NCBI GenBank assembly: GCA_012523035.1
Contig: JAAYJH010000029.1
Span: 1 to 39,655 of the forward strand
Reading direction: 5' to 3'
Length of the DNA: 39,655 nt
Origin: Fibrobacter sp.
GTDB lineage: Bacteria > Fibrobacterota > Fibrobacteria > Fibrobacterales > Fibrobacteraceae
Shown: positions 1-39,655 of the stretch, one piece after another
Position numbering within the stretch: the stretch's first letter is position 1
Layout: each line of letters opens with the position of its first letter
Notes under the pieces: generated by a model
Databases searched by the model: none
Told to the model about the DNA's origin: nothing
Seen by the model: only the letters and a program-made list of their open reading frames with translations
Position numbers and translations under genes: made by a program

Positions 1-151
1 CCCATGCCCCTGCAGTGGTCTATCTAGCATATACCTCAATAATATCCAGCGATAGATCACTTTTTTATTTTAAAACAAAGCCTACAAAAAACATCTATTC
101 TCATGTTTTTCTATCTAGAATAAAACAACTTAAATTAAAATCTTTTATTTA

Positions 152-175
152 TTGAAGTTTCAGAAGCGCCTGGCT
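152..175 (+). repeat. Dispersed repeat, type A, copy 1
   Basis: The core reads GAAGTTTCAGAAGCGCCTGG from 154, preceded by TT. The 24 nt from 152 to 175 are identical to the copies at 4542-4565, 13395-13418 and 30627-30650. Similarity stops abruptly on both sides. It faces the type B copy at 347-370. Confidence 0.9.
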
Positions 176-346
176 CTCACAACAAAAGCACACCAACATT
201 TAACCATAGAAATCGACCTCCACCTTAATGACTGGGGAGCAAAAACACAATAATGCTGAGATGTGCTACACTGAGCCTGTGGAAGTGCGTGCCTGGAATC
301 TTGTTCATCTCTAAGTGCTAAAGGCTTCCAACTTCCAGCTTAAAAA

Positions 347-370
347 AGCCAGGCGTGTGTGAGACTTCAT
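347..370 (-). repeat. Dispersed repeat, type B, copy 2
   Basis: On the minus strand the core reads GAAGTCTCACACACGCCTGG. It shares the outer GAAGT and CGCCTGGC blocks with type A but has CTCACACA in place of TTCAGAAG. The same variant occurs at 22873-22893. Together with copy 1 it forms an imperfect inverted repeat, 17 of 22 positions by eye. Confidence 0.85.
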
Positions 371-444
371 AAAAATAAAGTGATATTCAAAAATTCGAAG
401 TCTAATTTTTTTTGCTAGTTTTTTTTATTTACTAGATTATTGAA

Positions 445-1167
445 ATGCGTTTGTTTGTATTTTTGATCCTTTTTACATTTTCTCTTCTTTTTTCTCAAGA
501 TTTGTGTCCTAAACCTTGGATTCAAGAAGATTTGCATATTCATTTTGAAGGGTTTTTTATAAATCAAAAAAACTCTCGTGTGCACATTGATGTTTCTTGG
601 AAGCACAAGCTTTTGGAGCCCGATTCTTTTTTAGTTTATTTGTCTTCAAAAAAATCATTTTTGTTTGTCACCAGTCCAGAACAACGCTATTTAATGATTC
701 AGCCCGAAAATGTGAAACGACAACTTGCCACACACCACCTTAAAGAAAATATAGGGGAGACTCCACTCCACTGGGATGATCTAGAATTGCTTGCCAATGC
801 AGAATTTTTGTGTGCGGATTCATCTGAAAAAAACAAGTATGTTTTAAGGACCGCTTTCTCGCAAACTTGGTATTCTTTGCAATTGGATTCTTTGAAATTC
901 CCCGCAGGACTCACTATGAGAGGGGCCAAAAACTCTAAACGAGAGGTGTATTTTTATGCTTGGAAAAAATACGGTGAAACACCTTTAGCGTCTATGATAA
1001 AAATAGAAGCCGATTCCTATTCTGGTGTCCTTTGGATTCATTCTATTTACAAAAAAGCTCCCTTGGATCCTCTCAAAGAGAACTTAAAAAAATCTGTGAA
1101 AAATCTAATTTTCTTTCCTAAGGCTCGACGAAAGGTCAAATCGCCGTTGATATTCCAACTGGACTAA
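445..1167 (+). CDS. Putative secreted envelope protein, LolA/LolB-like fold possible
   Basis: This is a 240-residue protein with an N-terminal signal peptide (MRLFVFLILFTFSLLFSQ) and no later membrane segment, so it is probably periplasmic or outer-membrane associated. The body alternates short charged and hydrophobic stretches. A segment near residues 105-118 (ETPLHWDDLELL) and the overall length recall the LolA/LolB-like lipoprotein-handling fold, but I recognise no diagnostic motif and that link is a guess. Its 3' end overlaps the 3' end of the convergent minus-strand gene at 1105 by 63 bp. No clear Shine-Dalgarno sequence is seen; the ATG was chosen because it opens directly into the signal peptide. 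Existence is fairly sure, function unknown. Confidence 0.75.
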   Translation: MRLFVFLILFTFSLLFSQDLCPKPWIQEDLHIHFEGFFINQKNSRVHIDVSWKHKLLEPDSFLVYLSSKKSFLFVTSPEQRYLMIQPENVKRQLATHHLKENIGETPLHWDDLELLANAEFLCADSSEKNKYVLRTAFSQTWYSLQLDSLKFPAGLTMRGAKNSKREVYFYAWKKYGETPLASMIKIEADSYSGVLWIHSIYKKAPLDPLKENLKKSVKNLIFFPKARRKVKSPLIFQLD

Positions 1168-2145
1168 ACTTTGTTGAATGAAATCTCCGTTGTAGGTGTT
1201 CTTTTGAGTGCGCGCCCACATGCCCAAATGCAAATTAAAAAAATGCTTGTCGTTCGAGGAGGCGTACTGAAGCCCCGCTAATAAAAGACCATAAGATAAA
1301 GATTTTTTCAGTTCACTGCCATTTTTAGATTTTGAAAGTCCAGTCATATACCAGTGTGCAGAGTGCGAAAAGCCCCAGATTTTATTGAGCTTCCATAAAT
1401 TATGATAGTGTAGTTCAATGATATAGTCTCTGCTAAATACAGGAATGTTTCGATTGTAGTCATAGCTTTTTGAATCACTTTTTGTCTGGATATCTATGAG
1501 AGAAAAGTACAAGGCTAAATCAATGAATAGTTTTTTTTGGTAAATATAATGAGTGGCCAGCTCAAAATTAAAGGATTGTGAAAAATCCATTTTAGAAGCC
1601 TTAGATTGCCAAATTTTGTCAAAAATATAGTTTGAATTCCAAGTGTCAGCTATGGACTTATTATTAGTGGAATCCACTAATAGCATTTCTACATTCGAGT
1701 TAAAATATAAATAACTGGAATACACAAATCGAAGCTCCAAATTAGGATTTACCGGAAATGGACTCAGCCCCAAACCCAACAAAAACCCACCGTGTGTAGG
1801 GCTTAAATATGTTTCTCCCAATAAACGCAAGTAAATAGCTTTTGCTTCTACCAACTCTCCATATAAAAGATTTTCTCCCAAACTTTCTATCCAATGATAG
1901 CGGAGTGAAACTTTTGACTGAGGGAACCACTGCCCCTGTTTTAATGAGGTGTTGCCCAATGTTCCCCAAGAAAGGTTTGCTCCATAATTCAAAGGAAGCT
2001 CTGCACCTCCTCTATGTTCTATAGCCCAACCCATAGAAAAACTCATAAAAATAAGGACTAATATCGAATATCTCACCCCGTTTAAAAGTTTTCTTTGGAG
2101 TAAAAGAAAAAACGAGCTTAAACTTGAATTAGTCAGTGCAATCAT
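1105..2145 (-). CDS. Putative outer-membrane beta-barrel protein, unknown function
   Basis: A 346-residue protein. The ATG at 2145 has AAGGA about six bases upstream. A long N-terminal region is followed by a hydrophobic segment (YSILVLIFMSFSMGWA, about residues 26-41) that looks like a signal peptide. The mature part is rich in Tyr, Trp, Ser and Leu in alternating patterns, as in outer-membrane barrel strands, including segments such as LELRFVYSSYLYF and SKVSLRYHWI. It ends with an Arg/Ser-rich tail rather than the terminal Phe of many barrels. It is transcribed toward the gene at 445 and overlaps its end. I do not recognise a family; the barrel assignment rests on composition. Confidence 0.7.
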   Translation of the reverse strand: MIALTNSSLSSFFLLLQRKLLNGVRYSILVLIFMSFSMGWAIEHRGGAELPLNYGANLSWGTLGNTSLKQGQWFPQSKVSLRYHWIESLGENLLYGELVEAKAIYLRLLGETYLSPTHGGFLLGLGLSPFPVNPNLELRFVYSSYLYFNSNVEMLLVDSTNNKSIADTWNSNYIFDKIWQSKASKMDFSQSFNFELATHYIYQKKLFIDLALYFSLIDIQTKSDSKSYDYNRNIPVFSRDYIIELHYHNLWKLNKIWGFSHSAHWYMTGLSKSKNGSELKKSLSYGLLLAGLQYASSNDKHFFNLHLGMWARTQKNTYNGDFIQQSLVQLEYQRRFDLSSSLRKEN

Positions 2146-2408
2146 ATAAATCCTTTTATTTTTAGTTCATCTAAAGGGGATTTATCCTTAAAAATAATAG
2201 ATTTTAATAAACTTTGAGTTTTATAAATCATAATAAACAAAATTTTCAATTCAATTTCTAAAAACCTAGCTTTTTTAAAGATAAAAGAGCAAAAAAAAGT
2301 TAACATTGTTTTTTTTGATACGATTATTGAGAATAAATTATAAAATAAGTAAGAAGTCTGGATAGAATTTTCTAATATTCTAGCATCTTTATGTTTTAAG
2401 GAGTCATT

Positions 2409-2843
2409 ATGAAAAATTTTAAATGGGTCTTATTTGGAATCTCTGCTTTGTTGCTGTTAGGGTGTAGTAGTCGATATTCTTCACCAATACTAATCGAACG
2501 CGGCGAAGGTCGAAAGGAATACGAGAGAGAGTACTTTGTGATTAAAGAAAGTATGGGTATTGAGAAACGACTCAAAGATGTGTTTAAACAAGGTTATATA
2601 GAAGAAGGTATGACTACCGATATGGTGAATTTGCTTTGGGGACCACCAGATAGAGAAACCAACGATGGCTTGATCTGGGAGTATTACACCCGCGAAGGTG
2701 AACTTATCACAAGACTTTTGTGGAAAAGGCCAGAAGTGAGCCGCCTCAAAGGCTACGAAGAAGAATTAGTTTTGCAATCTATTGAGGGAGACCGTTATGG
2801 TGGGTCTCCAGCTCCGACTTCAACTTCTTATTCTAATTATTAA
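2409..2843 (+). CDS. BamE/SmpA-like lipoprotein
   Basis: A 144-residue lipoprotein. The signal peptide ends in the lipobox LLGC (Cys at residue 19), so it should be lipidated and held in the inner or outer membrane. Residues about 62-78 contain GMTTDMVNLLWGPPDR, which matches the typical 'GMt..V...lG.P' turn of the SmpA/BamE-like fold found in outer-membrane assembly lipoproteins and related small envelope proteins. TAAGGAG sits just upstream of the ATG. The gene stands alone and is followed by a strong terminator. Lipoprotein status is sure. Membership of the BamE-like superfamily is likely, but a true role in the BAM complex is not shown by the sequence. Confidence 0.75.
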   Translation: MKNFKWVLFGISALLLLGCSSRYSSPILIERGEGRKEYEREYFVIKESMGIEKRLKDVFKQGYIEEGMTTDMVNLLWGPPDRETNDGLIWEYYTREGELITRLLWKRPEVSRLKGYEEELVLQSIEGDRYGGSPAPTSTSYSNY

Positions 2844-2870
2844 TCCTTTCTCTTTTAAGATTTTTTTTAT

Positions 2871-2901
2871 AAATACGCCCTTTTTTGCGGCGTATTTTTC
2901 T
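2871..2901 (+). terminator. Rho-independent terminator after the BamE-like gene
   Basis: A nine-base stem, AAATACGCC (2871-2879) with GGCGTATTT (2889-2897), is followed by further T residues. It lies 28 bp after the stop at 2843 and separates this gene from tpiA. Confidence 0.8.
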
Positions 2902-2938
2902 AAGTTTGTCATAGTTTAATTATTTAAAGGAATGAATC

Positions 2939-3706
2939 ATGCGCCAATTTATTATTGCCGGAAACTGGAAAATGAACCTCTCTGTAGATCAAAGCGTTGC
3001 TTTAGCTAAAGATATTGTTGAAATTTCCAAAGAAATTAAGAAAACAAGCATCGTCATTGCCCCTACCTACCTTGCTTTATCCAAAGTAGCCGATGTTATA
3101 AAAGGCAGCAATGTGAAGCTAGCTTGCCAAGATATCCACTGGCAAGATCAAGGGGCCTTTACTGGTAAAGTGTCCATCGATATGGTTAAAGATTTGGGTG
3201 TAGAATATGTGATCATTGGTCATTCCGAACAAAGACAATATTTTGGTGAAACCAATGAAACGGTAAACTTAAAAGTTAAAAAGACCTTGAGTGCTGGTTT
3301 GACCCCTATTATTTGTATTGGTGAGACTTTAGATGAAAGGAACGGTGGCAATCTAGAGTCTGTTTTATCTGCACAAATCAAAGGGGCCTACCAAGACATT
3401 TCAAAAGAAGAGGCTCTAAACACTGTGATTGCTTACGAACCCGTGTGGGCCATTGGCACCGGTGTTGTGGCTACAGACGAGCAAGCCCAAGATACACAAG
3501 CTTTTGTACGCTCTGTGCTTCAAGATATTTACGGTGAAGAAGTCGCTAGTGCCCTTCGCATTCAATACGGTGGATCTATGAAACCAGACAATGCCGCAGG
3601 TCTTTTGGGTCAAAAAGATATTGATGGTGGACTTATTGGTGGTGCCGCCTTGAAAGCAGATTCCTTTTTTGCTATCATTTCTGCTGCTGAAGCCCAATCA
3701 AAATAG
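2939..3706 (+). CDS. tpiA: Triosephosphate isomerase
   Basis: This is the cytoplasmic TIM-barrel enzyme that interconverts dihydroxyacetone phosphate and glyceraldehyde 3-phosphate in glycolysis and gluconeogenesis. The 255 residues match the usual family length. The substrate-binding Lys is in AGNWKMN (Lys11), the catalytic His in IIGHSEQR (His95), the catalytic Glu in AYEPVWAIGTG (Glu167, followed by the mobile loop), and the phosphate-binding motifs are GGSMKPDN and GGLIGGAAL. AAAGGA precedes the ATG. secG begins 11 bp after the stop, so the two are almost certainly co-transcribed. All key residues are present. Confidence 0.98.
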   Translation: MRQFIIAGNWKMNLSVDQSVALAKDIVEISKEIKKTSIVIAPTYLALSKVADVIKGSNVKLACQDIHWQDQGAFTGKVSIDMVKDLGVEYVIIGHSEQRQYFGETNETVNLKVKKTLSAGLTPIICIGETLDERNGGNLESVLSAQIKGAYQDISKEEALNTVIAYEPVWAIGTGVVATDEQAQDTQAFVRSVLQDIYGEEVASALRIQYGGSMKPDNAAGLLGQKDIDGGLIGGAALKADSFFAIISAAEAQSK

Positions 3707-3717
3707 AGGTATTCAAA

Positions 3718-4119
3718 ATGTCCACAATTTTCTGGATCGGAATCGTTCTTCATGTATTTCTCTGCTTGTTTTTGGTTTTGTTGGTTTTGCTCCAAAACGA
3801 TAAAATGGGTGGTTTAGCTGGCCTAGGAGGCATGACTTCTCAGTCTGCTTTTTCTACTGCTGGAGCAGCTACTTTTATTCAAAAGCTCACTCGCAGTGTG
3901 GCTATTTTGTTTTTTGTGGTGGTTTTAGCCCTAGGTTATTTCGCAACTCAGCAAAATAGGGAGCCTGTGGGTTCCGAGCTTAGAAAAGCGACTGAATCTT
4001 CGAATGTAGAGAATACGGTAATTCCACAGTTGCCAGGAGCTATTCCTGCTGGAGCTGTCCCCAATGCTTCTCCTACAGAAAACTCTGTAGAAAGCCCCTT
4101 GGAAACACCCGAATTCTAA
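3718..4119 (+). CDS. secG: Protein translocase subunit SecG
   Basis: A small inner-membrane component of the SecYEG channel. Its topology is the expected one: a first transmembrane helix at residues about 4-26, a cytoplasmic loop containing GGLAGLGG, which is typical of SecG, and a second helix at about 60-78. A Pro/Ala/Ser-rich hydrophilic tail extends to residue 133, longer than the core family but with low-complexity tails known elsewhere. GAGGT lies upstream of the ATG. It follows tpiA closely and precedes tRNA-Leu by 20 bp. The tpiA-secG-tRNA-Leu order is a known conserved arrangement in several bacterial groups. Confidence 0.93.
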   Translation: MSTIFWIGIVLHVFLCLFLVLLVLLQNDKMGGLAGLGGMTSQSAFSTAGAATFIQKLTRSVAILFFVVVLALGYFATQQNREPVGSELRKATESSNVENTVIPQLPGAIPAGAVPNASPTENSVESPLETPEF

Positions 4120-4139
4120 ACTATATTTGTGAAAATTCT

Positions 4140-4223
4140 GCGGTCGTGGTGGAATTGGTAGACACGCTAGCTTGAGGTGCTAGTGAGAGCAATCTCATGA
4201 CAGTTCAAGTCTGTCCGACCGCA
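4140..4223 (+). tRNA. tRNA-Leu (anticodon GAG)
   Basis: A full class II tRNA. The acceptor stem pairs GCGGTCG (4140-4146) with CGACCGC (4216-4222), with discriminator A at 4223. The D-arm is GGTGGAATTGGTAGACAC. The anticodon stem-loop CTAGC-TTGAGGT-GCTAG gives anticodon GAG. A long variable arm (TGAGAGCAATCTCA) marks a leucine tRNA, and the T-arm contains GTTCAAGTC. CCA is not encoded. It reads Leu CUC/CUU codons. It lies 20 bp after secG and shares its terminator. Confidence 0.97.
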
Positions 4224-4226
4224 CTG

Positions 4227-4258
4227 AAAACTCCAATCTGATTGGAGTTTTTTCTTTT
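4227..4258 (+). terminator. Terminator of the tpiA-secG-tRNA-Leu unit
   Basis: An 11-bp stem, AAAACTCCAAT (4227-4237) and ATTGGAGTTTT (4241-4251), with a three-base loop, merges into a T-run. It starts four bases after the tRNA. Confidence 0.92.
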
Positions 4259-4259
4259 T

Positions 4260-4591
4260 TAAAGGGATGGAGCTTCTATGACAGTCTAATTCTTTTTATC
4301 GTGATTTTCATTTAGATTATGGACTGATGTTTTCAAATTTTTAATACTCCACCTTTTGATTTCGTTTTAATTCAAGACTTCATGATTGCCAAAAATTGAC
4401 AGGACTATTTTAAGACTCTTTTTTGAAGTCAAATGTATAAATGTAGTGCTAACTTCACCATTTAATGTTTATTTTTAATGCAACTACTGTTTTTATGGAT
4501 CCACCTACAGAATAAACAAGCCGTATCTATGATATATTTGAAGCCAGGCGCTTCTGAAACTTCAAATCACTCTTTTTTTTTCTTAAAGAAA
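4260..4591. other. Gene-free gap with one dispersed repeat
   Basis: No open frame with coding character or a ribosome binding site is seen. The only distinctive content is repeat copy 3 at 4542-4565. The rest is AT-rich sequence between a plus-strand terminator and the 3' end of a minus-strand gene. Confidence 0.6.
4542..4565 (-). repeat. Dispersed repeat, type A, copy 3
   Basis: The 24 nt are identical to copies 1, 4 and 6 on the minus strand. It lies 26 bp past the stop codon of the minus-strand phosphoesterase gene, in the same orientation as that gene. Confidence 0.9.
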
Positions 4592-7111
4592 TCAATGCTT
4601 CACCAAACGATGCACCGAACGATCTATTGAAATGAGATAAAGTCCTGCTCTTAAATTTTGCAAGTTTATTTCTGTGCTCCCCTGCTCTTTCGTGTTCAAA
4701 ATCGCTCTGTATTGGAGTTGCCCTCTAAGGTCGTGGATTTGTACTTGAATTGGTTTTGAATGAGACTTAAAGTAAAGTAAGAGTTTTGAGTTTTCTATTC
4801 TCCAATGATATTCTTTAAAGTTTGGACTGTGCAGCTTCACCGGTGGGATTCCAGGGTCTTCTGTATTGCTAGAGGCTTCGAAAACTGTTTCGGAAGACCA
4901 CGCACTCCATTTTAGATTTTTATCGCGATACCGTACACGCCAAGCATAGGTTTTGGATTCTATTAAGGGGTCTTCGATGCTCAAAGCCCGAAGATTGATG
5001 CCTTTGTTTAAATCAATTGGAGTGTAACTGGGTGCCCCTGTAGATGAAAATATGTTTTCGTAATCCCTTAAAATGCTTACAATGGGAGCGGAGTAATCTC
5101 CTGGTTTTTCTGTGAGCTGAAACTCTGAACTCATCAGTTCATCTGGACCTTGATATTCACTCGCGATCAAAGTGGGTTTTAATGCTCCCAATATCTTGGG
5201 GCTTAGTGCTTCTGGCGTTTCGGGAGCGGCTTGTGTCTTTTTTCCGTAAAAGTAGTCTTGTAAAAATGGTTCCGTGTTTTTTCTGTCAGAGACCCCTAAA
5301 CTGTAGACTTTGACTTCGTATGTTTTGCTTTCTATGTCCACTTCTAAAATGGCAAAATGAGAACCTTCTATGCTTCTGTGAGTTTGAGCCCAATCAGTGG
5401 CATCGGAGTTTTCTGTCCAATAATCAAGCCAGCCTCCTGCTGGGCCTAAGATAAGCGTTCTAAAATCTGTGCCGTGTTCGGATTGTATCACCCCTCTTTC
5501 GTAAGCATGCGTGTGACCATGACTGGCCATCACCACTTTTGGATAGCGAGCTAAAAGTGGATAAACGGTGTTTTGCATCCATTTATTGTTGGCGTCTTGC
5601 CACATTTCACTTTTTCCTGGGTGGTGAGCATTGATAAACACAAAATCTATGGTGCTTTCTGCTTCTGCTTCTATTAGTTTAGCTTCTAACCAATCTGTCT
5701 GTTTTTCATCTGTATTTGTTTCTGAATTTAAGGTGATAAATAAACTGTTTGCAAGCCTAAAAGAATAGTATTTTTTGTTTAATTGAGGGTCCAAAGGGTA
5801 TGCCGAAAATTCATCGTATTTTAAAAATTGATAATACAGGTCTGGAGGCGAAGTGTATAAATCATGGTTTCCCATGCTAGTCATAAAAGGAACATGAGCT
5901 GCCAATGGCGATATAAAAGACCCATAAAATAGCAACAACTCATCCATAGAAGCATTTTGGAACACATCTCCATTGTTAATAATACAATGTACTTTTTGAT
6001 ACCATTCTTCTCCATACAAGTCTTGAAAAGTGTGTATCATGGCTTTTAAAACTTCACCAGCATTTCGATCGGCCCCAATGTGAATGTCGCTGTTCATGGC
6101 TATGACTAGTTTTCCGCTAGACTCTGGTGCCGTACTGAAAGCCAGTACTTTAGAAGAGTCGGTACCACTCACCACTTGATAGTAATAAGTGCTTGCTGGG
6201 TCTAGGTTTTCTAATTTAACACTATGCAAGCCCTTTGTCTTGACTTTTTCAAAGCTGGTCGTTTTAGAAAAACTCAAAGCTTCAGGGTTTTTGCCATAAT
6301 TTACTTTTCCAGTGCCATGATCCGATAAATAACTAATATACATGGAGCTCGAGGTAGGGCTTTGTAAAAAAGGTTTTAATTTAGGCTCTGTATTGAAACC
6401 CCCTAAGTCTTCAACTTCTTTGTTGCTAAGTGCCCTATCCCAAATTACAATCGAAGAAAGGACCACTCCTGTGTGTTCTGCATTGTCATCCGCAAAAAAA
6501 TAAAAGGCGTTGTTTACAGGGAGAGCAAATCGACCATCTATTCCTTGTCCCTTTTGACTCACTTCCATACTTCCATCAAAAAATAACTTCCAAGCTCCAG
6601 TGTTTGGATCGTTGTCGCATACATAAACCAAACGAATCCACTCTTCTGGAACCAAAGTTCTAGAGCTGTATGTGGTAGCCCCTAAACCCACTCTTCCACT
6701 TGGATCTATAAAAAGATCAGCATCATCTCCTTTTGGATTGGTGTTTGTTTGTAATAAACTATTATAGACCCCTATAGCCGAGACTTTCAAATCCATTAAA
6801 ATAGTGTATTGATTGACCTTGCTACCGCCCCCATTTGCTTTTAATTGAGGATTCACCTTTAAATAAAAATCACTTTGTTTTGCCGGAGTAATCACAGCAC
6901 CGTCTGTGTCAGAGAAACCCTTTGTCCATGTTAAAGAACCAGAGATTTCAAGAGGATTTTTGTGTTGGGAGCTGTCTAAACCCAAATTAGAAGAAACATC
7001 AAAAGCATAATAAGCTTTGATGTCGCTCCAATCTGCCATTTTAAAAGAAGTCTTGCCAAAAGAAAAAACAGCCAATGATAAAAAGCAAAAAGAAAAGAGC
7101 TTATGTGACAT
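4592..7111 (-). CDS. Secreted multidomain metallophosphoesterase, purple-acid-phosphatase type, type IX-like C-terminus
   Basis: Start set at the ATG at 7111 (AGAGG just upstream; opens into a signal peptide), giving 839 residues; a longer TTG-initiated reading is less likely. Order of parts: signal peptide; LamG/concanavalin-like region (about 25-225); fibronectin-III-like domain (about 235-325), as in purple acid phosphatases; calcineurin-type phosphoesterase (about 335-570); a second Fn3-like region with YAWRVRY; C-terminal domain (about 765-839). The metal-binding series is complete: SDIHIG, NNGDVF, MGNHD, NAHHPG and SHGHTHAYERG. The C-terminus has beta-strands with DLRGQ and LRAGLYLISI, resembling type IX secretion sorting domains. 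It probably hydrolyses phosphate esters outside the cell; the substrate is unknown. Confidence 0.88.
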   Translation of the reverse strand: MSHKLFSFCFLSLAVFSFGKTSFKMADWSDIKAYYAFDVSSNLGLDSSQHKNPLEISGSLTWTKGFSDTDGAVITPAKQSDFYLKVNPQLKANGGGSKVNQYTILMDLKVSAIGVYNSLLQTNTNPKGDDADLFIDPSGRVGLGATTYSSRTLVPEEWIRLVYVCDNDPNTGAWKLFFDGSMEVSQKGQGIDGRFALPVNNAFYFFADDNAEHTGVVLSSIVIWDRALSNKEVEDLGGFNTEPKLKPFLQSPTSSSMYISYLSDHGTGKVNYGKNPEALSFSKTTSFEKVKTKGLHSVKLENLDPASTYYYQVVSGTDSSKVLAFSTAPESSGKLVIAMNSDIHIGADRNAGEVLKAMIHTFQDLYGEEWYQKVHCIINNGDVFQNASMDELLLFYGSFISPLAAHVPFMTSMGNHDLYTSPPDLYYQFLKYDEFSAYPLDPQLNKKYYSFRLANSLFITLNSETNTDEKQTDWLEAKLIEAEAESTIDFVFINAHHPGKSEMWQDANNKWMQNTVYPLLARYPKVVMASHGHTHAYERGVIQSEHGTDFRTLILGPAGGWLDYWTENSDATDWAQTHRSIEGSHFAILEVDIESKTYEVKVYSLGVSDRKNTEPFLQDYFYGKKTQAAPETPEALSPKILGALKPTLIASEYQGPDELMSSEFQLTEKPGDYSAPIVSILRDYENIFSSTGAPSYTPIDLNKGINLRALSIEDPLIESKTYAWRVRYRDKNLKWSAWSSETVFEASSNTEDPGIPPVKLHSPNFKEYHWRIENSKLLLYFKSHSKPIQVQIHDLRGQLQYRAILNTKEQGSTEINLQNLRAGLYLISIDRSVHRLVKH

Positions 7112-7226
7112 AAGACCTCTAAGTACAAAAGACCAGACCAATTTTACTCCACTCTTTTAGATATAGATTATTTAAGTTTTCTATGCAATAGGAATTTAAT
7201 GCTCTTGGCAAGCTAAAAACAAAGCT

Positions 7227-7598
7227 TTAAGCCGTTTGAACAAAAAACTCTGGCTGTATCGAAAGCACTGCCCTTGCCCAAGGGAATCTTGCTTTGACAA
7301 GCTCTAAATCATTCCCATCATAAATGATTTTGGCGGTCCCTTTGATATGAAAACCCGCCCCTTTATGGTGCAAACCATCGACTTCGTGACTGCCAAGAGA
7401 CATTTGGATCTGTTCGTTTACTGCCAAATTCGCCTCAGTGGTTTTCATGCCCCCTACGGGGTTTAAGAAACGATTGTCTGGAGTGACTATCAAATAACTA
7501 TTCCAAGTGTTTACCATATGAACAGCTTCTTTGTTTTGAGTCACGATTGCGACGACACCTTCGTGTCTGAGAATTTCTAATACTTTTTTTGGAATCAT
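7227..7598 (-). CDS. Small FMN-binding protein, split-barrel (PNPOx-like) family
   Basis: About 123 residues from the ATG at 7598; in-frame ATG (7607) and GTG (7622) starts also exist, and none has a strong ribosome site. The sequence closely recalls the small FMN-binding protein described from Desulfovibrio vulgaris, which has the same length and segments: EGVVAIVTQ, VNTWNSYL, PVGGMKTTEAN, MSLGSHEV, GAGFHIKGTAKI and FPWARAVLSI. That protein binds FMN as a split beta-barrel dimer; its physiological electron partner is unclear. The gene stands alone, facing away from ddh with about 135 bp between them. The family call is strong; the cellular role is open. Confidence 0.85.
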   Translation of the reverse strand: MIPKKVLEILRHEGVVAIVTQNKEAVHMVNTWNSYLIVTPDNRFLNPVGGMKTTEANLAVNEQIQMSLGSHEVDGLHHKGAGFHIKGTAKIIYDGNDLELVKARFPWARAVLSIQPEFFVQTA

Positions 7599-7732
7599 AA
7601 TAACCATAATATTATAAAACACATTTTGAAAAGACTAGTATATATTACATGAAAATACATTTTTTAGCTTTTTAAATAAATTTTCTTTTATTTCACAGTT
7701 TTTCTATATTTTTTAAATGAAAAGAGGTTTTT

Positions 7733-8713
7733 ATGATTAGAGTTGGTATCGTAGGGTACGGAAATTTAGGAAAGGGTGTAGAATTAGCGATTCAAAATGC
7801 CCCAGACATCCAGTTATTAGCACTTTTTACTAGGAGAAAGCCTAACCAAGTTGAAACTATATACAATACTCCTGTTTTTCACTTAGACGATATAGAAGAC
7901 TGGAAAGAAAAAATAGATGTTTTAATTTTATGCGGTGGAAGTGCTTCTGATTTGCCAGAAATGACCCCCAATTTAGCACAAAACTTTAATGTAGTCGATA
8001 GTTTTGATAACCATTCTCAAATTCCAGAGCATTTTAACAGAGTAGATGCAATGGCTCAAAAAGGAAATCGAATTGCTCTTATATCTGGAGGTTGGGACCC
8101 TGGCTTGTTTTCATTGAATAGACTTTTTGGAGAGGCTATTTTACCTCAAGGAAAAAGCTATACTTTTTGGGGTAAAGGCGTTAGTCAAGGCCATTCCGAT
8201 GCTATACGGCGTGTGCCGGGCGTGCGTTTGGCAAAACAATACACCATCCCCAACGAAGAAGCTTTAGAAACCGTGAGGCAAGGGCAAAACCCCACACTCT
8301 CTACTAGTGATAAGCACCTTCGAGACTGTTATGTGGTGCTAGAACAAAACGCTGACCCTCACGAGGTAGAAATCGCTATCAAAAGCATGCCAAATTATTT
8401 TGCTGATTATAAAACCACTGTGCATTTTATTGATGAAGCTGAATTTAATAACAAACACACTTCTATGGCACACGGAGGTTATGTTTTTAGAACTGCCCAC
8501 ACCGGTTTTTCTCAAGAGCACCAGCAAGTGATTGAGTACCACATAAAGTTAGATTCTAATCCAGAGTTCACAGGGAGTGTTTTAGTGGCTTATGCTAGAG
8601 CTATTTACAAAATGCACCGACAAGGCTCTATTGGTTGTAAAACTGTTTTAGATGTACCTCCTGGTCTTTTAAGCGAAAAATCTCCAGAAACTTTACGAGC
8701 CTCTTTACTTTAA
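7733..8713 (+). CDS. ddh: meso-Diaminopimelate D-dehydrogenase
   Basis: This NADP-dependent enzyme reductively aminates tetrahydrodipicolinate to meso-diaminopimelate in one step, a shortcut in lysine and peptidoglycan synthesis. The 326 residues match the family. A Rossmann dinucleotide motif opens the protein (VGIVGYGNLGKG), followed by family-typical segments: CGGSASDLPEMTP, VVDSFDNHSQIPEH, ISGGWDPGLFS, GKGVSQGHSDAIRRV and SMAHGGYVFRT. AAGAGG lies upstream of the ATG. It is the first gene of a tight three-gene plus-strand unit; the next gene begins 15 bp downstream. Confidence 0.96.
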   Translation: MIRVGIVGYGNLGKGVELAIQNAPDIQLLALFTRRKPNQVETIYNTPVFHLDDIEDWKEKIDVLILCGGSASDLPEMTPNLAQNFNVVDSFDNHSQIPEHFNRVDAMAQKGNRIALISGGWDPGLFSLNRLFGEAILPQGKSYTFWGKGVSQGHSDAIRRVPGVRLAKQYTIPNEEALETVRQGQNPTLSTSDKHLRDCYVVLEQNADPHEVEIAIKSMPNYFADYKTTVHFIDEAEFNNKHTSMAHGGYVFRTAHTGFSQEHQQVIEYHIKLDSNPEFTGSVLVAYARAIYKMHRQGSIGCKTVLDVPPGLLSEKSPETLRASLL

Positions 8714-8728
8714 TTTGTTTGGATTTTT

Positions 8729-10318
8729 ATGTTAAACTTTAAGCGTATTGAACTTAGCGACAAAAAGCTAATTGAATCTTATTTTTCAAAATCGAATGTG
8801 CAATTGTGTGATTATTCTTTTTCTAATTTATTTTTATGGAGCTCTCTCTATGGGATTGAGTGGGCAGAAGCCAAAGGTTTTTTAATCATTCGATACTATT
8901 ACGAAAACAGTTATAATCGTTTTTATCTGCAGCCTATTGGAAAATCCTCTATAAAAAACATTTTAGACTTGCTCTTAAACGAATCCAAAAAAGAAAAAGC
9001 TCCTCTCCGTTTTGCTGCCCTATCTGAATCTTTTTTAAAAGAAATCAAAAAACACCCTCAATTTCCTGCTCTTTTTAGCTTGAATAACCGCGACTACTCT
9101 AATTATGTTTATTCTGCCACTGCTTTAAGTACATTGTCGGGCAAAGCTTTGCATTCTAAAAAAAATCACATCAATAAATTCCAAAGGCTCTACAGCGATT
9201 TCTCTAGCCGCCCACTAGACGCCAATGATGCTCATTTGGCACTGGCTCTTTTTGATAACTGGGAAAAACACAAAGAACATTCAATAGAATTTGATATAGA
9301 AAGAAAGTCTTTAAAACATATTTTTTCTAATTATCAAGCACTTAAACTTAAAGGATTGTTGCTATTAGTAGATAACGAACCCATTGCTTTTACACTAGGA
9401 TCAGAATTAAACAAAGACACTTTTTGTATCCATATCGAAAAAGCAAATATTGCTTACCACGGGTCCTTTGCCATGATCAATTACTTAATGGCAAATACTT
9501 TAGTAAAAAAATATAAGTTCATCAATCGAGAAGAAGATCTAGGGATAGAAAACCTCAGAAAAGCTAAACTTTCTTATAAACCAGAACTTTTAGCCCCTCA
9601 TTATCAAGCTATAGAGCTAAATTCTGTAGAAGCTGCAGTGTGGGATTTATGGAAAACTTGTTTTGGAGACAGTGATGAATTTATTTTCTCTTATTTGTCG
9701 TTTTATTCCACTTCAAAAACACGAGTTTTAATTTTTGAAAAAAAAGATTTAGTGGCTATGTTTCACCTGCATTTTTTTAAAAGCTCATGGTCAAACAAAG
9801 TTGCCTACTTATATGGATTAGGAACCGCTCCAATACATCGAGGCAAAGGATTTGCTTCTCAAGTCATTCAAAAAAGCCTTGAAAAAGCAAAACAACAAGG
9901 GGCCTTGGTGGCGTGGGTGATCCAAGCAAATAAAGATTTTAACCGTTGGCAAACCCAGTTCGACTTCAGTCCATTTGGGGATAAAACCCTAAGTTTTCAA
10001 AGTCCAAACCAATTTGATTTTGGAGGAGACACTGTGAATGATTGGGGACTTTGTCGAATTTTAAACCCCAAAGAATATTTAGAAATTTATTACCGACAGC
10101 ACCCTTTAACACAAGTTTGTTTTTATTATCAAGACCCTCTTTTTGAAGAGCTGAATGGTTATTACAAAATAGATCCAAGTGGTGTTCATTTTAAGGCCCA
10201 AGCCTGTTTAAAAAAACATATCTTGAAATCTCAAGATTTATTACGATTATTTCCTTTAAAAAATGGTACTGACTTAGAATTCATATTGCCCAAAAGCAAA
10301 AATAAATCTAAAGTTTAA
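8729..10318 (+). CDS. DUF2156-GNAT fusion protein, putative acyl/aminoacyl transferase
   Basis: The protein has 529 residues in two transferase-like halves. Residues about 1-290 match the DUF2156 / phosphatidylglycerol-lysyltransferase C-terminal type fold, itself a double GNAT-like domain. Typical features are the opening FKRIELSDKKLIESYF, CDYSFSNLFLW, the LHSKKNHINKF block and EEDLGIENLRKAKLSYKP. Residues about 295-435 form a separate GNAT acetyltransferase domain with an acetyl-CoA-binding loop, GTAPIHRGKGFASQVI. A tail of about 95 residues follows. In Bacteroidetes, as I recall, these two modules occur as separate neighbouring genes. It lies between ddh (15 bp) and a lipoprotein gene (12 bp). 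Possible targets are a lipid, a cell-wall amino group or a protein; nothing in the sequence decides. Confidence 0.8.
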   Translation: MLNFKRIELSDKKLIESYFSKSNVQLCDYSFSNLFLWSSLYGIEWAEAKGFLIIRYYYENSYNRFYLQPIGKSSIKNILDLLLNESKKEKAPLRFAALSESFLKEIKKHPQFPALFSLNNRDYSNYVYSATALSTLSGKALHSKKNHINKFQRLYSDFSSRPLDANDAHLALALFDNWEKHKEHSIEFDIERKSLKHIFSNYQALKLKGLLLLVDNEPIAFTLGSELNKDTFCIHIEKANIAYHGSFAMINYLMANTLVKKYKFINREEDLGIENLRKAKLSYKPELLAPHYQAIELNSVEAAVWDLWKTCFGDSDEFIFSYLSFYSTSKTRVLIFEKKDLVAMFHLHFFKSSWSNKVAYLYGLGTAPIHRGKGFASQVIQKSLEKAKQQGALVAWVIQANKDFNRWQTQFDFSPFGDKTLSFQSPNQFDFGGDTVNDWGLCRILNPKEYLEIYYRQHPLTQVCFYYQDPLFEELNGYYKIDPSGVHFKAQACLKKHILKSQDLLRLFPLKNGTDLEFILPKSKNKSKV

Positions 10319-10330
10319 AAAGGAGTCTTT

Positions 10331-11023
10331 ATGAAAGCATACATTTTAAAATCACACTGGGTTCTTTTCCTTTTATTCATTTATGCGTGCCATCCTGGGG
10401 CCAACACCAAAACTAAATTAGCCTCTACTTCTATAGAAATTGCAGCCTTTACTCCCAGTTTTGAATTTCCAACAGCAAAAGCCAGCTATTACATTGAATC
10501 CACACAAAATCTAAAAAAAGATGGTGTTGCCTCTATTTCTAAGATCGATTTTACTTTGTATAGATTTGCACACCTTGCCTACAGAAAAGAAAATAAGCTC
10601 TTTGACACTCAAAGTCTAGATAAAAAATTAGACCGTGCCATGCTTGGCAATGATTATCAGAAGATAGAATCTATAGCCGCCCAAATTTTAGAAAAAAACT
10701 TCACCGATCTTTCGGCTCATTTTGTGATGTCTTATGCCATGATGCAAAGTGGCAAAGATGGTAGTTTGCACCTAGAAATTTACAAGAGTTTATTAAACTC
10801 TATCCAAGCCTCTGGAGACGGTAAAAGCCCAGCAACAGCCTTTGTTTTAACACAAGAAAAAGAAGCAATGCTTATGGTCAACACTTTAAAACTCAAGCCA
10901 AGCACTACTTTTTACGCCAATATGAGTGATCGAAATATAAAAATCATAGAATGTCGTGACGAAGAAGACCAAAGCCATTCCATTTATTTTGACATTAGTC
11001 CTATCGCCCAATTTTCTTTTTAG
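10331..11023 (+). CDS. DUF4919-like lipoprotein
   Basis: A 230-residue protein with a lipobox-like signal (LLFIYAC, Cys about residue 20), preceded by AAAAAGGAG and an ATG. The mature part recalls the DUF4919 family of Bacteroidetes: an Asp-Tyr segment followed by a helical repeat-like region (residues about 95-140), then the signature SGDGKSPATAF (about 152-162) and the closing IYFDISP. The family has no known biochemical function. It is the last gene of the ddh unit, so it may act in the envelope alongside peptidoglycan precursor synthesis, but that is context only. The family call is from memory and should be treated as probable. Confidence 0.7.
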   Translation: MKAYILKSHWVLFLLFIYACHPGANTKTKLASTSIEIAAFTPSFEFPTAKASYYIESTQNLKKDGVASISKIDFTLYRFAHLAYRKENKLFDTQSLDKKLDRAMLGNDYQKIESIAAQILEKNFTDLSAHFVMSYAMMQSGKDGSLHLEIYKSLLNSIQASGDGKSPATAFVLTQEKEAMLMVNTLKLKPSTTFYANMSDRNIKIIECRDEEDQSHSIYFDISPIAQFSF

Positions 11024-11143
11024 TCGCTTTCTTAATTTCACTAAAAAACTATCTTTTTTTCAATTAATTTTATAGTTTAAAAGTAGTTGATACTTCAAAA
11101 CTACATGTAAAAACATTCTCTATTTTCTCAGCCAGAGGGTTTT

Positions 11144-13336
11144 ATGAAACACTTCCGTCACGCATTGTTCTTCATTTTATTTGCTTTTTTACTCACTCCT
11201 GCAAGTGAACTTTGGTTCAAAGAAATTTATTTTCCACTCGGGAAAATAAAAGTTTATAAACCCGAGGTAGAAACTCTATCTGAAAATTTAATGGAAAGTA
11301 GATCGACTGTTATCCTAGAACTTCAAGGGAGCAAGGCTATTTTTGGGGCTGTATGGTTTGAAAGCAGTATTTTAACAGATTTTGATAGCCGAAGCATCAC
11401 TTTAATGGACGCCGCCATTACCGCCAGCAAATACCCTAACCTCGACAAAAACACTATTGAAACCATTAACCTAGCCATAGAAAACGATGTTCCCAAATGG
11501 TCTTTAGAATATTCTTTAGATGAAGTGCTAGCTCGTATCCATTACAAACCAGACTCTGAATTAGATTTACAAAACAATGCCCCACAAATTTTACTCGCCA
11601 CTGAACCCACGGCATTAATTTTAATCAATGGAAAGCCCATATTCCAAGATCTAGAAAACACCAATTTACAGTTTGTGGTGAACACTCCCTTTTTAATCGT
11701 CAAAGATAAATCACAAAATCAATATTACATCAAAGGCGGAAAGTACTGGTATCAATCTGGAGATTTATACAAAGGATACCACTTTGCCAAACAAATTCCA
11801 AAAGCATTATTAGAACTAAAGAATGACAAAAACCCAAAAGACACCTCCTCCCAAATCCTTTCTCATTTTATAATCAGCACCGAAGAAACCGAACTGATAC
11901 AGTCCAACGGCACTCCCGAATTTGCTCCCATCGCCAATACAGGGCTTCTCTACATGAAAAACACCGATAGCGATGTGATTTTAAATATTGAAACTCAAGA
12001 ATACTTTGTTTTACTCTCGGGCAGGTGGTACAAATCCACAGAGCTCATTTCTGACACTTGGACATTTGTATCTCCAGACTCCCTGCCTAGCGATTTTAAA
12101 AATATTGACGAATCCAGCCCTGTTAGCAACCTTAGGGCTCATGTGAGCGGGACCAAAGAAGCAAAAGCAGCTGTTTTAGAAAGCCTGATCCCTCAAACAG
12201 CCGAAATACCCAGAACAGAAAGCATAGAAGTTGTTTACGACGGCAAACCCACTTTTAAAAAAATAGAAGGCACCAATTTATTATATGCACTCAATACGGA
12301 CAAAGATGTTCTATATGTGAACGGCTCTTTTTATGCTTGCGAAAATGCGGTTTGGTACATTAGCAAAAATCCTCAGGGACCTTGGGAGGTTTCTACCCAC
12401 AGACCCACTGGTGTCGAAGACATTTCTTTACAATACCCCATCCATCGTGTTAAATATGTCTATGTCTATGACTATACTCCAAGCACAGTCGTAGTTGGAT
12501 ATTACCCCCCTTACTATAACAGTTATATTTATCGAGGCACCATTGTTTATGGCTCTGGCTATTATTACAAACCTTGGTACAAAAATCATTATTATGCTTA
12601 TCCCATGACCTATGGGTATGGAGCCTACTACAGTCCTTATTCTGGTTGGTCTTTTTCTTATGGACTCTCTTATGGTGGATACTATTGGCTCCATCACGAC
12701 GACTATTTTTATAGAAACTATTACCGTGGTATATGGGGGAATCGTGGGTACCGCTACTACCCAAATAGGCCTTCACACTTAGACTCTCGCCGTGGCTATC
12801 ACTATAAAAACAAAAAAAACACACAAGTCCATTACAAAGACATTGTAAACACCCCTCGTTATAAAAGAGCATCTAGCAACAATTTATATCAAAACACCAA
12901 GCAAATCAAAAAAACTTTGCCAACACGAAACTTAAACACCCCAAAAACTCCTATCCAAACCAACAAAAGCCAAAACACCCATCGGATTCGTTTACAAAGC
13001 ACCGATCGCCCCAGAAGCAGCTGGCAAGGTGTAAGCCCTAGAGAAAAAACAAATCCACAACCCTTAATCAGCCCCAAAAAAATAAATCCCTTTGAAACTT
13101 ATACCGAAGATAGGCCCAGACCTCAGCCCAATCGATACGAAGCAAGCCCCAATAAAGAGCCTTTACAAACTTCTCCCCGAGAAAATCCTCGAAACACAGA
13201 AAACCCTTCTAATAAAACACAAAGCCCTTCAACACAACGGCCTTCAACACAACGGCCTTCAAATAACACAAAGTCCAGAGAAGCAAGCTCCCCGTCTCCA
13301 ATCACGGCCCCTCGCATTGATAGAAGAGGGCGATAA
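11144..13336 (+). CDS. Large secreted protein with three repeated domains and Tyr-rich region
   Basis: 730 residues with a signal peptide (to about residue 21) and GAGGG before the ATG. After a 120-residue N-terminal region there are three related units at about 149-221, 244-320 and 358-430. Each follows the pattern NGxPxFxxIxxTxLLYxxNT, a central DV strand, then G-x-WY and a closing Trp. Next comes a strikingly Tyr/Gly-rich stretch (about 432-545: VVVGYYPPYYNSYIYRG, YGSGYYYKPWY), then a basic, Pro/Asn/Ser/Thr-rich tail ending in tandem PSTQR units. Similar proteins in Acidobacteria and Bacteroidetes are, as I recall, labelled 'carbohydrate-binding family V/XII', without biochemical support known to me. 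It is probably a cell-surface or matrix-associated protein; function is unknown. Confidence 0.75.
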   Translation: MKHFRHALFFILFAFLLTPASELWFKEIYFPLGKIKVYKPEVETLSENLMESRSTVILELQGSKAIFGAVWFESSILTDFDSRSITLMDAAITASKYPNLDKNTIETINLAIENDVPKWSLEYSLDEVLARIHYKPDSELDLQNNAPQILLATEPTALILINGKPIFQDLENTNLQFVVNTPFLIVKDKSQNQYYIKGGKYWYQSGDLYKGYHFAKQIPKALLELKNDKNPKDTSSQILSHFIISTEETELIQSNGTPEFAPIANTGLLYMKNTDSDVILNIETQEYFVLLSGRWYKSTELISDTWTFVSPDSLPSDFKNIDESSPVSNLRAHVSGTKEAKAAVLESLIPQTAEIPRTESIEVVYDGKPTFKKIEGTNLLYALNTDKDVLYVNGSFYACENAVWYISKNPQGPWEVSTHRPTGVEDISLQYPIHRVKYVYVYDYTPSTVVVGYYPPYYNSYIYRGTIVYGSGYYYKPWYKNHYYAYPMTYGYGAYYSPYSGWSFSYGLSYGGYYWLHHDDYFYRNYYRGIWGNRGYRYYPNRPSHLDSRRGYHYKNKKNTQVHYKDIVNTPRYKRASSNNLYQNTKQIKKTLPTRNLNTPKTPIQTNKSQNTHRIRLQSTDRPRSSWQGVSPREKTNPQPLISPKKINPFETYTEDRPRPQPNRYEASPNKEPLQTSPRENPRNTENPSNKTQSPSTQRPSTQRPSNNTKSREASSPSPITAPRIDRRGR
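13226..13260 (+). repeat. 15-bp tandem repeat coding for PSTQR units
   Basis: CCTTCAACACAACGG occurs twice in tandem (13226-13240, 13241-13255) and begins a third time (13256-13260). It stays in frame and encodes repeated Pro-Ser-Thr-Gln-Arg in the disordered tail of the gene at 11144. It looks like slipped-strand expansion. Confidence 0.85.
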
Positions 13337-13383
13337 ATCAATAGTTAAAAAGGAACAGATAGCCTTGTGAAAAAGATAGGAGT

Positions 13384-13418
13384 GCTTCTGATTATTGAAG
13401 TTTCAGAAGCGCCTGGCT
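13384..13418 (+). repeat. Dispersed repeat, type A, copy 4, with local hairpin
   Basis: The 24-nt type A element at 13395-13418 is identical to copies 1, 3 and 6. It sits in the 101-bp gap between two convergent genes. Unlike the other copies, part of it pairs with upstream sequence: GCTTCTGA (13384-13391) with TCAGAAGC (13403-13410), an eight-base stem with an 11-nt loop. There is no T-run, so it is not a classical terminator. Confidence 0.88.
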
Positions 13419-13437
13419 TTAAAAACACCTTATTGCA

Positions 13438-15561
13438 TCACGAGCTTTTAATTCCATAATCATTTTTTCGTCCATAACCATAACCCATTGATTCATATTT
13501 ACAATGGTTCAACACAATTGCTCTATTGTCTACAGCCACTTCCAAGACTTTAAGACTTTCTTTAATAATGTCTATAGAATACGCACCACTACGAATCACT
13601 AATAAAGCAAAATCAGAATGTTTTGCCACCCATTGAGCATCGCCATAATAATTCAAAGGAGGAGTATCAATCAAAATAATATCATAAGTCCTTCGAAATT
13701 CTTGGATCAGCTGTCCAAACTTTGGGCTAGCCACCAACTCACTAGGAGTGCTCAATCGAGTCCCGGGACCAATATAATCACAACATAAATTTGAAGACTT
13801 GGACAGCACATCTTCGATGGAAGTTTGTTTATACATGATATCACTCAAACCTTTTTGCAGCCTTTTCCCTGCGTGTTTTTTTCTCAAATCACAATCAATC
13901 AAAAGGACTTTTTTATCGACTAACTGCCTAAACACTACCGCCAAATTAGTACTCACAAAAGATTTACCATCATTTGGAGCAATACCAGCAATCGCGAGCA
14001 CCTTTCCTCCCGATGCCAAAAAACTAAACTCCAAAGCCGTTCGTAAAGAACGAATCCTTTCGACCGCAATTTCGTTTGGGTGTTCCAAAGCCAAAGCAGT
14101 ATAAGGAGCTTTTTGTTTTAATTTTATATTAAACTTTGGAATTTTGGAATAAACACTTAGACCCGTTTCTCTTTCTATTAAGCTGGCACTAGAAACACCA
14201 CGGTTTAAAACGCTATGCTTCAAGAATACAAAGAGTGCACCCAAAAACAAACTCCCCAATAGAGAACCTAGAAGTACAATTTTCTTTTGAGGTTTCACAG
14301 GTAGTGCCGATATTTCAGCAAAATCTACAATACGAACATTTCCAAGCTCTCCCACACGAACCACCTTGAGTTGTTGGATATTATTGAGCATCGAAGTATA
14401 AAGTCCATTTTGAATAGCCACCTCTTGCTGAAGGCTCATCACATCTTGTTGAGTCGTGGGCAAGTTTTTAACTTTAGCGTTTTCTTTTTTTATCTCTTGT
14501 TTCAGCCTCTCTTGCTGTAACAAAATAGCTTGCATCGAGGGGTGATCTTCTTTGTATAAGCGAGCATTTTCTTGAAGCTGTTGCTCTAATGTCAAAAGTT
14601 CTTTACTTAAACTCACTTGTCTTTCCAAAGTGACTTTTGCTTCGGCAGACAAATCCACCGTACCTGCATTGTAACGATAATTGGTTAAAGCTTGTTCGGC
14701 ACTATCCAGTTTTATTTTAACCGATGGCAATTGTTCTTCTAAAAAAGCAAGTGTTTTTTCTGCTTCGGCACTCCGCATTTCTACATTTTGGCGTAAATAA
14801 GTATTGGCCACCGTATTTAAAACAGATGCAGCCTTGTCAGGGTAGCGGTGACGATAAGACATCGTGATGATATTCGTTTTTTTGCCATCTTCTGCTACCT
14901 TCAATTCCCCTTTTAACAAAGCCACCGTGTTTAACACAGAGCTTTCTCTTAATAAGAACTTTTGCTCTTCTAATACTAACATCTGCTCTACACAAATTGC
15001 AAAAGTATCTTTACCTAAAAGCTTTCGATAAGTTTCTCCAACGACTCCCTTTAATAACACATCGCCATTAGAAAGTAAAACTTCAAACTCTTCTGAGTTA
15101 AAAGCCCTTGCATAAAACTTTTCTGTTTTAAATAAATCAGGAATCTTAAGGAGCGAAAGGTCCATCCGTCCTTCTTTTTTTAACAAACGATTTTTTACTC
15201 CTATTGGAGTCGCTGTATAAATTAAATGCTCTTTTTGAGCCACCGAAGCCAAAACTTTACGGCTTTTAATTAGGCGAATTTCTGCATCTGCTGGGGTATC
15301 CATATTAAACAAAGAACCCATTTCGACCATCGCCGAACCTCGTTTACTTGAATCTATCTGAAGCAACACATCACTTTCAAATTCATTGCGAAGCCAAGAG
15401 ATTAAAAACACACCCACTACTAAACCCAACAACATAAATAAACTCAATAGCTTCCACTCAAACTTAAAAACTTTTAAAAGTTCAAATAAATCAATTTCAT
15501 CTTCTTGAGATGAATTCAAAACGCCCATATTCTGTAAATTGGGGGGTGAGTTTTTTATCAT
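13438..15561 (-). CDS. Wzc-type bacterial tyrosine kinase / chain-length regulator
   Basis: Start set at the ATG at 15561 (AGGA seven bases upstream), giving 707 residues. A Wzz-type membrane part has one helix near residues 38-56, a long periplasmic region with coiled-coil segments (about 250-370), and a second helix near 425-447. A cytoplasmic BY-kinase domain follows: Walker A GIAPNDGKS (about 524), Walker A' LLIDCDLRKK (about 546) and Walker B IILIDTPP (about 625). The C-terminus carries a tyrosine cluster (YESMGYGYGRKNDYG), the usual autophosphorylation tail. Such proteins control length and export of capsule or exopolysaccharide. No polysaccharide export porin (Wza), phosphatase or glycosyltransferase gene is nearby, so the polymer cannot be named. 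The downstream gap carries repeat copy 4. Confidence 0.93.
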   Translation of the reverse strand: MIKNSPPNLQNMGVLNSSQEDEIDLFELLKVFKFEWKLLSLFMLLGLVVGVFLISWLRNEFESDVLLQIDSSKRGSAMVEMGSLFNMDTPADAEIRLIKSRKVLASVAQKEHLIYTATPIGVKNRLLKKEGRMDLSLLKIPDLFKTEKFYARAFNSEEFEVLLSNGDVLLKGVVGETYRKLLGKDTFAICVEQMLVLEEQKFLLRESSVLNTVALLKGELKVAEDGKKTNIITMSYRHRYPDKAASVLNTVANTYLRQNVEMRSAEAEKTLAFLEEQLPSVKIKLDSAEQALTNYRYNAGTVDLSAEAKVTLERQVSLSKELLTLEQQLQENARLYKEDHPSMQAILLQQERLKQEIKKENAKVKNLPTTQQDVMSLQQEVAIQNGLYTSMLNNIQQLKVVRVGELGNVRIVDFAEISALPVKPQKKIVLLGSLLGSLFLGALFVFLKHSVLNRGVSSASLIERETGLSVYSKIPKFNIKLKQKAPYTALALEHPNEIAVERIRSLRTALEFSFLASGGKVLAIAGIAPNDGKSFVSTNLAVVFRQLVDKKVLLIDCDLRKKHAGKRLQKGLSDIMYKQTSIEDVLSKSSNLCCDYIGPGTRLSTPSELVASPKFGQLIQEFRRTYDIILIDTPPLNYYGDAQWVAKHSDFALLVIRSGAYSIDIIKESLKVLEVAVDNRAIVLNHCKYESMGYGYGRKNDYGIKSS

Positions 15562-15798
15562 TTTCAATTCCTATTTTATATCAAAACGCAAGGCTAATAA
15601 ATATACTTTAACTCTACTTTTAAGAGATAAAATATAAAAAACTTATAACTTTTAATAACTTGTTAAATATAGAACATATTTATTAAAATCTATAAAAAAA
15701 GTCAGTGATGAGTCCATTTTTGATGATTACAAAATAGGGCCTGTTTTTAAATTGATTTCTAGCTTAAACACAAATGATAAGCTTGTGACTATTTAGGT

Positions 15799-16968
15799 TT
15801 AAAAATGAATCAAACGCACTTTAATCACTTTAGGGAGGGCATCTAAATTTTTTAAAATAGAAGCATCTACACTTTGCTCTATATCTATTAGATTATAACC
15901 AATCTTCCCGTTGCTTTTATTACTAAAGCTTGCAATATTGATGCCTACACTGCCTATCACCTTGGTAATCTCTGCAATCATATTAGGAACATCTTCATTG
16001 ATCACAATGATACGGCTCTTAATATTAGCATGAGGGTAATCTTCTAAATTAGGAAAATTCACTGAATTTTTGACACTGCCAAATTCTAAATAATCACGGA
16101 GTTGCTCTACAGCCATCACCGCACAATTTTCTTCTGCTTCTTCAGTGCTTGCCCCTAAATGCGGTAAACAAATGATTTTTTTGTGTGCAATTTGCTTTGC
16201 ATCTGGAAAATCACTCACATACGCTTCTAGCTTAGAGTTTTCTAGCAGAGCATAAATAGCATCCATATCCACAATACCGTCTCGAGCAAAATTTAAAATA
16301 TGAGTTCCTTTAAAAGAGGCTAGATTTTCTGCATTCAAAAGATTTTCTGTAACCCCTTTAATGAAGGGCACATGGATAGTTAAAAAATCTGAACTTGCTA
16401 TCACTTCATCTAAATTACTCAGCACACTCACGCGATTAGACAAGCTATGCATATTAGAAACACTCGGATATGGCTCGTAAGCAATAGTCTTCATATCTTT
16501 CCAGCGAGCATAATTAGCCACCAAAACTCCAATTTTACCAAGCCCTATCACACCGAGAGTTTTTCCTTTGAGCTCTGTACCAGCAAATTTACTTTTGCCT
16601 TTTTCTATGATGCTAGACAAGTCAGGTGCAGAAGTGTCTAAGTTTTGTACCCACTCAGCAGCTTGGTGCACATTTCGAACAGCCATTCCAAGTGTGGTCA
16701 TCACTAATTCTGCTACCGCATTGGCATTAGCTCCAGGAGTATTAAAGACACAAACTCCTTTTGCACTGGCTTTATCTATAGTGATATTATTCACTCCTGC
16801 CCCAGCACGAGCCACAGCCAACAGATTTTCAAAAGAATCGGTATCCACCTTAGCACTACGGACTAATAAAGCATCTGGAGAATTTATGCTATCTGAAACT
16901 GTATAATTAGAAGCAAATAGATCTAGGCCTTTATCAGCAATTTTATTGAGTACTTTTACTTTAAACAT
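15799..16968 (-). CDS. serA: D-3-phosphoglycerate dehydrogenase
   Basis: First committed step of serine synthesis: it oxidises 3-phosphoglycerate to 3-phosphohydroxypyruvate with NAD. Start at the ATG at 16968, with AAGGAAG six bases upstream; the frame extends upstream into ispG but without a better start. 389 residues: substrate and nucleotide domains with the Rossmann motif GVIGLGKIGVLVANYA, the family segment ARAGAGVNNI near the start, the catalytic His region CLPHLGAST, and a C-terminal ACT domain (about 318-389) for possible serine feedback. It lacks the intervening domain of the longest forms. The ATG lies 16 bp after the ispG stop, so both are likely one transcript. Confidence 0.95.
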   Translation of the reverse strand: MFKVKVLNKIADKGLDLFASNYTVSDSINSPDALLVRSAKVDTDSFENLLAVARAGAGVNNITIDKASAKGVCVFNTPGANANAVAELVMTTLGMAVRNVHQAAEWVQNLDTSAPDLSSIIEKGKSKFAGTELKGKTLGVIGLGKIGVLVANYARWKDMKTIAYEPYPSVSNMHSLSNRVSVLSNLDEVIASSDFLTIHVPFIKGVTENLLNAENLASFKGTHILNFARDGIVDMDAIYALLENSKLEAYVSDFPDAKQIAHKKIICLPHLGASTEEAEENCAVMAVEQLRDYLEFGSVKNSVNFPNLEDYPHANIKSRIIVINEDVPNMIAEITKVIGSVGINIASFSNKSNGKIGYNLIDIEQSVDASILKNLDALPKVIKVRLIHF

Positions 16969-16984
16969 AAGACTTCCTTTTAAT

Positions 16985-18712
16985 TTAGTGGGTTTCGGGC
17001 TCTTTCCATAGGCCACGACTCTTGATACACTCCACCAACTCTTCTATAGCATCTTCTTCGGGTATATTTTTTTTGATAGGGGTTTTACCTTCGTAAAGAG
17101 TGATTTTTCCTGGTGCTCCGCCAACATAACCAAAATCAGCATCGGCCATCTCACCAGGTCCATTGACAATGCACCCCATGACAGCAATAGAAACATTAGT
17201 CAAGTGCCCAAATCGTTCTTTAATTTTTGCCAAGACTTTTTGGATGTCGAACAATGTTCGTCCACAACCAGGACAACTTATAAATTCTGTTTTACTGCGT
17301 CTAGCACCAGCTGCTTGCAAAATATCATAAGACAAAGAAGCTGTTTCTTCTCCTTGATTTGTACCTTCAATACAGACTGCGTCTCCAATACCATCTGCCA
17401 AAAGACTACCCCAACTTGCAGCCACTCTGATTTTATCGACCCACTGATTGCCTATACTGGCGTATAACAAAATGGGATCTTTTCTTTTGTATTGATCCAA
17501 AAGAGAAGCAAGCATACGAACCGCCGGCACAATGTGGTTGCCTGTGTAGCAAAAAATTGAAGGACTAGGATATTGAGTGGGGTCTGCAGCAAAAGAAGCT
17601 ATGTCCATAGTGCTAGAAAGCTCCACCACTGGAGGTTTTTTTAAGGATCCTAAAGGAAATTCGGGAGCTCTAAGGTTTTTAGTAGGGAGCAAAACTAGTG
17701 CTCGTTCACCCACTCGAATTGGATTTTTCCCACCGATTGGGGTCCCTGCAATGGAAATTTCTTCACTTTCACGACGAGAGTAAGAAAAAGGATCTTTTTT
17801 CAAATCAGGAATATCAATTTTTGGAATATTGACTAGGCTTGTAGCCTCAATCAAATCACGAGCCACTGGGATTTCTGCAACTGCATCTTCAGTTAAAGAG
17901 ACTCGAATAGTATCTCCAATACCATCTAATAAAAGGGCTCCAATACCCACAGCTGATTTTAAACGACCATCTTCTCCTTCTCCAGCCTCAGTGACTCCTA
18001 AATGAAAAGGGTAAGCCTTAAAATTCTTTTCTTTTAACTTTTGAGCTAAAAGTCTATAAGCTTGGATAGCGACTTTTGGATTAGAGCTTTTCATGCTCAC
18101 CACCACTCGATCAAAATCGACTTCTTCACAAATACTTAAATATTCAAGAGCACTTTCTACCATTCCATCGACAGTGTCTCCGTATTTATAAAGCATCCTA
18201 GGAGACAAAGAACCGTGATTCACCCCAATACGAATAGCTCGGTCATATTTTTTTGCTTCTTCTAAAAAAGGAAGAAAATGTTCTCTAACTTTTTTTTCTC
18301 CTTTTTCAAAATTCTCGGCATCTGTAGAAGAATCCGCAAAATTCCCTGGATTGATTCGCACTTTTTCTACCCACTTTAGAGCTTCTAAAGCCGCTTTGGG
18401 CTGAAAATGAATGTCAGCAGACAAGGGTGTATTGCAGCCTGTCGCACGAATTCGTTGGACCAACTCTTCTAAGGCCTGAGCATCTGAAAGAGTAGGCACG
18501 GTAATTCGAATCAACTTGCAAGAAGCGTTTGCCAAAGCTAAAACTTGACTTAAAGTGTTTTCTATATCTTTTGGCTGCGTTGTAGTCATTGACTGGATTA
18601 AAATAGGAGCATTACCACCAATCCAAGCATTTCCCACGCGAACTTTTATTGTATCGCGACGAATCGCATGAAAACGATTGGCCATATACGAATTTACGGT
18701 GTTGTTAAGCAT
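16985..18712 (-). CDS. ispG: 4-hydroxy-3-methylbut-2-enyl diphosphate synthase, long three-domain form
   Basis: Penultimate enzyme of the MEP isoprenoid pathway, converting MEcPP to HMBPP with a [4Fe-4S] cluster. At 575 residues it is about 200 longer than the E. coli enzyme, because of a middle domain between the TIM barrel (GGNAPILIQSMTTTQ, LSADIHFQP, RINPGN) and the cluster domain. This long form is known from Bacteroidetes, Chlamydiae and plants. Cluster ligands are visible: Cys480 and Cys483 in SCPGCGRT, Cys514 in MGCIVNGPGE, with Glu521. The ATG at 18712 has GAGG close by; an in-frame ATG nine codons later is an alternative. It leads the ispG-serA pair. Confidence 0.96.
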   Translation of the reverse strand: MLNNTVNSYMANRFHAIRRDTIKVRVGNAWIGGNAPILIQSMTTTQPKDIENTLSQVLALANASCKLIRITVPTLSDAQALEELVQRIRATGCNTPLSADIHFQPKAALEALKWVEKVRINPGNFADSSTDAENFEKGEKKVREHFLPFLEEAKKYDRAIRIGVNHGSLSPRMLYKYGDTVDGMVESALEYLSICEEVDFDRVVVSMKSSNPKVAIQAYRLLAQKLKEKNFKAYPFHLGVTEAGEGEDGRLKSAVGIGALLLDGIGDTIRVSLTEDAVAEIPVARDLIEATSLVNIPKIDIPDLKKDPFSYSRRESEEISIAGTPIGGKNPIRVGERALVLLPTKNLRAPEFPLGSLKKPPVVELSSTMDIASFAADPTQYPSPSIFCYTGNHIVPAVRMLASLLDQYKRKDPILLYASIGNQWVDKIRVAASWGSLLADGIGDAVCIEGTNQGEETASLSYDILQAAGARRSKTEFISCPGCGRTLFDIQKVLAKIKERFGHLTNVSIAVMGCIVNGPGEMADADFGYVGGAPGKITLYEGKTPIKKNIPEEDAIEELVECIKSRGLWKEPETH

Positions 18713-18832
18713 AACCTCAATATAGAAAGAATCCAGTTTTTAGTCTTTATTAAAAAAAGAATGCTTTTATTTTTTTTAAAACAATACTACTTATCAATTA
18801 AAACGGACTTAAAACGAGCTTAGCTCAGTGCG

Positions 18833-19522
18833 TTATACATTTTTTATAACTAAACTCGCCAGCGTCATGCCAAATGAAGCCGTCACTGGCATCATACTTC
18901 CTAATGTTGAAGTCCCTAAAACTCCAAAAGAACTGGGGCGTTTTTCCTCGCTATAAACTGCCAAAAAATCCCCTTCAAAACCCCGTTTTCTAAGTTCTAT
19001 TCGCACTAGTTTGCCAAGAGGACAACTTTTAGTTTTCCAAATACTACTCACCCGTATTTGCGTAGGGTCTAGTTTCCAAGCAGCTCCTAAACTAGAATAT
19101 AAAACACAACCAGCATGATGTGCCTGGATAATTAAGTCTATTTTTGACTGCACCGAATCAATAGCGTCAATCACAACATCGTATTGAGACCAATCAAATT
19201 CATTGTTTGTTTCCGATGAATACATTTTTTGCATCACTTGAATGTCCAGATCGGGAGAAATATCTTTAAAACGCTCAGCCAAAACCTGTACTTTGGCTTG
19301 TCCCACTGTCGAATGGAGTGCAGGAAGTTGTCTATTGATATTACTTAAACTCACTACATCAAAATCCACCAATGTCAAATGGAGCAGACCAGAACGAACC
19401 AAAGCTTCGGCACAAACTCCTCCCACACCTCCTACGCCAAACAATGCAACCCGTTTTTGTTGCAATGCATGAAACTTCTCTGGTCCAAGTAACAACTCTG
19501 TTCTTTGAAAAATAGCAGGCAT
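18833..19522 (-). CDS. tcdA: tRNA threonylcarbamoyladenosine dehydratase (TcdA/CsdL), E1-like
   Basis: An ATP-dependent ThiF/E1-superfamily enzyme that cyclises t6A37 of ANN-decoding tRNAs to ct6A. 229 residues from an ATG preceded by AGAG. Visible features: RTELLLG near the N-terminus, the nucleotide-binding FGVGGVGGVCAEALVRSGL (about 28-46), the adenylate-site DFDVVSLSNINRQ (about 53-65), VIDAIDSVQSK, LGAAWKLDPT, and a closing hydrophobic helix. HesA/MoeB/ThiF relatives are excluded mainly by length and by the DAIDSVQSK and LDPTQI segments. It is separated from ispG by 120 bp and may have its own promoter. Confidence 0.9.
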   Translation of the reverse strand: MPAIFQRTELLLGPEKFHALQQKRVALFGVGGVGGVCAEALVRSGLLHLTLVDFDVVSLSNINRQLPALHSTVGQAKVQVLAERFKDISPDLDIQVMQKMYSSETNNEFDWSQYDVVIDAIDSVQSKIDLIIQAHHAGCVLYSSLGAAWKLDPTQIRVSSIWKTKSCPLGKLVRIELRKRGFEGDFLAVYSEEKRPSSFGVLGTSTLGSMMPVTASFGMTLASLVIKNV

Positions 19523-19951
19523 TCACATCTCTTTGATAAAACAACCGTATAAAAAAGCAATTTAAAATCGTTATTATAAGTAAGATACATATCCAAACAC
19601 TGTATGTACACTCCTCATCCAGTATTGATATTTCATACTAAAAAACCATCACTATCATAAATCATTAAGCCCATAATACAAACAAAAACAAAAAATTTTA
19701 TTGTTCTTTTTAGTTTTGTCAATTTATCACCTAAATCATTTTAGTATTGTAAAACTATTTTAAATAAAGCCTTTACTATAAATTTAATTATTTCTTTTAA
19801 AAAAGCTAATAATAAACTTTATTTTTAGAAATAATCCTTATTTTTTTACAATTAAACAGAGAATCATGATTTATTCTCAAAATACCACCCATATTTTCAT
19901 TTTATTCATGCCGGCACATAAAAAAAAACCTGCATAAGCAGGTTTCTTGTT
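19523..19951. other. AT-rich gene-free gap
   Basis: No coding signal is seen on either strand. The region is very AT-rich, with poly-A/T runs. A small inverted repeat, GAGAAT/ATTCTC, lies at 19859-19878, and the pnp terminator occupies the right end. I see no copy of the dispersed repeat and no DnaA-box cluster. Confidence 0.6.
19918..19945 (-). terminator. Terminator of the rpsO-pnp unit
   Basis: Read on the minus strand, AAACCTGC (19945-19938), loop TTAT, GCAGGTTT (19933-19926), then a run of T. It lies just past the pnp stop at 19952. Confidence 0.9.
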
Positions 19952-22153
19952 CTAATCTTCTTTGGACTCTTCGTCTTCAGAAATCTCTTCGTTCTCATTT
20001 TCTGGTGACTTGTCTAGCAAGGCTTTAATAGAAAGTTTCACTTTGCCTTTGGGATCTACTCCCAAACACATCACTGTAACTTCACTACCAACTTGCACTA
20101 CATCTTCGACTTTTTCAACTCGATAATCCGCAAGTTCAGAAATATGCACCAAGCCATCTCGACCGGGAAGGATTTCTACAAAAGCTCCAAAGGGCTGTAT
20201 TGTTTTCACCTTGCCTTTATAAATTCGGCCTGCTTCTGGCTCTTCGGTGAGTTCTTCGATCATACGACGACAAATTTCGCCCGCTTTTCCATTAGGAGCA
20301 GCTATTTCAATAGTACCATTGTCTTCGATATTGACCTGACATCCAGTTTGAGCTTGCATCCCTTTGATCACAGAGCCACCAGAACCAATAACATCTCGAA
20401 TTTTATTAGTTGGTATCTGCATTTTGAGCATCACAGGAGCACGATCCGAAAGTTGTTGGCGTGGTTCTGGCAAGCCTAGTTCAGCCATTTTACTTAAAAT
20501 GTGCAAACGACCTTCTTTAGCTTGTTCCAAAGCTTGTTTCATCAAATCTGGAGTGATTCCTTTGATTTTAATGTCCATTTGAAAGGCTGTAATCCCTTCA
20601 CTAGTCCCAGTGATTTTAAAATCCATATCACCCAAATGGTCTTCTGTTCCAGTAATATCTGTGAGAATGGCCATTTTGCCACCTTCACTTGCACTACCTT
20701 TTTCAGAAATCAAGCCCATAGCAATACCTGCCACTGGTGCTTTGATAGGGACACCTGCATCCATTAAAGATAAGCTGCCACCACAAACAGATGCCATAGA
20801 AGAAGAACCATTAGACTCTAAAATTTCTGACACCAAACGAATAGTATAGGGGAAATCTTCGGGGGCCGGTAAAATAGCACTCAAAGAGCGTTCGGCCAAA
20901 TGTCCATGCCCAATTTCTCGACGAGACAAGCCTAAACGCTTCACTTCACCAACAGAAAAAGGAGGGAAGTTGTAATGAAGCATGTAGCTTTTTGAACCTT
21001 CACCTTGTAGACTTTCGTAGCGTTGTTCATCGGACTTGGTACCCAAAGTACACACCACTAAGCCTTGAGTTTCTCCCCTTTGAAAGATTGCAGAGCCATG
21101 AGCACTAGGCAAAACATCGAGATCGATTTCGATAGGGCGTACCTCTGTAGTTTTTCGGCCATCGATACGAACACCTTCGTCCAAAATCATTTGACGCATG
21201 GCATTCCTTTCAAGTTCTTGAAAATAGGGTTTTACTTTTGCAGCTAGGTCTTCATCTTCACCTACAATAGCAGTCACTCGTTCATGATTAGCCACTTTTT
21301 CTAAAAGTGCTGCCATGGCGGGATAGTGCTCGGTTTTAACCATAGGGATATGAAGAGTGTTATTTAGTTCTTCAAAAATAACCTCTCGAATGGCTTCTTT
21401 TAAGGACACCTCTGCTTCAGAAAGCTCTGTTATATTTAGAGGCATTTTTTCTTTAGCACATTGATCCACTAACTCTTGTTGAGCTTTGCACAAAGACTTC
21501 ACCACCTCGTGACCAGCCAAAATAGCCTCGATCATCACATCTTCAGAAACCTCGTATGCACCACCTTCGACCATACAAACAGAGTTCACAGTCCCGGCGA
21601 CCACAAGGTCTAGATCAGAAATAGCCACTTCTTCGTAGCTAGGGCAGACAATAGGCTTACCATCGACCACAGCGACTCGAACAGCAGCCACTTGTTCTTC
21701 GAAAGGAAGTTCTGAAAGGCCTATAGACAGAGAAGCAACGCTGACTCCTAAAAAATCTGGAGCAAACTTTTTATCTGCAGAAAGGGCTTGAACGATCACT
21801 TGCACTTCACGAGAAAAGTTTTCGGGAAACATGGGCCTAATGGGTCTGTCGATCACACGAGCGGCAAGGATTTCCTCGTCACTAGGGCGTCCACTCTCTC
21901 TTTTTAAATAACCACCAGGCAAGCGACCAGCAGCGTAAGCCTTTTCTTTGTATTCTACCGTTAAAGGAAAAAAGTCTGCATCTTTTTCGGGCCCAAAGCA
22001 AACTGTAGAAAGTAAAAAGGCATCGTCCATTTGGACAACAGCAGCACCTGCAGCTTGTTTGGCTAAACGACCAGTTTCAAAGCGTATAGTACGACCATCT
22101 GGCAAATTTACCACTACTTCTTTAGGGTCTAACATTTTAGTGTTTTTTGACAT
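19952..22153 (-). CDS. pnp: Polyribonucleotide nucleotidyltransferase (PNPase)
   Basis: Phosphorolytic 3'-5' exoribonuclease, core of RNA turnover. Start at the ATG at 22153 (GGAG six bases upstream), 733 residues. Domain order is canonical: first RNase PH domain (PLTVEYKEKAYAAGRLPGGY, RVIDRPIRPMFP), an all-helical linker, second RNase PH domain with the catalytic region (RGETQGLVVCTLGT, LTDITGTEDHLGDMDFKITG), KH domain (IGSGGSVIKGM, about 588) and S1 domain (GRIYKGKVKTIQPFGAFVEI). An acidic tail (EEISEDEESKED) ends it. It follows rpsO by 18 bp, the classical rpsO-pnp order, and is closed by a terminator. Confidence 0.98.
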   Translation of the reverse strand: MSKNTKMLDPKEVVVNLPDGRTIRFETGRLAKQAAGAAVVQMDDAFLLSTVCFGPEKDADFFPLTVEYKEKAYAAGRLPGGYLKRESGRPSDEEILAARVIDRPIRPMFPENFSREVQVIVQALSADKKFAPDFLGVSVASLSIGLSELPFEEQVAAVRVAVVDGKPIVCPSYEEVAISDLDLVVAGTVNSVCMVEGGAYEVSEDVMIEAILAGHEVVKSLCKAQQELVDQCAKEKMPLNITELSEAEVSLKEAIREVIFEELNNTLHIPMVKTEHYPAMAALLEKVANHERVTAIVGEDEDLAAKVKPYFQELERNAMRQMILDEGVRIDGRKTTEVRPIEIDLDVLPSAHGSAIFQRGETQGLVVCTLGTKSDEQRYESLQGEGSKSYMLHYNFPPFSVGEVKRLGLSRREIGHGHLAERSLSAILPAPEDFPYTIRLVSEILESNGSSSMASVCGGSLSLMDAGVPIKAPVAGIAMGLISEKGSASEGGKMAILTDITGTEDHLGDMDFKITGTSEGITAFQMDIKIKGITPDLMKQALEQAKEGRLHILSKMAELGLPEPRQQLSDRAPVMLKMQIPTNKIRDVIGSGGSVIKGMQAQTGCQVNIEDNGTIEIAAPNGKAGEICRRMIEELTEEPEAGRIYKGKVKTIQPFGAFVEILPGRDGLVHISELADYRVEKVEDVVQVGSEVTVMCLGVDPKGKVKLSIKALLDKSPENENEEISEDEESKED

Positions 22154-22171
22154 CACTTCTCCAAGGGTTAA

Positions 22172-22444
22172 TTAACCGCGAATACCAAGTTCTTTAATTA
22201 AAGAACGATACCCCTCAATATCTTGCTTTGCGTAAAACTTGAGCAAGTTTTTTCGTTTGGCTACCATAGCGGTAAGCCCACGAAGAGAGTGAAAATCTTT
22301 GCGATGTTGTTTTGCATGCTCTGTCAAATTTTTAATTTTTTCTGTAAGGATTGCGATTTGGACACGAGTAGAACCTGTGTCGTTTTCATTTGCACCGAAT
22401 TTGGCGGTAAGTTCTTTTGATTTTTCTGTTGTAATGGTAGCCAT
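22172..22444 (-). CDS. rpsO: 30S ribosomal protein S15
   Basis: Primary 16S-binding protein of the small-subunit platform. 90 residues, the normal length, with the hallmark DTGSTRVQIAILTEKI, LTEHAKQHRKDFHSLRGL and KRKNLLKFY segments. AAGGAATGG lies upstream of the ATG. It is the first gene of the rpsO-pnp unit. A leader of at least 100 bases with inverted repeats (22488-22540) precedes it, consistent with S15 autoregulation, which is known in several bacterial groups although the RNA structures differ. Confidence 0.98.
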   Translation of the reverse strand: MATITTEKSKELTAKFGANENDTGSTRVQIAILTEKIKNLTEHAKQHRKDFHSLRGLTAMVAKRKNLLKFYAKQDIEGYRSLIKELGIRG

Positions 22445-22487
22445 TTGCTGTCCATTCCTTTTTGGTTATAGTTTTAACAATTACGGA

Positions 22488-22540
22488 TGCTTACGACTCA
22501 CCCACATACCAACGGCGAATTGGACTGCGAGGCATAAGCA
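22488..22540 (-). promoter_or_regulatory. Possible structured 5' leader of rpsO
   Basis: On the transcript strand TGCTTA (22540-22535) can pair with TAAGCA (22493-22488) across about 40 nt that look richer in G and C than the flanks. It sits 44-96 bases upstream of the rpsO ATG. This is a candidate S15 autoregulatory element; the pairing is short and unproven. Confidence 0.3.
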
Positions 22541-22872
22541 AAATGCAACTTCTAAATTAAATTTAGTAAAAAAAAAGGAAAATTCCTACTGGTCCTTCAA
22601 TAAAGCCTATTTTATAAGAATTTTAAACAAATCAATCTAAAAAGCGTCTTTTTAGCTCCATTTCCTTCGATAAAACAAAAACATTACCTCGTCAAGCGAC
22701 ACTTTATTGATGAGTTCAAGATAAAAACTGAATCTTAAAAACACTTTTTATAAAAAACTCTATGCTTTGCCAAAAAATACAAGCCAATTTACCCCATTGC
22801 TATATCAATCAAAATCTTTTTAAAACTCTAAACCTCTATCGAGAAGTTTTTCAATTCACCTTTTTTATTATA

Positions 22873-22893
22873 GAAGTCTCACACACGCCTGGC
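22873..22893 (+). repeat. Dispersed repeat, type B, copy 5
   Basis: It reads GAAGTCTCACACACGCCTGG followed by C, identical over 21 nt to copy 2 on the other strand at 347-370. It lies 36 bp beyond the pmbA stop and points toward it. Confidence 0.87.
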
Positions 22894-22929
22894 AAACCGC
22901 ATAAAATCGTCTAATCAAAGATTTAAAAC

Positions 22930-24258
22930 TCAGTTAGAAATAGCCACATCCGACACTGCTAGAGCTGGGACTTTGACTGAAGAAAAAGAATCATTGTAAA
23001 TGTTTCCAATCCCTACCAATCGTTTCAAAAGATCAAAAAAATTAATATTTAAAGTCAGGTTTTCAACCGCGTGCTTTGGCTTGCCGTTTTCGAACCATAT
23101 CCCTTGAGCGCCCACACTCATTTCACCACTAATAGCACTACAACCAGAATTTCCTTCTAACTTTAAAACCAAGAAACATTTTGGAAACAAATTAAATAAT
23201 TCTTCGTTAGAATAATCTCCAGGAGAGACTATTAGATTTTTAAAAGAGGTATTCACACTGCCGCTAAAAGACCTTGAGGCTGCCCCATTAGAAGAGGCAT
23301 TCTCTTGCAGAGCCGACTCTAAATTATAGAGTTTATTTGTAAATACCCCATCTTCAATGAGTTGAATTTTTTGAGTAGGCACCCCTTCTCCATCAAAAGC
23401 TGCTGACGCAGGCAAATCACTTCGAAATGGATCACTCCATAAGTTTAAAAAATCAGGAGCTATTTTTGTATTCCAAGCGTTTTCTAATCGAGACTGACCT
23501 TTCTGAATGGTATCAGCAAAAAAGGAAGAACTATACATAGAAAACACAGTCCCCGCCACTCTTTCAGAAAAGACCACTGGAAAACTTCCATTTTTTATTT
23601 TGGCTGGACTCAATAACTCTAAAGCCCTTTCTACAGACTGACTAGCCATAAAAGAAGCATCAAAATCTTTCCATTCCAAACCAGATTTCACATAAAAACC
23701 CAATTTTTTGATCCCATCTCTTTGAGCTAAGCTCCCCATCCCAGCAGAAACATGGTTTCTAGACCGTGTATAAAAAGCCCCTTCACTATTCGCTATAAAA
23801 AAAGAAGAATCCACGCGATCTGCACCTAAATACGGGATGTTTTCTATCTCAGAAGATTGTGCTAAAGCTTTTTGCTCTAAAGCTAGGCAAAAATCAGTCA
23901 TTTCAGCAAGGCTTAAATTTTGCAGTGCAGGATTGTATAAACCAGGGACATCTTCTAAAGCTTGTGGAGAAGGGAGTTGAATGGGAAGTGCCTCGGTGAA
24001 ACGAGTGTGAGTGATTGCGTCTTCTAAAGTTTGTTGAAGGGCTTCTTTGCTCAGTCGCTCTGTGTGGGCATAACCCGGAGAGTGATTTTTAAAAACTCGA
24101 ATACCCAGCCCCACTGATTCTGAGATTTCGGTGTTTTGAAGTTTCCCTTGAAACACAGAAACACTCTCGGAAAGCTGTGTGCTTGCCACAATATCATAGG
24201 CATCTGTTTTTTGTCTGGCTAAACTTTGTAAATACAGAATAGCTTCTTCTATTTTCAT
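22930..24258 (-). CDS. pmbA: TldE/PmbA-family metalloprotease-like protein
   Basis: PmbA (TldE) pairs with TldD in a heteromeric protease known to trim unfolded or modified peptides such as microcin B17 and CcdA. 442 residues, the normal length, with family segments: the early VFQGKLQNTEISESVGLGIRVF, GYAHTERLS, FDGEGVPTQKIQLIEDGVFTNKLYNLESA, SRSFSGSVNTSFKNLIVSPGD, LEGNSGCSAISGEMSVGAQGIWFENGK and IGNIYNDS. Like other TldE subunits it lacks the HExxxH zinc motif of TldD; no tldD lies in the window. The ATG begins 8 bp after the hemL stop, so it is the last gene of the tolB-pmbA run. Confidence 0.92.
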   Translation of the reverse strand: MKIEEAILYLQSLARQKTDAYDIVASTQLSESVSVFQGKLQNTEISESVGLGIRVFKNHSPGYAHTERLSKEALQQTLEDAITHTRFTEALPIQLPSPQALEDVPGLYNPALQNLSLAEMTDFCLALEQKALAQSSEIENIPYLGADRVDSSFFIANSEGAFYTRSRNHVSAGMGSLAQRDGIKKLGFYVKSGLEWKDFDASFMASQSVERALELLSPAKIKNGSFPVVFSERVAGTVFSMYSSSFFADTIQKGQSRLENAWNTKIAPDFLNLWSDPFRSDLPASAAFDGEGVPTQKIQLIEDGVFTNKLYNLESALQENASSNGAASRSFSGSVNTSFKNLIVSPGDYSNEELFNLFPKCFLVLKLEGNSGCSAISGEMSVGAQGIWFENGKPKHAVENLTLNINFFDLLKRLVGIGNIYNDSFSSVKVPALAVSDVAISN

Positions 24259-24266
24259 AAAACCCT

Positions 24267-25553
24267 CTACTGATTTTTAGCCATTATTTTAAAAGATTCT
24301 TGAGCTTTGTCAATAATCGACTCTATAACACTTGAAGTATGGGCGGTGGATAAAAAAGCAGCCTCGTATTGTGAAGGCGGCAAGTAAACACCCCGTTCTA
24401 GCATCAAGTGGAAAAACTGAGCGTATTCAGATGCATTCGCAGCTAAAGCAGAGTCTGTGTCCGTCACGGCATTTTTTGAAAAAAAGACGGTGAACATAGA
24501 AGCAACTTGATTGACTTGCACCGACACTCCTTCTTTTTGGGCAGCGTTTTTTAAAGACTGTGCTAGATATTGTGTTTTTTCTTGGAGATCATCCCAAGGG
24601 TTTAGTTGCTCTAAATGCTCTAGCTGAGAAAGCCCTGCGGCAGTGGCCATAGGATTTCCAGAAAGCGTCCCCGCTTGGTAAACTCCTCCCAAAGGGCTCA
24701 CCATTTCCATAATTTCTCGAGTCCCCGCATAGGCCGCCAAAGGAAGCCCACCCCCAATAATTTTACCCAATGTAAAAAGATCTGGCTGTACTTGATAAAG
24801 CTCGGCGGCACCACCTTTGGCCACTCTAAAACCGGTCATCACTTCATCAAAAATCAACAGGCTTGCATGTTTTTTAGTCAAAGCCCTAAGCCCCTCTAAA
24901 AAACCGGGTTTTGGCAAAACAACACCCATGTTTCCGGCAACAGGCTCAACTATCACCGCTGCGATTTCATCGGGGTGGGATTCAAAAATAGACTCCACTG
25001 CCTCTAAATGGTTATATGGTGCTACTAAAGTATCTTTTGCTACCCCTGGAGTGACTCCCAAAGAACTAGGCACTCCATGAGTTAAAGCTCCAGAACCGGC
25101 TTGGATCAAAAAAGAATCTCCATGTCCGTGATAACAGCCTTTGAATTTCAAGATTTTATTTTTTTTAGTAAAACCTCTAGCTAAGCGGACAGCAGACATC
25201 GTGGCTTCTGTGCCCGAGTTGACCAAGCGAATCATATCCATATTAGGGATCATTTTTAAAATTTGCTTTGCTAAATTCACTTCGGCACTAGTGGTCGCTC
25301 CATAAGAGAGCCCTTTTTCAAGCTGTTTTTGAAGGGCATGTATTACTTGTGGTGGGCGATGCCCCAAAATAATAGGACCAAAAGACAAAACCAAGTCTAT
25401 ATAGGCTTTACCTTGAATATCATACAAATAGGCTCCTTCGGATCGGTCCATAAAAACAGGTTGTCCACCCACCCCTCCAAAAGCACGAACAGGAGAATTT
25501 ACACCCCCTGGTATTTTTTCACACGCTTGAAACCACAAATCTTTTTGATTCAT
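24267..25553 (-). CDS. hemL: Glutamate-1-semialdehyde 2,1-aminomutase
   Basis: A PLP enzyme of the C5 haem pathway, turning glutamate-1-semialdehyde into 5-aminolevulinate. 428 residues, usual length. Typical features: PGGVNSPVRAFGGVGG, VNSGTEATMSAVRLARG, KGCYHGHGDSFL, VIVEPVAGNMG, LIFDEVMTGFRV, and the PLP lysine Lys264 in TLGKIIGGGLP. The ATG overlaps the stop of the upstream HigA-like gene (ATGA at 25553-25550), implying translational coupling. No hemA or other haem gene is in the window, so the placement in an envelope-gene run is a matter of operon order. Confidence 0.97.
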   Translation of the reverse strand: MNQKDLWFQACEKIPGGVNSPVRAFGGVGGQPVFMDRSEGAYLYDIQGKAYIDLVLSFGPIILGHRPPQVIHALQKQLEKGLSYGATTSAEVNLAKQILKMIPNMDMIRLVNSGTEATMSAVRLARGFTKKNKILKFKGCYHGHGDSFLIQAGSGALTHGVPSSLGVTPGVAKDTLVAPYNHLEAVESIFESHPDEIAAVIVEPVAGNMGVVLPKPGFLEGLRALTKKHASLLIFDEVMTGFRVAKGGAAELYQVQPDLFTLGKIIGGGLPLAAYAGTREIMEMVSPLGGVYQAGTLSGNPMATAAGLSQLEHLEQLNPWDDLQEKTQYLAQSLKNAAQKEGVSVQVNQVASMFTVFFSKNAVTDTDSALAANASEYAQFFHLMLERGVYLPPSQYEAAFLSTAHTSSVIESIIDKAQESFKIMAKNQ

Positions 25554-25789
25554 AAACTATTCCTATACTTTGATTCTAACATTTTCCAAAAATTAGCAGG
25601 GCTTCCTGTCAAAGATTCCAAAGAATCTGCCAAAGACGGCCCCAAAGGCTCTTTTGCTTGGATTAAATCTTCTAAAAACTTTTCTGTAACACCTAAACGA
25701 AAAGCAAATTCTTCTCTTGTCATTTTTAAGAATTTCATGCTTTCTAAAATGGTTTCACCTGGAGGTGGGTACTTTCTTTTTTCTTTCAT
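25550..25789 (-). CDS. HigA-like XRE-family DNA-binding protein
   Basis: 79 residues from the ATG at 25789, four bases after the stop of the upstream AlgJ-like gene; an ATG at 25849 would add 20 residues inside that gene. The body matches the HigA-type helix-turn-helix layout: PPPGETILESMKFLKMTREEFAFRLGV, then recognition-helix and linker residues, then SLADSLESLTGSPANFWKMLE. HigA proteins are antitoxins and autorepressors usually preceded by a HigB toxin gene; none is present here. It overlaps hemL by four bases. It may be a solitary regulator or a domesticated antitoxin. The XRE/HigA fold is likely; its role is unknown. Confidence 0.8.
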   Translation of the reverse strand: MKEKRKYPPPGETILESMKFLKMTREEFAFRLGVTEKFLEDLIQAKEPLGPSLADSLESLTGSPANFWKMLESKYRNSL

Positions 25790-25793
25790 CGCA

Positions 25794-27233
25794 TTATAAA
25801 GGGATTCGTTTCCAGCCTTCGACACCAAAGCGGAAATCTCGTTCAACAAACTCCCAAATTACCAGTTTTTTACCACGAAGTACTCTGCTTCGACGGGCTA
25901 AACTTTCACGCACCAAAGTGCTTGCCCCTCCATCACTGACAATGCTTGCCAAAGGGCTTCGCAATTCTTTGGCCAAATGAGCTATGAATCCGGCAGACAA
26001 AGGCTCATCGGTCTGGTAAATCCTTGAAAAACTATCTCCCAAAAGCAAAATCTCTGAGTTTTTAAAATCGTCTTGATACCTCTTGTTTAAAGAATCTATC
26101 ACTTGATAAGCATCTACTTTTTGAGAAGGGAAAACCAATAGAGAAGTCATCTCTGCCACATCTCCTAAACGACCTATGGAAACAACTGTATCGGCGTAGT
26201 GATGCTCACCTTTTTTAAAACCCATGGAATCTAATTTTTGTGCCACACTTTTGGCGGCCAACATAGCCCCTCGAGGAGTCCAATGGGTATCCATATTTAG
26301 ATACAAATAATCTGTATGAGTGTCATTTTCTTTGTCTTTTATAAAAAGACTGAACAAATCCACAGTATGGACTCCATTTTGATTTAACTCTAAAAGGAAC
26401 CGCTTCGAATGGCTAGGCGCTTCTGGAACTTCATAAAAACGAGAAAAAAACTCTGGATATATAGAAGCTTTACTTGGCACCACTACCACTAAAAGCTCTA
26501 TCCCACGGGCCAAGAGGTCTTTTTGAAAAGCTAAAATCTCACTCACGGGCCTCTCGTCCCCATAAATTAATGGCGGTGGCATCGTCAAATAAGACACATC
26601 ATTTTTATAAAACAGCCAATCATTACTCCCCAAATACGCTTTTTCTCCAGGATTTTTTAAGGTGTGCCAAAACAAATTTTGAATGAGTGTGCGTGAATTT
26701 ATAGCGATCTGATTTTCTTTTTCGAGGCGGTCTTCGTAGGCCCTTAAATAACGACTGGTTAAAAATCCATAGCGAGGAAAATAAGAGAAAAACCGTTTCA
26801 GAGAAAAAAGATGATGTGCCGAATAAAGTTCAAAAATTAAAGAGTCTATTTCTTGATTTTCTGCAGGTTCATTGTCGTTGTTCAAAAGAGAGTCTAGCTT
26901 GTTAAAAGCAAGGTTTACACTAGAAAATGAATCCACCGACACATAGGGATTTGGACTTTGATAGTAGTCACGCCATTGAATAAAAGATTCAAGCACAGAA
27001 TCTAAAGAAACAGTCTCCTGTTTCTGATACTCCTTCCAGGTTTTATAAAAGCTTTGACTCGATTTGTTTAGACTTTGTTCATATAAATATGGACTTATTA
27101 AATTATCTGTAAAAAGATGCACAAAGGGAAAATCTTGCTTGTGTTGGATAGAATAAAACAACTGAAAAGAGCTCGGGACAAAGAGTAGAGCAAAAAACAA
27201 AGCTATAACTATATATTTAAAAGACCTTTTCAC
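25794..27233 (-). CDS. AlgJ/AlgX-like SGNH-type acetyltransferase/hydrolase homologue
   Basis: A 479-residue protein with one N-terminal membrane segment or uncleaved signal (residues about 7-27) and a periplasmic body. The C-terminal half resembles the AlgX/AlgJ family that O-acetylates exported polysaccharides: YLGSNDWLFYKND, LLVVVVPSKASIYPEFF, the Asp-x-His pair in MDTHWTPRGA (Asp315, His317), and the nucleophile motif LLGDSFS (Ser401) in the expected order. The N-terminal 200 residues are unfamiliar. No MBOAT acetyl donor gene (AlgI type) is nearby. It lies between the CpoB-like and HigA-like genes. A cousin of the dispersed repeat lies within it at 26412-26432. Confidence 0.8.
   Translation of the reverse strand: MKRSFKYIVIALFFALLFVPSSFQLFYSIQHKQDFPFVHLFTDNLISPYLYEQSLNKSSQSFYKTWKEYQKQETVSLDSVLESFIQWRDYYQSPNPYVSVDSFSSVNLAFNKLDSLLNNDNEPAENQEIDSLIFELYSAHHLFSLKRFFSYFPRYGFLTSRYLRAYEDRLEKENQIAINSRTLIQNLFWHTLKNPGEKAYLGSNDWLFYKNDVSYLTMPPPLIYGDERPVSEILAFQKDLLARGIELLVVVVPSKASIYPEFFSRFYEVPEAPSHSKRFLLELNQNGVHTVDLFSLFIKDKENDTHTDYLYLNMDTHWTPRGAMLAAKSVAQKLDSMGFKKGEHHYADTVVSIGRLGDVAEMTSLLVFPSQKVDAYQVIDSLNKRYQDDFKNSEILLLGDSFSRIYQTDEPLSAGFIAHLAKELRSPLASIVSDGGASTLVRESLARRSRVLRGKKLVIWEFVERDFRFGVEGWKRIPL
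26412..26432 (-). repeat. Diverged cousin of the dispersed repeat, inside a gene
   Basis: On the coding strand it reads GAAGTTCCAGAAGCGCCTAG plus C, matching type A at 19 of 21 positions. It is in frame, encoding Glu-Val-Pro-Glu-Ala-Pro-Ser. Two mismatches in 21 is unlikely by chance in a window this size, but coding constraint has not been excluded as the cause. Confidence 0.5.
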
Positions 27234-27291
27234 TCTTCTAACTTTTCTCTTTTACTCTATCAAAAAACTAAGAAAATGAGCTTTATAAGTT

Positions 27292-28095
27292 TTAATTGGC
27301 ATCGAGCATTTCTTGTAAAATAGCTCCGCCTTGCAAATACTCATTGGTATTCATACACTTTTTAGTTTCTAACAATTGTTGCAAATGATTTTTTTGTCCT
27401 GCTGTGTCACCATTTTCAGCTAGGATCGAACTTGTTTTAAATAAAACTGTGCAGACAATTGATGATTCTGGGTATTGCTTGCTAAAAGCTTTATATAAAG
27501 TGAGGGCTTTGTCTTTTTGACCCGCACTTTCTAAGCACTGAGCCATTCCATAAAGAGACTCTTCGGCGTATTCACCTTTTTTACCGGATTCCTCATAAAT
27601 TTGTTTAAAGGCATCGTATGCTAATTTATGTTCTCCACGCAAATAATCGGACCTAGCAGTGTTAAACATAGCTTCTAACTCTTGAAGTTTTTCTGCTTCT
27701 TGCTCAATGCTGTCCAGAGCAATGGTGCCTCCAGCTGTTTGCGTCACCACTACTTTTTTAGAAAGGATTTTGTCTGATTTGCCTATTAGCATCCCCAAAA
27801 GATAAAGGATTTCTTCTTGTCTAGAATCCGTGCGTTCGGATTCATCGGCTACTCGGTTAGCCAATATGGTAAGCTCTGCGATCATCCTTCTGTTTATTAA
27901 ATCTTGAGCCTTAGACAATGAATCTATGACCTTTTCTAAAGAATCTGCCCTCATATGCAGTTCTTCTTTAACATCTTTGCGAACAGCACTACCCACTTCT
28001 CGAATTTCTTCTGTTCGAAGTGTAGTAATGTGCGAACAACCAGACACCAACAGTATCAAAAATAAAACTACAGTATATACAATTTTTGGTTTCAT
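27292..28095 (-). CDS. cpoB: CpoB/YbgF-like TPR lipoprotein of the Tol-Pal cluster
   Basis: Start at the ATG at 28095, with AGGAGG seven bases upstream, giving 267 residues. The signal ends in the lipobox LVSGC, so unlike E. coli CpoB it is a predicted lipoprotein. A helical, coiled-coil-prone region follows (about 35-105), then tetratricopeptide-like repeats near 140-230 (YLRGEHKLAYDAFKQIYEE, AEESLYGMAQCLESAGQKDKALTLYKAF). CpoB coordinates Tol-Pal with peptidoglycan synthesis at division. It follows pal by 100 bp with a hairpin between. The family is inferred from layout and position; sequence likeness to classical CpoB is modest. Confidence 0.75.
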   Translation of the reverse strand: MKPKIVYTVVLFLILLVSGCSHITTLRTEEIREVGSAVRKDVKEELHMRADSLEKVIDSLSKAQDLINRRMIAELTILANRVADESERTDSRQEEILYLLGMLIGKSDKILSKKVVVTQTAGGTIALDSIEQEAEKLQELEAMFNTARSDYLRGEHKLAYDAFKQIYEESGKKGEYAEESLYGMAQCLESAGQKDKALTLYKAFSKQYPESSIVCTVLFKTSSILAENGDTAGQKNHLQQLLETKKCMNTNEYLQGGAILQEMLDAN

Positions 28096-28148
28096 AACAA
28101 GCCTCCTAGTGGAGTTCAAGAATCTTCTCACAACAACTTAAAGTTAAT

Positions 28149-28181
28149 ATTCGATTGCAAGGAACACCCTCACAATCGAAT
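28149..28181 (-). promoter_or_regulatory. Intercistronic hairpin between pal and the CpoB-like gene
   Basis: A perfect nine-base inverted repeat, ATTCGATTG (28149-28157) and CAATCGAAT (28173-28181), with a 15-nt loop. No T-run follows on the transcribed strand, so it is more likely an RNA-stability or processing hairpin than a full terminator. Confidence 0.55.
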
Positions 28182-28195
28182 CAACAACAAACAAA

Positions 28196-28759
28196 TTATT
28201 TCACATTGACTCTGAAATTAGCCCTACGATTTTTGGCGTATGCTTCTTCGGAGCTTCCTTCTACTTTTGGTTTTTCTTCGCCATAACTGATTGTTTCCAT
28301 GCGGTCACCAGAAATACCATAAGCACTTAAAAACTCTTTCACTTTGGTGGCGCGTGTGCTACCCAAAGTCATATTATAATCTTCGGTGCCTCGTTCATCT
28401 GTATGGCCTTCGACAGTAATCGTGAAACGAGGTTCTTCTGTTAAAATAGCACCCACTTGATTGAGTAGATCCTTTGCTTCGGCGGTAAGCTCAGAACGGT
28501 CAAAGTCAAAATACACATCATCGGCCATCAATCTATCCATTAACTCTTGCAGTCTTTTGCGTGCGGCTTCTAAACGAGCGGCTTCAAGAGCATCCAAAGA
28601 GTCCTGATTGATTTGAGGTTCTTCTGGGATAGCCACTTCTTCGACTGGGGCAGGTTCTTCTTGAACCACTGGTTCTATCACAGGTTCTGGTTTTTTAGAA
28701 CACGCTGCGAGCCCTACTGCTATCAGAGTAGCCATTAAAAGTATGTATTTAGATTTCAT
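28196..28759 (-). CDS. pal: Peptidoglycan-associated lipoprotein Pal
   Basis: An outer-membrane lipoprotein that binds peptidoglycan and, with TolB, keeps the envelope layers together at division. 187 residues: lipobox GLAAC (Cys20), a Pro/Glu-rich linker (about 25-60), then an OmpA-C domain (about 80-187) with VYFDFDRSEL, TVEGHTDERGTEDYNMTLGSTRA and NRRANFRV. The Asp and Arg of the diaminopimelate-binding site (GHTDERG and NRRA) are present. AGGAAGG precedes the ATG, which overlaps the tolB stop by four bases (ATGA), so the two are coupled. Confidence 0.96.
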   Translation of the reverse strand: MKSKYILLMATLIAVGLAACSKKPEPVIEPVVQEEPAPVEEVAIPEEPQINQDSLDALEAARLEAARKRLQELMDRLMADDVYFDFDRSELTAEAKDLLNQVGAILTEEPRFTITVEGHTDERGTEDYNMTLGSTRATKVKEFLSAYGISGDRMETISYGEEKPKVEGSSEEAYAKNRRANFRVNVK

Positions 28760-30045
28760 TTTTTACCTTCCTTGTTTGTTTGTTTATTTGTAAAATACCA
28801 AGACCAAGTAGGGGCAGTATTGTCCCCCCCTTTTGTAATACGGGTGACACCACCTCCATCACGACGCATTATATAAATTTGATTGGACCCTGTTCTATCA
28901 CTAGAGAACACAATCAATGAACCGTCTGGAGACCAGCTAGGCTTTTCATTGTTTCCAGCATTAGAAGTGAGCTGTATTATATCAGAACCGTTGATGTCAC
29001 AAGTGTAAATATTCATCTTACCCGCGTCCATCGAGGTATATACAATTCGATCCCCTGTGGGAGCCCAAGAGGCCCTTTCATTATAAGCACCCATAAAAGT
29101 GACTCGTCGTACATCGGTGCCATCGCTATTCATTTTGTAGATTTGAGGAGAACCACCTCTATCACTTGTAAACAATATCTCTGTGGCGGTAGGGCTCCAA
29201 GAAGGACTGGTTTGAGAAGCTTTTAAGTAAGAGACTCGTCTGAGCTTTTTAGTTTCTGGATCCCCCAAATAAAGGTCTGTTTTATCGCCTTCTATTGCCG
29301 AAAACAAAATCTCTCCACTTTTAGGATTCACCGCTGGACTGAAGGATTGGCTCAAGCTTGGGAAAAGTCTTTTTTGGGTACCTGTTGCAATATCTTTCAT
29401 ATAAAGTTGAGGTTTACCATTTCTAAAACTGACAAATATGATCCGTTCATTATCGTGACTCCACACAGGCATCATGCTAATGGTTGAGTCTGCTGTCAGT
29501 TGTTTTCTATGGAATCCATCATAATCAGCAATCACCACTTGTTTCACTCCAGCCACCTTAGATACCCATGCAATTTGAGTCGAAGCTACCCCGTAAACTC
29601 CCCACAATTGGTAAATCACTTTGTCCACAAAGTCGTGGATGGCCTTGCGAGAGTCCATCAAAGAAACCACATAAGTCTCTTCTAGAATTAAATCTTTCGA
29701 TTTTGTGGCATGGAGATAGCAGCTTATTTTGATTTTATTATTGTGTGTCTTTTTGACCTTGCCTGTCATATAAAACTTAGCTTGAGCACGACTAAACTTT
29801 AAAATGTCAAACTTAGGAGCTTGAACAACTTCAAAGCGACCGGATAAATTAAAATCTCTTTTTGCCACTTCGTGGGGTCGTTCTTCGGGCCAATGTAAGG
29901 GCTCTCCATTAGGTTCTTCAAAGGGGACAAGACCTATGGGCAATGTTTTAAACACCGATACACTCACATCGACCGCAATCGTATCCACCGCTCCAAAAGA
30001 AACAGCGAAGCACAACAATAACGCAAAAGAAAAAAGTTTATTCAT
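28756..30045 (-). CDS. tolB: Tol-Pal system beta-propeller protein TolB
   Basis: A periplasmic partner of Pal. Start chosen at the ATG at 30045, which opens into a signal peptide (MNKLFSFALLLCFAVSFGA); a TTG four codons earlier is less likely. 429 residues. After a small N-terminal domain (about 25-150) come about five to six propeller blades with the family repeat, for example MMPVWSHDNERIIFVS, SPSWSPTATEILFTSDRGGSPQIYKMNSDG and PSWSPDGSLIVFSSDRTGSNQIYIM. The 3' end overlaps pal. It is the first gene of the minus-strand run; tolQ, tolR and tolA are not upstream. Confidence 0.95.
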   Translation of the reverse strand: MNKLFSFALLLCFAVSFGAVDTIAVDVSVSVFKTLPIGLVPFEEPNGEPLHWPEERPHEVAKRDFNLSGRFEVVQAPKFDILKFSRAQAKFYMTGKVKKTHNNKIKISCYLHATKSKDLILEETYVVSLMDSRKAIHDFVDKVIYQLWGVYGVASTQIAWVSKVAGVKQVVIADYDGFHRKQLTADSTISMMPVWSHDNERIIFVSFRNGKPQLYMKDIATGTQKRLFPSLSQSFSPAVNPKSGEILFSAIEGDKTDLYLGDPETKKLRRVSYLKASQTSPSWSPTATEILFTSDRGGSPQIYKMNSDGTDVRRVTFMGAYNERASWAPTGDRIVYTSMDAGKMNIYTCDINGSDIIQLTSNAGNNEKPSWSPDGSLIVFSSDRTGSNQIYIMRRDGGGVTRITKGGDNTAPTWSWYFTNKQTNKEGKK

Positions 30046-30366
30046 GAATACACTCAAAATTATAAAATCAGCTTATAAAAAGCAAATTGAAAATAAAGCA
30101 CAAATCCTCAATAGAATAAAATACAAAAAAAAATAATACTTTGAGACTTATCTTCTAATTTTACCAAGTTTCTACGGTATTTTCATTATCTATATGTCGA
30201 GTGAATGAAACTTCCATTTAAAATATCACACAAATTAAGTGAAGTGCCTGTTGAAGTTTAAACTTTAAAAAGAATAATCTAGCCTCAACGACTCTTTTAT
30301 CTCCATTCAATTTAGCTGTTCAAATGTTTGGATTTCTAAATCCTGTCTATAAATCCACTATTTTAT

Positions 30367-30490
30367 GGGGCGTGCCTCTGCTTTTGACTCCATAAATAAA
30401 CAAAAGCAGAGTCGGCGTGCTACGGGCTACCCTCTGGTCGGTGCTTTTAGCACTGCTAGCTCTAGCTAGCACCCTTCGCATGCCTCACGC
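30367..30490 (+). repeat. Structured extragenic element beginning GGGGCGTG and ending CTCACGC
   Basis: About 124 bp. An 11-bp stem, CTCTGCTTTTG (30376-30386) with CAAAAGCAGAG (30401-30411), is followed by CGGGCTACCCTCTGGTCGG, then two adjacent hairpins GTGCT/AGCAC (30441-30453) and TGCTAGC/GCTAGCA (30454-30471). These could refold, because GGTGCT (30440-30445) can pair with AGCACC (30468-30473). GCGTG (30370-30374) can pair with CACGC (30486-30490) to close it. The plan resembles extragenic elements of Bacteroidetes genomes that start GGGGCGT and end CCTCACGC. The likeness is from memory. Confidence 0.6.
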
Positions 30491-30626
30491 TTCGTCAAAA
30501 GCTGTAAAACTTTATTGAAATCAAAAAATGAAAAGTTAAAATAAGCTCGAAAACTTCTGAAATCGAATGACTTCCTTTCTTTTTTAAGCCCTAACAGTTA
30601 AAAATAATGTTCTATTTTTTTTAAAA

Positions 30627-30650
30627 GCCAGGCGCTTCTGAAACTTCAAT
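30627..30650 (-). repeat. Dispersed repeat, type A, copy 6
   Basis: Identical over 24 nt to copies 1, 3 and 4, on the minus strand. It lies 10 bp past the stop of the FKBP gene and in the same orientation as that gene. It sits between an upstream T-run and a downstream A-run. Confidence 0.9.
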
Positions 30651-30660
30651 CAAAAAAAAA

Positions 30661-31797
30661 TCAATTCCCTAGGTATTCAATTGTAAATATGAGATTGGCA
30701 TCTGGAGGGATGGGTCCTGCCCCACTGCTGCCATAAGCTAAGCCTGGAGACAAAAGTAAAACTCGTTTTTCTCCGGGGAGCATGCCTTCGACCCCAAGAT
30801 CCCAACCGCGAATGACCTTCGAAGCTCCCAATGGAAACTCAAAGACTTGTGCTCGGTCCTTGGAACTGTCAAACTTGGTGCCATCTAAAAGCCAACCCGT
30901 GTAATGGACTCGCACGCTTTCTCCGACTTTGGCGGGTTCCCCTTCTCCTTCTTTAAGGATGCTGTATCGAAGCCCTTCGGCCCCTTTTTGAAATTGGAGA
31001 CTGGAGGTGTCAGGGAAAAAGTCCATGCTTTCGGCTATCATTTCGTCACTTTCTACAGAGAGCAAGTGAACTTTGAACAGGAGTGTAGAGTTTGGAGGGA
31101 TACGACTGAGTGGAGTCGAACCATAGGCCATGGATGGAGCCACTTTTAACCACCGAATGCTGCCCGACGGCACTTTGTTTAAACCTATTTCTAAACCTTT
31201 GATGAGCTTGCCACTGCCCAAAATGACTTCCATTGGTTTTCCTTGGTCTTTAGAGCTGTTGAATTTAGAGCCCCCTACAAGCCATCCGGTATGGTGTAAC
31301 CGGAGGCGTTTGCCTACTTCACTCAAAGGTCCAGAACCCACAGTCTCGTCGTAAACCCAAACGCCAGGACTTAAAAGTTTCCATGAGACTTCTTTTGTTA
31401 AAAACTCATCTGGGCTGAGTATTTGTTCTGCATTCACCAGTTCGACTTCAAAAAATAAATCCGATTGAGGCGGAATAGGCCCCATAGAGCGATCTCCATA
31501 TGCCAGTTGATACGGGATCGATAAGCTTCGGATTTCGCCGAGTTTCATACCCACAATCCCTTTGTCCCAACCTTGGATCACCTGACCAGCCCCGAGTAAA
31601 AACTCTAAAGGCTCGTTCCTTTCGTAAGAATCATCAAAAAGTGTGCTGTCACTGAGCCAACCTTTAAAATGAACTTGGATGAGTTGTCCTGATTTGACAG
31701 GCTCTCCCACCCCCTCTTTGAGGGTTACAGATTTGTAAGAAAACGCCCATAAAGCGTTAAAAAGCAAAAAGAAGTAGAAAAAAAACAACTTTGACAT
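30661..31797 (-). CDS. Exported peptidyl-prolyl isomerase with three FKBP domains
   Basis: 378 residues with a signal peptide (MSKLFFFYFFLLFNALWA) and AGGAG before the ATG. Three FKBP domains follow: about 23-128 (VHFKGWL, GWDKGIVGMKLGEIR, AYGDRSMGPIPP), 143-248 (LHHTGWL, GLEIGLNKVPSG, AYGSTPLSRIPP) and 272-378 (VHYTGWLLDGTKFDSS, GWDLGVEGMLPGEKR, AYGSSGAGPIPPDANL). The third keeps most canonical pocket residues. The second has changes at conserved positions (for example Leu for the pocket Trp in GLEIG) and may be a weak or binding-only domain. The protein likely folds exported proteins or acts as a chaperone in the periplasm. It stands alone. Confidence 0.93.
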   Translation of the reverse strand: MSKLFFFYFFLLFNALWAFSYKSVTLKEGVGEPVKSGQLIQVHFKGWLSDSTLFDDSYERNEPLEFLLGAGQVIQGWDKGIVGMKLGEIRSLSIPYQLAYGDRSMGPIPPQSDLFFEVELVNAEQILSPDEFLTKEVSWKLLSPGVWVYDETVGSGPLSEVGKRLRLHHTGWLVGGSKFNSSKDQGKPMEVILGSGKLIKGLEIGLNKVPSGSIRWLKVAPSMAYGSTPLSRIPPNSTLLFKVHLLSVESDEMIAESMDFFPDTSSLQFQKGAEGLRYSILKEGEGEPAKVGESVRVHYTGWLLDGTKFDSSKDRAQVFEFPLGASKVIRGWDLGVEGMLPGEKRVLLLSPGLAYGSSGAGPIPPDANLIFTIEYLGN

Positions 31798-31860
31798 AAA
31801 ATCTCCTATCTTCTAAATTAGAAAATACTAGTTTATAAAGTAAAGCTTTAGGAAATTTAA

Positions 31861-32427
31861 ATGGATCTTTCTGTGATTTTGATAATTATATTGATTCTTC
31901 TTTTGTCGATTGCATTAGTTGCAATTGGTGCGTATATTATTATAAATTCTGCCGACGAAAAAGAACAAATCACACAACAAATCGATATATCTGGTCAATA
32001 CGCTGTATTGGTAAAACCCGCCAAAGAATCTTTGAAGTCTGTGAAACCGTCTATAAATGAAATTAAAAACTGGCTTTCTTCACAAAACATTGATGATAAA
32101 AACTCACAAAGTCTAATAGAGACTTGGACACATTCATTGAACGAAACCATCAAAACTGTAGACGAAGGAGACCAAAATGGCACTGTGACCTATCGAGTGG
32201 TTCCAGGTGAAAAATGCCAGAAATTTTGTTCTTTTATCAATAAAGATAACTATATTACTCGAGAACAAATCCGCAACCACCCCGAAATTTTACCACCCTT
32301 TGTTTTGGGTTGTGATTGTAAATTGGTTCCAAAATTTCCTTGGGAAAATCCTGGTAAAGCGGGATGGAAGCCTGTGATTCCTGTAAATGGGGTTTACAAA
32401 GTCCCCGATTGGAGAAACATTGCGTAA
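31861..32427 (+). CDS. Small single-span membrane protein with four cysteines, unknown
   Basis: 188 residues; TTAGGA precedes the ATG. One hydrophobic helix at about residues 4-27, then a soluble domain of about 160 residues. Its second half carries C-x-x-x-C (EKCQKFC) and C-x-C (GCDCKL), which could form disulfides if periplasmic or bind a metal. I recognise no family. The final codons overlap the start of the PorV-like gene by eight bases (TTGCGTAA at 32420-32427), so the two are translationally coupled and may work together at the envelope. Confidence 0.7.
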   Translation: MDLSVILIIILILLLSIALVAIGAYIIINSADEKEQITQQIDISGQYAVLVKPAKESLKSVKPSINEIKNWLSSQNIDDKNSQSLIETWTHSLNETIKTVDEGDQNGTVTYRVVPGEKCQKFCSFINKDNYITREQIRNHPEILPPFVLGCDCKLVPKFPWENPGKAGWKPVIPVNGVYKVPDWRNIA

Positions 32428-34588
32428 ATCAACTCTTTTTATTTTATTTTTACTGACAAGCTTGTTGTGGGCCAAAGGTTCTGCAATCATCACACTAGAG
32501 ATGCCTATAGGAGCCAGACAACTTGGTATGGGTGAAACGGGGGCCGCCGTTGCAGACGATGCAGCGAGTCTTTATTATAACCCTGCTGGACTTGCTTTTG
32601 GACCACTTGCCGATGAATGGCTCACTTCTTATTATAAGCCTTCTAAATCTGGTCCTTTTTTTACTGCTTTGGCTGCTCGTACTAGGCCTGGTTTTTTTGC
32701 TAAAAGCGAACTTTGGGCAGGAACTAATGAAGGTGTGCTTCACTTTAATGGAGATCGTTGGGTGGAATACCATTCCGTGCTTTTAGAGGGCAACACCAAA
32801 ATCCGTGATGTGGTGCGAGTTTTTGTTGGTTCCGAAAGAGGCTTAGATGAATATACTAGACAAGTTAAAAAATACAATAATGCTGATGAAAATGAAAAGC
32901 ATTTGGTCGAGGTTCGAATCCCATGGAACTTGTATTTAAAAGATACAGTGACTGCTTTACTCTATGAATCCAGAACAGAAAAACTTTGGGTAGGTACACC
33001 CAAAGGCTTGTTTCGTTTTGATGGTAAAACTTGGAAGTCTTTTGAGTCTGAATTTGGAGCCAAAAGAATTACTGCCTTAGACAATCAAGGAGCTAGCTTG
33101 TGGATCGGTACTGATGATGGTCTTTTTTTGTACCGAAATGGTCGCTTTGAGCAAAAAGGAGTGGTGCTCCCTAGTCAAAAAATTGAATCTGTGGTGTGGT
33201 CCGAAATGCGTAAAGAATTATTTGTGGCGGTTAAAGAAGCGGGAATCGCTAGGCTGATTCCTAAGAAAAACCCCCAAGACAAAGACCGATGGAGTCTTTT
33301 TACAGAAGAAGATGGTATTATTGATCTTGAACCTAAAAAACTGGCCGTAGATAGTTCTGGTCATGTTTGGGCTGTGCACAAAAGTGGGCTTTCTCATTTT
33401 AATTTAAGAAAATGGGAACAAATCCAATTCGATCATAATGTGGTGCACGATGTTTCTGTAGATAAAAAGGGAGCCATTTGGATTGCAACTCAAAAAGGAG
33501 TTTGGAGACACTTACCTGATTATGCCACAGCAAGTGGTAAAAAGGCAGAACTCGAAAGAGAAGTTGGAGAAAAAGAAAATACCAGTAAAGAAGATTGGCA
33601 CCACTATCACTCTGGAAATGGACTTTCTAGCAACCAAGTTTGGACGGTATTGCCGCAAGGGAACGATGTTTGGTTTAGCACTAACAACGGTGTAGAGCAA
33701 TACAAAGATGCCGATTATCAAGTGAGCTTTTTTTACGAAAAACTTTTGCCGATTTTAAATATCCCAGACCTTTATCATTTATTTGCTTCTATGACAGTTC
33801 CATTGGCAGAATGGGGTACTTTGGGCTTTTTCGTTAATTTTATTTCTTTTGGCTCTACCCTTGTTTCTGATGAGTTTTCTAGCGATGAGCTGGTGGCTTA
33901 TAATAGTTCCGAAATCGTGGGTGGCTTAAGCTATGGGACACAATTAATCAATCGCTGGGCTTTAGGGGTGAATGTTAAACTTTTTTATTCTGACCTTAGC
34001 TCTGGCTCTGCAGGTGAAGAAGCGACCACTTTTGGATACGCCTTTGATGTGGGTTTATTAAAAAAAGATCTTTTTATCAAGCGTTTGAACTTTGCCGCCA
34101 TCCTTGCCAACATAGGGCCTAGCGTGTATTATGTAGATAAATCTATAGAAGACCCTATCCCTTTGACATGGCGTTTGGGGCTTGCTTACGAGATATTGTC
34201 TTCTGTGGACCATCGTCTATTGGTTGCCGCCGATTATAATCGAGAAGCAGTGTTTGACAATGAAAAAGGTCAGCCAGAGCCGTTTTACATCTCTTCTTGG
34301 AAATCTATAGTGAAGCCAGAACTAGGGGGTCACGGTTTTACTGCCGCTAAGAACTCATTGTTGCAAGGCGTTTTTAATTTGGGTGCCGAATACACCTATG
34401 CTAATACGGTTGCTCTCCGAATGGGCTACCTCTATGACCGTACTGGTAAAAGACAAGAAATGGATTTGGGTTTTGGATTTATGCTCTCCGATGTTTTGCA
34501 GTTTAACTTTGCAACCATTAAAGATGTCGGTAATAACGATGGTGTTAGAGACGGACAAATGCGTTTTGGACTTCTTTTTAATTTTTAA
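32420..34588 (+). CDS. PorV/PorQ-like outer-membrane barrel with inserted beta-propeller
   Basis: Start chosen at TTG 32420: GGAG lies five bases upstream and the product begins with a normal signal peptide (MRKSTLFILFLLTSLLWAKG); the ATG at 32387 would spoil it. 722 residues. The mature N-terminus has the PorV/PorQ signature GARQLGMGETGAAVADDAASLYYNPAGLA. Instead of continuing as a barrel, a region of about 330 residues (about 75-410) follows, with repeated propeller strands such as LWVGTPKGLFRFDGKTW, LWIGTDDGLFLYRNGRF and IWIATQKGVWRHL, of two-component-regulator propeller type. The barrel then resumes (about 440-722) and ends in Phe. PorV relatives handle type IX cargo; here a ligand- or cargo-sensing role is inferred. 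Confidence 0.85.
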   Translation: MRKSTLFILFLLTSLLWAKGSAIITLEMPIGARQLGMGETGAAVADDAASLYYNPAGLAFGPLADEWLTSYYKPSKSGPFFTALAARTRPGFFAKSELWAGTNEGVLHFNGDRWVEYHSVLLEGNTKIRDVVRVFVGSERGLDEYTRQVKKYNNADENEKHLVEVRIPWNLYLKDTVTALLYESRTEKLWVGTPKGLFRFDGKTWKSFESEFGAKRITALDNQGASLWIGTDDGLFLYRNGRFEQKGVVLPSQKIESVVWSEMRKELFVAVKEAGIARLIPKKNPQDKDRWSLFTEEDGIIDLEPKKLAVDSSGHVWAVHKSGLSHFNLRKWEQIQFDHNVVHDVSVDKKGAIWIATQKGVWRHLPDYATASGKKAELEREVGEKENTSKEDWHHYHSGNGLSSNQVWTVLPQGNDVWFSTNNGVEQYKDADYQVSFFYEKLLPILNIPDLYHLFASMTVPLAEWGTLGFFVNFISFGSTLVSDEFSSDELVAYNSSEIVGGLSYGTQLINRWALGVNVKLFYSDLSSGSAGEEATTFGYAFDVGLLKKDLFIKRLNFAAILANIGPSVYYVDKSIEDPIPLTWRLGLAYEILSSVDHRLLVAADYNREAVFDNEKGQPEPFYISSWKSIVKPELGGHGFTAAKNSLLQGVFNLGAEYTYANTVALRMGYLYDRTGKRQEMDLGFGFMLSDVLQFNFATIKDVGNNDGVRDGQMRFGLLFNF

Positions 34589-34629
34589 TTTTATAAAACT
34601 TTAAGCCCCCTTTTCGTTTATAAGGATAT

Positions 34630-35937
34630 ATGCGATATGTATCCTTGTTTTTTTTATTAAGCACTCAATTTTTATTTGGCCTTCCAAGTACAGAAGAAGT
34701 TTTTTGGTGGTGGGATGACGGTTTAATTTCTTATGAAGAACTCGAAGATTTTTTAGAGGCTATTAGTAAAGAAGACACAGAAAGTTTTTGTGATCTTCAA
34801 CTGGCCTATCTCAATCAAAAGTGTGCTGCTCAGGCAAAAGAAAAAAAATATCGGACTCAATATGCAGAGTTCCATTGGAAAAGTGATATTGACTCCACCG
34901 CTCATTTGCAAAATCAAAAGTTTCACTTAAAAATGTTTTATCAACCCTTTCAAATGGACCTTTACTCCGACACTTCCTTTGCTATCACCTATAAAAGAAA
35001 GCAAAATCGAGCTGTTTTGGGTGATATTAGCTATAGTTACTTTAAGGCTGGTTTGCCTCTACAAAAACAGAAAGGCTACTTTGGAAGGTATTATATCCAT
35101 AAAAACTCTATAGCTGCATTTTTAGGTTTTGATCAAAACTTGAGTTTTCAAGTACAATTAGCAAAAAAAGAGAGCCACTTTTATTTTCAATCTTATCGTA
35201 ATGAAAATAAACACTTTATTCTTTTTCGATACCAACATAAAGTTTTAGATGCGATTTTATTTTATGATTTTTTTCAAAAGTCTCCTTTGGTGCGTTTTAG
35301 GTTAAAACAAAGCAAACAAAAAAATACAAATTGGGCTTGGAATGCAGATTTTTATATTCTAGAACAAGCACCGCAAGAATGGCCTCTAAAACTCCCCAAA
35401 AGTATCGCTCAATCTTCTTTTTGGTCTGCACAAAACCAAGATTTTTTCTTGTCTATTTTTAAGTTTTCATTCCAAGAAAAATGGCGTTTAGATGTTGAAT
35501 CTAAAGAACACTTCACTTCGCTCCAAGGGGCTCTCACTATGTATTTTAATGAAGCTATTGTAGAGGGGGCTTTGCAATGTAGGGAAGTTAAAAACAAATG
35601 CGAAAAACCACTTATTCGTTTGAAAGCACAAAAAACACACTTTAAAACATTTAAAAGTATCTTAAAAATGCGATTGATGGCTCCTGATTGGTACGAATTA
35701 AAGCACCGACCACAAATTATTTTAGGGTTTTCAATGCATCCAGAAAAAGGAGTTTTATTTAAAAACGAATTTATCCTCCCAGAGCAAAATAACACTAAAA
35801 AGATTTCATGGAGACAAACCAGTGAATATAAACCAAACAATCATTTTTCATTCCTTTGTTATTTCGAATCTTTTATTTCAAAAACATTTTTTATAGAAGC
35901 CTATAGAACCAGTTTATCTTTATCTCTGTATTGGTAA
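34630..35937 (+). CDS. Putative outer-membrane protein, unknown family
   Basis: 435 residues; AAGGAT precedes the ATG and a signal peptide (to about residue 17) follows. An N-terminal acidic helical region (EEVFWWWDDGLISYEELEDFLEAI) resembles an 'opening helix' motif seen in some FCB envelope proteins with helix-hairpin-helix-like parts. From about residue 65 the protein shows alternating aromatic and polar strands (FHLKMFYQPFQMDLYS, HFYFQSYRNENKHFILFRY, LSLSLYW at the end), which fits a beta-barrel ending in an aromatic residue. It follows the PorV-like gene by 41 bp and is closed by a strong terminator, so it is probably in the same operon. Function unknown. Confidence 0.7.
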   Translation: MRYVSLFFLLSTQFLFGLPSTEEVFWWWDDGLISYEELEDFLEAISKEDTESFCDLQLAYLNQKCAAQAKEKKYRTQYAEFHWKSDIDSTAHLQNQKFHLKMFYQPFQMDLYSDTSFAITYKRKQNRAVLGDISYSYFKAGLPLQKQKGYFGRYYIHKNSIAAFLGFDQNLSFQVQLAKKESHFYFQSYRNENKHFILFRYQHKVLDAILFYDFFQKSPLVRFRLKQSKQKNTNWAWNADFYILEQAPQEWPLKLPKSIAQSSFWSAQNQDFFLSIFKFSFQEKWRLDVESKEHFTSLQGALTMYFNEAIVEGALQCREVKNKCEKPLIRLKAQKTHFKTFKSILKMRLMAPDWYELKHRPQIILGFSMHPEKGVLFKNEFILPEQNNTKKISWRQTSEYKPNNHFSFLCYFESFISKTFFIEAYRTSLSLSLYW

Positions 35938-36333
35938 ATACTGTTTACTCAAGTATACAATAACAACATAAAGACCTGGTTTTCTGTTTAATTATTATCT
36001 AATTTGATTCATACCCAAACACTCCCTGACTCTTCTAAGTTCCCTCCTTTACTTAGAAGAGTCTTTTTCTTTTAAAGACATAAATTATATCTTACAAGAT
36101 CTGTTTTGTTTTGTTTTTCCCGAAATTCAAGCTTTATTATTCAATTAAACAAATCTTAATCTATAGACTGTAGTAAGTACCTTTTAATTTTTTAAAATTT
36201 AGCTAATTTGAAGAGGATTTTACTAAATCAATTCCTCGATTTACAAATCTATAGCTATGGTTGCAAAAGAAGTTTTATTGAAATTTCTTCAAGGCAAATC
36301 TGAGAACATTCACTCTTTTTCAAGCGGTAAAAA
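35938..36333. other. Gene-free gap between terminator and speA
   Basis: It contains the terminator at 36028-36070 and an AT-rich stretch upstream of speA that presumably carries its promoter. No repeat copy or gene is seen. Confidence 0.6.
36028..36070 (+). terminator. Strong rho-independent terminator
   Basis: A 13-bp perfect stem, GACTCTTCTAAGT (36028-36040) with ACTTAGAAGAGTC (36051-36063), a 10-nt loop and then TTTTTCTTTT. It closes the 31861-35937 gene group. Confidence 0.93.
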
Positions 36334-38229
36334 ATGAGAAAATGGCGTATTGATGATTCTAAAGACCTTTATAACATCCGTGGTTGGGGCATCAACTATT
36401 TTGATATCAATGAAAAGGGGAATGCCACTGTAAGTCCACTCAAATCAAAAGGTCCAACAATCGATTTGAATGAGCTAGTGCAAGAACTTGCTATACGCGA
36501 TGTCGCTACCCCCATGCTACTTCGATTTCCAGATATTTTAGACAATCGTATTGAAAAAATAAACGAATGTTTCACCAAATCTATCCATTCTTATGACTTT
36601 AAAGGAAGCTATTTTAATGTGTTTCCCATTAAAGTCAACCAGCAAAAAGCGGTTCTAGAAGAAGTGGTGCGTCACGGTAAAAAATTTAATATTGGTTTAG
36701 AAGCAGGTTCAAAACCCGAATTACATGCTGTGCTAGCGAATATGGACAATCCAGAAGCCTTGATCATTTGCAACGGCTACAAAGACGAAGATTTTATTGA
36801 ACTTGCTTTGTTAGCTCAAAAAATGGGAAAAAAAGTGTTTATTGTGGTCGAAAAAATGAATGAACTCCACTTGGTTGTCGAGCTTTCTAGGCGAATCGGA
36901 GTGAGACCTAATATAGGAGTTCGTATCAAACTAGCCAGCAATGGTTCAGGAAAGTGGGAGGAATCAGGAGGTTATCATAGTAAATTTGGACTCAATAGCT
37001 CTGATCTTTTAGAGGCAGTCGAGTACATTAAAAAAGAAGAAATGTGCGATTGTTTTAAGCTAATTCACTTTCATTTAGGGAGTCAAATCACCAATATTCG
37101 TAAAATAAAATCAGGCTTAAGAGAAGCTGCCCAGTTTTATGTTCAATTGAAAACAACCTGCAAAAACTTGGAGTTTGTCGATGTAGGGGGCGGGCTTGGA
37201 GTGGATTACGACGGCACCAGAAGTTATAACGCTAGTTCTGTAAATTACTCTATCCAAGAGTACGCTAACGATGTTATCTATTCTATGGCAGAAGCCTGTG
37301 ATAAAAATGATACACCTCACCCCAATGTGATTGCTGAATCAGGGCGTGCTCTAACGGCACACCACTCTATTTTGATTTTTAATGTGCTTGAAACTGCTGC
37401 TCCTGCTTTTTTTAACGAAGAAATCCACGAAATACCCGAAGAATCTCCTGAAATAGTGAGAGACTTGTATAATATTTTCAAAAACCTGAGTTTAAAAAAC
37501 TTATTAGAATTTTGGCACGATGCCATCCAACTCAATGACGATGCCTTAAATGGATTCAAACTTGGAACAGTCGATTTAGAAACTAGGGCCATGGCAGAAC
37601 GGTTATTTTGGAGCATCGCTCAAGCTGTAGAACGCTTGTCTCAAAATTTAAGACACCCCCCTTATGAACTACATAGCTTGACACGATTGCTGGCCGAAAA
37701 ATACTTTGGGAACTTTTCTTTATTCCAAAGTCTTCCAGACAGCTGGGCCATCGACCAAGTTTTTCCTATTATGCCCATCCAACGACTCAACGAAGAGCCC
37801 ACTATTGAAGCGACTATACAAGACATTTCTTGTGACTCTGATGGCAAAATCGATATGTTTGTCAGAAACGGAGAAATGACTCGCACTTTAGCTTTACATC
37901 CTCTTAAAAAAGAAGATCCTTATTTTATTGCTGTTTATTTGGTGGGGGCTTATCAAGAGATTTTAGGAGATTTACACAATCTTTTTGGAGATACCAACGC
38001 TGTACACATTGTTTGCGATGGAGACTCGTATAAAATCGAAAAAATCATCGATGGAGAATCCGTCGAAGATGTGCTAGAATATGTAAATTATAGCGACAAA
38101 GCCTTGGTTAGAACCATGGAAAACTGGGTCACCCGTTCTGTTAAAGAAGGCAAAATCTCCCTTCAAGAAGGCAAGGAGTTTTTAAACATTTATCGTTCTG
38201 GCTTGTATGGCTACACTTATTTAGAGTGA
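36334..38229 (+). CDS. speA: Biosynthetic arginine decarboxylase
   Basis: A PLP enzyme that makes agmatine from arginine, the first step of one putrescine/spermidine route. 631 residues, normal for the large SpeA type. Visible parts: the opening WGINYFDINEKGN, the PLP lysine Lys100 in FNVFPIKVNQQ, the glycine-rich VDVGGGLGVDYDG (PLP phosphate site), AESGRALTAHHS, and the conserved CDGD near the C-terminus (active-site Cys and Asp). An insertion between the barrel and second domain (about 360-470) is usual for this group. The ribosome site is weak. No speB or other polyamine gene is nearby. Confidence 0.96.
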   Translation: MRKWRIDDSKDLYNIRGWGINYFDINEKGNATVSPLKSKGPTIDLNELVQELAIRDVATPMLLRFPDILDNRIEKINECFTKSIHSYDFKGSYFNVFPIKVNQQKAVLEEVVRHGKKFNIGLEAGSKPELHAVLANMDNPEALIICNGYKDEDFIELALLAQKMGKKVFIVVEKMNELHLVVELSRRIGVRPNIGVRIKLASNGSGKWEESGGYHSKFGLNSSDLLEAVEYIKKEEMCDCFKLIHFHLGSQITNIRKIKSGLREAAQFYVQLKTTCKNLEFVDVGGGLGVDYDGTRSYNASSVNYSIQEYANDVIYSMAEACDKNDTPHPNVIAESGRALTAHHSILIFNVLETAAPAFFNEEIHEIPEESPEIVRDLYNIFKNLSLKNLLEFWHDAIQLNDDALNGFKLGTVDLETRAMAERLFWSIAQAVERLSQNLRHPPYELHSLTRLLAEKYFGNFSLFQSLPDSWAIDQVFPIMPIQRLNEEPTIEATIQDISCDSDGKIDMFVRNGEMTRTLALHPLKKEDPYFIAVYLVGAYQEILGDLHNLFGDTNAVHIVCDGDSYKIEKIIDGESVEDVLEYVNYSDKALVRTMENWVTRSVKEGKISLQEGKEFLNIYRSGLYGYTYLE

Positions 38230-38675
38230 TTTTTTTGTAGTGCTGAAAAAAAGTGTTTCTCAATTGGCTCCAGAGCATACTTTTAGATAATCTTTTCTAA
38301 ATCAGATGACTCACTTAAATTCGCAAGTTCTTAAAGTTTTCACAAGTGATTATATAGAATCCATTATTCTTGAATTCAAAGCACAATAAGGAAATACTAA
38401 CTGGACTTTTAGAAAATTATAATATAAATGTCTTTTTCTAAACTTAAAAGTATTGAGATCCACCGATTCCTTTTGAGTGTGTTTTTTTGATGATAGGGTT
38501 AAATTTTTTAATGCACTATCACTCTTGTTTGATTTGTAAAGTCATTTTTTACTTTGTTTTTTTCTAATAATAACTAGATTAATAGTAGCGGTTTCCTAGA
38601 TTAAATATGTTTAGAGCATTATAACTAGAGTGATTGGGTTTTTAAAAGTTGTACTTTTTTATCACAAGGTTTTTT
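38230..38675. other. Gene-free gap downstream of speA
   Basis: AT-rich, with no credible open frame, no repeat copy and no clear terminator. It separates speA from the secreted protein that begins at 38676 and presumably holds that gene's promoter. Confidence 0.55.
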
Positions 38676-39655
38676 ATGCGCACAAAAATACTGCTTGTCT
38701 TCTTCTTCATTCAAAGCTTGGCCTTTGCTGAGTTTAATGATTGCTCCTTTAACTATGGTCGAGAATGGAAAAGTGGAGCCTCCCTTAACAATTTGAATCA
38801 TGTGGCTATATGGCTTGGAGACAATGATTTTTACAATGAATATTGGGAAGGCAAAATGATTGAAGAGGCTAAAAAGCATTCATTGACACCAGTATTTTAT
38901 GCTTATGTGATTGCCGAATATGGAAAAGATAACGGCTTGGAAGACTGTGATGTGGGAACCCCAAACCACTGCACCGACGGGGCGAATCTAATTAGGAACA
39001 AATGGAATGATATTCTATCTCGATACAAAACCTATGCCCAAGGCATCGCTCAAGACTATGGAAGCTCCAAAAAAACTATTTGGCTCATTGAACCCGATTA
39101 CATTCAATATTCTGTCACTGGAAGTGCTAAATCTCATTACAATCAAAACGGTGGAGGTATACCAGATGCAGATTTAGCAGGAAAATATTTTAACGATATT
39201 GTCTCTACTATTAAACAATACCTTCCTAATGCACAAATTGGCGTGGATATATCCCCATGGCTAAACGATGATTTAAAAACTTGGTACAATCTTTTTGATA
39301 AAAGTAAAATCAATTACGCCTTCACCTCTGGTGGAAGGACCCAAGGGAACCAAGCCCGAATTCGAAACGATAACAATAATAATGTAACCTGGGCCAATGT
39401 ACACTCTTGGCTTGGCAAAAAGATCATCGCCGACGACGGCTATGGTGTAGGCGGTGGCCCTACTAATGACTATCAAGAGTGGATGAATGTTTCTAATTTA
39501 AATTCTCGCATTCAAGACGGTGTCATTGCCATTACTATCAAAGAACCATCCACTGAATTTAATAGTTTTGCTGGCTCGAATAGTAACTTGAACACTTGCA
39601 ACGGACAGCCGCCCCCTTCTTCTTCGTCTGTTATTAGAAGCTCATCCTCCTCTTC
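38676..39655 (+). CDS. Secreted protein with poly-Ser linker, possible glycoside hydrolase (partial)
   Basis: The gene runs off the right edge; about 326 codons are visible. The ATG is preceded by AAGG and opens into a signal peptide (MRTKILLVFFFIQSLAFA). The mature part (about 19-310) looks like a single alpha/beta domain with strand-end motifs such as HVAIWLGDNDFY, LTPVFYAYVIAEY, TIWLIEPDYIQYS, IGVDISPW and KIIADDGYG, as expected of a TIM-barrel hydrolase with Glu and Asp at strand ends. It has paired cysteines. It then enters a Pro/Ser linker (PPPSSSSV then RSSSSS), which in Fibrobacter typically joins a catalytic domain to a carbohydrate-binding or anchoring module beyond the edge. I cannot assign a family. 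Confidence 0.8.
   Translation, partial: MRTKILLVFFFIQSLAFAEFNDCSFNYGREWKSGASLNNLNHVAIWLGDNDFYNEYWEGKMIEEAKKHSLTPVFYAYVIAEYGKDNGLEDCDVGTPNHCTDGANLIRNKWNDILSRYKTYAQGIAQDYGSSKKTIWLIEPDYIQYSVTGSAKSHYNQNGGGIPDADLAGKYFNDIVSTIKQYLPNAQIGVDISPWLNDDLKTWYNLFDKSKINYAFTSGGRTQGNQARIRNDNNNNVTWANVHSWLGKKIIADDGYGVGGGPTNDYQEWMNVSNLNSRIQDGVIAITIKEPSTEFNSFAGSNSNLNTCNGQPPPSSSSVIRSSSSS

Follow-up and report, generated by a model that had tools for sequence, protein, structure and literature searches.

Introduction

How can a PorV-like barrel accommodate a beta-propeller within its own chain, and what would such a domain do there? PorV has been described as the shuttle that collects cargo at the SprA pore and brings it to the surface, and the question is raised by a gene in the window, the whole stretch of 39,655 nucleotides from a Fibrobacter sp. 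contig that was analysed here. For the product of this gene, the original prediction proposed a PorV-like barrel with a propeller inserted in an early barrel loop, which would form a large head for sensing or cargo docking at the cell surface.

A propeller between the hatch and the barrel of a PorV-family protein

The gene, which we refer to as propeller-PorV, occupies positions 32420..34588 of the forward strand, exactly where it had been predicted, and encodes 722 amino acids from a TTG start. A GGAG motif (32411-32414, forward strand) precedes this TTG with five bases between them, although the program listing the open reading frames places the start at an ATG at position 32387 instead. Since 12 of the 13 family loci submitted to a script whose pattern seeks such a start show GGAG ahead of TTG (with L036 as a misfit, and L061 and L032 being one and the same contig), TTG at 32420 is taken as the start, a choice that looks right from these comparisons. 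The first 8 nt of the gene are shared with the end of the upstream gene (31861..32427, forward strand), which encodes a 188-aa protein with an N-terminal transmembrane segment and a Cys-rich C-terminal motif. A relative of this small protein lies immediately 5' of propeller-PorV and in the same orientation in 22 of 28 loci. The nearest named records to propeller-PorV itself come from Fibrobacteria, Fibrobacter and Fibrobacteraceae MAGs, with identities of 73-81%.

The protein is composed of a signal peptide, the PorV N-terminal signature, a seven-bladed Reg_prop propeller and a PorV barrel, in this order, all of them encoded on the forward strand. The signal peptide region (aa 1-21; 32420..32482), delimited by eye, is the least conserved part (0.41), whereas the signature or hatch (aa 22-61; 32483..32602), recognized by PorVQ2 at aa 26-59 and by the N-terminal piece of the PorV_fam match, contains the motif ITLxMPxGARxLGMGE...NPAGL and shows the highest conservation in the protein (0.75). 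The propeller follows (aa 67-430; 32618..33709; repeats placed by eye), with about 365 aa when a module of 50-60 aa between blades 1 and 2 is counted, and the barrel closes the chain (aa 433-722; 33716..34585), with 14 strands assigned by eye and a C-terminal Phe. Two linkers of about five residues each, aa 62-66 on the hatch side and aa 429-432 on the barrel side, connect the propeller to its neighbours. Blades 2 and 7 (0.64 and 0.60) are conserved at a level similar to the barrel (0.58), and the remaining blades range from 0.46 to 0.55.

Membership of the PorV/PorQ family is indicated by two models whose curated cut-offs were both exceeded: NCBIfam NF033709 (PorV_fam; E 1.3e-48, 166 bits, cut-off 90), which matches in two pieces with the larger one at aa 428-722, and Pfam PorV (PF19572; 1e-8, 35.5 bits, cut-off 27). 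Pfam Reg_prop matches at 3.5e-11, and among PDB sequences the propeller sensors 4a2l, 3ott and 3v9f align with the middle of the protein and the PorV of 6h3i with its end. A Toluene_X/FadL match is weak and below its cut-off. These results make a PorV-family barrel interrupted by a whole seven-bladed propeller a well supported reading of the sequence. The predicted order of signature, propeller and barrel held, and only the limits had to be moved: the propeller is slightly wider than the ~330 residues first assigned to it, and the barrel begins at about residue 433 rather than 440.

A full-length AF2 model of the window protein with L032-L034 reached a pLDDT of 37.4 and a pTM of 0.28, and was not used for topology. 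The model of aa 62-436, obtained with four sequences, had a mean pLDDT of 63 and a pTM of 0.69, with blades 2-5 mostly at 75-92 and low confidence at the edges of blades 1, 6 and 7 and in the blade 1-2 module. Virginiamycin B lyase and RACK1 both have seven blades, and VIA-align superposed aa 67-433 of the model on the former (2z2n) with a Z of 27.5 and an rmsd of 2.7 over 270 aligned residues, and the model on the latter (4aow) with a Z of 26.6. Seven blades were also counted in the sequence, with the repeat layout drawn by eye, so that model, structural alignment and blade count agree on a closed seven-bladed beta-propeller. Foldseek placed the periplasmic sensor domain of BT4663 (4a2l) first and PorZ (5m11) at rank 18. 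At the N-terminal edge of the propeller, the residue W67, invariant in the alignment, occupies the outer-strand position of blade 7; judging from the repeat, in a region of low model confidence, its strand probably completes this blade, and if this is right, the chain enters and leaves the propeller at blade 7.

Conservation, spread and history of the architecture

Matches to propeller-PorV at 1e-10 were found in 168 of 200 related genomes, the one of the window included. Within the phylum they amount to 161 of 167, a count of matches and not of checked layouts (weak, partial or split ones, such as those of G114 and G146, were left unaligned), and the six genomes without a match are all less than 85% complete. 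A hand-picked alignment of the window protein and 31 others from 26 genera, with one to three per genus, showed the same layout in the 32 proteins, with invariant columns in hatch, propeller and barrel alike and the N-terminal signature present in all 31 relatives. Every one of the 32 also matches both Reg_prop and PorV of Pfam and, at 0.001, both PorV_fam and T9SS_OM_PorV of NCBIfam. A chance match or a fusion created by assembly was considered as well, and was rejected because all 32 aligned proteins match both Reg_prop and PorV in the same layout. Inserts differ between lineages, reaching 200 aa after aa 159 and 143 aa after aa 213, and those displayed are rich in Ala, Lys, Asp and Glu. Conservation of the architecture across the phylum is well supported, and the suspected interruption of the barrel by a propeller, visible in the split NF033709 match with Reg_prop in between, proved to be a family trait.

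Seven genomes outside the phylum also match the query. In five of them the matching frame encodes a barrel but no propeller, and the other two, G169 and G175, encode propeller-PorV proteins of the same layout. Among mobile elements, a scan of viral contigs gave 31 pattern hits and no relative of propeller-PorV, and six plasmid records matched, of which the five listed cover parts of the propeller only, none reaching more than 80% of the query.

The module that separates blade 1 from blade 2 (aa 118-172; 32771..32935, forward strand) resembles LysM, and it is degenerate in the window genome. Three of eight family segments, delimited by eye, matched Pfam LysM (PF01476, cut-off 20.9 bits), all below threshold: the in-phylum segment of L045 at 19.4 bits, the best of the eight, and two G175 segments at 14 bits. 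No match was given by the window's own segment, by that of L042 in the phylum or by three from G169. YneA bears LysM, and the G175 protein scored 27.9 bits against its NCBIfam model (cut-off 60). With hhalign and a reference of 25 LysM segments from these genomes (one odd row, L127, dropped), the in-phylum segment reached 51% and the G169/G175 segments 88%, and the latter matched the in-phylum segment at 84%. Among the sliding windows, 22 in all, values of 57% and 22% came from the pair with the largest overlap with the module, and the remaining 20 did not exceed 2.4%. Altogether, these comparisons are at most suggestive of a degenerate LysM, worn down in Fibrobacteraceae and somewhat clearer in some deeper lineages. 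Both G169 and G175 carry further LysM-like copies between other blades.

The history of the insertion can be read in two ways. In the barrel tree, G169 and G175 group with the propeller-less PorV from outside the phylum (support 96/94 and 95/78), and their propellers share the inserted LysM-like module with those of Fibrobacterota. A single propeller group was rejected (p-AU 3.9e-7) in the tree that includes L089, a propeller-less Fibrobacterota copy. Because L089 nests within the propeller group on a long branch, the test was repeated without it and without three distant proteins of the window's own genome, and a single group was then not rejected (p-AU 0.12). Either an old insertion of the propeller with losses in some lines or a transfer would fit.

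Probable PorV identity and the link to the T9SS

Is this protein the PorV of a T9SS or a related barrel with another task? The window protein scores 97.5 bits against NF033710 (T9SS PorV), below its equivalog cut-off of 250, as do two propeller-less PorV from outside the phylum, at 208 and 213 bits. In all 30 genomes examined, a propeller-bearing frame (733-955 aa) gave the best match to this model, never over the cut-off, and in 13 of the 16 genomes of the window's class the propeller ORF is the sole match at 1e-5. The window genome encodes six other PorV-family proteins, and of the five scanned (L068 was left out) two are nearer to PorQ, two nearer to PorV2 and one matches the general family only; the best of the others reaches 35.6 bits against NF033710. 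Propeller-PorV is the best PorV match of a genome that also contains SprA, a C25/PorU-like protein and 40 sorting-domain matches (34 over cut-off), the PorU-like protein being above the Pfam C25 cut-off and at 353.5 bits against the PorU model (below 420).

Could the chain instead be a fusion of PorQ with PorZ, in which the propeller stands in for PorZ, the protein that delivers A-LPS and is anchored by PorQ? The propeller has a weak match to the PorZ model (2.4e-5; 25 of the 32 members), and a PorZ match over cut-off was found in none of the nine Fibrobacterota genomes searched, which would leave room for such a fusion. The scores of the window protein point elsewhere, with 37.2 bits against the PorQ model NF033711 (cut-off 220), as compared with the 97.5 obtained for PorV, and 23 bits against the PorZ model NF052228 (cut-off 260). 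Moreover, two other proteins of the same genome lie nearer to PorQ (93 and 78 bits), and all 13 genomes searched contain separate matches to the PorZ model, although in the nine Fibrobacterota they are candidates at best, with 28-95 bits (cut-off 260) mostly over the last blades and the sorting domain. PorZ, finally, acts outside the cell according to the accessible part of PMC8545088. We consider this fusion very unlikely.

The strongest point for PorV identity is synteny. In G169 and G175, porU, propeller-PorV and a gene for an M6-like protein are consecutive; in G167 and G173 the same slot is held by a propeller-less PorV. A PorU over the cut-off of NF033707 lies directly 5' of PorV in these four genomes, and the M6-like protein was verified by model in G169 and G173 and by blastp in G167 and G175. 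Within the phylum, the M6-like gene is directly 3' in all 11 fetched loci outside the window's class (two of these neighbours verified by model), and a small protein, not PorU, lies immediately upstream in the same 11. For the window's class, none of 17 loci has the M6-like gene next to propeller-PorV, and in the window genome both this gene and the PorU-like gene are on contigs other than that of propeller-PorV. Three of the 31 loci of this survey (L038, L039 and L041) were lost because the simple gene caller missed the target. The M6-like family is labelled by NCBIfam as T9SS-dependent and inactivated; the five members scanned score 313-358 bits, all below the 600-bit cut-off, and three of the five contain a sorting domain at 0.001, one of them over its cut-off.

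Co-occurrence leads in the same direction. SprA is present in 165 of the 200 genomes, and co-occurrence within the phylum carries little information because both proteins are nearly universal there. Of the 33 genomes outside it, the same seven, and no others, have SprA and match the propeller-PorV query at 1e-10, an overlap with a chance of 1 in C(33,7), about 2e-7, if genomes are taken as independent. These data also bear on the idea of a FadL-family barrel working outside the T9SS, such as a BamG-like subunit or a channel for hydrophobic compounds, which would look PorV-like through common descent. BamG is a FadL-fold barrel, which the available portion of PMC12611786 reports from six out of seven additional FCB phyla, and the weak Toluene_X/FadL match could be taken in its favour. 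Set against it are the neighbourhood of PorU and the M6-like protein, the shared occurrence with SprA outside the phylum and the fact that PorV is the best-scoring model, so we regard such a barrel as an unlikely solution. The placement of propeller-PorV in the T9SS gene set is well supported, and the protein is probably the T9SS carrier PorV itself. Neither this tie nor the spread through the phylum had been seen in the original prediction.

On which side of the membrane

The propeller lies between the hatch and barrel strand 1, and therefore before the first strand and not in an early barrel loop as first thought. An even number of strands, as assigned by eye, with a C-terminal Phe would imply that strand 1 begins at the periplasmic side. 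In this line, the loops after odd strands, with limits set by eye, sum 109 aa and hold all four in-barrel insertions of at least four residues, whereas the turns after even strands sum 22 aa and, with small gaps in some of them, contain no insertion of that size. Such a distribution, with long loops after odd strands and short turns after even ones, would also place the start of strand 1, and the propeller with it, on the periplasmic side. In FadL-family structures the N-terminal tail threads the pore (PMC12611786, as far as its text is accessible), and a domain between this tail and strand 1 would emerge on the periplasmic side. We conclude from these features that the propeller probably sits on the periplasmic mouth of the barrel, facing inward, and not in a surface loop; the sub-threshold LysM-like module fits this location.

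The surface head originally proposed, either a glycan sensor or a docking site for cargo, is difficult to reconcile with this layout. Its appeal comes from the nearest solved propellers, which are two-component sensor domains (e.g., 4a2l and 3ott), and from the additional match to the surface protein PorZ (5m11). The insertion, in contrast, precedes strand 1 at the short-turn end where no insertions of at least four residues occur, the closest homologue of solved structure (4a2l) is itself periplasmic and the LysM-like module suits the periplasm, all of which makes a propeller on the surface highly improbable.

A possible role for the propeller

The likeliest role of the propeller, as we infer it, would be that of a periplasmic dock or of a tether to the cell wall. 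The complete reading, a T9SS carrier PorV whose periplasmic propeller serves as such a dock or tether, is the one we favour with some confidence on sequence grounds. The propeller would hang at the periplasmic mouth of the barrel by its two linkers of about five residues, leaving the extracellular loops free to bind the C-terminal domains of cargo inside SprA, as in the PorV of Flavobacterium. It would occupy the base of PorV, with which a helix of SkpA makes contact in Flavobacterium, and could act as a dock that fixes the carrier to the periplasmic parts of the translocon, and the LysM-like module may tie, or may once have tied, the carrier to the cell wall.

Another option would be a PorV orthologue whose propeller is a mere structural lid, for instance over the periplasmic mouth, with no part in docking or tethering. 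The short linkers on both sides and the Fibrobacteraceae segment without a LysM match would agree with a lid, but blades 2 and 7 match the barrel in conservation, beyond what a plain lid should need. This last point is a weak one, and still we see the lid as rather improbable. At the opposite end, the dock or tether can be carried further, to a Fibrobacterota carrier that is no free shuttle at all: propeller and LysM-type modules would fasten it to the cell wall as well as to the periplasmic apparatus of the translocon, hand-over of cargo would happen at a fixed station, and the propeller would replace the SkpA/SprE dish of Flavobacterium or the PorE of Porphyromonas. We offer this extension tentatively, as a possibility that we rather doubt.

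A domain of about 40 kDa on the inner face of PorV would either clash with or replace the periplasmic parts known from the Flavobacterium translocon, and propeller-PorV suggests in this way that the secretion machine of the Fibrobacter type is assembled unlike the ones studied. Surface cellulases of Fibrobacter are proposed T9SS cargo (PMC6851124, in the part available), and the architecture bears on how a main group of cellulose degraders in the rumen and gut constructs its surface. It provides, in addition, a natural test of the need for PorV to move freely.

Comparison with known systems

The open-licence literature on PorV, propellers and the T9SS of Fibrobacterota, to the extent that its texts were accessible, yielded no description of a propeller-PorV, in keeping with the initial impression that no described protein has this arrangement. 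Among the closest known systems, the PorV of Flavobacterium johnsoniae (6h3i and the 8gl6 series) is a T9SS carrier homologous in signature and barrel (profile E 1.2e-28); it lacks a propeller, and its hatch leads straight to strand 1. In the accessible part of PMC10994853, this PorV spans the lateral opening of SprA with its outer loops contacting the C-terminal domains of cargo, and a helix of SkpA contacts its base. The wider PorV/PorQ family, as modelled by NF033709, is recognizable in the window protein as a match split in two by the propeller.

PorE (PG1058) of Porphyromonas gingivalis, a periplasmic component of the T9SS, unites a propeller with a domain that binds peptidoglycan (PMC5053529 and PMC7192894, both in excerpt), a pair of modules similar to the one that the window protein would have built into the carrier; the comparison is one of likeness, with no homology claimed, and PorE is a separate lipoprotein with five blades, a binding domain of the OmpA type and no barrel. 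PorZ (5m11), also a T9SS protein of P. gingivalis, has homologous propeller repeats (profile 7.7e-8), but it is extracellular, with two propellers, a sorting domain and no barrel. The nearest solved propeller, that of the periplasmic sensor domain of BT4663 (4a2l; E 2.9e-69), belongs to a two-component sensor. Finally, the FadL-like proteins of Treponema pallidum also combine a FadL fold with an added domain, although in their case, in the available text of PMC12369335, this domain is a TPR and lies at the C-terminus.

Genes around the propeller-PorV

Immediately upstream of the propeller-PorV, the probable carrier PorV of the type IX secretion system (T9SS), lies a gene (31861-32427, + strand) whose stop is overlapped in the window by the PorV start. 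It encodes a 188-aa protein that begins with a TM segment and carries a Cys-rich motif close to the C-terminus. A relative of this protein was found immediately 5' of the propeller-PorV at 22 of the 28 loci, and searches with family models gave phage protein VG15 as a weak match, below the cut-off (E 0.031). Elsewhere in the window, a metallophosphatase with a purple acid phosphatase N-domain and a T9SS sorting domain is encoded on the minus strand (4592-7141), and two plus-strand ORFs of 435 aa (34630-35937) and 730 aa (11144-13336) had no Pfam or NCBIfam matches at the limits applied.

Propeller-less copy and inserts

Within Fibrobacterota, a PorV copy without propeller occurs at locus L089 (genome G137), which the tree places as a long branch nested in the propeller group, as if a duplicate had shed its propeller.

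Long Ala/Lys/Asp/Glu-rich inserts were also observed within the propeller of two relatives, near alignment aa 213 in L042 and at the LysM-like region between blades 1 and 2 in L052.

Recurrent neighbours

Both within the phylum and beyond it, PorV is adjoined by a gene for an M6-like T9SS-dependent protein (L054:5475-9149, L139:6084-9458), possibly a fixed partner of PorV; in the window's genome this gene is unlinked to PorV. The M6-like gene is followed by that of a Peptidase_MA + PD40 protein, its domains scanned in L054, and blastp located relatives after the M6-like gene in the out-of-phylum genomes G173 and G167, which carry a propeller-less PorV, as well (coordinates L054:9159-11003, L135:1676-4741, L136:524-3535).
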